Assembly (NCBI GenBank): GCA_033439295.1
Contig: JAVTLE010000001.1
Coordinates: 62,001 to 126,000 of the forward strand
Origin: Deuterostichococcus epilithicus
Lineage: Eukaryota; Chlorophyta; Trebouxiophyceae; Prasiolales; Stichococcaceae
DNA: 64,000 bases
Direction: 5' to 3'
Of this stretch, positions 1 to 64,000 are shown piece after piece. The translations under genes and the position numbers were made by a program. Under the pieces are notes generated by a model, which made no database searches, had not been told where the DNA came from, and saw nothing but the letters and a program-made list of their open reading frames with translations. The first letter of the stretch is position 1; the number at the start of each line of letters is the position of its first letter.

Positions 1-3000
1 GTACGTCTTCCGCTTTGCGCAGATGCTGTTCCTGGCCTTCGCGGTGGCGACGCTGTTCCCCAAGCCGCGCATGACCTTCGACACTGTGGAGGGGGGCTCC
101 CTCCTCATTGGCGCCCTCTTGTGAGTGATCAGAAGTAGCCGCCTAAATATCCATCGATGTCGTCCGCCCATGCTGCATGCAGATTGCTGCGCATCACCAG
201 GCCAACTAGCGTGCGGGAGCGCTTCTTTCGGGTGTTGCCTGACGGCTTAGTCGCAGTTGGGTCGCCAGGCATCTGAACACACTGCATCTTTAAAAGCCTC
301 CCTCAGATAACTGACCGTGGTCGCGTCGATTCCGCTGTGCAGCTTTTCCATCCTGCAGTTCCTGTTTGACGGTGCGTCCTTGGCCCTCTATGATTTCCAC
401 ATGATCACTCGGCCTCTGCAGTCAAAATATTTCGGAGAAAGTCATGTTGTCGACTTGAACAGCCCTGCTGCAAGCGCAAGTCGACGTACAGTTGCAAGTG
501 TTTGAGGTTGACTCACAGTGTCTGAGTAAACACTGCAGCCATGACGGAGATGGTGCTGACAATCGAGCGCCTTCCTGTCTACTACAAGCAAATCGAGAAC
601 CGGTGCGCGTGCCTGGAGCACCTGTTGCACTGTCTATGGGTCGCACACCCAAATCATGAAGCCGCCTCTGTCGCTGCCACTGTGTTGCCAAGGCCATGCT
701 TTGCTACTTGTTTGCAGGTCTCCTCTGACAGCGTTGCCATGCAACCTGCAGGTTCTTCCCTTCGTGGTCTTACGTCCTGCCTACAACACTCATGAGGCTG
801 CCCTACTCCCTGACCCAGGTGCTATTGACGCCCTGCTTTCCCCATCCATATTGTTATGGCTTCAGCCAAAGGCGGATTCTCGCTGCCGCTGTTTCAAAAA
901 AGCGCTGGTCAAAAACAGCGCACTTGCTGGTTGCCTGGTCGCTGCTGCTGCACCGCACGCACAGTGCTCCTGCTGAGCATTCATGCTGCCACCAGTTGCC
1001 CCGTATCCTGCAGACCCCGGTGACGGCCTAGGTACACTGTGCAGGCTATCCTGTGGAGCGTGATCGTCTACTGGTCCGTTGGCCTCGCTCCCGAGGCCGG
1101 CAGGTGCGTGCGTCTGGTGCCGACCCTCATGACAGATAGCTGTGCGCAGACCAGCGTTTGCCGCCAAGGCACACATTGAGCCGGAGCCATCCGTCTGTCG
1201 CCAGCCCAGCCCAGCATGCAGGCTCCCTTGCGCACTCAAGCAAAGCGCTTGCTGAATCCGAGTGCAACTCTCGCACGTTGACTTGCAGGTTCTTCATCTT
1301 CGTGGCCATCCTGCTCATCATGCACCAGCTGGGCGTGGCCATGTTCCGCACGTTTGGCGCACTGTGCCGCTCTGAGACCGTGGCCAACACCTTCGGTGGG
1401 TCTCCGTGTATCATATATTTCCGGAGCTCTGGCCTGGTCATTCGGGGTGATAGTTTGCCTGAGAGATTAGGTGGTTGCGGGAGACCTCAGCAGGAGCGGG
1501 AGATTGCCGCGCCCGCTTCTGCAAAGTAAGGATTTAGGGTTCAACCTGCTTTCGCGCGCCCGCCGCTCCCGCCGCCCACAGTGCTGCAGCTGCGCGCCAC
1601 TCGGGGCCTGTGACATCATCGTGCAGCTGCCCATCACGATCCCCAGGCTGCGATCTGCGTCCTCAAACGCCTCTTCAAGCCTCCCACGAATGCTTGCTAC
1701 TCATTGCTGGCCCGCAGGCAGCTTTTTCTTTCTGTCTATCATGGTCCTGGGCGGCTTCGTGCTGGCCAAGCCCGACATCAAGATCTGGTGGAATTGGGCA
1801 TATTACGTCAGCCCGATCACGTATGCACAGGTGGGTCGCTGCCTCCTGGAACCCTTCGTGCCCTTACACCCTTTCTAGGTATAGAACCTCAGGGCCAGAT
1901 GCAGCCCTCCGCAAATGTTCCTCAGCCGCAATCGTTTCTGGCAGCCTGCCTGTCCTCGCCCATGCTGTGCATACGAGCTCGTAACCCTCCTCTGCTATGT
2001 TCGTGGTGTCTGCTTGGGCACACTGAGGTGGCGGCGGTGGCTGCCCTGTAGCGCATGTTGACGGCTGCACGGCACGGACCATGCATGAGCACTGTGCCGC
2101 CTGCCGCCGGCTGCTGGCCCTTGGACCGACGCTGTGCCATTCAACCAACCTGTAGAATGCCATCACGATCAACGAGTTTGCCGCCGGCCGGTGGGCAATC
2201 CCTGACGTCAACACCAACGCCGGCGGCCGAACAGTGGGCGACCAGATCCTGTTCACCCGCGGCATTCCCCTCGGTGCGTCACCGTCGTTGACTCCCCTCT
2301 CACCACGAAACCCCCCAAGCGTGTCCATTGTCTGACATGGGTGCAGCAGCGGTTTTTCTGCTGTCGAGGTCTCACCGTGCGGCACATCAGTTCGCCGCCT
2401 GTACCGCCTGTCATCGCCTCGGCGCGGCGCTTGCAGCAGCGCCTCAGGGCATCAGATAGCTGATGCGGCTCCAAACCCAACCCCTAGACCCTGAAAATCT
2501 GTGTGCAGGCCGCTTCTGGGTCCCGCTGTCCATTGGCGCCCTCATTGGCTTCGTGATCCTCTTCAACCTGCTGACCTGGGTCTTCCACGCGGTCCTCGGG
2601 GGTGCGCGTCGTCTCGCTGTTCCTTCGGTCTTGCAGGGCACGGACCCTGCTGCACAGCTGCACGCTCGCGAATCCGAGCTGCGCAGCCGTGGCTGTCTCC
2701 CTGCAAGTCTGCTTGCAGCGGCTGCAAACAGCTTCCGCAGCTCCTGCAGGGTGCGGTGCTGTGCCCTGCATCTGAGGCGTGGCGTCCGTTGTGCTGGCAC
2801 TGCCACTTTTGTGCGCCCCCAGCGGGTGTCCAACACCTTTCACTTTGAAGGCAAGTGGCGAGACACATCGCCGCACCTTAGCACGGAGCGGCACATGCAG
2901 GGAGGAGATGAGGATGCATGGAGCAACAGGCTGCTGTCGCAGTGATGTCCACTCCCAAGATCGCGGAATCTGTGTTGCCTGCAGCGTTGAACATGTCGCC

Positions 3001-6000
3001 GGGAATGATGACGGGGGACGATCTCCAGCTGAGATAACCAAAATCGGTGGTCTGTAGCATTGCATGCACTGGACGTCGAAACCTGTCTTCGAGGTGTCCC
3101 TTTCTCGTCCCGTGCAGCCCTGGACACGCCGCAGGGCATGGTGTCCGAGGAGAACCTGCAGGAGAAGGATCTCACCAAGTACGGCACGCACACCACACTC
3201 GGCGGCGAGGTGGTCACCGCCGACGGCACCAAGGGTGCGCGGCGCAGCTTCGCAGCCCCTGCACTGACGGACAAACTTTCTCAGCACTTGCCCGAGCCTC
3301 GCAATATCAGCTCCAGTGCATGAGTCAGAACTGGCATGCGTCGTTTGAGAGATTCATTGTTTCCTTTTCAATTGTTTCTTACCTTGGTAACCCATGTAAG
3401 CTGCCGGGACGGAGGGCGGACTCCCTGATGCAATGCCCTGCTGCCATGACTATGGCAAATCGTGTGCTGTGTCGCCTCTGCTACAGCGGCTCAGCCTGCG
3501 AGCTTCTTGCCACCTGGAAATGCTTGCTCAAGCTCAGCCGACCTCTGCGCAGACACGGCGCTGGAGGTCAGCCCGGCGCTGGTCGCCTCCGCCCGCTCCA
3601 TGGACCCTGCCGGCAGCCCCGCCACCAGCTGCCGCTCGCTCGGTGGGCGCCGCTCGGCGGAGAAGCCGCATGCCTCACTGCGCGACCTGGGCATGCAGGG
3701 CGTGCCAACCCGCCGCAAGTCGGTGCGTCGCACTCCCCGCTGCACCGGTTTGTCGACGAGTTCCCTGCTCTTGTCTGTTTTCAGCAGAAGCTGGCTGGGA
3801 CCCGCCTCGATCGCCTTGGCACAGCCTGATTCACCCCGATGCTGGCCGCAAAGATGTCTCAGGCTGGTTGCAGGATTGGTGGAGCGTGCTGCCACATACT
3901 GCATGGGAACGCACCGCGCTGACGTCGCCAGCTTGTCTATCCCCGCGCAGACCGACTCGCCACGCGCCGGCGAACCTGATGGCAGAGCTACCAATGGCGC
4001 AGCCGTCAATGGCGGCGCCGGAGTTGGCGATGGGACGGCAGAGGTGGTGGAACGGGGGATGGTGCTGCCATTCCAGCCTCTGGCGCTGACGTTTTCCAAC
4101 ATGCACTACTACGTGGCACTGCCAAAGGTGGGTTCAGGGGGGGTGTAGGGAAATGATATTGACGAGATCACGTGATATCCGATTCCGTGAGGGCTGCGCC
4201 GGACATGTGACGTCTCGTCGCCACTGCCCAGACTTGGCTCAGCTGCAGTGCTCGCGCGTGCGCTTCTGGTCGACCCTGCGCAAGGTGGCGTGGCGCGCAC
4301 AGGAGCACCTTGTGGAGCCATCACACTGCTTCACGACCATCGGGTGATGTCACCCTCGCTCGGCAAACTCCTACACCGAAGGGACTTTTGCGCCGCAGGA
4401 CGCCGACACGAGCGACCCCGACAAGCTGGGACCCAAGGTGTCCACGCCCCCGGATGGCAAGGCGCCCATGCTGGAGCTGCTATGCGGCATCTCCGGCGCC
4501 TTCCGCCCCGGTGTTCTGACCGCGCTCGTCGGAGTCAGCGGCGCCGGCAAAACGACTCTCATGGATGTGCTGGCCGGCCGCAAGACAGGTGTGTCGGTGT
4601 TGACTCACAGTCAAGTTGAAGTCATTTCCGAATCGGCCGAGGCTGCGCTGCGACGCTGCGGCAGCAGACAAGTGCTGCATCCAGACTTCCGAAACCCTAT
4701 GGGCACGATGCAGCCAGACGTTCTCGTCAGTGCTTGCAGGTTGCTTCTGTGGGAGTTCACTTCCCCCTTACATCGTCTAGACGTTGTTCTCCCTTGGAAC
4801 ACGTTGCATTTGGAGCGATCGTTTCTCAATATTGAGTGTGTTTTGCAGGCGGCGTCATCACCGGCGACATCCGCGTGGACGGCTTCCCAAAGGAGCAGGC
4901 CACCTTCGCCCGCGTAGCCGGCTATGTTGAACAGGTAGGCCAGCACTACCTCTCTGGCCGGCCCAGTTTCACACATGCCACCCATTCTCAATGCAGCCTA
5001 CACCAGGGTGACAGAATGTAGTTGACACATGTGTGGAACCACGCCTGCGCTTGCACATTCTGCGAATGTGTCCCTAGAAAAGAATGCCTTGGCAGATCTG
5101 CGTTGGCGGCACCAGTGCTCTGTGCCTGAGCAGTGAGCTGCCTGCTGCCCGCAGAACGACATCCACGCCCCCAAGGCGACCGTGCGGGAGTCGCTGCTGT
5201 TTTCGGCACGCCTGCGCTTTGGGCCGGAGGTCACCAACGAAACTGTTGCTGCCTTTGTGGACGAAGTACGCCGCTGTCGATTCTATCTTCACGATTTCCG
5301 CATCGAAAGCAGCCGCTTGTCAATGGGTCTCCATGGATTGCATCTGCGGCTGACATGTCTTGCGCCTGTCCGCGACCTCGCTTGTACCAGACAGAAACTG
5401 GCATTTACAAGGTGATAAGCCATGCTTACCTGGACCAAAAGCGACTGACGCCTGAAGCAGGTCATGGACCTGGTGGATCTATGAGAAATCGCTCCATCTA
5501 GACAGCTGCATGTGTCAAAGGCCATTTCAAATGCAATCACAGGTCATGGACCTGGTGGAGCTGCGTCCGATCCGAGATGCGCTGGTCGGCGAGCCGGGCG
5601 TGTCCGGGCTGTCGGTGGAGCAGCGCAAGCGGCTGACCATCGCGGTAGAGCTGGTGGCCAACCCCTCCATCGTCTTCATGGACGAGCCGACGTCGGGTGC
5701 GGCACTCACAGACTTGCAGCTGTCATCAGGTGTGCATAGATGCACCCTGTGCAGTCAGGAAGCTGGCCTGAAAGCCGATGGCTTCTGCTGCTGACGCTGA
5801 GCCGTGGGCCTTTCGGCTGCGGACGCAGCGGCAGCGGCGGACCCATCCGCCAGCATGGTGCCGGCGGCGTGCTGTGCCAGTGCCGGTGCCTGGCGGCCAG
5901 ACTGGTATGCAGTCCACGAATGGCAACCCTGAACCGATAGACCCTCTGAACTGCTGCAGGCCTGGACGCACGGGCGGCGGCCATCGTGATGCGTGCGGTG

Positions 6001-9000
6001 CGCAACACCGTCAACACAGGGCGCACCGTCGTCTGCACCATCCACCAGCCATCCATCGAGATTTTCGAGTCCTTCGACGAGCTGCTGGTTGGTCCCTGCT
6101 GCGCTGTGCTGCATCCGTTCGGCATGCGTGATGGGATGCGACATGTTCATCTGCGTTCCAGAGGACGAAAATCGTGTTTTGGATGCCAACTTTCCTCGTT
6201 GAATCGCTCAGCATGCCTGCGGCTGCCGCTCGCCCCCGTTCACCAAGCCGCCACCAAACGTCAGAGGAGAGGCGTGGTCTATCACGTACAAGTCTCGCTA
6301 ACTTGCAAGGCAATGTTCGGGGCTGCTCCTGAGATGCAGTGCTTCCTCGCTTTCCGTGCAGTTGCTGAAGCGTGGCGGCGAAGTCATCTACATGGGCCCA
6401 TTGGGGGAGCGCTCGACGCACATGGTTGAATACTTCCAGAACATCCAGGGCGTCACGCCCATCCGAGACGGCATTAACCCTGCCACCTGGGTGAGTGGTG
6501 GCGCCCGCGCCTACTCCACTTGCTGGCGGTTTGGCTCGTATGGAATGGCCCCATGACTGGAAATTGCTGAGTTGACACTACCACCAGCAAAAGTGCACCT
6601 CAGCAGACGGCTGCACTCCCCAACTGCAGCCCTCACCTTCTGCCTGGCTGCGGGTGGCTGCTGTAAAAGATGGACGCTGAGAAGCCTGGCCTGCCTGGGT
6701 TAGGTCCTGGAGGTGACGATGCCGGGCGCGGAGGCTCGCCTGCAGCTGGACTTTGCCGAGCAGTTCCGCAACAGCGAGCTGTCCAGGTGCGGACAGCCTG
6801 CGAACTGTGTTTCAAGATGTGAATCGCACCACCAACCCAAGTAATCCACAAACCCGTTCGAGTGCTCAACCCATTCCTGATCGCAGGCGCAATGACAAGA
6901 TGATCGAAGAGTTGAGTGTGCCGGCAGAGGGCGCCGAGCCGCTGCATTTCAACAGCCTGCACCCGCAGGTGGGGGTGCACACCTGTCAGCGTCCGGCTAT
7001 TTGGGTGCACTATTGCTGCCATGTTCTCCTGCCGGGTCCTGTGAGCCGGTGCTGTTGTAGCAGCAGCTGCTGCTGTTGCTGCTGCTGCTGCTGCCGCTGC
7101 TGATGATGATGATGATGAACCGCGCATTGCAGCCCGCACTGCATTGGACAAACATGAGCTTGTTGCGCATGATCCAGCTGTGGCTCAACCTCGTGAGTGT
7201 GCCCCGCAGTCGTCCTTCAGCCAGTTCCGGCTGCTGCTGCAGCGAAACTTCAGGACCTACTGGCGCAGCCCGCCGTGCGTCCCTTTCTCACTTGTGACAT
7301 TAGCAGTATTTGCACGTCTGTTTTGTATGAAGTTGCTGTGTCTCAGGACCCATGTGCTCTGTGTCAAGCGCCTGTTGGCGGCCCTGTCGCTGCACAATGC
7401 ATTGTGCGGCCAGAAAGCTGCAGCCAAAGTTGCTACAAGTTATGCCGGCCACTCCTATAGACACTTCGCTGTTGCACTCTGGCATGATGGAGCCCCTTCG
7501 TGATGCTGCAGGTACAACGGCGTGCGCTACTTCTCAACGACCACCATCGGCCTCCTGCTGGGGTCCATCTTCTGGCAGATTGGCGACAAGACGTGCGCAC
7601 GCGCCTGCAGTCCGTGCCCGGCTCCATGCATACGCATCATGCCTCATCATTCCGTAGCTGCGCCGTTGCATGTCTCTGCGCCGCTGCATGCGTGTTGCAA
7701 CGGTATCAGTTGGCGCAGGAGTCCTGGGGGTTTGGTGCCCATGCAGTGCCTATGCAAGCCCCGCTGCAGGTCGCATCCTCCGCTTCCCCTGTTTGCTGCT
7801 GATTGTATCGATATTGCTCCTTTGGCAATGCAGAGACGTGGTCCAGGACGTGCTCAACATCCTGGGCAGCCTGTATGTCGCCATACTGTTCATCGGCATC
7901 ATCAACTCCATGACGTGCGAAGCCGCCCCTCCCTCGTCCTGTTTCGCTGCATAATATGTGGCTTCTCCCGCCCTGTGCAGTCCTCGCCGCCTGCATCTCT
8001 AGCGCCGGCTGAGGTGCCGCAAGGTGCGTGCTCTGTCACGTACAGAAGCCCTGAAGCTGAAAGTCGTTGTCTGTCACCCTCTCCCCTGCAGGGTGCAGCC
8101 GGTGGTGGGCGCCGAGAGGCCGGTCTTCTTCCGCGAGCAGGCAGCCGGCATGTACAGCGTGCTGCCCTTCAACCTTGCTCAGGTTCGTGGATCCTGCAAT
8201 CCTTTCGTCGGCTTCAGGCCTTCAAATGTCTCTGCCCAAGCAGGCGTACACCCAGACTTCCTTCCACATTACCCACCAGTTGCACATGGCGGCTGCTGAC
8301 GGCTGGTCGGCCTTGGCGCTGTGACTGGTGGTGTAGCTGCCACACAGAATGTGAAGGTGTGCCAAACGCTGCGAAAGGCAGAACTTACATGTTCTCCTGC
8401 CAACCTTGCGGCACGCAGCTGGTGGTGGAGCTGCCTTACAACCTGGTTCAGGTCTCTGTTTACTGCCTCATCACCTTCTTCATGATCGGTGCGCTTCTTC
8501 CGCACACTCTGATGCAATTATAGCTTCCAACCTTCCTTCTTCTGGTTCACCTTCCAATGCCTGCTGCTCTCTCTCACCTGATGCTGCCTCGTCTGCCCTC
8601 ACCACTGATGTGCAGAACTTGATACTGCCAATGCCGCTGATGCATGGGCTCCAGATGTATATTATTATTATTAAAAAAGAAAAAATTAAAAAAAATCCGT
8701 CTCTAGGGGTGTGCTGAACCCGAGCTGCTGTGAACTTCTTGAGGGGTGTGCTGAACCCGAGCTGCTGTGAACTTCTTCATACACAGGCTTCGAGATCACC
8801 TTCGTGAAGTTTGCATGGTACTGGCTCATCACGCTGCTGACGCTCATCCTCTTCACTGCCTACGGTGCGCCGCTTTCGCTGCGCCGCTTGCTCCCTTGTT
8901 GCTCCTGCCGTGCACCAGTCGCTGCCGCGCCGCGCCACACGCTGTCCCCAGGAGAATTGCTGCGATCACATCATATACAGGTCATATGGCCAGATGCGAC

Positions 9001-10411
9001 GCCATCAAAATCATCAAGCTCGGCATGCTCGTTTGACCGCAGGTCTGATGGCGGTGTCGCTGACGCCCAATGTGCCTGTGGCCAACGTGCTGTCATCCAC
9101 CTTCTACGGCTTTTGGAACCTGGTGCTCTTTCGCCCGAGTGCATTCCCAGACCTCCCGAGACTGATGTCAGCGACCCTGGCTGTCGCAACCGTCAGCCGA
9201 CTGACGGCATCAGCATGCGCAGCTGCTCTGGGGCGACTGCGGCACCGTGTAAACGAGTTGTTGTAAGGCACCGCGAGTGAAGCCCTGACTTTCGTTGTGC
9301 TTGATCTTCTGCACAGCTGGCCGGTTTCATTATTCCGGCGTCAGCAATCCCCGGGTGGTGGATCTGGTGCGTGCTGAATATGTCAGGCTGAAGTTGCAGC
9401 TGAAGTCTGGCGCAACTGCTGCGCCACAGGATCTGTGTCCACACTCGAGCCTTCACGAGCTCGCTCATTGAGCCATGCACCCTTCCTGATCTGGCAATGT
9501 TGTTCCTGCAGGATGTACTACATCAACCCAGGTGAGCATGCAGTCTTGAGGCCTCCTCTTGCAGCACTTGTGCCCAGTTCGTTGCACGAACAGGGTAGCC
9601 ATGGTGCACCGGTAGGCGCTGCCGGCACGCCAGCCATCACTGGCCCACGGTCTCCGACATTCAATCGATCCAATGTGTCTCACACAGTGGCCTGGGCGCT
9701 GTACGGCATCATCGTGACGCAGCTGGGCGACTTCGATGATCGCCTCATTAAGCAGACAGATGGCTCCTTCAAGTCCGTGCCGGAGTTCCTGGAAGGTGCG
9801 GCAGGAATCTGCAGCAGCATTGCACTGCTGCCACGCCTCAACAACACTTATGGAGGAGTGAGGTTCGTTTGGAATCAAACAGCGCATATCTGAGGTTGCC
9901 GCATCTTCGATGCTTGCCCATGGCGGTTTAAAGGCACCGGCTTTTGAGCCTTGGCCCGATTTGCTGCTGCAGATACCTTCAAGTACAAGTGCGTGTTCTG
10001 AGAACACTGCCATGCCGCCCCCCATTCGAGTGGTTGCTTCACCACAGCCTTGCGGTGACCACCCTGCTTGCTGCACACCTGCTTGAAGGCCAATTTCTGA
10101 ACCACGCATTTCTGAACCACGCATGAAGATTTGTGCATCGACCAAATCAGGTACAGCATGCGCGGCTGGATCGTGCTCATCCTGGCGGGCTTTGCCTTCT
10201 TCTTCGCCATGATCTCTGCAATTGCCCAGAAGGTGCTCCCCGGTTCTGCAGACCTATGTGTCGTCCGCCCAAATGCGTCCTCTGCCCATATGCTTTTGCT
10301 TGCAGATCCGCTGTTGATGGCAATGCAGCGTCTGCTGCAGAGCGTGCCCTCACCTTAATGAGACGATTACTTTATTCGATCCTGCAGATCCTCAAATTCC
10401 AGATGCGTTAG
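1..10411 (+). CDS. PDR-type (full-size ABCG) ABC transporter, 3' part
   Basis: Multi-exon gene entering from the left edge; its first nucleotide-binding domain lies outside the window. It is an ATP-driven exporter, usually in the plasma membrane; the substrate cannot be read from sequence. The first membrane domain is in exons at about 2-120 ([18 protein letters not shown]), 541-600 (RLPVYYKQ), 752-820, 1041-1102, 1290-1396 ([18 protein letters not shown]), 1721-1830 ([20 protein letters not shown]), 2157-2275 and 2509-2601. A linker follows (3117-4129). The second nucleotide-binding domain spans 4369-6490: Walker [10 protein letters not shown], signature LSVEQRKRL near 5610, Walker [12 protein letters not shown] near 5665-5697, switch CTIHQPS near 6040. 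The second membrane domain runs from [11 protein letters not shown] (about 7240) to the end, with [19 protein letters not shown], the family hallmark, at about 8100-8160. The last exon ends ILKFQMR with TAG at 10409-10411, like other PDR proteins. Every exon checked lies between usable GT and AG sites and no break was seen. Family assignment is very secure. Confidence 0.93.
7050..7117. repeat. CTG then GAT trinucleotide microsatellite
   Basis: A run of CTG/CAG triplets (to about 7101) passes directly into a run of GAT triplets (about 7101-7117). It sits in an intron of the ABC transporter, between the exon ending near 6968 and the one starting near 7210. Confidence 0.85.
8705..8777 (+). repeat. 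37-bp tandem duplication in an ABC-transporter intron
   Basis: The unit that begins aggggtgtgctgaacccgag at 8705 is repeated at 8742, two nearly identical copies in direct tandem. It lies just before the 3' splice site of the exon that starts near 8787 and directly after a very A+T-rich stretch (about 8661-8697), unusual in this G+C-rich window. Confidence 0.9.
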
Positions 10412-11269
10412 AAGCACTGGTCTCAGCGTGAGGGGATGTGCATCCGCTTGCCGATGGCTGCGAGGCATTGTCGAACTTTGGAGGGGTGGAAGCACGCTAT
10501 GTTGATGTGAGAGCTCTGCCTGAAATTGCCCGGGGATCAAATTTCAGTAGCACTCCTCCCTCAGCTTGCCATCGCAATCGGAACTGAAGTTCGCATTTGA
10601 AGTATGGAAGTCGGTATCGGTTGGCTGTCTAACTGTTCTGCCTCTGTTGCGAACTAGCAAACCGTTACTGATGATGCGAATGCAAAATGAAACTCGGCGG
10701 AATGTAGAATGCCTACATGCATTCCCGAGTTCTACAACGCAGCTCCTCCACCCGCATTGGATTGCTGAGAAACATCAGGCTTCTGTCGTAAGTTTCTGTG
10801 ATTGGAGCTTGCAGACATTGTGCAGTAGCGTGGCGGCAGGAGTTAGAATTACTCCGGAAGCTCTGTTTTGTGCCTATGCGAACAAGGATGATTGACAAGC
10901 TCAAAAGTATTTCATGAAAGATCATGAACAGCTGATCAAAGCTGCAGCGCGAGCTCACGCGAAAATGCACTCTGGGGCGCTGGAACTGCAAAGCGCGTAA
11001 GCTGCATGCCCGCCAGTAGTGGCAACTGCCGGCAGCTTCAGCCATGGCGGGCCGGGTCCTATCCTCACTTGCTGCAGGGTTGCTGGCAAGGCCGGCTCAT
11101 GCAACATGGCCGGCTGATACTGCATTAGGCGGCTGCGCACTGGCGGTGTGGTATTTGCCAATATTGACCGGCCGCTGCCGACAGATGCTCGCGCTTTTGG
11201 CTCATAGTCTTTGCGGTGAACCACCATCCAGTTGGCATTGCTGGAGTCGTAGAGCGTTGTAGGGGATGT
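10412..11269. other. Convergent intergenic region, no gene recognised
   Basis: It lies between the 3' ends of the ABC transporter (+) and citrate synthase (-). Reading frames here are short and show no family motif. It should hold both 3' untranslated regions. Confidence 0.6.
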
Positions 11270-14200
11270 CTATTTGACGTGGGCGTCAATCCAGTCCATC
11301 GTCATTGACTTAGGTCTTTCTATGGGTAACCCAAGTGCGCGGCTCCAGACGCCCTGTCAGCATGCAAAAGCGACATCTTTAGCAACGCCTAGAAAGCTCC
11401 CCGGAAAGGCTGGCACGGCTAATGTGGGTGTCTAGTTGCCAGCAGTCATGCGGCGAACAATGCAACTTGAACCCTAAAAACCCCCCAGGAGTAGCGCACC
11501 TACAGCACAAGCAGCACAGGCAGGAACATGCAAGGTGCTTGCCCATCATCACCCGCCAATGTTGCGGACAAGACACACATGTGAGCGGTGCTGTCTCGGG
11601 CATTTGCTGGTGAGGAGGACACGGCACAACGCCGCGTCCCGTGACGCCACCTCGCCTCATGTGCTCAGCAGGTCACTCCCCGGGACTGACACAGGCTCCG
11701 GAACCGGTGACCGATATTATGAAGTAGGATCCTGGCTGCGGCTAGATGCTGCTGCCAGGTTCCGGAGTCCCGGAAAGGCAGCCACACCTGGGACAGGACG
11801 CCAATAGCGCGCGAGACGCCAAAGAGCACGGTGTAAAAGTTGGCCTCCTTCATGCCGTAGTACTGCAGCAGCACCCCCGAGTGCGCGTCCACGTTGGGCC
11901 ACGGGTTCTTCACCTGCGCACGCAGGGTTCAGGGGTTCAGACAAGCGCTGCTGGATCACCGGCACGCACGGAAACATTGTTCCGTCTTACCATGCAGGTG
12001 GAGGCGAGAGAACGTGGGGCTCCGTGTTCAATGGCAGCCGCCACCGAAGAAGTTTGCTCACGGCTGATGGATGCATGCAAAGGCTGCGTGAAGTCCTGGC
12101 CTCACATGCACCGGCTCACAATTCCGCCGGCTGGTCTGCTGCGACCTCAGTCGGTAGCAAAGTGAGGCGGAAAGCACAGAGGTCGCACCTTGCCGCCGGC
12201 GGTGAGCACCGGGGGGACCACCTCGTAGAACAGGGACACCAGCTTGAAGAGCGGGTCGTCCGGCAGGTGCTTCTGCGCGAAGTCGCGCTGCGCCATGTAC
12301 CGAGGGTCCTGTGCGGCGCAGGAGGCGGCGAGGCACGTCAGTGTTTGCGTCGCCACGGCGCATGCTTGCTTGTGCGGGTCGGCGGCGGCAACGGGACAGC
12401 GGCTCCACCACTGATGCAGGGTCGTGCAGCAGCGTACGTCGGGGCCTGGCAGGGCAGCTGCTCGGTGCAGGGCTGGAGAGCGGCTGGCCGGGCAGCACCA
12501 TCAAGCAGGGCGGCGGCGCGGCCGCGGGCAGGCGCCTCCAAAACCCTGCCAAAGGCAGCAAAGAAGCAAAAAAGAGGAAGAAGGAAGGAGGAAGAAGGAA
12601 GAAGGAAAGAGGAAATAGGAAGGAGGAAAGAGGAGGTCCTCACCGTCTTGCGCAGCACGGCGTGGCCGAAGCCGGGCACCACCTTGCCGCTGGACAGCGT
12701 CTTCTCCGTGAATGCCTTGACATCCTCCTTGGAGGGGTCATCGCCCAGCTGCACGACGAGGAGACACGGCCGATCAGGCCGCAATGCATGTTGGACCGGG
12801 TTGCAAGCCGCCGAGCAGCGTTTTCTCCTCGCATGCCGTGGCGCTGTCCTTCAGGATATGCAACCGTCATTCAGATCATGCAACTGTGTGTACGGACACG
12901 CGCCTTCCTCCACACCTCGGCCTTGACATCCGGGGAGCCAGTGCAGCACCTCGTGGACGGCCCCGCCCATGCAGCGGTGTCTCCCTTCAGGCTCCACCAT
13001 GTGCAGGCCATAACCGAGGCACGCACGAGTTCTGTGAGCACACACCTCGGCCTTGACGTCCATGAGCCAGCGCAGCACCTCCTGGTTGGCCAGCCCGTGC
13101 AGCGGCCCCGCCAGGCCATTGAGCCCCGCGGAGAAGGAGTAGTACGGGTCGCTCAGGGCGCTGCCCACCAGGTGCGTGGCGTGCGCGCTCACGTTGCCGC
13201 CCTGCAGAGCGCATGCAGCGTAACATGCTGCAAAAGGTTTCGAAAGCAATGGCGCTGCCTACGCAGGTGTGCCTTCGGTGCGAAGGGCGGGCACAGCTGG
13301 GGAAGTGCACCGGCTGTTCTGACTGGCGCGTTTCGCAACCGGCGCCACAGAGCAGCTGTTGTGGTTCCGAGCACTGCCGCCGCGACGGCATGCAGTGCTT
13401 GGAGCGACGCAGCGCAGCTGCTCTGTGCTGGCGTGCACCGGGCATGCAGTTCGATCCTGCTCACAACACGCTGCGGCAGTGGGCATCCAGACACGGCGCA
13501 CAGTGCCCTCGTCACCTCGTGGTCGGTGTGGATGGTCTGGTACAGCCGCATCATCTCCTTTGCGCCCTCGTCCTCGAAGCCTGCGCGTAGGGTTTAGGGT
13601 TCAGCCCGCGGCAGCGGTTGTGGCCCGCAGTCAGTGCGTTGGGGGGGCCAGTGCAGGTGCGCGCTGGGAAGGACGCAACAGCCGCAGCCCAGCTCACGCT
13701 CAGAGGCGCAGTGCATGCTACCTCCGCGCCCGGGGCATGCATCGGCATGCCGCGGCGCTGCAACACATGCGCACGGGCTCTGCCAGAGCTTTCCACAATC
13801 CTCCCACGACCGCTGCAGCCGGGCACCCACAGCCCAGACAGGCGCACGTGCACCCAGCGCCGCCACTCACATGCATGCACGCTGCTCACACCCCAGCGCC
13901 GGTGGCATTTGCTGGCTCTAGGCAGTTTGCGCCAGAGCAGCACGGCTGGTTTGGATAAGCAGCGTTTCTCAGACAATGATGTTTCATTATAGCCATCAAT
14001 CACCCATCATGTGCGACAGGTTGGCGGCCCAGTCCAGGGACGCGTCCGGCTCGCGGGCTGAGTCGGAGTGGTAGGTGCTCCTGTAGATGTGCGCGGCGAT
14101 CGCGGGGAGCTTCGCGATCAGATTTAAGGAGTCCTCCAGCACCTGGGATATGGCAGATGAGCTAATGATGAGGAGTCAGGAAATACAAGAAGCGTGGTAG

Positions 14201-16488
14201 GATTGCACACTGCACAACATGGTCTGCCAAGGAAACATGCAGCTGGCTACACCGGGAAGAGCGACTGCTTGGCTCTGCTGCAGGCACACGTGCTTCCAGT
14301 ATCAGGAGTCGAAAGTCGAAAGCATTGTACCGGGCGCCAGTACTCCGTCTTGCGGATGCCCTTGGAGTAGGCGGCGGCGAACTCGCTCGTCGGCTGCAAA
14401 CCGCCAGGAGAAGCAGTCTTGAGCCCAGGTGCAGGGGCTGGCCGCTGTGGACTATGAGATGGGCCGCCCATCTGGTCGGCAGTGGCGGTGCGCCCGCGGT
14501 GGGCTTCACCGCACGACTGGGACGTCACACTGATGCGCCACGCAAGCCTCAGTGGCCAAGTCGACGCAGCCGTGAGCACCCAACCTGCTGCTGGCCTTTC
14601 ACCGCAGCTGCGGCTGCCGCAGCTGGCCACTGGGCGGTCTCGCAACTGACCCTTGCGGGCCACCTCCACAGTGCCAGAGCCAAGGCATGGACGACACAGG
14701 ACAGGACGGGACGCAGAGCTGCCGCCAGGAGCACTCGCCTGCAGCGCCAGCACGGCGATGGACAGCTGCGTCATGGGATGTGCGTCAGGCGGCAACGCCG
14801 CCAGCACCTTGGTGACGTGCGCCGGCAGCGCAGCGCGCGAGCGCAGCTCGCTGCTCAGCTCCGCCACCTGCTGCGAGTTGGGGACCTGCAGGGGTGCACG
14901 GAAAGCAAGTTGTAGGATTTCAGCCAGCGGGCATTGCTTTGTGGTGGCATCCCGCGCAGGGCTGTGCCGCTGTCGTGCAGCCTTGCCTCGACCTGCATGC
15001 AGGGAGGCGTCTCCCTGGCTGCGCATTGCTCCTGCGGCAGAGTGTTTGGTAGATCGAAAGCTCGAGAAAACGCGGGCCTGGCCCCTTGAAATATGGGTGC
15101 TGGATGGTCAGTGCCTGCGGCCTGCGCCAGCAGGCGTTGCCATGCAAGCGCCCCACGCTGGCGGCTCGCCCGTGCTGCACTTCGTCGGCAACACCCAGCG
15201 GAGTCCACTGAAGCCTCAGCGAGCCGCTCGGACTGGGCGGTGGGACCGTCAGCGGCAGCTCACCTCGCCTGTGAGCAGCAGCCACAGCAGGCCCTCCGGC
15301 AGCGGCTCGCCGGCCTGCTTTGCCGCCGGCAGCTTGTCCTGCGGTGGCAGCAGAACCTGGTTGGCGCCAACATGCCCGTCGTTGACCGGGGTGCGAACCC
15401 TGGGCGCGCTGCCCATCGGCGCCGACCCTCAGGAGGAACAACCCTCCGGGCGGCAGGTGCATGCTCGGCCGCCAGTTGCAGCGCCTCAGTACTCGTGAGG
15501 GGCACAGGCAGTCACAGCGCGGCAGGTTTGCGCCGTGGATTCCGTTGAAGCTGCGGATTGAAGCTGCAGATTATTGCATTGCGGCACCTGCAGCTCGGGG
15601 ATGCTGTAGCCGCGGAAGCGGATGCCCTCCTCCGCGTCCAGCAGCGACGTCTCCCACAGCAGCCCCTGCGAGCCGCACATGCGCGCCCCTTGCTTTTACA
15701 GCTGGGGGAGCAGCTGGGGCTCCAGGGGCCTCTTGCGGCGTGGACATCAGATAGGCCATGCAGGGCCACGTGGGTCCTGCGGCGTCATGCGGCGTAGTGC
15801 ATGCAGAATTGGCACACGGCGGCGACGCCGCATCGCCAGGGCGCCCTGATGCGCTCGGCCTTCAAGTGGACCGCAAGCAGGCGCTAGTTGCAAACAGGCA
15901 GCAGCGGCGCTGCCATGAGCTGCGCTCACCGGAATGCCGCGCATGCCGCCGATGACCTGCTCCAGGGTGACCTTGCCCAGCTCCGACTTGCCCTTGGAGG
16001 CGCGCAGCTTCTTCAGCCGGTCCTGCGTTGACAATAAATGTCGTGTGGGACTCTGCATCCTTTTGCTCACCGCTGCACGGCGGCGAGGGCGGTGTAGCGA
16101 ATGGCGCTTCAGGACAGAACACAGCAGGGCGTACGTAGGCTGCATGTGACCGGCCATACACCCTCTGCAATGTTGAAAGCATGCGCGTGCAGCTGGCGGG
16201 AGGGGGGGAGAGGGGCGAGAGGGGGTCCGAAACTGTGTCGGACAAGCCGTGTACAAATTGACAAATCGTGACGCGGAAGCGCATCGGCATGCATTTTAAA
16301 CTTTGTATGGCCTCTCTCAAGCCACATCCATGAAATTCGCCTGCCTGCTGCTCCGGAATTTTTTCGGCTAGAACCGCGGTAACGTCAGTCGACGCAGACG
16401 TCGACATCGCCCGCCCGGCATCCTTCACACAGCCCTCCAGAACCCTGCTGCCCAGTCCTGCCAGCCGCGCCAGGCCGGCGCCCCTCAT
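11270..16488 (-). CDS. Mitochondrial citrate synthase
   Basis: Condenses acetyl-CoA and oxaloacetate to citrate in the TCA cycle. I resolve 13 exons: 16345-16488, 15930-16022, about 15589-15665, about 15263-15338, 14739-14885, 14331-14393, 14003-14142, 13517-13579, about 13047-13204, 12642-12750, 12190-12308, 11792-11915 and 11270-11353. The first gives an Arg-rich N-terminus ([19 protein letters not shown]) suited to mitochondrial import. Conserved blocks appear in order: [92 protein letters not shown]. The three catalytic residues (His of GPLHG, His of GFGHA, Asp of NVDAHSG) are all present. The last exon, found by splice site and similarity, reads [19 protein letters not shown] and ends at TAG 11270-11272. 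Two introns seem to start with GC rather than GT (after 16345 and 14739). It matches the plant mitochondrial form; the transit peptide argues against the peroxisomal one. Confidence 0.95.
12568..12636. repeat. Purine-rich (GA) tract in a citrate synthase intron
   Basis: The + strand is almost only A and G for about 70 bases, with GGAAGAA-type units; on the coding strand it is a pyrimidine tract. It starts just inside the intron after the exon ending at 12642. Confidence 0.8.
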
Positions 16489-16953
16489 TGCGGCGCGCGC
16501 GATGTCGCAAGTTGGTGCTTGGCTGCCCTAAAGCGATCTGCAGGCGCAGCTGTCCAGAAGAGGTCCGGTCCAGTGTAGGATCAGCCGCTCATGAGCTGTA
16601 GGTTGAGTTTTGATTGGGCTGGCTTTTGGTTCTGAATGCAGAATTTGCAACTGCACAAAATCCAGCTTCCCTGCGTAATCAGTTTTGCCGGAAGTAGCCA
16701 GGCTGGCTTGCTAGCAACTGCGTCCTGCTGCTGTGCTCGTGAGGACCTACCAGGCAAGGCGCCAGTGGCGCCGTGTCAAAGCCTTTCAGTTTCGGCTGAC
16801 ACTCGCAGCCTCTTTGCTGGTTTGATCACCGCACCGGCGCTGTCGTGCTGGCGCCTCTGGATACAGGTCGGTGATCACTGTCTCGCGACTCGAGCGGCAG
16901 AGCGATCGTTGCAACGGCCTAAGGCAACTACCACTAAAGGCCCTCTGGGTCTG
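16489..16953. promoter_or_regulatory. Shared upstream region of citrate synthase and the Gly-rich gene
   Basis: 465 bases separate the divergent start codons at 16488 (-) and 16954 (+). It must carry both 5' regions. No clear TATA box was seen. Confidence 0.45.
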
Positions 16954-19900
16954 ATGGAAGACGCCACAGCGCCCGAGGGCCTGTTCCTCAGTCTCGATGC
17001 CCTGATACACAAGAAGACGAAGCAGGTGGGCGTGCCATGCAGAGACTCCGTCCTCCAGCGCACTCTGTAGTCACTGAAAGCCAAGATTCTCCCCCGAGAC
17101 GTGCAACGTGGGCCGACAGCGTGGCTTATGACCAGTTGCATGCGCTGGGTGCAGAGGCAAGCCGGCCAAGTTGGCGGGCTCAGTAATCCTGGTCGTGGCT
17201 TCGGCGGTCGCGGCCGGGGAAGCTTCCAGCAGGGTGGCGGCGCCATTCAGCAGCGCTACCCAAGTGCCATGCTCGACCGCTTCCAGTCGCGCAGGGCTTG
17301 CTCCTATTGTACATCGACTCGACACTGTCTGCTGTTGTCGCTGTATGCCCACCACAGCTGGTGTGATCAGCCGCACGCCATATGCTGCTGCAAGCGCCAA
17401 CGCGCGCATCTCCGGAGGCGCAGGCGGAAGGCAGGGCTCCCGGGACCTCGGGCCGACGGGCGGCGTGTCTAAGGCCGGCCGTGGCGGCGGCGGCGGCAGG
17501 TTCCAGCGCGGCAGGGCTGGCGCCGGCAGCAGTCAGTTTGCCGGCGGCCAGCGGGGCGCCGGCGGCGGGCAGCAGCAGCAGGGCGGAGAGCGACGCAGCA
17601 ATAACCCGTATGCCTACCGAAAGGTGGACTGGTTCTTCAAGCATGCGGAGGCCTCATAAAGTAGCGGAGGCCTGGAGCGAGCAGAGTGGTCAATTTATCG
17701 CAAATGGTCCGTTAGGCTGCACGCAAATGGCAGCTGCCGTGGCCCGAGCCGCTGGGAGCAGACGCCATCATCCGTGTTCGCCTGCACGAGTCTGTGGGAG
17801 CAAGCATGGCAGCCGAACCCTTTGTTCCAATGCCGCCTCTCCTGGTCTTGCAGTACATCCAGTGCTTTCTGGACGAGGAGACGGGCGATGTGGTGGCCAT
17901 CTACTACGAGACCACCATCATCAGGGTGCGCCCTTCCAGCCGCAACAGAGGAAGTGTCCGGTCTTCATGCTGGCCCTCTGTGTGGCCAGGCGTTCATTCT
18001 GGGGTGCCTGAGCCGGGATGGATCATGCATGAGCGGCAGCGGCGCCGACTGCTGACGTGTCATCGCCCCGCCGCCGCGCAGATAACGGCGCAGGGCAACA
18101 TCACTCTCAACTCTGGCGGCTTCCACACGGTGCGCCGCTCCTCAAGCAGAAAGACCTACATTGACCCGCAGAGGCAGTCTTATGGCCCTGCAGCACCATG
18201 TTCTTGGGGAATCTGCACAGGAGACGGAAGGTGTTACTGTGAGATCCAGGAGACCATGCCTGGCAGATTGTGCACGACAGCCGCGCCTGCACGACCAGCG
18301 CTCTGAAGGGTGCTGTGGCGCGACACGCATCGCCACCTGCGGAATCGAAAACCACCACCCCCACATGCGCCTGCACCACAATTGAACCTTAAATTCCCGC
18401 AGGCCACGACACTCAAGTCGTTCAACGACGTGCTGGCGCCGGTGGGCGTGAAGGTCTCGGCGCCGGATCTGGGGCCGCCCTCGGAGAGCCAGTGGCTGGT
18501 GTCCGACGGCCGCTCGCTGTACCGCTTTGCAGACGGCATGGTGCGTTTCACCACCAGGGGGCTGCTTGCGCCTCCCCTCCGAACTGACGGCGTTGCTGAC
18601 GGAGATCGCACACATGGCAGCTGCAGTGTAGTTGGAGGTGCGCGGCGGCAGTCACAGCAGGACAGGGCAGGGTTGGCTGTGCATGGTGCAGCGTGCGCGC
18701 TTCCTGGGGTGCAGGTGCCTTGCCAGCCCTGATGGTCGTGGTTGTTGGAAGCTTGGTTGTGGGGGCCGTGTATGCCTTGTCTCACCACTCTGCGAGAGAG
18801 AAATGCTGCACTGTCCACGACCTGAAGCCTCGACATCTGTACCTTGGACGCAGACGCTGACCGCGAAGGGGCCGCAGGCCGCGGCGCGGGGGCCGCTGGT
18901 GCTGCAGGCATTCACCAACCCCGAAGCGGCAGCTGCCAGCGCAGCAAGCAACACCGCAGGTGCTCTCCGACTGCCCCGGGCTGGTGCCCATCTGTGCAGG
19001 AAACGGCTGCAGAGGCTCATTTCCGTTGGTTTGCCGGTGCCGGCACCTGCGGCCCAATAGGCGCTATCTTGTCGATCGCAGATAGCTGTCAGTGCACCTG
19101 CGCCAGCAACATCGCGGCAGCAGTAGCACAGCATGCCACCGGGGTCCCTCAGGACCTGGAACATCCTGTACATCCGGTGCCCAAATCAGAAGCTTTGCTC
19201 CTTCCTACTTGGCTGCCAGGACCCGAGAGTGAAAGCTGTGGCGCCTGCAGCCGCGGCTGTCGTCATCCTGCCGAAGACCACGCCGTGTGTGCCGCTGCAG
19301 CTGAAACAGCTGACCACCTGTGATCTCAGTCAAGGCTCTGGCTCCACTCCTCCCTGATGTTGCAGCTGCAGCTGTTGGCATCCTGCCAAAGAACGCGCCG
19401 GGCGTGCCGCTGGAACTGGGCAACCCACGCCGCAGCTGGGCGCGCGGGCAGGGGCCCGCCGCCGGCGGCGGCGTCAGCAATTTTGGGGGCGCCAGTGGCG
19501 GCGGCGGCGGCGGCGGCTTTGGGGGCAGCGGTGGCGGGGTGCGCTATAATAACGGCGGCGGCCGCGGCTTCAATGGCGGCAATGGCGGCAGCTTTGGGGG
19601 CGGTGGCGGCTACGGCGGGGGTGGCGGTGCTGACGGCTACGCCGATGGCCGCTTTGGCGGCTTCGTTGGCGGCCGGGCACAGCAGCAGCGGCAGCGTCCG
19701 CGGCAGTCCCAGCAGCTGCAGCAGCAGGGGCAGCACGAGCAGTGGCAGGAGATGGAATACGAAGAGCCGGCGGCGGCGCAGCAGCAATACGAAGAGCCAT
19801 ATGATCAGGAGGTGAGTGGATCAGACGGTAGAAGCGCAGCAGTGCTCTGCAATGGACATCGGGACGCCGTGTGGCGCGGTGTAAATATGCCAGGTTGACG

Positions 19901-20192
19901 CTGCAGCAGACGCACGGTGTCAATGGCGGCTTGTGCTCAGCCGGGCCAAGCAAATGACACCTTCGCTGGGCTCGTGACGCTAGCTCTCTCTGGACTGTCA
20001 TGCATGCCGCACAAGCTTTCTGTAGGATCTGAAACATGACTGGTTGTGCGCTGCTATGTGTTGCAGCCAGAGCCGCGGTACGGCAGCGGCGGCATGCGCG
20101 CCGACGGCTACGACGCAGAGGACGAGCCGCCGCCGGCAAGGCAGCTCGATGCCCGTGCACGCTCCCGGCTGCGCGCCCAGGGCCGCCTGTAG
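16954..20192 (+). CDS. Gly-rich protein, probable UAP56-interacting mRNA-export factor
   Basis: Exon 1 (16954-17023) reads MEDATAPEGLF then LSLDALIHKKTKQ, which resembles the UAP56-binding motif (LSLDDIIKxxK) of mRNA-export adaptors. Then come Gly/Arg-rich exons (GRGFGGRGRGSFQQGGG near 17190-17290; a GGG/GRG run at 17410-17600 ending NNPYAYRKVDWFF), a folded part (DEETGDVVAIYYETTIIRV near 17870-17926; ITAQGNITLNSGGFHTV near 18081-18129; TTLKSFNDVLAPVGVKVSAP and SQWLVSDGRSLYRFADGM at 18408-18541), and a long Gly-rich tail (19460-19812). The last exon, 20064-20192, begins PEPRYGSGGMRADGYD and ends at TAG 20190-20192. The SGGFHT...FNDVL...W.VSDG pattern fits plant UIEF-like proteins as I remember them, so the name is an inference. 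It could instead be some other Gly-rich nuclear RNA-binding protein. Middle exon limits are uncertain. Confidence 0.6.
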
Positions 20193-20820
20193 CCCGACTA
20201 CTGACTTCCGACGGTGGTTGCCGCACCGGCTACCTGCCTCGAAAGGCTGGCTCTGAAGGACTTCCCGTGCCGCACTTGGCGACGGAGCCAGGAAGGGGCC
20301 TGACAGCCGAAAAGTGGAGCGGCGGGGCATGGGCAGGCAGCGCAAAAGTAGGGCATACCCTATTGCGGACAGTCAGATCCGCCACCTGTGTGCAAAGGAC
20401 AGTGCCGCATGCCTCAACGGCTGTCGACGGTCTGATGCACGGAGTACTGAACAAGCAAGTGTCTTGCGGTTGTGGCTTGCGAAGCTGTGGAGGTAGACCT
20501 TGTTGGAGGAGCAACATTTTGAAGGCGTCAATGCCGGCGGAGGCGGCGCTCTGTGGCTTAGGTGCATTTGCATAGCTACCGGGAACCAGCAGGACTATGC
20601 CCGGAAGCAGCGTTTCTGATGACTGAATAGGCAGGTGCGACGTTGCTGGATCTTTAGAGCCCAAAAGGCAGCAAGGACCGGCACAACAAGAGTGAACATT
20701 CACAAGTGATTACCCCTGCGTAATAGTGGTGACATGCGCAAAGAAGTAGGTGCTAATCTCGTAATCTGCCACCCGCCACATTGCGCCTTGCATCCAGACT
20801 GGCAGCGAATGATCTCCACA
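20193..20820. other. Intergenic region, no gene recognised
   Basis: It follows the stop codon of the Gly-rich gene and ends at the terminator of the permuted tRNA gene. Frames are short and without motifs. Confidence 0.5.
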
Positions 20821-20821
20821 C

Positions 20822-20825
20822 AAAA
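20822..20825 (-). terminator. RNA polymerase III T-stretch of the permuted tRNA gene
   Basis: On the minus strand the sequence GCTTTTG follows the last base of the 5' half (20836) by about ten bases. TTTT is the standard Pol III stop, so the transcript would end after both halves. Confidence 0.75.
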
Positions 20826-20835
20826 GCTTTGATCG

Positions 20836-20872
20836 TTCGAGTCTACCCCCTTAACCACTCGGGCAAAGTTGC
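20836..20872 (-). other. 5' half of the permuted tRNA-Ser (positions 1-37)
   Basis: Read on the minus strand from 20872, it holds the 5' acceptor strand, the D arm with A-box-like GAGTGGTTAA, the 5' anticodon strand and the anticodon. It lies downstream of the 3' half. Confidence 0.92.
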
Positions 20873-20895
20873 CGACAGTGTGAAACACTGAAAGT
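20873..20895 (-). other. Intervening segment between the tRNA halves
   Basis: These 23 nt link the discriminator base of the 3' half to base 1 of the 5' half. They can form a hairpin (CAGTG, loop TTTCA, CACTG). In known permuted tRNAs this piece is removed by the normal 5' and 3' end-processing enzymes after the transcript has been circularised. Confidence 0.85.
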
Positions 20896-20939
20896 CGCAA
20901 CCTGCAGGATTTGAACCTGCGCAGCTCTCGCTAGTAGAT
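20896..20939 (-). other. 3' half of the permuted tRNA-Ser (positions 38 to discriminator)
   Basis: Read on the minus strand from 20939, it holds the 3' anticodon strand, the long variable arm, the T arm with the B box GGTTCAAATCC, the 3' acceptor strand and G at the discriminator position. Confidence 0.92.
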
Positions 20940-21007
20940 TTCTCGGACAACTTTTGCACCACGCACAGTTCCACTTTGGTACAGATGCCACTTCCGACGA
21001 GTTCGCA

Positions 21008-21018
21008 ATATATATATA
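21008..21018 (-). promoter_or_regulatory. TATA-like stretch upstream of the permuted tRNA gene
   Basis: An alternating AT run lies about 70 bases upstream of the 3' half on the minus strand. Upstream TATA-like elements help Pol III in plants and algae. The match is simple, so this is suggestive only. Confidence 0.4.
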
Positions 21019-21152
21019 CAAATCGCCGCAAATTTTCAATGACTTTCATGCATGCGGTGCAAAGCAAAATAAACAATCATCCTCAGCCGGCACCCAGCCG
21101 CCGGCAGCCGCAGCCCTGCCAACGGCATCCACAGCACGGCGGCGGCGCTCCT

Positions 21153-22257
21153 ACGATGGCTGCCACACTGCCCGGCAGCTGGGACCAGCTGCGTTCTGAT
21201 GCGCCAGCGGCAAAGGCGGCGGGCGGCGTCGTGGGACTGCGCCAATGCCGCCGGCAGTCGCCCTGTTGCTCGGTCCAGGCCCGCCTGAGCTCAGCGAGTG
21301 GTGTGCTTGCAGCGGCAAGGTGTGGAACCCACGCTGCTTGCACCACTACACACGTGGTGGTCTCCGCCATTGAGGCCAAGCTGTGGGCGGCCATAGATCC
21401 GCAGTGGCTGCTGCTGCCGCAGAAGCGGCGCCACCAGCAGTAGCCGCAGGGCCCACAGTGGCCACAGCAGCTGCGGCCGCCGCAGGAGCGGCGCCACCAG
21501 CCGCCGCATCAATTCCCCAGTGGTGGCAGACCACCACTAGCGGCAGCAGCGGCGGCAGCAGCAGCAGCAGCAGAAGCAGCAAGCAGCAGAAGCAGCAGCA
21601 GCAGCAGCAGCAGCAGCGGCGGCCGCAGCAGGGGCGGAGCCTGCTGGCGGTGGACGTCGGGCTCCTGCGTAGTCAGCGGGAGCGGGAGCGGGCGGTTTGG
21701 CGCCTGGGTTGCCTAGCAGCCCTGTCTGCCATGGCGCCATGGACTATGGGCGCAGGCTGGCGGCCAGCCGCATCTTGAATGGGCAGCAGGCAGCGTGGCC
21801 GGGGCCGCTGTAGTTGGCCCTGCGGATGCAACGGGCGTCCCTGATGCGCTTCTGGAGCGTCCTATCGGAGTTTTGCACAGTAGTAGGGGCCCGCTGGTGG
21901 TCTGTCGCAGCAGGGGCCCTTCTTCAGTTTCAGCAGCTAGTGCTGCAGCAGTGAGCAGTCGTCCGATCGGCATGCGGCGCATGGCAGCTGGCATGGATTT
22001 GGTTCCTACTTCCTTTGCATGCGCTGTGCTTTGTTGCGGTCTTGTTATTGCTTTGATTGGCATGATTGCGTCCTACAGACTCCTGGTTTGTGCTCTTATG
22101 GTGCGCTCAGCTCCTGCTGGCCACGGGCGGCGCCTGACATGCACCTGTGCGGTTCGCTGAGAATAAAAAGGAGAGGTCCCTTCTGTGTGCAGTTCCTGGG
22201 GTCCTACCACCCTACAGTGATCAACGGGCTCACATTATCGGATCTTGCAGGTAGTGG
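21153..22257 (+). CDS. Weak candidate gene, Ala/Gln-rich
   Basis: A possible first exon starts at the ATG at 21153 (MAATLPGSWDQLRSDA). A low-complexity stretch follows (21380-21640), open in one frame and rich in Ala, Ser and Gln. A possible exon at about 22193-22250, between a good 3' splice site and a GT, reads FLGSYHPTVINGLTLSDLA. No family was recognised and the parts may not belong together. The frames may simply be open because the DNA is G+C-rich and repetitive. Confidence 0.22.
21541..21632 (+). repeat. CAG-rich microsatellite
   Basis: Nearly continuous CAG/CGG triplets with a few AAG and GCA interruptions. In one frame they would encode poly-Gln; on the other strand the pattern is CTG. 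Confidence 0.85.
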
Positions 22258-23199
22258 GCTGATATGCCAACCGCTGGCCCGGCCCGCCGCTCCATCGCCT
22301 CGCACGGCAGCATCAACGCTCGCTGTCATGCATGTCCCGCCACCCCGCCGAGCACCGCTGCCCTTGACGCCAAACATGGCTGTTGCTCATCGTCAGTAGT
22401 GGTTCGCCTACCAGCCCTTGCGCACACAGCGACCCAGCTTGGACCCTCGCCCTAGCTTAACTTCAGCGTTTCACCGCTTGTCGCCGCACCCTCGCTATAT
22501 CGTTTGTACAACTAACCCTCGTGCTGTGCCGAGCCTGGGACACAACGCCTTTGAAAGTAACGAGTGCCCGTTTTGCACCGTGCAGGATACCTGCGCTGCG
22601 CTCCGCCTGGAGATATCTATGTGTTTGGCAGCAGCAGGCTGCAGGCACGCTGCTGCACACTGGTTGTCCGCATCAGGTGATTACAGACAAGGGAAACAGC
22701 CCAGGAAGTTGAAGCATCAGACAAGCAACTAATGAACTCCCGATGCTGCTGATGATCAGATCTGCCCTCCCATTTCGAGTCGATGACAGCTATTCACGTG
22801 AAAAGGCGCAGAGCCGTGAATGTTCGCATATCCCGCATTTGGGATGCCCTCCAACGTCTGGCAGTTCGCCGCGATAGCTCGCAAGGCGGCATCATCGCTG
22901 AGATGTTGTTGTATGACCTACTGTATTGCACTCCGCAGCCGACGGCCTGAGGTTCAGATGGCAAATATCAGGTCCAGTGCGACGATTCAATTTATCCGGC
23001 TAAGCAGACTGCTGGCTCCGACGACAACCAACGGTTGCTGCAAACATTGCAGCCTTATATGCAACAATGTTGTCACATGCTGGTGCCCCCCAATGGTGCA
23101 CGACAATGCTAAACTGTAGCATATGCTGCAACCCCCCACAGCTGATGGTAGCAAGGTATGCGATAGCTAGCTGGCAAAACAGGCAGGCGAAAAGTGAAA
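22258..23199. other. Intergenic region, no gene recognised
   Basis: Frames are short and unrelated to any family I know. It follows the weak candidate gene and precedes the 3' end of the secreted-protein gene on the minus strand. Confidence 0.5.
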
Positions 23200-25964
23200 T
23201 CAGCATGACGGCAGATTGTTGAGTTCACCTGCTGCTGCTGCGCCAGCAGCTGCGCCGCCAAAGGGTGGTGTCGGCGGCGGTGCCAGGCCTGCGCCATAGT
23301 ATGGCATCATATACAGGTCTTCTTGAGGCCAGCACTCATCACACTCAAGCAGCAAGCTGGCGCTAAAGCAGAAGCGACTGTGCAGGTGACGACAGACCGG
23401 AATGAAAAGCATCTCGACAGCAGGTGCAACAGCTCATCAGACAATTTGCCAAGCCACTGCAGCAGGCGGAGCACACCAGCATCACTGCAAACGTGGCTTG
23501 TGTCTCACAGGCCTCCGTTGGCCACGGCGAATCAGAGGTGGCACGGACGAGCAGTACGACCCAGAGCCATAGAACAGGAATCGTGGCGCCGCGGCCGGCC
23601 GGCAGTGCTGGCGTTTATGTGCGACCCTAAGTGCCACATGGCTCACCGCAGCGCACAGCACAGTCGTTGGTGAGCGGCTGGAACAGGCGCGTCGGGTCCG
23701 CAGTGGCATTGGACGCCTGCGACGAGATCAGCGTCTGCACCGCGGAGACGGTGGGCTGCGCCGCCAGCAGCTGCGGCGGCAGGGTGTAAAAGAAGAATGC
23801 GCCGGGCATCGCAGAATTGACGCTGGCCTGAGCCACAGCCTGCACGTGACACAGCAAGCCAAGCGCTGTTGCCAGCATCAGCGGTGCCAGCTGTGCAGGC
23901 GGGGCTGCTGCCCAGGCGTCACCAGCCTACATGACGCAGCAGGTAGTAGGAAGGGAGGTGATGGCAGATGACAGCTGGTCGTCCCGCGCATGCATGTTGA
24001 TTGAACTGCGGGTGCAATGCTAGCACAGCCCCCAAATGAGGGACGTGGCAGGAGGCGCAGAGCAGCAAGCCGCCAGCAGCAGTGGTCGAAGCAACCCCGC
24101 AGTGTCATCGGAAAATGCCCAAACAGCACACTGCAATGCCCCACAGCTTGTGATCACTGCCAAGCAAAGGCGAACAATCCCACCTCATTGCACTGATTGT
24201 TGAAGTAAAAGTGCACCTGCATAGGCAAGTCATGTATCATTGTCGGTGCAATCGGGGGCCAGCAGTCGACTGGTGTGCTGTAGCAAATATGGGCATGTGC
24301 TTGGCGCAGAGCAGGCTTGGAGTGTGTGGCTGAAGAATCAGCAGAGAACCAACACGAGCTCTTGCATCTCTCAGTGGCAAAGAGTCAACCGTGTTCTGCA
24401 GGGCAACGCATAGAGCAGGCGTCAGCGTGCACGCAGTTAACATGTGCATTGTTGGCAGGCAGCCATGCGAATGCACAGAATAATACGTGCTGCAGCACCA
24501 CAGCTTCTGATGGACAAGAAGCATCCCGCGTGCATCAAGACTGATGGGCGCAGCCGATGGGCCAATCGCGCCAGAAGATGCTGGTCAGTTTCTACATGCC
24601 GTGCATGGGGTGCAATAAAGCAGCTGCTGCACAATGGGTGGCTCAGATTGATGCAGGGAACAGACAGCTTGTAGCTCGCCAACCAACGTCACCTGGGGGA
24701 AGATGATGGTGTTGAGCGTGCTCAGCGGCTGGGCAACGAGGTTGCCGTTGACAAGTACGAAGGCGGTCATCGATCCCAGCACGCCTGTCAGGACCTCCGT
24801 TCCATTGGGGCTGCAATGAAGGCAGACACATTGGCGAAGTTGCTGCGAAAGCGTCGTTGCGCACTGGTGTTGCAGAACTGCTGGCCCAACTTGATCATGC
24901 AGCGGATGATTGTGGTGTAGACTGCTTACACAAGGAGTACAATGCAGAGCGCTGCAAGACGTTGCAGCGTGAACACAAGCAGCATTCACAGTAAACCAAT
25001 TCGAGGCCCGCGATCCGGCAATATACTCACTGTATGTGGGGCGCGAAATGTGTGCACGGTGGCAAAGAAAATATAATCTGCGTCAGGTCGGCAACCGCCG
25101 CGCAGCAACAGAGAAAGATGTCAGTAACACTTGTAGCTCATGGGCTGCAGTAGCATGTGCAAGTCTAGCGATGTATAGAGACAACCGCCTCTGACAACGG
25201 TATCCTCATCGGTATCTGTTGGTGAAGCTCGATGATTATACACTCGTATGTATGCCAGACTCTGCGGCGACGCTGCCATGCGGCTACCGGCGTCGGGGGC
25301 ACGCTGACACGCGCACAACAGCACGCTCAAACTGTCTGCAATGTGGCTGAGGCACAGAGAAATTCCACTCGCAGACTCTTGAACGGCATCAACATCCTTG
25401 GCTGGATGTGGGACGCCACTTCAGCTATGATGCCAGCTGTGACTGCTGCCGAAGCCAAAATGGGGTTTTGCGGCTTGAAGGAGTCGAGACAGGCTGCTGT
25501 TGGGGAGCGCCAGTGCCTCGAGCGATAAAGGCGGACCGAGGTTTGTTCCAGACCAAGACGTATGCATGAAGTGTCGTCTGCCATTACTCAGAGCCCTAGG
25601 GGCACTTGACTGACGGCCATTTGATTAAAATTCGCACGGCACTGCTTGATACACGGACTCGTCGCGCGCAAAGCTCTTTCCGTCGTGTCGGTTTCGCCCT
25701 GGCAGAACCAATGATGACCCCCTAGCCAAAACTCCACCAGCGAGTGCGGAGGAAGAAGAAGGCTCGCTCACTCTTCAGGCCTGCGGCCATGTTTGTTGTG
25801 ACCGGTGCCATCGTGGTGATGTTGGAAGGCGGCGAAAAGGTCAGGTCTGCGCCGCTCAGCTGCGCAAACGCTCCTCCGTTACCCGATGGCGGTCCTAGTT
25901 GAGCTGCAGCGCAGTGGACCGCCATGCACAGCACCAAAACGAGCAATGCGACGGCACGAGACAT
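23200..25964 (-). CDS. Secreted protein of unknown family
   Basis: The ATG at 25964 starts a clear signal peptide (MSRAVALLVLVLCMAVHCAA, then AQ) followed by a Ser/Thr/Pro-rich stretch with NIT sites; a GTGAGC donor lies near 25770. Plausible later exons on the minus strand are about 25090-25030 (DADYIFFATVHTFRAPHT), 24815-24690 (PNGTEVLTGVLGSMTAFVLV, then VAQPLSTLNTIIFPQ), 24217-24191 (VHFYFNNQCNE), 23840-23650 (AMPGAFFFYTLPPQLLAAQP) and a last exon near 23345-23200 (ECDECWPQEDLYMMPYYGAG, then a Pro/Gly/Ala tail), stop at 23200-23202. The Cys-containing pieces and N-glycosylation sites suit an extracellular or cell-wall protein. I do not recognise a domain. The coding pieces are credible as a set because each ends at a usable splice site, but exons may be missing. 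Confidence 0.5.
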
Positions 25965-26470
25965 CGCGAAAGCTTCGTGGATAGTCGGGAAAGCTGTCAG
26001 TGGAGGTCTGTAGGCGGATGTCTGCAGTTGTTGTTGCAAGCTGCCTCTTTTTCTTAACGATGGGACATTATGCGGGGGCATTATGCGATGCCAACGTCAG
26101 CTCACGACGCCAAGACGCCCTTACTTTTGCATATGAGCGCCCCTGCTGGATGGTACAGCACCGGAGCCGGTCGTGACTACCTCTGATCGCCAAAGCTATG
26201 AGGAGAGTGGCAAGCTCTCATATGTTTGGCACGGCGGAAACAGGGTTTGGCCCGTCCACGAGTCAGCTGATTCAGCTGCACCTTGGCTTCCAGCCTGTCA
26301 CTGTCGAGCAAGACACTTTCAAGGAGGTTGGAACTGGCAGATTTCATCAATCGTATATGAACGAGAGACCGCAGCAGCACCTGCAACCGGCGTCTACTTG
26401 CTTGGCAAGGTTCCGAAAGATCGGCGCCTGAGGGTTACACGCAAGTGTAGATAATCGCGCAGCAGGCGCG
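25965..26470. promoter_or_regulatory. Shared upstream region of the secreted and tail-anchored protein genes
   Basis: 506 bases separate divergent start codons at 25964 (-) and 26471 (+). No clear TATA box or repeat was seen. Confidence 0.4.
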
Positions 26471-28241
26471 ATGGGCAGCAGGCCGGCCAAAGCGGGAGGC
26501 GGTGGTGCAGATCCTTCGGGACCCAACGGCTCTGAGGCCGAGGCAAGAGCTACCACAGCAGGTTGGTCATCTGACTGCTGCCCGGTGGCCAGATACGAAA
26601 CTTACGCATGGCGCTTAAGCAAACAAGACGTATCTGCAGCATAATGGCATCAGCACGCCAACAGGGGAGCCTTGCCTGCTTGGCCACATGCCACATTGTC
26701 ACTGCCGCTGCCTGCCGCAAGTGCCAGCGCGACGCACTGCTCTGTGTGCCGCAGGCCAGGGGCCAGCGGAGCAGCAGCCTGACAGCCACCAGCAGGAGGC
26801 ACAGCAGTCCAACGAGGAGGTCGCGAAGCTGCAGGCGGAGAACGAGCGCATGTCATCTCAGGTGGCTTCCCCTCTCCGATGCTATCGCACTTGTCAGAGC
26901 GCAGCGTCCGGCCGACGGCAGGCACCGCCCCTGCTGCTGACGCCTCTGCTCAGAGTCACTATGTCCATCAGCCAGGCTGTCCCCTGGTGCACAGCCATGC
27001 TGTGCAAAAGCCATAGCACGGCTGCGGGACCGGTTGGCATGGCGCCGGTGATTGGCGGTCTTGCGCATCTTGCACGTCATAAATGAGGTGCGGCTGCCAG
27101 ACATAGGCTGGCCTCAACGGTGCATGCACGGGCCTACATACAGAAAACCATGTTACGGCCGAGATGCCAGCACACAAGCGCATCGCCAACATGCCGGGTC
27201 ATGGCCCGCCTGGTCCTGACAGATGTCGTGCCTTGGGGGTCCAGAGGTCTCGAGCATTTAGCTGTGCTGCGACAGCGCTGCATCGCAGGCTCTCAGGGGC
27301 TCGAGCCCCTCGCAGGCGCCAGTCTGACGGAACGTCCGCCATCCTGCGCCAGTCTGGTGGAATCTCCGTTGCTGGACATGGAGAGACGGCCCCGCTGCTT
27401 AGAACAGGCAGAGTGCATTCAAACAACGCATGCCCATTCCGTCGTCTAGGAGCAAAAAGCAGGAGCGCATGCGTACTGTTGCAGTCGGAAATCCCACCGG
27501 CTGCCAGCCCCAAAAGCGGTCAGCGCCATGTCGTGATGCAACGCAGGCGCCGCGATGCGCGGCGCACCTGCTGCAAGGCGCGAGGCACTGGCCGAGTCGA
27601 TCAGATTCAGCGCGGCGCCAGAGCGGCTGCGTTCAAAGCGTTATTTGATCGTTTTGAATGAAGCCAGCCCCCTGAGCTGAGAAGTGTGCTGACTTCTGGT
27701 GTTCCCCTTGCATCAGGTGGCAGCGATAAAGGAGGAGCTCAGCAGGGAGGCTGAGCTCAATGATATATTGTTCTTAAAGTGTAGTTGCAATGGTGACATT
27801 CCGGATGTCTCCCGAATCAGGTGACGGTGCTGAAGGACGAGCTGGACATAGAGCTCGAGGTTGAAGGCGGCGCGCAGATAGCTGTGACGAACCAACGAAA
27901 GCCTGCGAAACTTCGCATGCGTCTGATTCCTCCTGTGCTCCGTATCAGATGGCGGCAGCGAGCGAGGGAGCTGAACAGCCATTTCGAGTCTGCACGGTGC
28001 TGTGCACGCAAAAGTGCAGGTCCACTCCTACCACATCACTTTCAGGATGCTTGCGGTTGATGGTCTGGCATGTCCCGCGTGTCAGGTGGCGGCGCTGAAG
28101 GAGGAGCTGAACAAGGAGATTGAGCTCAACGCGGCACTGCAGACGGCGGTCTCGCGCAGGGAGCAGACCGTGGTGCTGACCGTGGGCGCGGCGCTTGCGG
28201 CGGCTGCCGCCTGGGCGGCGTTCGTGTACAGGCGGAGGTGA
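26471..28241 (+). CDS. Small tail-anchored coiled-coil protein
   Basis: Exon 1 starts at the ATG at 26471 (MGSRPAKAGGGGADPSGPNG...) and ends in phase 1. Exon 2 (from about 26754) joins in frame to give GQGPAEQQPDSHQQEAQQSN, then EEVAKLQAENERMSSQ, which confirms the splice. Next come short coiled-coil exons: about 27718 (VAAIKEELSREAELNDIL), about 27820 (VTVLKDELDIELE) and about 28084 (VAALKEELNKEIELNAALQ). The last exon continues TAVSRREQTVV into a membrane span (LTVGAALAAAAAWAAFVY) and RRR, stop at 28239-28241. With one C-terminal span and a short basic tail, it should be inserted after translation into ER, mitochondrial outer or peroxisomal membrane, the bulk facing the cytosol. The heptad exons resemble each other and probably arose by duplication. 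The function is unknown; SNARE-like or tethering roles are possible but no SNARE motif is seen. Confidence 0.62.
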
Positions 28242-29004
28242 GGACGGCGGGAGCCGGCGGGCCGGCTATTGCGGCGCTGGGGTCAGATGGCGGCGGCAGG
28301 CTGCCGGCATCGGTGGCAGCCCCACCCATGGGAGCAGAAATTTGGCTGGCCATGCCGGCGGCAGACAGTCCAATCATTGAGCCGCCCTCGGCAGCAGTGC
28401 GGCAAGTGCTGGCAAGCTTCGGCAGCACAGGTGGCGTGCTCAGCAGGGACAGACTGTGACGAGTGTACGAGTACGAGCATTGTACAGGAAGAGACTTGCT
28501 CGAGTTTCAAATAACGTTTGTTCTTCTGTGTTCTACCTATTATGAACGTCAGACTTCACGCAAATCATTAGAACAACAGAACTTCTTACTTTGACCCGCA
28601 CCAATGCATGGCACACATTGGCAGCATCCAAGAGAACACTGAGCTATCGTACCTGGACCTCAACTGTTCTCTGCTGTCACAATCAAATACTGCATGGTGG
28701 CAATTACCTACTGCAGTGCAGACAAGACACGAGACTGCGTACATGCATCACCGTCATCCTTGTCAGGACTGCCACACATGCAAAACGCTGTGCGGTCCAC
28801 CAGTCCGTGAATGACAGGCTAGGCAGAACACTGCATTCCAGCGTTAAGATTCTGTCTTAAATGCAGCAGCAAGCTACAAGTTTGGGATGGCGGCTCAGCG
28901 GGTCACAGCAGAATGACCGCGCTGCACCAGACGCTCCCCTATCGTCATCGCCTGAGCTGGCTAGCAGCGGCAGCGCATCAGTGCTCATGTTGTGTGAGCG
29001 TTCA
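28242..29004. other. Convergent intergenic region, no gene recognised
   Basis: It lies between the stop codon of the tail-anchored protein gene and the end of the ARMC6-like fragment. Reading frames are short and lack motifs. Confidence 0.5.
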
Positions 29005-29560
29005 TGTCTCAAAGCGCCGCGGCATCAACGTCTTAGTGGCAGGGAAGCCGGCCTTTGCTGCCTGCACTGCTGCCACCGCGCCAGCGACGGCGACCGCCGG
29101 CTGATGCAGCTCGAGCCACCGGTCGCACACGTTTTGCATCGCCATGCAACATGGCCCTGTGCGCCCGCAGCCTTGGTCTTGCATTGTTGTGCAGCCATAA
29201 ACTGTGCGCGGGCAAGGACGTGCATGAAGACTGGCACATCCATTATGCACCACACGAAGGTTCCTTCCCTTCGGCCGGTGTGCCGCCGGCCCGCAGTTGC
29301 CTGCAGTTTCACGCGCAACAGAGGAGCCAGACTGATGCAAGCATTGCAAGCTGTTGAACATTGACGGCTGACCATGCATCTGTGCCGCATCATCTGGATG
29401 GAGCCTTGCTAGTTGATCGAAGGGCGAGCGGGGAAGACGAAGTGTGGCACACACACCTGGACTATAGCATCACCAAGGCAACTCACCTCCACATGCGCCA
29501 TTGCATTGTTGGACTGCCGCAGCATCAGCACGATCAGCTGCAATAGCGATGATGCCAAGA
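29005..29560 (-). pseudogene. Partial, degenerate copy of the ARMC6 3' exons
   Basis: Two segments match the last exons of the ARMC6 gene next door. At about 29450-29545 the frame reads LIVLMLRQSNN and GDAIVQVCV, against LVVALTLRQPD and LDAIVQVCV in the main gene near 31330-31430. At about 29010-29185 it reads CCMAMQNVCDRW and AAVQAAKAGFP, against CCMALRNICARS and ALRAAKADFP. Similarity in the nucleotides continues past the point where the frame shifts: after AAKAGFPAT the copy has lost about four bases relative to the main gene, and the equivalent of GAAALRDMG then carries a stop. The order and orientation match the main gene, so it is a truncated tandem duplicate. No N-terminal exons were found. 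It may still be transcribed, but an ARM-fold protein is unlikely. Confidence 0.75.
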
Positions 29561-29599
29561 TGTCAGCGGCAGCCAGTAGATGGGCGTGTCTACGTGTCA

Positions 29600-30778
29600 C
29601 AAGTAGGCCAGAGTGAAGAGAACGCAACGACGAAGCTGAGAACAAGAAGACGGTCAAAAACGCTCACCGCATGGACAAGGGTCAACGAGTCATGACCTCT
29701 TATGGATGAGACGCGCCAAAATGTATATGAAACAGGGGAGGAGGAAGGATAAACAACTTCAAACCGAACCCACCGCCGCCCACCTAAGATGATGCACCAA
29801 GGAATGCGCATCAGAAATCCTCACAATGGTTTTGTTGCGCAGCTGTTGATCACATTGGGTGTCTTGAATGGTGGTTATCCTCAATTCAAACTGAATTTGG
29901 TGGCGTTGTTCAAATTGTCGTGCCATAAGTACTGTTGGCGTGAGGCTGTGATGGGAAGGGGTCGCGCAACGCGCCATTCTGCGTACAAAAGGGATCCTTA
30001 ACAGAAAGCCGGCGGTGTATACCTTCCGCTGAGCTGCTGCCATCTTTGCAACGGATTATGCCTCCGCGCGCGCCGCCGATGCGAACGCCTCACGCACCTG
30101 ACGCAACTCCTCACGCAGCTGACGCTTTTGATCCCTGTAGGCCAGCTCAGCTGTTTCAGGAGTCGCACTATACATGGTTCTGCCGTAGCAACGCTACGCC
30201 GTGCATTCTACGAGAACCTCCGTATCGATAACCTCGATAAATTCTGCACAAATTCAAACCAAATTCTGGCGAGTGGAACTCGACCGCAAAAACACGGGCT
30301 CAGGAAGCGATCACATGTTCCACGGAACATAAAGCTCTTGCCTGCAGTAGGGCGGCAAATCGCATGCCTAGCGAGCCCCTCGCAGGGACTGTGGCGGATC
30401 ACGATGCATTGCGGGTGCAGATCATGGCCCAGGACGGCCGCCATGCTTGCACAAGCTTGCGCAGACGCGTGCGCATAGTAGCTGAAAGCTATTGGAGAGC
30501 AATGGAGACACGGAGGCTGCTGCCAGACCGCGACCTGTGCCTGCTCGACGAGAGTCGCGACAAGGGTACTGAAACGGTCACGACCACGACGACAGCTCGA
30601 CTAGTCATGACTGAGGGTCTAGACTGCCGGCTTCTGGTGACTGAGCACTGTCACACAATCGACTTGATATGTCCGCAGACAATCGAGTGGCTAGTGCCGC
30701 ATGATGACACACCGTACATTGCTCCATTGCGGCGGCCAATGCTTCCGCCCTTTTCAGGTCGATGTCTCATGCAACGTG
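29600..30778. other. Intergenic region between the ARMC6 copy and ARMC6
   Basis: It is less G+C-rich than its surroundings. Several short frames are open but none resembles a protein family. It should include the ARMC6 3' untranslated region. Confidence 0.5.
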
Positions 30779-33700
30779 TCAGTCATTGTAGCGCTCGCAG
30801 CCCATGTCCCGCAGCGCCGCGGCGCCGACGTCGCCGCAGGTCGCGGGGAAGTCGGCCTTCGCTGCACGGAGCGCCGCCTCCGCGCCGGCTGCGGTGACCG
30901 CCGGGCGCAGCTCGGGCGACCTGGCGCAGATGTTGCGCAGCGCCATGCAGCACTGACGCTGCACGCCGGCGGCCTTGGCATTGCTCTGCTGCGTCGTCAT
31001 CACCTGCACTCATGCGAGGGCGAAGCCTGTACGTCTTTGCAGACGTGCAGCTGATGGAGAGACTGACGCAGACAGGCACAGGCAGAGTGTCACATGCCAG
31101 CTGCCCTCCCTTCTGCTGACGGTCCGCCGCCGCCAGCAATTCCAGAGCAGCAGTGGGGCCGGGCGAAACCGGGCAGGACGAAGCTGTTGCTGAGCACCAT
31201 CGTCTGCCCGCTGTATGACCCTTGCGCCAGATATCCGGTGTGTATGAGAGCAGATATGCGGCGCCTCTTCCTGATGAAGCCCTGCCGGACCGCACAGAAA
31301 GGCGTGGGGTTGAAGATTTCATTTGCAACACAAACCTGGACTATGGCGTCGAGGCAACCCGCCTCAACCGCAGCCGTCGCGATGTCGGGCTGCCGCAGCG
31401 TCAGCGCCACCACCAGCCCGATCACCTGCGGTAATGGTCAAGCCGCCACGTCAGCTGTCAGCAGGAGGGCAGGTCCGCTTGCTGCCTGCAGCTGGGAGGG
31501 CGGCGCCAAGCAGTTTCGGTCGGCCAAGGCTCGGCAGCAGTGTCTGCACATGTTGTACGGAGGCAAAGGTGCAAAGAGGCAAAGGGCACACAAAAGCGCA
31601 AGGCTCGCTCAAACGAAGCAGGGCTGCCGGACAGATGTTCAGGTCACGGCTAGGCTCAGGTCCAGCTTCAGCTCATGCATCAGACAGAATGGTTCCGAGC
31701 TGTTTCTCCAAGAGCGACGCTGCTGTGCCGCGCGACCGACATCTGGCCAGCTCCTGCCGCCTGTGGCAGCTTGCCCTCCCATGCAGAAGCCTCGGATTGG
31801 GCAGGACGACAGGCGTGAACAAGGACAACATCGGTTCCAGCAGGGAGCGGCCATCGGGTGGCAGCATCGTGGCGCGCACGGCCAGCGGCTGCAGGCGCTG
31901 ACTGCATGCTCACCGCCTCCAGAGCGCAACCCACTCTCTCCACCTTCTCAACAGTGCCCCATTTAAAGTCAACCGGGAAACGGCTGAGGGAAGACTCGGC
32001 ATCTTTCCTTCTTAGAAATACTCATGATAGTTTCAAAAAAGCAAAACCAAGGCGGCACCTGCTCCAGCAGCACCAGGTCGTCGTGGTGCACCGCCGCGGC
32101 CCGCACCACCAGGCCCAGCGCGCCGCCGGCCGCCAGGCGCTCCTTGCAGGCGTCCCGGTTCGCCAGCTGGCGGCACAGGCCCGCCGCCGCCGCCGCGACG
32201 CCCGGCGCGCCGAGGTTGGCGCGCAGCACCGCCAGCGCCGCGTGCAGCCCGCCCGCCTCCTCCACATCCTAAAGCAGTGCGGGATGCCNGCGTCAGCTGT
32301 CTTGAACGAACTTGACGCTGCGCAGCATGCGGCACAGCACCTGCAGCGCCGTGTGCAGCCCGCCAGCCGCCCTGCGTCCTGTGGGACGAAGAAAATGCAC
32401 GAAGGGCATCAGGATTCAATGCCAGATTCAACACTACAGCTGCTGTGGCGGAGCGCCTTTAGTGCCGCGTGCGTGCCACGAGCCTCCGTTGCCTCCCAGA
32501 TGTTTCATAGCAGGTGTCAGGACCGCTGAGCTTGACGCTGCATTCTGATGGTGTACAGCACCTCTGGCGCCGCATGCATGCCGTGCGCCTCTTCCATGTC
32601 CTGCAATTTCGGCCTCTGGTCTGCAACCGCTGTGGGGTGCTGGCTCTGTTTCGGGATCCCGCGGCTATGCCACTGCTCCGCGGCGCTGGACTGTGCCCGT
32701 GCACCGTGGCGAGGGCGGCATGCAAGCACCCTGACATCACATTGCAGGTCTGGCAGCACTGCAAACACAGCCAGAACAGGCAGCTCGGACAGGGGTGCTG
32801 GTGGAATGCGACAGAGCTGGTCAACAGCATGGGAGCTGGCGCCCTTTCCTGCAGCCCGACTGAGCGGGCAGCAGCTAGCCAGCCCGCCCTCACCTTGCAG
32901 ACGTCGTCGTTCACGGCGAGCGCCCGCAGCGCCCCGCACAGCGGCTCCGCCAGCTGCGCAGCTGCCTGCGGGCTACTGCCACCATCGCCTCCCAGCGGCG
33001 CCGCCCGCCCTGCCGCGTGCTGCAGGGTTTGATCGTCGGCACCAGCGTCATCGCCAGCGCCGTCGCCGGCGCCACNGGCTGCGGCGGCGCGCCGCAGCAG
33101 CGGCACCATTGTGGACACGCCCCGGCCGTCGACGCCGCCGCCGTCGGCCGCCAGAGCGCGCGCATTCTGGAAGGCCCTGCAGCGTCCGGTCGACTGGGAA
33201 TCAGTCACGCGTGAGCTGCTGACCGCATCTGTCGGTCATTCAGGCCGACTGAGCCTTCAGCCGCCAGATTAGGGGCATGGCAGTCCCGACTGGGCCCCCG
33301 GGCAGCCACAGCCATAACCTTGCACGTCACAATTCCTGCGCCTCGGGATCAGCCCCTGCGCGAGGAGTCGTGACACCGCGGCAGGATGCGAGTGGAGCTT
33401 GTTGAGAGCCAGCACATTGAACTCCGAACCCCCTTGCAAGAGANNANGCTGGTATNATAGTNATCAACGCGCCTGCCACCAGGGACTNTNCNGCCAGGGA
33501 CGTCCAGCGGCCGCCGGTCGTCTGAGACGCACAGCGCACATATCAGGGTGCACACGCCTGCAACAGGTCGCCAGGTGGTTCAGGTTTCGTATGTATAGGG
33601 ATGCACCACCACCTGCACGCTCCTGCCGGCTTCCCTGCACCCTCACCAGAAAGTGCTCTTCCCTGTGAGCTTGCAGCAGACCAGCCGAAACTAGGAGCCG

Positions 33701-36700
33701 GAGTGGTGACGCCCAATGTCTTGCGGTTNCAAAAGATGNGGCACATCGGCCACTGCATGAGTTGAGCAAGGCAGCGTGCGATGTGCGCATCTCCCCCCTT
33801 CCCCCCAACCCCAAGCGGCTCGTGCGATTGAGGCAAAGCTCGGCGGTTGGGCACCTGCAAGCTAAGTCAAAGGTTTCAAAGCCACAAACAAACGCATTCC
33901 CATACTAGGCAAGGGCATTCCCAAACTAGCCGCCGGCGTGCTCACCTGCAACAAGCTGGGCGTCCGGCTGGCGGCCGCCGTGCGGCCGCAGCGCGGCGAT
34001 GAGCGCCGCCGCCAGCCCACAGTCCACGATGAGGCACTTGTTGTCCTCGTGGCCNCTGGCGCCTGCCGCGGCTGCCCATGCAACCTGCGCCTCCAGTGCC
34101 TCTGCGCCTGTACAGACAGCAGATGGGTTGCCCGAGCGGCAGCGAGGGTTGCCGGAACCTGTCGGGATGCCGAGCTCTGTCAGGACGCCGCTTGGGTGGC
34201 GGTCCAGGCGCAGGATCCGTGAGCAGGCGCTGTTCTGCGCCGCTGCCGCCGCTGTCGCCGCCGCCGCTCACGCCAGCTCGGACGGCAAACCAGCGACCAG
34301 TCAAGGTCGCCTGCGGGCACGGATCACCCGAGCTACACACTCTGCACCAAGCTGCTGCACAGGTGGGGTCTCCAGAGCCAGCTTCGGCTGGGCAGGAACA
34401 TTGATCGCCTGATGCGTGTTGTAAGGATGATTTCGCAGCCTGCTGTAGAACAGCGCAAGGATGGGAGATGGAAGTCGCGCGGTGCCACCGGTGCCGCGCT
34501 CATCCCACCGCCTCGGCCAGCCTGCAGCATGTGTCATGGCACCGCACCCCTCCTCGCCAACCTTGTCCGCAGCCGCGCCGACTGCGCTGGACCTCGGCCC
34601 GTCGCAGTCCCCTGCACGACAAGATGCCACCGCAGCAAGTGGAAACGCCGTCAAGTCCCACCTGTGCTGCGGCTCCGGGCTGCGTCCAGCAGCAGCAGCA
34701 GCAGCCGCGGGCCGTCGCCCGCCTCGAAGGCGTCGCGGCTGCCGTCATCCCCGAGCACCGCCGCCAGCGCCTGCGGGCAGCATGAATCGTCGTGAGGCGG
34801 CGCTGATTTAGGTGCGCCCCACTGTGTATTGGGTTCAGGGTTCAGGGTTTAGGGTTCAGTACACGTCTGGGCGCAGCGGCGGCTGCCATCATCCCCCAGC
34901 ACCGCCAGCGGCCTGCGGGCGGATCAGGAGGNNTNCGGGTCAGGCTTTGNGTACTGGTCGGGGGATGTCAGAGAACAGGTCACAGCTGCAGCTGTGCGTC
35001 GCAGGCATCTCTTCGAATGGGTGTGTCCCCAGGCAGTGGTACAGCGACACCACCTCAAAGCCCGATGCTTCCCAGGCAAGATTCTGCAAAACGCAATGCC
35101 GGCGAAGAAACTGCCGCAACTGGCAGGAAACAGCACCGCCAGCATACGGAGAGCTGCTGGAGACGTTTTGGGACTGCTAGACATGCAGGCACTTTCGCGT
35201 TCTGCTACCAGCTGCTGCCAGCAGCGGCCTCGACGGGATACATATTCCACGCGCCTGGCAGGTCTGGGTGGCTGCGGCCAGGACGCCGTCAGACACGGAG
35301 CCCGCGGCGCCGACCGGCGGGTTGCNCGCCAGCTGCTGCGCCGCCGCCAGCAGCGCCGCCACAGCGCCGGCTCGCGCCGCCACTGCAGCGAACGAGTCAC
35401 AGGTGTGAATGTGGCGGCTGTTGCGCTTTCGGGTGTTGGGATCCAGGCTTGCATGCAGCTGTTCGAAGGCCTGCCGCCCAATCGGACACTGGGTCTAGTA
35501 CCACCCTGCCCCTGGATCGGGTCCTCATCATCCAGCACATGGTATGTGACGGAGGCAAAATGAGGCCGTGCCAGATGTCAGCAACGCCTCCACTCTCCAG
35601 GCTTCGCAGTCGGCCTGCCCATGCTGGCGTAGGGCGGTCGCGCTGAGGCGCCACAGTGCACTTCTGACTGCCTTGCTGACGCAGCCCATGTGCATGCACC
35701 AGCCACCTGCGAGGGCCTGCTCCTGCGCGCCCGCACCGCCGCCGGGTGGCAGCGCCGCCAGCAGCTCGTCCAGCGCGGCGGCCAGCCCCGACGCGTCTCC
35801 AGCGCCTGGAGACGGCAGCGCCTGGGCAGCGGCGTCCACGCGCGACACCGCCAGCGCTACTGGGTGCCTGTGGGGAAGACGGCGGTGATGCAGCGACGCT
35901 ACCGCACCCTCCAATCGGCGGCGAGGCCCGGCGCTGCGGGTACCAGGTCATCAGCCATAGCATTGGCCTCGCCCGGCGCGCCGCTGTTCAGCATGCGGGT
36001 CCAGCGGCGGCTGTGCGTACTGCTCCAGGGTTGGCAGCTGGCGGCGGCACCAGTGAGGGCAGCCACAGGCGGCGGCTGGCCCTGACGCTGGCAGAGGGCA
36101 CTAGCGCATCCAGCTGGCACATGCATGGAGGCGAGGCGAGGCTGTGCGGACGGCATGCGAGGCTGGAAGGCGAGTGCTGAAATGCGTTCGCAAGAGGCTG
36201 TCCTGCGCATCTTCACATGCGGATGCAGCAGTGACTCACGAATTGGTGTCGATGCCGCCGGCCACCTTGACGATGCCCGAGAGGTCAACTCCCTGCGGCA
36301 GGGGCGCCTGGTGGTGAGATCGTGATCTTGCATCTTGGCATCTGGATGCAGCATCGACGGCTTGACGGCAGCGCACACTCAGTGAGGCAAAAGGAAGAGC
36401 ATCAGCTGCGGCACTGCACGTGGTCATGTCCCCAGCAGCGAATGCACAGGCAGCGGGCGCGAACCGCCACCGAGCAGGCGCGCCTGCATCTCAAACTCCT
36501 GGATGGCGCTGCTCAGCGCCTCGTCCGGCTGCACGTCGGGATGAATATGTCATGGTTTCTACCCTGAGATGAGTCCTCAGTAAGCCAGACAGGGCTGCCA
36601 TTCCTGTGCAAAATCTAGACCATGGCTGTCAGACGGCGGTGATCCAGACACCGGCAATCTAGCAATCGAGCACACCTCCATCTCAAATTCGGCTATGTTC

Positions 36701-36845
36701 TCTTGCACAGCAGCATCGAACGTCTCCTGCGAGCATGCCAGGAAGACTTGTAAGTGTCACAGCACGCGCTGCGCCGGATGGCAACGTGAACAGCCATCCG
36801 GCAACGGGGCTATACCTGAGAGGTCCTGGACTTTGGAGGTGCCAT
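30779..36845 (-). CDS. Armadillo-repeat protein, ARMC6 homologue
   Basis: Exon 1 (36816-36845) is MAPPKSRTSQ and exon 2 (36676-36726) ETFDAAVQENIAEFEME; exon 3 gives PDEALSSAIQEFEMQ and exon 4 GVDLSGIVKVAGGIDTN. This N-terminus matches the ISQETFDxxVxEN...EFxxQGVDLSxIV signature of ARMC6 as I know it. ARM-repeat exons follow: about 35863-35705, 35404-35270 (FAAVAARAGAVAALLAAAQQ), 34761-34660 (ALAAVLGDDGSRDAFEAGDG), 34060-33945 (DNKCLIVDCGLAAALIAALR), 33166-32898, 32268-32063 (GGLHAALAVLRANLGAPGVA), about 31905-31730, 31432-31330 (IGLVVALTLRQPDIATAAVE) and a last exon from about 31000 (VQRQCCMALRNICARSPELR, then GDVGAAALRDMG), stop at 30779-30781. ARMC6 is a conserved protein of poorly known function, probably a protein-interaction scaffold. 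Oddities are a probable GC splice donor after exon 3, duplicated exon copies in introns, and ambiguous bases only in this locus. Confidence 0.85.
32290..32378 (-). pseudogene. Extra intronic copy of an ARMC6 exon (copy 2)
   Basis: It begins after its own CACAG 3' splice site at 32378. The nucleotides align with the start of the real exon (32268 downward); one frame reads GLHTALQVLCRMLRSV, against GLHAALAVLRANLG. Small insertions or deletions shift the frame at its start, so it is probably not a usable exon. Confidence 0.65.
32520..32600 (-). pseudogene. Extra intronic copy of an ARMC6 exon (copy 3)
   Basis: It starts after TTGCAG at 32600 and reads DMEEAHGMHAAPEVLYTIRM, against DVEEAGGLHAALAVLRAN in the real exon. 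It then ends at a stop. It is still open over its first part, so it may be a decaying alternative exon. Confidence 0.6.
34826..34925. repeat. Telomere-like TTTAGGG/TTCAGGG cluster plus ARMC6 exon fragment
   Basis: Units of GGGTTCA and GGGTTTA are repeated at about 34830-34859, with one exact TTTAGGG at 34848-34854. Directly beside it, at about 34875-34925 on the minus strand, is a short copy of the start of the ARMC6 exon at 34761 (PLAVLGDDGSRR against ALAAVLGDDGSRDA), again after a GCAG splice-like site. Confidence 0.65.
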
Positions 36846-37683
36846 TGCGGACGACGGGACACCTATATGACAATCAGCGCTGCACGACTTGGATCATTTT
36901 TGCTGAAGGTGCCCGATCAAGTTGGCAAGAGATACTAGTATGTGCCAGAGTTTCCAGGCGTGCTTTTGACCAAGGCGAAGGCTACACAGGTATGCTGCTT
37001 CAACCAACTTGTCAGGCAATTGCATGCGCTTGCGTTCTGGTGCAACGTTTGGCGGGAAAGCGCTGCACTTGCCAGGGGCGCAGCAAAACACCGAGAGCAG
37101 TTGATGACGGAGCTGCAGCTCAGTGCCGGCGAGAAATTCTCGGTTTTCGCATATGCACACTTCAAAACCCGATCTTCAGGAAAGCCCCTGCGTGACCTCC
37201 GGACAGACAGCCTGCTTCTACTCTTTCCCGTGCGAGCACCTGCCGTTAGTTGCTTCGTCAATCCCTGCAGTGTTGCTCGTTGATCCAGCGAGCTGGACCG
37301 GTGCTGCCAGTCCAGATCGCCGCCCATCACGTCAAGTGCTTGAGAACCTGCGGCGAATTGACCCAGTACTGCGCGGCGAGCCGACTGCAGCGCCGCTGCA
37401 CAGCACATCAGGCAGCTCCCAGTGCACGTTGCAGTTGTGTACGCCACAGATGCACAGCGCCTGGCCGGACGTTGTACTACGGGTTGAAGGTAACAAAACA
37501 TGCGGTCCTACCCAATTGGTGGGAACATGCAGCCACCTGCATGCCTCGCTAGATGCGCCTGCCGCAATGCGCATTTCACTACTGCCACATATGTGCACGT
37601 CCATACATGGCTGAGCTGTGTGCCGCTTGTAGGTATCACTTGCAGGCGCTGAACCCACCTTTGCATCGGAAGCGCTCAGGAAG
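36846..37683. promoter_or_regulatory. Shared upstream region of ARMC6 and the zinc-finger gene
   Basis: 838 bases separate divergent start codons at 36845 (-) and 37684 (+). Nothing else with coding potential was recognised. Confidence 0.4.
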
Positions 37684-39798
37684 ATGACGGCATTGCAGCA
37701 TTGCATATTGTGCAATGCGCTGCTCAGTGCTGATGAACATGAGTGGAGCCGACACGTTCGGACAGAGCAGCATATGGAAAAGGTGCGGTTATGTTTATGT
37801 TGGTTTGGATGTGGTGCTCCAGTGTTTCGTGCTCTCTGTCATGTGGTGCGGTCTGACATGTACGTCCCAAAATACGCGCTACTGCCCTGGGACCTTGGAT
37901 TTCATTCCGCGCTCTTCTGATTGCGCCAGGCCTGCACCAGCGATCACCCCGCTGACTACTGGTCCGACAGTACATGGGACCAGTCGGCTTCTGCTTTGCA
38001 GCAGCCGTAGAGAGTGAACTCGTGCGCGGTAAGCACACAAAAGCTACAAGTCATCGAAACTACGACCAGCAGGTTGCCTTGACGCCTTAAACACTCCAAT
38101 TGCTTGTCATGTAGTGGCTGAAAGAATGATTCCTGATCTTCTGCGACTTGCAGTAGTGGGATCTGACAACAACAGCTTTGACCAGCGGGCGCAGCAGACC
38201 ACGGCGCTCATACGCCTTGTACGGGAAGGGTATGCGGGCGCTCCGGCGGAGGCGCTGCCACACGGCTTGGACACAACTTGGGAGACCGGTTGGTTCCCGA
38301 GTGACCCATATAATCGATACGATCCTCTCAGCCGCATGAATCAGCATATTGACGAGCACCAGGCTGTGGCAGGCGAAGAAGTGCTGCTGTCGCCTGCAGC
38401 GGCCTACGCCCTCAACAATCGGCTGCTGCTGGAAATGCTGGAACACCACATGGACGATGTGGCAGGTGCGTAAATTTTCATTTTTGAGACCCGATATCCA
38501 CGGGGCGCAGTGGTAACGGACACATGCAAACACTCATCTGCTAAGTTTCGACGTGCGTAATGCCTTTCACACAGACTTCTTATCGGCTTCTCTAGCGTTT
38601 AATGCGCCCGAGCTTGCCACGGCACACCTGGACATTTCCGCCGAGATGCTTCGCCAAAGCTCTTCCAGCTTCAACGAGCTTGCAAAGATGGAGTGTGTGT
38701 ACAAGCGGTGGCGATGCTTTGCAGCGAGCTGGTCACTCACTGCTGTGCTTCCAGCGGTGGCGCTGTCGGCCAAGCTTACTCACATTGAGCTGGAAGGTAG
38801 TGCTACTTTGTTGCTTTGGTGCCTGAAACAAACAAATGTGTAAAAGACTGCCGCTGATACCTGCTCTAACACTTTTTATCAAGGTACGCACATGAGTGTC
38901 GCCATGACGTAGCTGTGGTGCACAATGCAGTGTATTTGCGGGAGGGTTCTTTAATGTCCCGGCGTGCAACCGGAATCACATGTCTCGGTGCAAGCATCGG
39001 CGAGATTCCATCGCTGCAATCCCTGAGACTGGACATCCGCAGTGCAGTGCAACCTCGCCCTTTGGGTGCGGTCATACTGCGTATTCTCGAAAATGCGGCA
39101 GCGTCACTACTGAGCAATCCAGACAGCAAATTCAGGTAGGTGCGGGTTAACCCTAACGAAGCTTGCAACACGACCATTGCATTCGCGTCTCGCCCTGTTT
39201 TGAAGCTGCATGTCGTGTGCCGCACATGCGCATGCCAATAGTTGCCATTTTCTTTGAGGGCACTGAGTGTAAACCTTATCAAGAGTATCCTCAAACGCAG
39301 GGACTTGACATCGGTGATCTCAGAGGACCAGCAGCAGCATTTCGCAGATGCGACTGCATGGTTTCAAAAGCACATGGCTGATGCGCGCTGCTGCAGAAAG
39401 GCGGTTTTGATGGCCGCCCACCCCCGGTCTGCAGACTTGGGCCGGAAGTGATTGCAAGAGTTGAAAGTTGCATCCCATGCAAAGGAACATGTGTGCAACC
39501 TGCAATACATTCGAAAGCTCTCTTGTGCGGATAAATTTGTGTTACCTCATTGTGGCTGACCTGCTGGTACTGCTGCCATCGCAGGTCTGTTGAAGCAGCT
39601 TCGCAACTGGCTCTTTTGCCGGCGCCGCTGCTAGAGCACATTGCATTGCTGGCAACGCCGCCGGTTCCGGACAGCCAATTGCAAATGTTATGCCAGACCA
39701 CTGCGCCGGAGGACTGGGGAGAGAAGCACTGGACCGGTGGTAAATATCATGCGGTCGTAGATGGCTGTGTGCAGCCGATACTATATATCGTGACTTGA
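37684..39798 (+). CDS. U1-type zinc-finger protein of unknown function
   Basis: Exon 1 starts at the ATG at 37684. It encodes one U1-type C2H2 finger: CILC, thirteen residues, H, five residues, H (ending HVRTEQH), then MEK before a GT. This finger type binds double-stranded or structured RNA, or DNA. Later exons are about 38114-38465 (RMIPDLLRLAVVGSDNNSFD, then PLSRMNQHIDEHQAVAGEE and ALNNRLLLEMLEHHMDDVA), 38572-38794 (SLAFNAPELATAHLDISAEM), 38885-39138 (REGSLMSRRATGITCLGASI, then AVILRILENAAASLLSNPDS), 39258-39451 (LIKSILKRRDLTSVISEDQQ) and about 39580-39798 (QLALLPAPLLEHIALLATPP, stop at 39796-39798). The parts are helical and mildly acidic. I recognise no domain beyond the finger. A further small exon is expected between 37785 and 38114. 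Confidence 0.55.
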
Positions 39799-40534
39799 GC
39801 GGATGCTTGCCTTGGAAAACTAATGGGGTTGAGTAGAATGTTTTAAGTGCACTGCACGTCGTAGTGGTTGGGTTGCAGCAGTTTTGGTTGTCCAACGAAT
39901 CTCGGATTGGAACATCATCTCTGAACTGAGCCGTCCGGCCCTCACCTGGCCATCAGAGAGGTGTCGATTCGCAGCTGTGACAAGCGGCATGCTGGCGTTC
40001 ATTCCATGGGTGGCCACCTTCATCCGCGGGCATGCCATTGGGATTGCAAGTGGGCAGATTTGCTCCATGGGATGAAAGAACTTTCCAGCTGGGCTGCTCT
40101 CTCTGTAGTGTCGGAGAACCCTGACAAAGTATGTTACCCTAAACCCTCTCAAGATGTTTTTGAAACCTATAAACCCAATCACTCGGATCTGCCGGTTGAT
40201 TGCATCGGTAACCCTCGGTAAACCTCAACCAGCTCTGCTGCAACTTTAAATGGCATAATGTCACCATCCACCACAGCTGCCACCCTCCGTCCTCTGGTAA
40301 CGGCTGCAGCTTCATGCACGCGGACCTTGATGACCCAGCACGCCAGCATGCACACCTAGTTGCATGACGCCCGCCGATACATACCCATTTGCTGCCTCGA
40401 CGTAGCCGAGACCAACAGCTCTCAGCTAACCTTGCTGGATGACACCCAGCATGCCAGCATGCACGCCTGCATGAGGCCCGCCGCCATACCTATCTGCTGC
40501 CTTGGCTTTAACATCGACCGTGCATGCGTGATAA
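39799..40534. other. Convergent intergenic region, no gene recognised
   Basis: It lies between the 3' ends of the zinc-finger gene (+) and the LEA-repeat gene (-). It holds one CCCTAAACCC motif (40138-40147). No coding signal was seen. Confidence 0.5.
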
Positions 40535-43500
40535 TCACCAGCCGATGCACAGCCACACGACGGCAGTCAGCACAAAGGCGGCAACCAGAAGGTCCCAGCT
40601 CTCCTTGCCAGACTGTGCAGTCGTCTTGCTGCCAAACTCATCTCCCTGCAGTGCAGCAACCACCAGTTGTGATGGATCTTTCAGCAGCATGTATGATGGC
40701 GGCACCCAGCAACATGCAGCCACAAGTCCAGCTTGGAATGCAACATCGGCTGCTGTGGAAGCCATAGTGAAGCTGGTGGCCGCTATGCACCTTGGGAATG
40801 CAACTCGTCATCAGTGAGGTCTTGCGTCACGTCGAAACTCAAGTAAGGTGCCATAAAGGCTCCACAGTGCTATACAACACCTGTGCAGGGCTGCTGCCGG
40901 CGCGCCGCTGCGTGTATGGTGGCACAGCTGTGTCATCGGCCGGCAGGGTGGGTGCGTCTGCCTCCCGCTGCACGCCTGCAGCATCCTGCAGCAAAGCAGT
41001 ATTGGCGCCTTCATGGCTGAACCGCTTCCAACAACCAAAAATTTATGGGCAACAGGCACGAGTTCAGAGGGCGGTATTTCGCACACCAGCAAGAGCGCTG
41101 CATACCTATCGTTCCACTTTGTGGGTCAACACACGTGACAGCAGGCAGCACGCAGACAAGGGTATGTCAGTGTCCGAACAATCAGGACTCGAATTCAGCA
41201 TCTCGGGAAATCTGAAAGGTGGCGGGAGACACAGCAGAAGCACAGCAAATGGATCAAGGTGCCGATCATCAGTAGCTCCGACAGAAAGCGAAGGCCTTAT
41301 CGACATTTTACCTCGGCAAACCTGCCAGATGCGTCGTCCACCCCCTCGTGGTTGCCAGAGACGCCGCTGCCCTGCTGCTGCGAGGCCTCCTGCTGCTGCG
41401 CCAGGGCCTGCTGTGTCGAGGCGACCGCTGTTTTGACGGCGCTCGTCACGGCGGCACCAGCCGCCACGGCACGATCTGCCACGATGGTGCCGGCCGCTGC
41501 GGCGCGCTCCGCTACGGCGGCGCCACCCGCGGAGACGCGCTCCGCGGCAACGGCACCGCCTGCTGAAACTCGCTTCGCAACGGCGGCGGCGCCAGCTGAC
41601 ACCGTGTCTGCTGCGGTGGCAGCGTTCATGGACACCTTGTCCGCTGCAGTGGACAAGCCGGCGGCCCCACTCTGCAAAACGCCGCTGGGCACGCCAGCCC
41701 CATCGGATGTGGAGTCGGCAGGGGAGTCACCCTCCTCGGCAGGGGGTTCATCCTCCTGTGCAGCAGCCGGCGACGACGGCGGTCCAGGCGGCGGCGGCGG
41801 TCCAGGCGGCGGCGGTCCAGGCAGCGGCGGCGGCGGCATCGCGACCTCCGTCGACGATGGGCCGGACTCTGCCAATAGCGGTTTGTTCTCTGCCGGCACA
41901 GCCAGCTGGATGGCAGCGGCACTGATGCTAGAGCCGTCGCTGCTGGAGGCGACCAGGGCGGACTCGTCAATGCCAAAGGACTGCGACTCGCGCGTCAGCG
42001 GCGGCGGCGACGGCGACGTTTGGCTGGCGGCACCCTGCGGGGAGTCGCCCAGTGCTGGCGAGACGATGGGGGCCTGCTGTGCAAGCCGATGCACAAATGA
42101 TTAGACAGAGGTAACGATGAGGAGTTGGACGAGCAGTGACCAAAGCTAGTGTGCAGCAATGCCGTGAAGGTCGTAACTGCATTGGCGTCATGCTGTAGGA
42201 TTTTCGCAGCAACCGAGCAGGGCACGCTACAACATGCAGGCAACCTGTGTAGCGCTGCATGCAGCTGCCGTGGCGCTGTCCAATTGCCGGCTGCTCCGAG
42301 TGCAGGGTGCTGCATTCTGATCGCAGAAGCAGCATCGGGCTTATCCACTGCCACTGCAGATGCGGCATCTGAAGTCGAGCATACCTGCAGCTCAGGCGGA
42401 GGGCCACTCGTTATGGCGCTGCTGGTTCGGCCGCCCTGCTGCATTGTCAAATCCGATGACACTCCTGCCACATGCGGCACACTCGCCAGCGAACGCAGTG
42501 GCGCCTGCTGTGGCAGGCCCTGCTGGTCCAGTGCGCGGGATGGCGGCGGCGCCCCTTCAGCAAAGCTGGTGACTGCAGCGCTGCCGGTGGAGCCGGGTGG
42601 CAGCTGCTGCAGAAATGGTGGGCTGGTGCCGACGATGTCTTCAGATGGGTTCCGCTGCAGCCAAGCGGCCGCGTCCGCCAGGGTTTTCTGCGCCGCAAAC
42701 ACGACCTGTCGGCAAGGGGCGTGTCGAAGCGCAGATAGACGTGACTGGGCTTTGAGAAGATGAAGACCTGCTGCTGCGGATGATGCAGCACATAGCCAGC
42801 TCAAGGGAATGTCCTGTCAATCGAATCCAGAAAGGGTGCAAAAGTTCAGAATCGCGCTTTGCTCGCAGGCGAGCATCCGCACGTGCACAGCAAAGCGTTC
42901 ACCTCGATATCGACGGGTGCATCTTGTGTAACATCGCCTGCTGCACGCTGTGTCGCCATGTTCGCAGTCACAGGAACACACCAAAATTCGGGAGAGGGAG
43001 CGTTGGTGACCTCCTTGAACAGGCACAAAAACTGAAAATGCGCAGAGCTGCGCAGAAGTCGGGCAGCAAGTTGCTGCGTGACTGATGGTACGACCTTTTC
43101 ATAGCTTCGGCTTCCAGCTGGAACCTGCCCCGCCACATTTACTAATGGCGGCCTGACAGTGTCGGCAGAACACTAGAACACGTGATCATGCTTTTAGTTC
43201 ACGAGGTGAAGAGACCGCTTAGATCGAGCGTGAAGGCAGCAGTGGCGGAGGGGGCGCCTCGGCAGCTCCCGGCATCTGGCTGCGACGCCCCCGACTCGAA
43301 GGACCTGCGATTCTGGCAATTCTTCTCCTGGAGCATCTTCTCGGAAGCGTTTTCACCGGGCGACACGCGTCCGACCATTTGAAAAGCGGTCTGGCGCAAA
43401 TCCACTCCAGGGAGTGTGCAGGAGACCCTGCAGGGCTTTCGCAACGTTCCGGCAACGTCCCAGCACGGATGGGAAATCTGGCTGCCCGGCACCTGTGCCA

Positions 43501-43635
43501 CATGCACGCCATTGTGATAGGCATATGGTACAGCAAAGCAGGCTTGATGCGTGAGACAGGCAACGAGTCGCGCAAGGCATAGAAGTCAAGGGCTGGCACC
43601 CAGATCGCGAGCACATACTCCAAGGCTACAACTCA
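40535..43635 (-). CDS. Unknown protein with LEA-like repeats and C-terminal membrane span (3' part or whole gene)
   Basis: Minus-strand pieces in order: about 43635-43550 (EYVLAIWVPALDFYALRDSL, after a TTGTAG 3' splice site, so an internal exon), 43380-43300 (RVSPGENASEKMLQEKNCQN), 43085-42960 (SVTQQLAARLLRSSAHFQFL), 42785-42720 (VFIFSKPSHVYLRFDTPLAD), 42720-42390 (VVFAAQKTLADAAAWLQRNP), then a long exon, about 42075-41310: a Ser-rich part, a Pro-rich run of PPPPLPGPPPPGPPPP type, and five 11-residue Ala/Val-rich repeats. It ends GRFAE before GTAAAA. Then come about 40850-40795 (MAPYLSFDVTQDLTDDELHS) and 40765-40535 (FQAGLVAACCWVPPSYMLLK ... SWDLLVAAFVLTAVVWLCIG, then W and the stop). The last exon has one C-terminal span. 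The repeats look amphipathic, as in LEA or lipid-surface proteins. No family was recognised. Because the first piece is internal, the gene may continue upstream into the 45515-48342 feature. Confidence 0.5.
41448..41612 (-). repeat. Five 33-bp units encoding 11-residue amphipathic repeats
   Basis: On the minus strand the units read ADTVSAGAAAV, AKRVSAGGAVA, AERVSAGGAAV, AERAAAAGTIV and ADRAVAAGAAV. The fixed 11-residue period, with a charged pair early in each unit, is typical of LEA, apolipoprotein and perilipin-like helices that lie on lipid surfaces. Confidence 0.8.
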
Positions 43636-43667
43636 AGTCTAGTGCTGTTTGACAGCCAAGTCTTCTC

Positions 43668-44560
43668 ATGCACTCCTCCATCGGCCGCCCTCTGGTACTC
43701 CAGGCCACGGTCTTGGGGGAGTTGGGGATCTTCGACTGCGATCTGGTTGCTTCTAGCGAGAGTCAGCCTCCCAGTAATCTCCGGCCTGAGGACCTGCATG
43801 CTGGATCGGCGGCGGACCTGGACGCAGCAATTGCGCATTATACTGCGCAGAGGGCCCCAGGCGGAAGCGACCTGTGGGCAGCCTCTTCGCCGCTCGGGAT
43901 GCCGATCAGCATGGCTATGCCGGCGCAGCAGCAGCCGCAGAGGCCGACGCAGCAGCCGACGCCGCAGCAGCAGCCGCCGCAGCAGCCGCAGCAGCAGCAG
44001 CCAACCTGCCAGCTCGGAGAGCAACAGTGGCGGGTCGAGCAGGCAATCGCCCGAGACGTCCTTGCGGCAGAAGCTGTGGCAGCCGCGGCAAGTGGCCTGA
44101 CACATCGTTGCACCTCATCACACCAGCAATGGTGAACAACGAGCAACCTTGTCCGTACTGGCTGACCCGTCCTGCAGTCCTGTCGACTGCAGGACAGCTG
44201 AGTGCTCGCATTCCTGCTACCCTGCTCCTGCCAGGGTGAGCCTGATCATGGCGCTGTGAATGCGCGGTCATCGGCATTGATTTGGCCCTCCTGCAGCCCT
44301 CGCTGACCCGTCATGTTGCCCCATGGCTGCAGGGTCTGAATGGCAAAGTCCCATCTATGGCGCTGGACGAGGTGGCTTCCATCGTCGACTTCCTCGATTA
44401 CAGCCACCCGCTGTGCCGGCCTAGCCTGCACCCAGTGATGCCGCCATTGCTTGCGGTCGCCACCGTCCGCTCCCTGCCGTATATTTCGCACGTGATGCGG
44501 CCTGCCGTATGCGCCGCCGCCGCCGACGCAGGGCATATCTCGACCTCAGGGCAGAGCCGT
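43668..44560 (+). CDS. Candidate Gln-rich gene on the + strand
   Basis: The ATG at 43668 opens a frame (MHSSIGRPLVLQATVLGELG) through a Gln/Pro-rich stretch (43925-44000) to EQQWRVEQAIARDVLAAEAV, with a GTGGCC near 44090. A possible next exon at about 44336-44550, after CTGCAG, reads LNGKVPSMALDEVASIVDFL and SLHPVMPPLLAVATVRSLPY. No family was recognised. It lies opposite the presumed long intron between two parts of minus-strand coding sequence, so it may be nested or may be only an open G+C-rich frame. Confidence 0.33.
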
Positions 44561-45514
44561 CCGTGGCAAGGCCCACTCCGGGCGAGGCAGCCTTCGTTGG
44601 CGGGGCGGCCTTGCGGCTGGGCCGTTTGCAGCATGCAAGGATCATCGCACGGGCCAACACGATGCTCAGTGGCGGCTAGTCATGGGGCCTGTTTCAGATA
44701 CACCAGGGGCTGGCCGCGTGCTGATAGCCCAGACGTAGTTCGTCAGTCATGAGCTTCATCTCTGTTTTTGAGCCAGTACAATCTGGGCGCTCACTCTTGT
44801 ATGTCTGGCAGAGACAGCGGCTGCGTCGTCCCTGGGCCACTCTCAGACTTCGCATGTCAGATTTTCTGCTGTGTCGCAAGTTGTCAGCTGATAATGTCGG
44901 GTTTTCTCGCAGAGGCATCCCTGGTCACAGCAATGCAGCAAGGGGCCAGGCTGCTGTTTGCGTGCTTCTGGTCTGACATGCCATGTGGTAGCTGCGGCAA
45001 TTCCAGTGGTAGCTGCGGCAATTCGAAGGGCCGAAATTTAGTTGTATCTGCCATGCTTCGAAATTCCTGGCAGCGCCACCGGCAGACTTGTATAAGACGA
45101 CACCTTCCGGGTTTTGAAGTGCCTGAGAAGTGGTTTTGTTGCTGCAAGGAGTGCCGCATGTTCAAGTCATACGACTCGTGGCGGCAGGCGCCTTGCGCCG
45201 CTCTTGTGTGGAGGCATTGAGCACACCATCGCGCAATGAGGGCGGATTAGGTTCTGTTTTTTATACAACGAACTTGCATGGACAGTATGCAAAGCAGATA
45301 GTGATGTGCTATGATGTACGGTGCTGGGAACATCTTGAGCTAAAACATCTCAGCTCTAAAGGAAGAAGAAGAAGAAGAAGATCTAAAAAGCATTATTACG
45401 AATACAAGGTTGATTCGTACAAATTCGTATGTAGCACGTCAGCAAACGGCGTTTAACTGAGGAATGTCCAGTCCGACCGAAAAAGAATATGTCCTGCGTG
45501 GCAGACACTTACCA

Positions 45515-48342
45515 TGAACTCGAAGGGCCAGAGAATCTCCAGCTTGAGTGTGGGTGCACCGCCGACGAGAACGGCAGCAAGCAGCAGGCCTGCAGCTGCT
45601 TGCGAGCCTGATACCGAGCCGATGGAGACAAAACCGGAGATGATCTCGAAAGACCAGAGGTAAGGCTGCAAAGCAAACATGAGATGTGTGACCACACAAC
45701 TGACCGATGGCTGCTGGACGGCTGCTATGGCTGTGGCAAATGTGCATCGCACTCCGCGACGCCGAACGCAAACCTGACCGAACCGAAGAATACTCACTGA
45801 TAAAGAATGTTTTAGGCCCAGCGCATAGAGGGCGTCTGGGCTGGTCGTTTCTGCGCCGGCAAAGCCAGAACGCTGCCACAAGGATAAGCGCTACAGCTCC
45901 CCCCTCCCCCTTCCCCGGCAGCCACTCAGGGCGCCTCCGGCACTGTTACACCCTTGTTCTCCTCCTCATCCTCCTCTGCGGTGACCTCGGCGATGGCCCG
46001 GTCAGTAGCCGCCGTGGCGCCAGCGGCACCGCCGACAGACTTCGCCTCTGCTGGCCGCTCGAATGCGGCGGCAGCAGCAGCTCGCTGGTCTTGCGCCATC
46101 GTGGCTGCCGCAGCGGCGGCATCGCCGCGAGTGCCCTGTCGCAACCAGATGGCGATGTGTTGCAGAAAACGTCACAGTCGGAACCCGGCAGCAGGTGCAC
46201 ACAGCTGTCCGCGGTGGACTGTGTGCGAGGGGTCATGCGGGGCAGCGATGCTGGCGACAGGGTGCATGCCGGTCTGGCCTACAGCAGCACTGATTGCGCT
46301 ACCGTCGGCGGCCTGCTTTCATTACCAAGGGCTTCCTGGCTGCGCTGCACGATGCAAGAGCGCTCAGACCATATCATCGGAGAACTTGCTGCCTGCAGGG
46401 ACCGGTCCTCACCTGGCTGCTGCTGCCGCCGGCACTGCTGCTGCTGCCCTCCCGCAGCCGCCATGACCGGGTTGAGGCAAACGGGCTCGCCACGCCGGCT
46501 GTGCCCGTCGAGCGCGCCGCCGGCGGCGCCCCTGCGCCAACATGAAACGGCAGAAGTCAAACCCTAAGAGCGTTGTGCGGAGTGCGCGCCGGCGGCGCCA
46601 GCACAGCACCAGCGGCAGGCCCCGCCGCCAGCGCAGCATCAACGAGTGGATGGGAGTGCAGCGACCGGGCAGGCTGCGGCCAGTCTGTGCTCTGGATGCA
46701 CAGGCACTGCTCGTGAAGGCCGAGGTTGTCGGGTTGACACGCGAGGAGGCAGCCCACCCTGCGGCTGTTCCTCAGACGCCCCGGCCCACTGGACGGCGGA
46801 GTCGCGAGCCTTCGCGCGGCGTGCGTCCTGTGCACCGCTCCTTGCCGCCTGCGCCGCCGCCTGAGCGCGGCTGCCGACGTCCAGGCTCTTGGCGCGCGGG
46901 GCCGGTGCGGCGCCGCCGCCGGCCGCGCCTGCTGCAGGCGAGCAAGGGAACATGGTGTTGGCTGCTCGTCGACGGAGACACGGCAGAGCCTCTGGCTCGC
47001 AGCACCAAAGGTGCCGCAGGTGCTTTAGGTGCTCGGGCGCCGCCTTGGTGCACAGTGGCTGCCGGGGCCGCCCCGACATCGCTGTGCATGTGTTTCCAGA
47101 ATGAAGCCACAGCAGCTGCTGCATCATCTGGCTGCTGGATCTAGGGGTTTCAGGGTTGAAGCGCCCTGCTCCAGCTCCTGATTGGTGCCTGCTGTTCTCC
47201 CATTTCAGGAGTGCGTCGACCAAGACACAGGGCTCCAAGGAGCAATGGCAGCAGGGCGCACAGTTCGAGGGCGGCAGCTCGAAGAAGCCGCCGCTGCTGC
47301 TGTGGAAGCCGGCGGCGCCCCGTTTGTGGCGGTCCCCCGGCCGCATTTCCAGACTGTACCGCATGGCACCAGCCTGCAGCAGAGCGACGGTGCACCGATC
47401 GACTGGAAGGCATAGGCTGCATGCCAGCTGCGGCGCAGGGAATGGGAAATATACACCCCTTCGGCTCCGGGCTGGGGCCGGAGAACCCTTCCATCGAGTC
47501 GCCAGCAGGCTGGCGCCAGGCGCCTGGCGGAAGTACAGGGCTGCGTTCTGTCACATGGAAATGGAAGTGGAAATGTGATTGGGTGGCAGAACCTTGACAC
47601 TGCAGATGCTGTTGCCGGTTTGCAGCTACGCAGCACACAAGCCAGCGGAAGGCCCGGGATCTGGCGCAGTCAACACTCACTGAGTCGATGGAACGGGGGA
47701 CCAGCCGCATGAAGCCGCCGCCGTCGGCATTGTCAGGCGCCACGGGTGTGCCTGGGCAGCCGCTGCCTGCGGGGCTGTCGCCACCGGTGCCGCCGCCCGG
47801 TCCAGCAGCGTCAGGAGGTGGGCCCCATGTTTCCGGCTCGCTCTCGACAAAGGAGACTGTGCCGGTGGTGTCGGCGGCGGAGCTCAGGCTGGCGGCCGAG
47901 GACTTTCGGTACGCCTGCGAGAAAGCCTGGACGGATTCGCAACGACATATTGAAGCGTCTGGCGATTCGACAGCTGCCCTGCTCGAGAACCCTGCAGACG
48001 CCAAGCTGCCGGGAGCCTCGCTTTGCGTCAGCAAAGTTGTGCTGATGGCAACTGCACGCTGCTCGATGCACGCTTGGGCCTCAACCTTTGTATCTGCTGC
48101 AGCAAGCTGGCGAGTGGCACGTCAGCGACTGCCACAGCAACCCGCAAGGTACAGCGGACAGGACGACTGCATCAGTTTGCCGGGCCTTGGCATGGGTCAG
48201 GCAGCTGAAAAGAAAATCGGGCACGAAAGACAAGTCTGAACCGGCTCACCTGGGCGCTGGCGCTGTCAAGGCTGCCGCGCAGCAGCCGTGCCGGCGCGTT
48301 TAGCAGCCGCGCGGCGGCCGCCGCCGCTGCCATTGCCGGCAT
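45515..48342 (-). CDS. Unknown protein, Ala-rich N-terminus and hydrophobic segment (5' part of a gene)
   Basis: The ATG at 48342 begins MPAMAAAAAAARLLNAPARL, then LRGSLDSASAQ before GTGAGC, a possible organelle-targeting sequence. Further minus-strand pieces: about 48150-47690 (VQAFSQAYRKSSAASLSSAA, then TGTVSFVESEPETWGPPPDA and a Gly/Pro-rich part), 46950-46760 (SLDVGSRAQAAAQAARSGAQ, DARRAKARDSAVQWAGASEE), 46545-46425 (GVASPFASTRSWRLREGSSS), 46150-45930 (ERPAEAKSVGGAAGATAATD, EEDEEENKGVTVPEAP), 45880-45800 (GAETTSPDALYALGLKHSLS before GTGAGTATT) and 45675-45515 (LWSFEIISGFVSIGSVSGSQ, AAAGLLLAAVLVGGAPTLKL, EILWPFEFM before GTAAGTG). The last pieces are hydrophobic and could span or line a membrane. 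It has no stop of its own here, so it probably continues into the 40535-43635 feature. A longer start at 48464 (MVSDAEAVQLAAAV) is possible. Confidence 0.45.
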
Positions 48343-48748
48343 CTTAGCGGATCGTGCGGATGCAGAACGGCTCGTCTGCAACGAACGACGGCTCACGTCA
48401 GCTGCAGCTGTCGAGGCAGGCACAGCCGCTGCGAGTTGCACAGCCTCAGCGTCGCTCACCATGGCGAACGGCGCATGATCGCAGGCACATGCGCGGCAGT
48501 GCTTCACAGCTGCCGGCAGCTCGTCTGCGATATTCGGTTGGTAGTTCCGCGGCCAGGCGCCCGTCGGGGGTGATTGGCGTCGTTGCATACTGCATGCGTG
48601 CGACCAGTAGTTTTCCACACCCCGACACTGGTCTGCTGTGAGAGGGTTGTGCTACGGGAGGGGGGCCGGCAAAGGCCTTCCTGCCCACGAGCTTTTGTGT
48701 CCGCCCGACAGGGCGGACCCCGGAACACGACACTCGTTCAACCACACT

Positions 48749-51700
48749 TTAGGTTCCAGGAGGTTTGGTGGGAAATCTGCCACCCACCTCAACGGCACCG
48801 CCAGTTGCCCGCTCCAAGTCCACACTCCTGCCCGGCTCGCTGGTCGACCGCAGGCGCTGCAGGCCCGGGTGCGGATCCTGGGGCTGCTCGGCGATGCGCA
48901 CACGGCGGCCGCCAGAGTCACGCCGGCTCCCGCCGCCCCGCGAGTCCTCCGAGCGGGTGCGCCCGTGGCCATCACGGGAGCCGGCCAGCGATGACCTGCG
49001 GGCATGGAACACATCGCGTGAGCGCCAGCGCCACCCTGAACGAGCCTCTGAGCCGGGTTCTGCGGCTTGGGACCGGAACCGACTCTTTGCATATGACTTG
49101 GCAGGAATCATCAAAAGGTCCAACACTTTGTCGGATGGTCCGCAAGTCAGCGTACGGTGCGCAAGGCCCCAGACCTCAGCGCCTCGGCTGCTGTGAGCAT
49201 GAGCATGAGCATGAGCATGAGCAGACGCCTCAATAGGAGGTGGTGTCAGCTGCCTGAGAGGGGGTGGTGGGTCACCTCGGCATGGCGCGGCCCTGTCGGG
49301 CAGGGGGCGCTGATGCGTCGGTGATCGCGGCCGCCCCGCGGGTGCCGCCCGGCGGGGCGCAGCCCTGCTCGTCGAGTGACGCCCCCCGCTGCTCTTCCAG
49401 GGAAGGCTTCGTGCCGCTGCCGCCGCCGTCCGCGGCGGCCAGCCAGGCGTCCGTCGCCGCGGCCGCCGCCGCGGCTTTGCGGCCGCCGCCGCCGCGACCT
49501 TCGCCCCAACATGCGCCCGCGCCGCCGCCGCCGGCCCCGGAGCTGCTGCGGCGCAGCCGAGGGCGGTTGCTGCCCTGCAGGGTTTGGGGTTTGCCCCGCG
49601 GCCGCCGCCTTGGCGGTCCGGCGCGCTGCCGCCACGCGCGAGCACCGCTCTTCCTCCAGCATCGAGCCCAGGAGCAGCCTCAGCTCGTCGAACGTGGGCC
49701 TGCCCCAGGGTGAGGTGGGGCGAGTCAGTCTCCAGCAAGCGGAAATGGATTTCTGCCACACCATACCTGCTTGGGCCTGCCGTCTAGCCACTGCATAATT
49801 GCAAACGGCGAATGGATAACCTATGCAGCCCGCGGGTATCACGCACGCTGCCGGCTCTCAGGGCCAGAATCGCCAGGCCTCTCACGCCACAGGCATTAGT
49901 CGCGACCAGCACAAAAGCTGGCAGACCGAATGCACTTAGTAGCGGTAGGTGCTGCCGCAACCACGAGCTTCGGAACCAGGTGCAAGACCCAGTGCTCGGC
50001 CATGTTCCAGTCAGGCAGAGTGCAGCGAAACGCCACCTGCTTTGCGGGGGCCGCAGCAGAGGTGACCGCCCCTCATGCAGCAGCCTCTGATTCATCCCTC
50101 CTTTCCTATGAGGCAGTAGTTCAGGCGGCACACAACAGTCTTCCAGGCGGCACACCTGTCCTGCGGTTGCTGCGCCCAGCAGGACTCAACCATGGCGCGG
50201 TAGCGCTCCGGGCAGCCCGCAGGAATGTCTGGCCGCAGCCCGCCATCCACCACGTGGAACAGCACCTGAAATGCGTTCGCTTTAGTTCAGCTTTTGAGGT
50301 TGAAGTTCAAGTCCTCAATTTTCACCACGTGAAACAGCACCCTGAACTGCATCTATGTTTGCATGGAGACAGACGAGTGTAAGGCCTGCTGTGCTGCCGC
50401 TGTTCAGTCATGCACGCCAGAATTGTCATTGGAGGCGGCTGGCTGTTGGCAAGGTGCAGAGCCGCCCAGTTTCACGAGGCAGGATGCAGTACTGCTGCAC
50501 ACACTACTATCTGCCTGTGGGCATCCGCCACTTCGGCAGGAGCAGCCCTCTCGGCATGGGGTTTGCCTGCAGCCAGATGCAGGGCGGAGTTCCGGTCTCA
50601 CACCTGCATGGGCGCCATGCCATCGTGCGGCACCTGCCCCGAGAAGAGCTGCCAGGCGATGACGCCAAAGCCAAAGACCTACAGGCGCAAGGCGGCGACC
50701 TGTCACAGCCGGCAGCAACGCTGTGCACATGCGCAGCAGCACAGCTCCATCCGAGCGGGATCGGCAACGGCGAGCCAGACCGCGATCGGGCTGCATGAGC
50801 ATCCTCGCGCGCTTGCATGAGGCCGCTGCAGAGAGGCTGATGGGCAGCGAATTCATTCGGTTGGGCAGGAGGAATGCTCACGTCGGACTTGCGGGACATG
50901 CGGCCATTGGACAGCAGCTCTGGCGGCATGTAGGGTATGGTGCCGAAGGTTTTCGTGGACAAATGGCTCCTGTCGAGGTCCAGCATCCGCGCCAGGCCAA
51001 AATCCGTCAGCCTGCGCGGGAGCGGGAGCCGGCATCATTTCCTGCCGACCACGAGTGTGGAATCTGACGGGAGGCTGAGAGGCGATGATACATGGTGCGT
51101 GGCGTGTAAATGGGTCAAAAGGTGCGCGCCAGCACTGTGCATGGGCCGATGTGCTGCCAGCCAGACCAGAGCAATCCAGTAGCCTGCACACTTGTGATGC
51201 CTCCGTACACCCGCCTTTGCTCAGGCAGGGCAGTGCCAAGAAGGCAGGGATACCGGCGGCCAGAGCAAGCCAGAGGCTCGGCGCACTTGACGATAAAGCC
51301 GCGGGAGTCAGTCACGGTGGACTTGAGCAGCGCGTTGGCGGGCTTCAGGTCGCCGTGCACCAGGCCCAGCGAGTGCAGGTATTGCATTCCCGCGACAATG
51401 TCCAGCAGCGTGCAGTAGACGCTCAGCTGCAGGCGGTCAAATGCACTATCAGGGACTCTGGTATGGCCGCATGCTTGCAGGCTGCCTGGGTGCTGCACAG
51501 CTGCTCAACAGTGTGAGGGCCAGGGTGTGGACGTCACAGCATTGTGCCATGAGTTGTGCCAGGGGCGTTAATCGGCAACCGGAACCTTCGCCCCTGGTGC
51601 AATGCATCTGGGGTTCAATGCATTTGGGGTTCAGGTGAGAGTCTCAGCGCAGACACGACAGCCTGGCACACTCGACAGAGGTGCTGAAAGTATGCACTGC

Positions 51701-54700
51701 AGCAGCCCTTGTGAGAACCGCGCACCATGTCGAGCTGACTCTTGTCAGAGCGCCGCTGGAAGCGTTTCTGCTGGATGGCCTCCTCCAGGTTGCCGCGGTC
51801 TGCGTATTCTAACAGCATCCACGTCTCCACGGTGGCCTGCGGCAAGGGGGAAACCAAAGTGTGTGAATGGCCTGCTGCGGCCCATGCCCAATGGATCGAA
51901 AGGGTTTGTCGAAAAGGGGATGGCCCTGAGCACTCGCCCATGCTGTGCTCAGCGGAGATGTACCGAATGGGGCCTGTACCGCAACCCGCGCTCGTGACAC
52001 AGCGGCGGCCGCCAGCACGGCGCATGAGGCCGGGTTGCTTGCTGCTTCCGTGGCACATCAGAGGTAAACACCAGTGTGCAGCGTGCCCGCCCACTTGTCA
52101 CCCAAAGCCATCTCAACAAGCTGTCGTTCTGCGCCCACTTGTTGTGCCTGCAGAATCGCAGATGCTCCCGAACCTGCGCAGAGTATGCAGAGCAAAACAG
52201 GGGACTCGGGAAGCGTGGACCTCGGAGCCTGGTGTGCCCTCGGTGCCACCGCCCCGGCTGCCGCCGGCAGTGGCAATGCTGATGGGCAGGCTATCCACAC
52301 TGCCAGCGCCGCTCTGCTGTCGCACCTGCAATGCGACACGGTAAGGCGATCCCAAAGGCGTGGCTTGCGGCGCTGTGTGGGGCTGCAGACACGGTGGCTG
52401 GGATGGTGGCAGGTCGGCAGTGCTTGGATCTGACCGCAAGCGAGCAAGGACACTACGCCAGCACGCTTGCGCGCAGCAGCATCTGACGGCCTTCCTCGAC
52501 GTGCGCCGGCTGTGACTCGGCGCCGGTCGAGGCTCTGCTGGTGTTCCGGCTGCATGGCTGGGCTACATATGCACGGGTGTCCTCAGATGGCTCCAAGATG
52601 TGCATGACACAACGCGCGCCTCCGTTGGTGACTGCGCAGCCGGCTCCGTCGGCGATTCGCCAAAGCTTAGCTGCCTGCTCTCTGGCTCGTCGAGCACCTG
52701 GGCATGATGAAGCAGAGTTTGAGCTGGGACTTGTTTAAAACACGTTGGTTGGTACGGCGGTAGGCGCAGCTCATGGGCATCGCTGCCGAGCCCGCCGATG
52801 GGTTTCAGCAGCTGAATGCAGCGCCAGAGCCGACACGAGCAGACAGATGTGCGCCCTACCGAACAGCTCCCTAGGACCCTCGAGCCAGAGCCGGCACCAA
52901 AGCATGCTTCTGAAACAGCAGCTCGGCAGCTGCCCATGCACACTCGGGGCAATGCAGCAGGGTGCAAGCAGGCAGGTGGGCATTGCATAACCTTTGGCTG
53001 CATGCGATCGCCGTTGGGGCACATTCTGCTGAGGAGCTACCTGCAGCTTGGGTGTGTCCCAGCCCCTGCCGCTGCCCGTCCCTTGCCTGCAGCCGTCCGA
53101 GGCGGCGGGCTCCTGCCGTGGCGTCTGTGGTGACGCGGCTGTGTCGCCGCCGCCAGCTGTCCCGCCGGTGTCCCCTCCTCCTTGGCATGCGACCCCGCCG
53201 CCACCGAGCTGTGCCGCTGCATAGGTCGCAACGTCGCCGTGCCTCAACTCTGGACCCTGGGCATGCATGCTGGAGACCTCACATGCAGCACATGCCACCA
53301 GCTTGGGCCGCCAAGAATAGGGTGCTCGAGGCTCAGCGGACAGCTTGTCAAAGTCGCATGCAGCGGCTCACTCGATGCAAGACGTGATAGTAAGCGCCTC
53401 AGCAAGGCGGCAGGTGCATCATGGGATGCACTATCGTCGTTGGGTTTAGGGTTTCACTACCATCTTGCTGGACCATCTGATGGCCCAGCAAAGACAAGCT
53501 GTCTCTGAGTACCTTCCGCCCCGGGCGGCGGCGTGTCGGGCAGCACCAGCGATGCGGTGCGCTCGGGGCCGCTGCCGCTGGAGGAAGCCAGCGGGAAGCC
53601 CTCGGCGTCAGTGGATCCCGGCGTCCGGCTGATCTGCACTGTGGCGATCTTGTAGCAGGCCGTCTGCGCGACAGGGCAGGAGGATTCGTGAGCAGCATGG
53701 CTTGACGTTTGGACGTCAAGCGCACAGACACAGGGAAGGGAGAGCGCAGTAAACGATTGCATGTGGACCAGCCTAGATGTGGACAAAACGGAAAAGAGGT
53801 ATCGCGAGCATGGCGTGAAGGGCAGCAGGGATCGGGCCAGTCGTTGTGAGACCAAACAGCTGTGTCAGACCGCAGGCAGCACTGCTGCATCAAAACACAC
53901 TCTGGCCTCAGACCTGCCTACCAGGCAATGCGCATGCGGCCGCAGTCTGGACAGGGATCATATCTCTTGGCGCCAAATGCGCGGTGGTACAGAATGAGAC
54001 AATCAACTTGGAAAGAAATGTTCAAGGTTTTCTGTTTTTAGCTGACCAGTCTCACGCGAGTGGCGCACCACATTGGGATGCGACACCGAGGCGGCCAGCA
54101 GCGACTCGCGGGCGCCCTCAATGACGTCCGCCCTGCCACTGCTGCCGCTGTGCTCAACCACCTTAATAGCCACGAGCGCGCCCTTCCAGCGGCCTGCATG
54201 CAGCGATACAGGACTCAGAAATGCCATCGCTGCTTCAACCCCCATCTGCAGTGACACACCATCTCGACAGCCGCTGGCGACCCTTGCCACTGGCCTGCGG
54301 GTCGCACAGGGTGTTGTGAGACAGTTCCCACTGTCCGTTCCACGCCCGCAACCAAGGCACCATCCCAAGGGCCAGCACGCTCAGCGGCCGTGGGAGGGGC
54401 GGCAGCTTAACCTCCTGAGGTGGCAGTTTAGAACTTCAGGTTAGCATCTCTCTGAAGCAGCAAGGGCGCAGCTGCTGATCTACCCCCAGTCTCGCTCCAT
54501 TACCTCGCCACCCTTCGATCTACAGCCTTATCCAGCCTGATCAGAGAAAGGTCTTTCAAGGACGAAGGACTGGGCCTGTCAGAGACCTACCCTTGAAAAC
54601 CTTGCCGTAGCTGCCCCTGCCCAGCTGCGGCCCCAGCTCGATGCCCTCCAGGCCGCCCTCCAGCCGCATCCGCAGCAAGTAGCCATGGCGGTCGCCCGTG

Positions 54701-57700
54701 CCGTCGCCGGCTCGCGCCGCCACCTCCGACGGCGTCTGCAGGCTGCCGGTCTGGCTGCCCTCTGGAAGGGGCTGCGGCACGCGGGCGCAGTGTGCTAGTC
54801 AGCTTCATGCCAGCCAAGCCTGCTGAGCCTAGATTGACCAATTCAGGCAGGCGGGGCCGGCCGCAGGGTGGAATATGGTCGTGCAGAGAGCACGCGAGAG
54901 ACGATAGAGGGAGCAGAGCCGTAGGCGCCCGCGCACTTGGCCCGCAGCTGCTGTACGTTGCTGTCAATGCGGTGTGACTGTGTCCGAGGCGTCAAGCTGT
55001 ACACCAAAAGAGGAAGTGGGCTCTGCCAAGAGGGTGGACCAGTGTTTGACCAGCGGCACTGTGGATCAGGGAAGGCTGCAGGGACTGTAGCAAGCAGAGG
55101 AAAGGACGTTCCACACCGTCTGCACCGGTGATTCCGGGCCGGGCAGCGACGCCACGGAGCTGTCGTACGAATTCTGTTCCTGCGTCCTGCTGCCCGGCCG
55201 CATCTCGGCCTGCACAGCGAAAGCATGCAGTCGAGATCTTCAACACCCAGCTTCTGCTCAGGGGCATCTGCCACCGCCGCCACCGTTGCTGCCCTCGCTG
55301 CCAAACCCTGCTGTCATTGCCTCTGCCGTACAAGCCTGCGGAGGCGCCAGCAGCATCCATCGGGATGCGAACCTCGCCAAGCACAGCATCGTAGTTTCAC
55401 AAGGAGCTCGCTATAGTGCGCCGCGACGCTGGCTGTTATAACCAGACTGCACTTCACATACCAGCAATGCAGAGTCGACGGCCCCGTCGATAATTTTGTC
55501 CAGTGCCTGCTTTTCGCGCTCCGCCTGCTGGCGCCGCTTCCTCACATGCACCACCCACCAGGCGATGGTCAGGCCCTGTGCAAGAAGGATCACGAGAGCA
55601 CCGTCGAGGCTCGTGGCTGCACGACGGTAGCAGGGCTGTTGTCAGCGGCTTTGCACACATCCGGAGGAGGCTGCCCCTAGCAAGCGCAGTCGCCATCAGC
55701 CGCACTGCATGTGAAGAAGTGATGCCGAAGCACAGCGATGCCAGAAGCGTCGTGCATGTGAGCAGCTCGCCTGGGGGGAGTGGGAATGATCAACATCAAA
55801 CACGCGCTGCACTCACCAGCAGCAGGGCTAGCAAAGCGGACTGCAGCCCATGCATCAGCACGGCAGACAGGCGACGGTGCAGCACGCCGCCGTTGCCGCC
55901 TGCAACTGCGGAAGCGCACAGCTGACATGACTCAGCAGAAGGTGTGGATTCCCTTGCTGGGATGTCTGCTCCACACGGTGTGCAATTAGGGAACGAATAA
56001 TCCGCAGGGTTCAGAAAGCTCGGACAACATGTGTGTTGGCGTCCCATGCATACGCCAGAACAAGCGCACCTGTGGCAGGCGGCAACTCCTGACACACCAG
56101 CGTGCAGTTTGTCACCACCAGGTTGATGTGCCTGCAGCGGCAAAGCCGAGGGTAAAAGCGCCGCACGCTAGCCATGGCGGAGTTTCCTGACGTCTACTGC
56201 ACCAACGAGCGGCTATCGACCTCCGCCCAGCCCATAGGGCCTAGTGATGCACCCTCGTGCGCAGCTTGAGGCTTCGAAGCTCAGCAGATGCTGCCATATT
56301 ATGAGCGGCACACGAGATTAGGGCAATGCGCTTGCAGCATGGATTGGTGCTCGACGACTGGCCACAGCAGCGCTGGTACTCAAGCGGCTGCCCTGATCAC
56401 AGTCTACTGACTGGCAGCAGATCTGCGTGACCTGCCTTCGAGCAGCCCCACTTGGACTTGATTTGACCCAAAGCCCGCCAACTCACCCGATGGTGCTGCC
56501 AAAGGCGGCAACAGGCAGCCGCAGCGCCAGCCGCCCTCGAACGAGCAGCTCGTTGGCGCTTCCACCCAACTGCATGCCCACGCTGCCTGCCAGCGCCGCC
56601 GCAACGGCCCCGCCAAAGGAAGCACAGTCGGACTCCGCCGCCGGCAGCGGGAACACGATGCAGGAGTCGGCCAGCTCGAACTGCGTCGGAGGCAAAGGAT
56701 CTGAGCTCAGCAGGCAATGGATCGTCCTGGCCGTGAGATGAATGTGTTGGTGCCATATTACCCTAGTCCCCTACGCAAGCTTTGCAGCCGCTGCCAGTTG
56801 CTGGCCCTGGCACAAACCCAAAGATGGTGGCCTGCTCCCATGCACTGACTATTGGCAGAGCCTGCTCTCGTGGCCAGTCCGACGAGAGCTGCATTTCAGA
56901 AGGCCGGTGCAGCCTGGCGACTCGGAGGCAAACCAGAAGGTACAAGCCAGCAGCGATGCTCACAGTGGCGTCGGGGTCGCCGCGCAGCGACGGCCACAGC
57001 GCCGCGCCGGCAGCGGCGAGCGGCAGCCCCGTGCGCCCATCCGGAGGCGCCAAGCCCTGGTGCAAAGGGCAGGGCTGTCTCGGGGGCTGACAACAGCAGC
57101 ATGAGCGGGAGCGCTGCTGTCATGTCGAAGGCTCGAGTGCCCACATTGCGCAACACTGTCGATGGGAGCCACAGGTTGGCGGCGCCAGCCTTAGCCTGGT
57201 GGCACGCCGCAATACGCAGCTCTAACTGTGGCTGCAGAACTGGTAGCCACACCTGCAGTTTTATGTGTCTTGCGGCGAAGCTGCTGTGCGCAGCGATGTA
57301 GGCGACGTCCGCTGTACCGCCAAAGTCCAGCGTGCCTTGCTGCCCACGCTTCGTCGACTCTGCGCCCAAAAGCATGCAGCATCGGCAGTTGGCAACAGCC
57401 CCAGGCCAGGTCTGAATCGATGTGAGGGCGAAGCTTCACCAATTGCAAACAGGGAGGCAGCCAAACCCACCAGACTGAAGGCTGATATTGCGCCCGCCGC
57501 CGATCACTGCTGCCGTGCGGAAGTCGCGCGGGTCGATCACCACCGTGCCTGCAGTATGGCCACAGCAGCCTCGGCAAGGTGGTGTGTCGCGCAGAGTCGT
57601 GCCAAGTTGCCAAAGTGCCACCACTTCCAGCCAACACTGCTGTCACTCACACGGCGCTGTCAAATGACTTGACGGCCTGCTGGCCCTGCCACCTGCTGCA

Positions 57701-58217
57701 TGCAGTAGGCACTCGAGGCTGCCACCTCTTGAGGCTTAGGCAGTCTGAGTGGTCCATGCTGTGGGGACAAAGCGTTGCTACGTTGCCGCAGGCACATGAG
57801 TCGAAAACAGCACAGCTATCGCCAAAAACCAACGCGATGCTGGGTGGCATGCTCCGTGACGCGGGTAAGTCCATGTGGAGCAGCTGCGGACTGTGCTGAA
57901 CACCATTGGCAGACGCGTTTGCAGCAGGCTGCCCTGAGCACGCCCTCTCCAGGACCAGGACATGCCGTCTCCATTTGTGCAGATAGGTGTTCGTTCAGAG
58001 GGCTGTTGCAGGCGTCGATGCCAAGAGGAGTCACAGCGGGTGTGCCCGCGATTCCGGAAGCACCTCGGATGGCGATAGTCGCTGTCTGTATATCTTCACT
58101 ACGCAGGGCTGCCGCAAGCCCTGTGCTGTCCGTGACGACGATGCTGCCCTGCTCAGGTTTGCAAGCTGTCCGCAGCGGCACAAGCAAGAGCAACAACAGC
58201 AGTGTGTGAAACACCAT
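48749..58217 (-). CDS. Receptor-like protein kinase (non-RD, TKL-type) with secreted ectodomain
   Basis: The ATG at 58217 gives a signal peptide (MVFHTLLLLLLLVPLRTACK). Ectodomain exons follow: VVTDSTGLAAALRSEDIQTA (first exon), VVIDPRDFRTAAVIGGGRNI (about 57540-57460), LDFGGTADVAYIAAHSSFAA (about 57320), DSCIVFPLPAAESDCASFGG (about 56660) and HINLVVTNCTLVCQELPP (about 56130), a layout like pectin-lyase-type beta-helix proteins. One membrane span (LVILLAQGLTIAWWVVHV, near 55560) is followed by a basic, coiled juxtamembrane part. Kinase motifs: LGRGSYGKVFKG (54625-54590), VAIKVVEHS (about 54170), a long Gly/Ser-rich insertion, WMLLEYADRGNLEEAI (about 51820), HGDLKPANALLK (about 51350), LTDFGLARMLDLD (from 51012), GTIPYMPPELLS (about 50940), FGFGVIAWQLFSG (about 50670), MVESCWAQQPQDR (about 50160) and RPTFDELRLLLGSML (about 49700). 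The catalytic loop has Gly where RD kinases have Arg. The last exon ends PPGT with TAA at 48749-48751. It probably senses an extracellular or wall signal; the ligand is unknown. Confidence 0.87.
49195..49223. repeat. GAGCAT hexanucleotide repeat
   Basis: Four and a half copies of GAGCAT. In one minus-strand frame they give alternating His-Ala. It lies near the 3' end of the receptor-like kinase gene; whether it is coding is uncertain. Confidence 0.9.
51602..51633 (+). repeat. 16-bp tandem duplication
   Basis: The unit atgcatctggggttca is followed directly by atgcatttggggttca, one base different. It lies in an intron of the receptor-like kinase gene. Confidence 0.85.
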
Positions 58218-59675
58218 GACATGGCTTGGCTGCCTTGGAGCGTCAGAGTCTGGGCGCTGCGTGCGGGGCGTTTCGTGGGTCCTTGGAGGTGCTGCACATG
58301 TGTCGCGAGGCTTGTCGACTGTATCACCGTCGCCAGTTCGCTCCACAAAGACCTCTATATAACATCGATATGTTCTGCGCGGGAGGCGCTGGTGAGCTTC
58401 ACAGATTGCGGGAGATGGTGGCCGCGACGGCATGCGGCGTCTTGATTGTACCAAGAACTGGCCACAGTACTCAGGCCGTCGTTCGATCAATCAACTCTCC
58501 AGACGTCACCACCTTCCCCTTCGAAAAGTTCGGCCAAGTGCCGTGGTTTAGTCATCAGTAGAAGCTTTCGGACAATATTCGTTTCCGGGATCGTGCAACA
58601 ACAGGCGTCACTTTGACGTCTTTGTGACGTCGTGTGGTCTGCGGTTCTGCGGGTGGGGTCGAATGATCAAGGTTTGAGGGGTCAACAGGCGTAGCGGCCC
58701 GGTAGTGTTGCAGGTCCTACACAACCTCCAACACGTGTGCAAGCTACGTCACAAAAAGTGCAGTCAGCACGGGAGTGTTACTAACAAGTCGCCTGACCTC
58801 CTGGCGAAGGCACCTCGGACCTGAAATGCAATGACTGAATATCAACGCCTGAGATCTCGTTCAAGCGGTGAGACTCGGTGGGCAGGACAGCTGCACCGTG
58901 TTCACCGGTTCGTGCACGCAGCTTCGCGTCAGGTTCATACGTCTCGAGGCCGCCTCCCGGCACGGGGTGCGCATCGTTACTCCGTGAACTCGTTGCTTCG
59001 CTTGCTACAGAAAGTTTGAAAGTCACCTCCTAAATTCAGGCGGCGGATCAGAAGCGTAGAAAGCATTTCCATTTATGCCGTACAACCGTTAAAAACCTAC
59101 TAGCTTCACGACAAAACGTGCCGATACTGTTGTCCTGCAGCCTGATCCATGTAGCGCAGACGGGGGGCTGCGCCTCGGTGCTTGTTCTGGTCGCAAAACG
59201 ACTTGCGGCTGCACAGCGAAGGTAACCCAGAAGCCAAAAGCGCACTCTGTCGAACGACCACCACACGTATCGACTGTGAGGCACGGCCGTGACAGGTCAG
59301 AATGTGCTCGACGGCATCCCGATCCTCCGACGCATCGCGCGACCTCGACCGTGTCTCTTCTCGTCGCAGAGCACAGGGCAGCACAGCCGCGAGGATGAGC
59401 ATATCCTGAGCGAGGTCGGTGGACTCTGAGCGAGAATGCGCGGCAAGACGTCCTGCGCGAAACGTTCTGGCAAGCTTGTGAATAGACTGGCATGTGCGCT
59501 TGCTGTGGCCGTGTCTGCCTCGCTGCAATAATAACATGGCTCGAGTAGAAGGTGCTGCTTGACTGCAGAGACCGGGGAGTTGTCAACCGGTCGCGAGCCC
59601 GCGGCGTGCTAACATCTCGCAACAGCTGCTAGCAACAGGGCCCTGACCACCGCCCCAGCCTCTTTTTGTGCCACA
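58218..59675. promoter_or_regulatory. Shared upstream region of the receptor-like kinase and bZIP genes
   Basis: 1458 bases separate divergent start codons at 58217 (-) and 59676 (+). It holds three TGACGTC elements: 58502-58508 (as GACGTCA), 58614-58620 and 58625-58631. This is the core recognised by many bZIP factors. A TATA-like CTATATAAC lies near 58354-58362 on the kinase side. Confidence 0.5.
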
Positions 59676-62036
59676 ATGTCCGCCGCACCGCCTGCAGCGC
59701 CTTTCGATGTCTGCGTCAAGGCAGTCGACAACAGCGCCAGCGGCGTCAAGCGACAGGCCTCGTCGGACATCAGCAGCAGCACGGTGGGGCACCAGGCCGC
59801 CGGCTCGGACGTGCACATCGTCATCGCCACAGCCGACAGCGGCAGCCTGGGCGGCAGCAGCGCTTGGCGGCTGGCTGCGACGGTCGTCAAGATAGAGGCC
59901 GCGCCCGCAGCCGTCGTGGTGCCGGTCCACGCCTGCGCTAGGACCTCGCCAGCGGCTGGGCGGCTGAAGCCGGCGCCGCGGGCCGCCGCCAACCGGCAGT
60001 CGGCAGCTCGGACGAAGCAGCGGCGCTATGCGCACACCTCGGACCTGGAGCAAAGGATCAGAGGGCTGACGCTGCAGAGCCAGGAGCAGCAGCGACGCCT
60101 CCACGGCCTCGCCACCAGCAACAAGTCCCTTCGTGCGCGCTTCCTTTCACCTGGCTTGACCACCAGGACCTTGTCGAGCGCATACACCAGGATATGTGCT
60201 GAGCCAGGTGCCTCGAGTTTCGCAACCTGCCAGCATTGGGCTCTGAAAGCCCAACGCTTGCAGGCTGCAACATGTGTACTGAGCGGTATGCTTACAGCCA
60301 GCCGCAGTCGTGTCATAGGGTTTCAGAATCAGGGGTTGATGCACTTGCTGTGGCAGACCTGTGAGGGACCGTGATCTTCTGCTTGTCCTCACGATTCTGC
60401 TGCTGGAACTCCGCTGCACAGGGTTAGCAATTGGCGCATGGTGACGGCGTGCTGACCACTCCTTGACTTACTCCTCACTGCTAAAGCCACTGGTCTGTCC
60501 GCGCAATGCAGGCACCACCAACTGCACGCTGCACGAGCACGTGATGGGACGGGAGGAGCGACTGCAGAAGCATCGGCAGGACATTGCCGCGCTGCGGGCT
60601 GAGTGCGCCGCCCTGCAGCGGCGCACGATGCTGGGGCCACCGGCCCCGAAGCCCAGCGGAGCTGTCGAGCAGGTGCCGCCCCGACTCCATGCTGTTCAGC
60701 CATCCTTGTCTGATTGTCTAATTCAAGGCTTTCGTGTAGCTCCCACCTGACGGGCGCCTGTTGGCGTGCCCCTCGATGCTGGCACATTCGTGAGCTCACG
60801 GGGTGCAGCAGTGTTTCACCACCTGGCTGGGGCTTGCCAGCACTGGTGGGCCGGGAGCCTTCCGATCACGATCAGATAAGAAACTCGCAGGCATTCGAGG
60901 CATGCACCTGGCTGGGGCATCTCGAACGGTGATGAAGCAGACTTGCAATGGGGCAGTTGCTGATGCGGCCGCGGCGTCCAACGATGGCATTGCTCATCAG
61001 TTGGCAGCAGACCTTATTATCCCAAGACAAATGCTCAGCATTTCCCGGCATACAGTCTCATTCTCTCATGCTAGCGCTTGTGGTGTTTGCAGGGCACCAT
61101 TCAGCAGCAGCAGCACCACCAGCAGCAGCAAACTCAGGGCGATGGTGGCGGTGCCCACTTCGTGGACTGGAGCTTTGGTGGCGGCAGTGTTGCGGGAACA
61201 GTCGCTGCTGAGGCAGTGCCGCCGCCGCCATTGCTACCCGAAGGACATGGTGCCGGCCTGCTTGCTGCTGCAGCGGCTTTTGACGTGCGTGGGCTGCGCT
61301 CCATCGACAATGCCAGCAAATTGGGCCGCAGGACGCAGGCGGCCGCGTGCGGCATGATACCCCATGCCGCCGGAGCGGCTGTGCTCTCAACGGCGATCTC
61401 AACGGCGGAACTTGACGCGCTAATTGCTCACCACACGGCAGTGGGGGCGCCACTCAGCAGCCATGGCCAAAGCCGCAACAGTCTTGCAAGGGATGCTGGC
61501 AGCCTGCGACTGACCTCTGCGCAGTCCGCGATGCGGATCAACATTGCTGCGCTGCCGCCCCCGCCGCTGCTGCAGCAGGAGCAGCTGTGGCCGGAGCTGC
61601 AGTGGCAAGACGGCAGCACAAGCGGTGTGGAGGAAGCTGCTGACCACCAGGTGACACCCCTTCGTATGGCCCTGTGTTTGCCGGCCAAGCCCTCTCTTGG
61701 AAGCTCCAACACATCCACTCTGCTCGTCAGGCACTGGCCGCAAGGCGAAATGCGTCTGGACATGAGGGCCACTTGCCTTCTGTAGTGCCCCAGCGCCCGC
61801 CACAGGATCCAGAGTCTACCAAAGGCCAGATCGTGCAGCCCGCCTGCGCGCAGTCGCTGCCAATATTCTCTGTTGGCGTCAGCACCCGCTGCCGACTTGG
61901 CGATGCTGTACATGCCTCCTCGCAGGCGCTGTCAGCCGGTATCCCGCCAATAGATTCGGACGAAATGGCGGACATGTTCGACTACTTTCTGGCCGATGAC
62001 GGCCACTACACCGACCAGGGCGGCTGCCGGCAGTGA
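59676..62036 (+). CDS. bZIP transcription factor, plant group-I (VIP1/RSG) type
   Basis: The ATG at 59676 starts MSAAPPAAPFDVCVKAVDNS. The basic region, at about residues 106-122 (AANRQSAARTKQRRYAH), matches the ANRQSAARSKERK form of plant group-I bZIPs, which have Lys where most bZIPs have Arg after N-x7. A leucine-zipper-like helix follows (SDLEQRIRGLTLQSQEQQRR, then LHGLATSNKSL). Exon 2, about 60510-60670, continues the helix (NCTLHEHVMGREERLQKHRQ, DIAALRAECAALQRR). Exon 3, about 61094-61650, is Gln/His-rich, then Ala/Pro-rich with STAELDALIAHHTAVGAPL. The last exon, from about 61928, is acidic (IPPIDSDEMADMFDYFLADD) and ends at TGA 62034-62036; it could be an activation domain. It should bind ACGT-core DNA as a dimer in the nucleus. 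The stop codon lies inside an 82-bp tandem duplication. Group assignment is by the basic region only. Confidence 0.78.
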
Positions 62037-62130
62037 GTTGGCAACGCTGGCGGACGTGTTCGATGACTTTCTGGCCAACGCCGGCCACTACTTCGGCCAG
62101 GGCGGCCGCCAGCACTAAGTCGGTAACGAT
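61967..62130 (+). repeat. 82-bp tandem duplication across the bZIP stop codon
   Basis: The segment starting ggcggacatgttcgactact at 61967 recurs at 62049 as ggcggacgtgttcgatgact, with a faint third start near 62131. Copy 1 encodes ADMFDYFLADDGHYTDQGG and the stop; copy 2, in a different frame, would encode ADVFDDFLANAGHYFGQGG and a stop. Confidence 0.8.
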
Positions 62131-64000
62131 GGCAACGCCGCCCGCGACTTGGCGGCATGGCCAGTCTCCTCAGCCTCGTGCCTCGGTTGCTGCACTGGTA
62201 GGCGCACCGAGGCCCCCGATATCTCGCCAGCTGCCTGCATCGCGGCGCAGGCTGCGCCGCCGCCGTTGCATGCTGCAAGGTATGAGCAGCAATGGCGGCG
62301 GCGGCGGCGGCGGCGGCCGCTGCGCTTGGCGGGGGGACAGTGGCAAACTCCAGCGGGTGCCGAGAGGTTTTGTTCGTCTACCAGGCATCCCCGAGCTTCC
62401 ATCACGTCAAGCTGGTGCCTCTAGAGAACCCTTAGTGGGAAGCGGCAGCAACGAGCGCCGGTCAACCTTGGGGCGCATGGTCTCATCTGCGTGTTCACTT
62501 CGGTTCCGTTCTTTCGGTTCGGATCTTTCGGTTCGGTTTCACTCACATTCATATCTGCTTGTTCTGGCCATACCTGCCTTGCAGCGCAGCGGACGGATGC
62601 ACCGTCAACTCGCAGCGGCAGTATGAGTGTTCGAGGTGTCAGCAATAGCAGGCCCATTGCCGCAGTCGCGCATTCCTGGCGCAACGGTCGGTGTTACCTG
62701 GTGTTGTCATCTGTCGTCTTTTCTATTATTTGAGCCCTGGACCTTATCCTGGACATTGCCTTTGTATTGGGAGCGTTCTGTGCCGGCTGGATGTGCAGGC
62801 CGCCCGTAGCCTTTCATCTGTTCACTGTCGCGTTCCTTCTTCTTATGTAAGAGCACCTCAGCAGACACATTCATATTCAAATGCCATGCGTGCATACGTA
62901 TGTAGCACTCATGTTGGCAACGGCTTCGTGGATGACGGTAGGAGGCGCTGACCGCTGCAGAATGCGATCGATGCTGGGGCGCCTGAGTGGTGCGGCGGCC
63001 CCCACAAACAGCTCTGTGCATGTTGATGTTGCTCAGCAACACAGAAATCGGCGGTCTGCTTCTGGTTTCTAGTGCAGACCGGCGCACCTGTGCACTAGCA
63101 CCTGAGAAAGCTGTGTGTGAGTATAATGCTTACTTGAAGGATGCAGCGGGTGTCGCAGTAGATGGGACAAACTGCCTTATGTCAGTTGGTCTCCAAACTG
63201 TGGGATGCCGATTAGCGCCTGCAAAAAGCGCTCTTCAACCGCGTTGCCACAGGAGAGTTGTGGCAGCTCCGACGCCCGCATTGCTGAGACTGGGCTGTTT
63301 GCCAAATAGAATTAGACTGCTGCTGCTGACGGCGCTGCGCGGCCCATCATGGACTGATGCACACGCACATACCGATTCCATGCATCTTGTTATCATGGCA
63401 GGGAGCTTTTACATGAACAACTGAATCTGCACCCAGTTTCGAGGCTGTAGCGTGCTAGTTTATCACAATCAGCCCGAACTACCTAGAAGGGCAGCAAGCC
63501 GCAGCGCCTGCAAGACTACTTGAACAAGCAGGACTGCAGCATTAGAACGGCTGGGTGCCATGCTTGCGCCATGGCGGCAGCGGGCGTCGCCTGCTGTGCA
63601 GCCGCTCCCAGCTCGGCTGGACACACCAGCAGACCGGCCAGCTTGCCGCCGCCATGGCGGCAGAGACAGACGTGCCCAGGCAGGCTCGAACATGCAAACA
63701 ATGATTCGAGGCAAATGAAGCGGACACGAAATGACAGGCGGCAGCAGTTGCCGGGGGGAGCCGCGGCAGCCGGGTGGCCATTGGCCAGCCGCTGCCGCTG
63801 CGCTGTCGAGGCTGCGCGGGGCCTGCAGGTTGGAAGCGCAATGTGACCTTCGTCCGGCAGCCAGCCCGGCTGGAGCTGTGCCGCTGCCATGAACAAACAA
63901 CAAACGAGCAATTTCATCTCGAGCTGCTGGACTGCCCTAAGCAATTCCATCCAGGTTTTTCCGGTTTCCCTGGCCCGTAGCGCGCGACGCGTTGCATCGC
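62037..64000. other. No firm gene; weak signal-peptide exon on the minus strand
   Basis: It begins with the rest of the duplication described above. At about 62481-62540 the TTTCGGTTCGG motif recurs in near-tandem. A minus-strand ATG at 63915 opens MKLLVCCLFMAAAQLQPGWL, which looks like a signal peptide, but no convincing continuation was found. The remaining frames are short and random-looking. Confidence 0.35.

Follow-up and report, generated by a model that had tools for sequence, protein, structure and literature searches.

A putative circularly permuted tRNA-Ser(CGA) gene in the nuclear genome of a green alga

Two fragments resembling the halves of a tRNA-Ser(CGA) lie in inverted order on the minus strand of a 64-kb stretch of green algal nuclear DNA (the window, by which we mean the whole stretch analysed), raising the question of whether they constitute a working gene. 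Judging from the sequence, we consider it highly probable (roughly nine in ten) that the locus is a functional nuclear gene for tRNA-Ser(CGA), circularly permuted and of type II (junction at 37/38). This reading draws on the order of the halves, the rejoined cloverleaf, the splice-type pairing of leader and trailer, the transcription signals and the absence of a missing half nearby. The elements of the locus are the following.

21007..21018, minus strand: TATATATATATT run, candidate promoter element, 68-79 nt upstream of the 3' half
20940..20951, minus strand: leader arm of the junction, in which CGAG (20945-20942) pairs with loop positions 32-35
20951-20947, minus strand: GUUGU within the leader arm, outer-helix candidate that can pair with the trailer
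20896..20939, minus strand: 3' half of tRNA-Ser(CGA), positions 38-73, 44 nt, holding the B box (20917-20907)
20873..20895, minus strand: spacer of 23 nt linking the acceptor-stem ends
20836..20872, minus strand: 5' half of tRNA-Ser(CGA), positions 1-37, 37 nt, holding the A box (20865-20855)
20832..20835, minus strand: trailer arm of the junction, candidate outer helix with the leader
20822..20825, minus strand: TTTT, candidate RNA polymerase III terminator, starting 11 nt past the 5' half

The minus strand therefore reads leader, 3' half, 23-nt spacer, 5' half and trailer, with the B box ahead of the A box, the inverse of the normal order. Rejoined at 37/38, the arrangement that defines type II permuted tRNAs, the 5' and 3' halves make a tRNA of 81 nt, which ARAGORN identifies as Ser(cga); its acceptor stem counts 7 bp, one of them G-U, and it has a 3-bp D stem, a 5-bp T stem, a long variable region and a CGA anticodon. 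The acceptor strands of the two adjoining halves pair with each other at 7/7 positions, and the anticodon stem has six pairs in the ARAGORN drawing, the usual five and one G-U. Eukaryotic consensus features are present (U8, U33, TTC at 54-56, G73) and CCA is not encoded. The coordinates, half order, spacer and 81-nt length given in the preliminary description are thus borne out on the minus strand, as are its acceptor stem with one G-U, its D and T stems, its class II variable arm, its G discriminator and its anticodon; the 5-bp anticodon stem that it claimed agrees as well, save for the sixth pair. Its reading of the locus as a permuted gene is supported by this cloverleaf and, as detailed below, by the junction pairing and the match to a permuted model. 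The spacer falls inside the range of 1-74 nt published for permuted tRNA genes (PMC3978253) and, taken alone, forms a hairpin beyond the acceptor stem (6 bp, 3-nt loop; z -3.39). The fold of the whole precursor is only mildly better than that of shuffles (z -1.71).

The 37/38 junction coincides with the intron position of the linear Ser(UGA) and Ser(AGA) genes of the same genome, and its flanks can pair as at a splice site. Loop positions 32-35 (CUCG) form 4/4 pairs with the leader CGAG, leaving a 3-nt AAA bulge beside the anticodon stem; among random window flanks, 4/4 central pairing occurs in 1.6%, and in 0.1% together with an outer helix of at least 3 bp. A strict bulge-helix-bulge form, with GAU/GUC as outer helix, is predicted at -8.7 kcal/mol, against -13.4 kcal/mol for an alternative junction fold that combines a 1x1 loop with a 5-bp outer helix, and -9.6 for a fold with no outer helix. 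The pairing is hence bulge-helix-bulge-like, its strict form being reachable but not favoured, since both alternative folds are lower in energy. At the equivalent place of linear genes, intron pairing is 4/4 in Ser(UGA), Ser(AGA) and Thr(AGU) and 3/4 in Met(CAU) and two Leu(CAG) genes. Random 4-mers reach 4/4 in 0.7-3% and at least 3/4 in 7-23%, depending on the loop, so that the 3/4 pairing of Met and Leu would not be an unusual chance outcome. Comparison of CUUG/CAAG in Ser(UGA) with CUCG/CGAG in the permuted gene reveals that both strands have changed, and therefore that the anticodon difference is matched on the opposite strand. This paired difference provides matched substrates with which to study how the splicing endonuclease of an alga reads permuted precursors.

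Candidate transcription signals flank the locus. Downstream, runs of at least four T were found within 60 nt of all 30 linear nuclear tRNA genes examined, and the TTTT here lies well within that distance. Upstream, TATAW occurs in 3% of 100-nt window tiles versus 9/30 linear genes (within 100 nt upstream), the other 21 having none. In seven of these nine genes the element lies at 28-48 nt, in Arg(TCG) at 74-76 and in one Gly gene at 100, so that the TATA run at 68-79 nt is farther upstream than in 7/9 of the TATAW-bearing conventional genes.

By analogy with the circular-intermediate pathway documented in red and green algae (PMC3978253), transcription, circularisation and use in translation can be envisaged as follows. 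RNA polymerase III would produce one linear transcript comprising leader, 3' half, spacer, 5' half and trailer; the tRNA-splicing endonuclease would cut after 37 and before 38; a ligase would circularise the molecule by joining the cut ends; the 23-nt spacer would be excised by RNase P and tRNase Z; and CCA would be added to give a mature tRNA reading UCG. The genome contains a match to the tRNA-intron endonuclease domain PF01974 (C13:1334698-1334802, E 9.8e-5), which is short and just above the cut-off (27.8 versus 27 bits). The TFIIIC B-block family PF04182 gave no match in the genome, a result that we do not count in favour of transcription from an upstream promoter because intron-split genes can be missed.

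Is this gene the only one of its kind in the genome? A 17-mer pattern of the Ser D arm, allowing up to two mismatches, matched 12 places in the genome versus nine for a reversed control. Two of the twelve sit on the organelle contig C21 (211,271 bp), which encodes PsbD and PsbC; the ten others were read and comprise six that are not Ser-like and four nuclear Ser genes, namely the permuted Ser(CGA) of the window and three linear genes.

C1:1600853: Ser(UGA), linear, with a 23-nt intron
C19:3670973: Ser(GCU), linear, no intron
C19:3652466: Ser(AGA), linear with an intron, labelled Phe with a shifted intron by ARAGORN

BLAST of the genome with the whole locus matched only the locus itself and the Ser(UGA) gene. 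Over the 81 positions, the permuted tRNA shares 70 with spliced Ser(UGA), 57 with Ser(AGA) and 51 with Ser(GCU). A count of other Ser(CGA) genes, which the preliminary description had proposed, thus gave none, because neither the D-arm readings nor BLAST returned a second CGA gene within their sensitivity, the Rfam tRNA search having scored 63 of the 687 genome candidates. The same description held that the genome depends on this gene if it is the only UCG decoder. That it is the only CGA gene found stands; that the genome needs it is plausible but no more, since the intron-containing linear Ser(UGA) might decode UCG by wobble. Baker's yeast needs its single tRNA-Ser(CGA) gene.

The same Ser(UGA) gene lends some weight to the best surviving alternative, that the locus is a permuted pseudogene, a relic no longer transcribed or spliced while UCG is read by Ser(UGA). 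The TATA run lying farther upstream than usual and a strict bulge-helix-bulge that is not favoured would also suit a relic. Such a relic would be expected to lose pairs, whereas the acceptor (7 bp), T and anticodon (5 bp each) and D (3 bp) stems here have kept theirs, and the junction pairing is intact, with both sides changed relative to Ser(UGA); moreover, the T-run is at the expected place and no other CGA gene was found. We therefore regard a pseudogene as unlikely.

A second alternative, that the halves are parts of two tandem intron-containing tRNA-Ser genes or of one linear gene with a long intron, gains some appeal from the proposal that permuted genes originate by tandem duplication of an intron-containing gene (PMC3978253). 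Within 3 kb, no counterpart of the 5' half was found upstream (score 8; shuffled mean 10.4, maximum 13) and none of the 3' half downstream (score 12; shuffled maximum 14), and the acceptor strands of the adjacent halves pair 7/7 together. A weak match to the 3' half does occur about 1.6 kb upstream (22575-22614, minus strand), scoring 18 versus a maximum of 15 in 40 shuffles, and is either a decayed 3' half or chance. Taken together, these results largely refute the tandem or long-intron arrangement within 3 kb and leave it very improbable. A Pfam scan of 10 of the 36 flanking open reading frames listed gave none above the cut-off.

We then return to the permuted gene and to how it can be detected. 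It had been claimed that a linear search misses it, and indeed neither ARAGORN nor Rfam at gathering thresholds returned a single hit in the linear 64-kb window. When each 180-nt tile of the window was doubled, so that permuted genes read as linear, ARAGORN identified one place only, the Ser(CGA) locus, in three tiles (two Ser(cga) calls and one mis-registered Tyr(gta)). Applied to 20 shuffled windows, the same scan gave three places, one each in three windows. A permuted-tRNA-aware search, for example with a covariance model on the rejoined halves, had also been suggested. For a covariance model in permuted layout, we used 13 class I nuclear tRNAs of the same genome, with random spacers and no Ser tRNA; the 13 were taken from 21 constructs, leaving out three Ser and five with short variable loops (Glu, Asp and three Gly), and in the alignment of all 21 the serine variable arms were out of register. 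Run on the window up to E 10, it returned a single match at the Ser(CGA) locus (20926-20836, minus strand, 32.2 bits, E 1.2e-7); its start at 20926 instead of 20939 presumably reflects the lack of a long variable arm in the model. That the locus is a chance resemblance or an error of assembly is hardly credible, for although the doubled-tile scan yields about one chance place per seven shuffled windows (3 in 20), the independent permuted model matches at E 1.2e-7, 70/81 positions are common to Ser(UGA), the junction pairs, the same layout is found on a second contig (described below), and leader and trailer arms that fit would not arise from an assembly inversion. An annotation made with linear tRNA searches would show no Ser(CGA) gene in this genome.

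Beyond the window, one D-arm pattern matched 21 places in the same genome, all of them retrieved, and another matched 22. The doubled-tile scan was applied to 108 loci of that genome (264,501 bases). Ser(CGA) was called in two loci (L001 and L034), which are the same gene, and junction-crossing hits in 19 others, which are probably conventional genes that a tile edge had cut through. A Leu pattern matched 73 places; the six examined comprised four linear Leu genes and two places without a tRNA.

These searches produced several other observations on the tRNAs of this genome. The initiator tRNA-Met was sought with two 5'-half patterns, the first matching nowhere and the second at 45 places, of which three were examined and held no tRNA. 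A T-arm word matched 18 places, among which the initiator was not identified and two were linear Val(AAC) genes; a 5-bp T stem is likewise present in another of the 18 (L147). A BLAST search started from a plant sequence gave an empty, uninformative result. The initiator tRNA-Met may be divergent, interrupted, permuted or simply missed. A nuclear contig carries a tRNA-Phe-like fragment with a broken 3' part (L119, G000:C3:502225-502243, minus strand), perhaps an organelle insertion, because its D arm is also present in a tRNA-Phe of an organelle contig. Three tRNA-Lys(CTT) genes (L030, L031 and L032, on C7, C12 and C18) are identical and nearly so over about 90 nt upstream, a sequence likeness that suggests recent duplication of the gene plus its flank. 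Finally, a repeated unit with a D-arm sequence of Ser/Leu type, GGCCGAGTGGTTAAGC and variants (L044, G000:C19:1869756-1869772, minus strand), is perhaps a tRNA-derived repeat.

Relatives of the permuted gene were sought in other sequences with a pattern in which a Ser D arm comes after a T arm, which matched 50 stretches of viral contigs and seven of genome contigs (57 candidates). Only one has a fully paired 7/7 acceptor stem, at 2241-2342 (plus strand) of locus L114, on contig PBDU01000015.1. Its rejoined halves are called Ser(cga), with a 37/38 junction, a 20-nt spacer, G73 and no encoded CCA, and its tRNA shares 61/81 positions with the window gene and 56/81 with Ser(UGA). Both genes are thus permuted Ser(CGA) genes joined at 37/38, with spacers of 20 nt there and 23 nt here. 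The gene is unannotated, and the contig is filed under a Euryarchaeota MAG. Neighbouring open reading frames code for a beta-ketoacyl synthase extended at its N terminus, a WD40 protein, and a TruB/PUA protein that has part of a dyskerin N-terminal domain and a lysine-rich tail; the window holds no counterpart of any of the three (best E 0.86). PBDU01000015.1 is probably a misbinned eukaryotic contig contaminating the MAG, and its origin is probably green algal.

A further 14 of the 57 candidates have a 6/7 acceptor stem. The discriminator is followed by CCA in all 11 examined, which were therefore rejected as permuted genes and read as adjacent linear genes. At E up to 1, the permuted model matched 415 times in 69 sources. 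We draw no evidence from these matches, since linear genes that lie next to each other in clusters mimic the permuted layout.

How new is such a gene? The preliminary description expected it to widen the range of organisms with permuted tRNA genes. That expectation is weakened on two counts. First, permuted tRNA genes were already reported in 2025 for Auxenochlorella UTEX 250-A (PMC12633428, journal version PMC12636532). Second, permuted Ser(CGA) itself has been published for five genomes with the junction at 37/38, namely O. lucimarinus, O. tauri, M. pusilla, Micromonas RCC299 and the B. natans nucleomorph (PMC3978253), and for the nucleomorph of Amorphochlora amoebiformis, described as carrying permuted Ser(AGA) and Ser(CGA), with none described in two Lotharella species (PMC4494063). 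No further green algal reports were recognised in the literature searched, most subscription papers lying outside it. The locus is a convincing further instance of a gene arrangement that is rare but not new, and adds a well-supported nuclear example in a 46.8-Mb green algal genome.

Permuted Ser(CGA) is now seen in six published genomes (37/38 being given for five), in the window and on PBDU01000015.1. Because the same isoacceptor and junction recur, one ancient permutation versus repeated origins can be tested across chlorophytes. Tentatively, and with more doubt than confidence, we suggest that Ser(CGA) was permuted once, early in green algae, and kept as the sole gene for its anticodon in Mamiellophyceae, in chlorarachniophyte nucleomorphs and in this lineage; if so, the permuted gene would be a stable, constrained state and not a passing accident.

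Among known systems, the red alga Cyanidioschyzon merolae resembles the present case in the order of the halves and has a downstream T-run, an upstream TATA-like element and a circular-intermediate pathway, which would correspond to the candidate signals and the proposed pathway here; it differs in having four junction types, with no serine tRNA among the 11 listed, and a TATA-like element within 50 bp upstream, compared with 68-79 nt here (Soma et al. 2007, cited in PMC3978253). Auxenochlorella is, as here, a non-prasinophyte green alga whose nuclear genome is reported to hold permuted genes missed by linear search (PMC12633428). The nucleomorphs of Bigelowiella natans and Amorphochlora amoebiformis share the isoacceptor, with 37/38 given for B. 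natans, but chlorarachniophyte nucleomorph genomes are reduced and the B. natans spacer is 5 bp (PMC3978253, PMC4494063); Ser(AGA), reported as permuted in both, is linear with an intron here. In Ostreococcus and Micromonas, the published table gives the same isoacceptor, the 37/38 junction, no extra intron and a spacer of 12-28 bp, compared with 23 here (PMC3978253), a likeness read from that table, here in a different green alga with a genome of 46.8 Mb.
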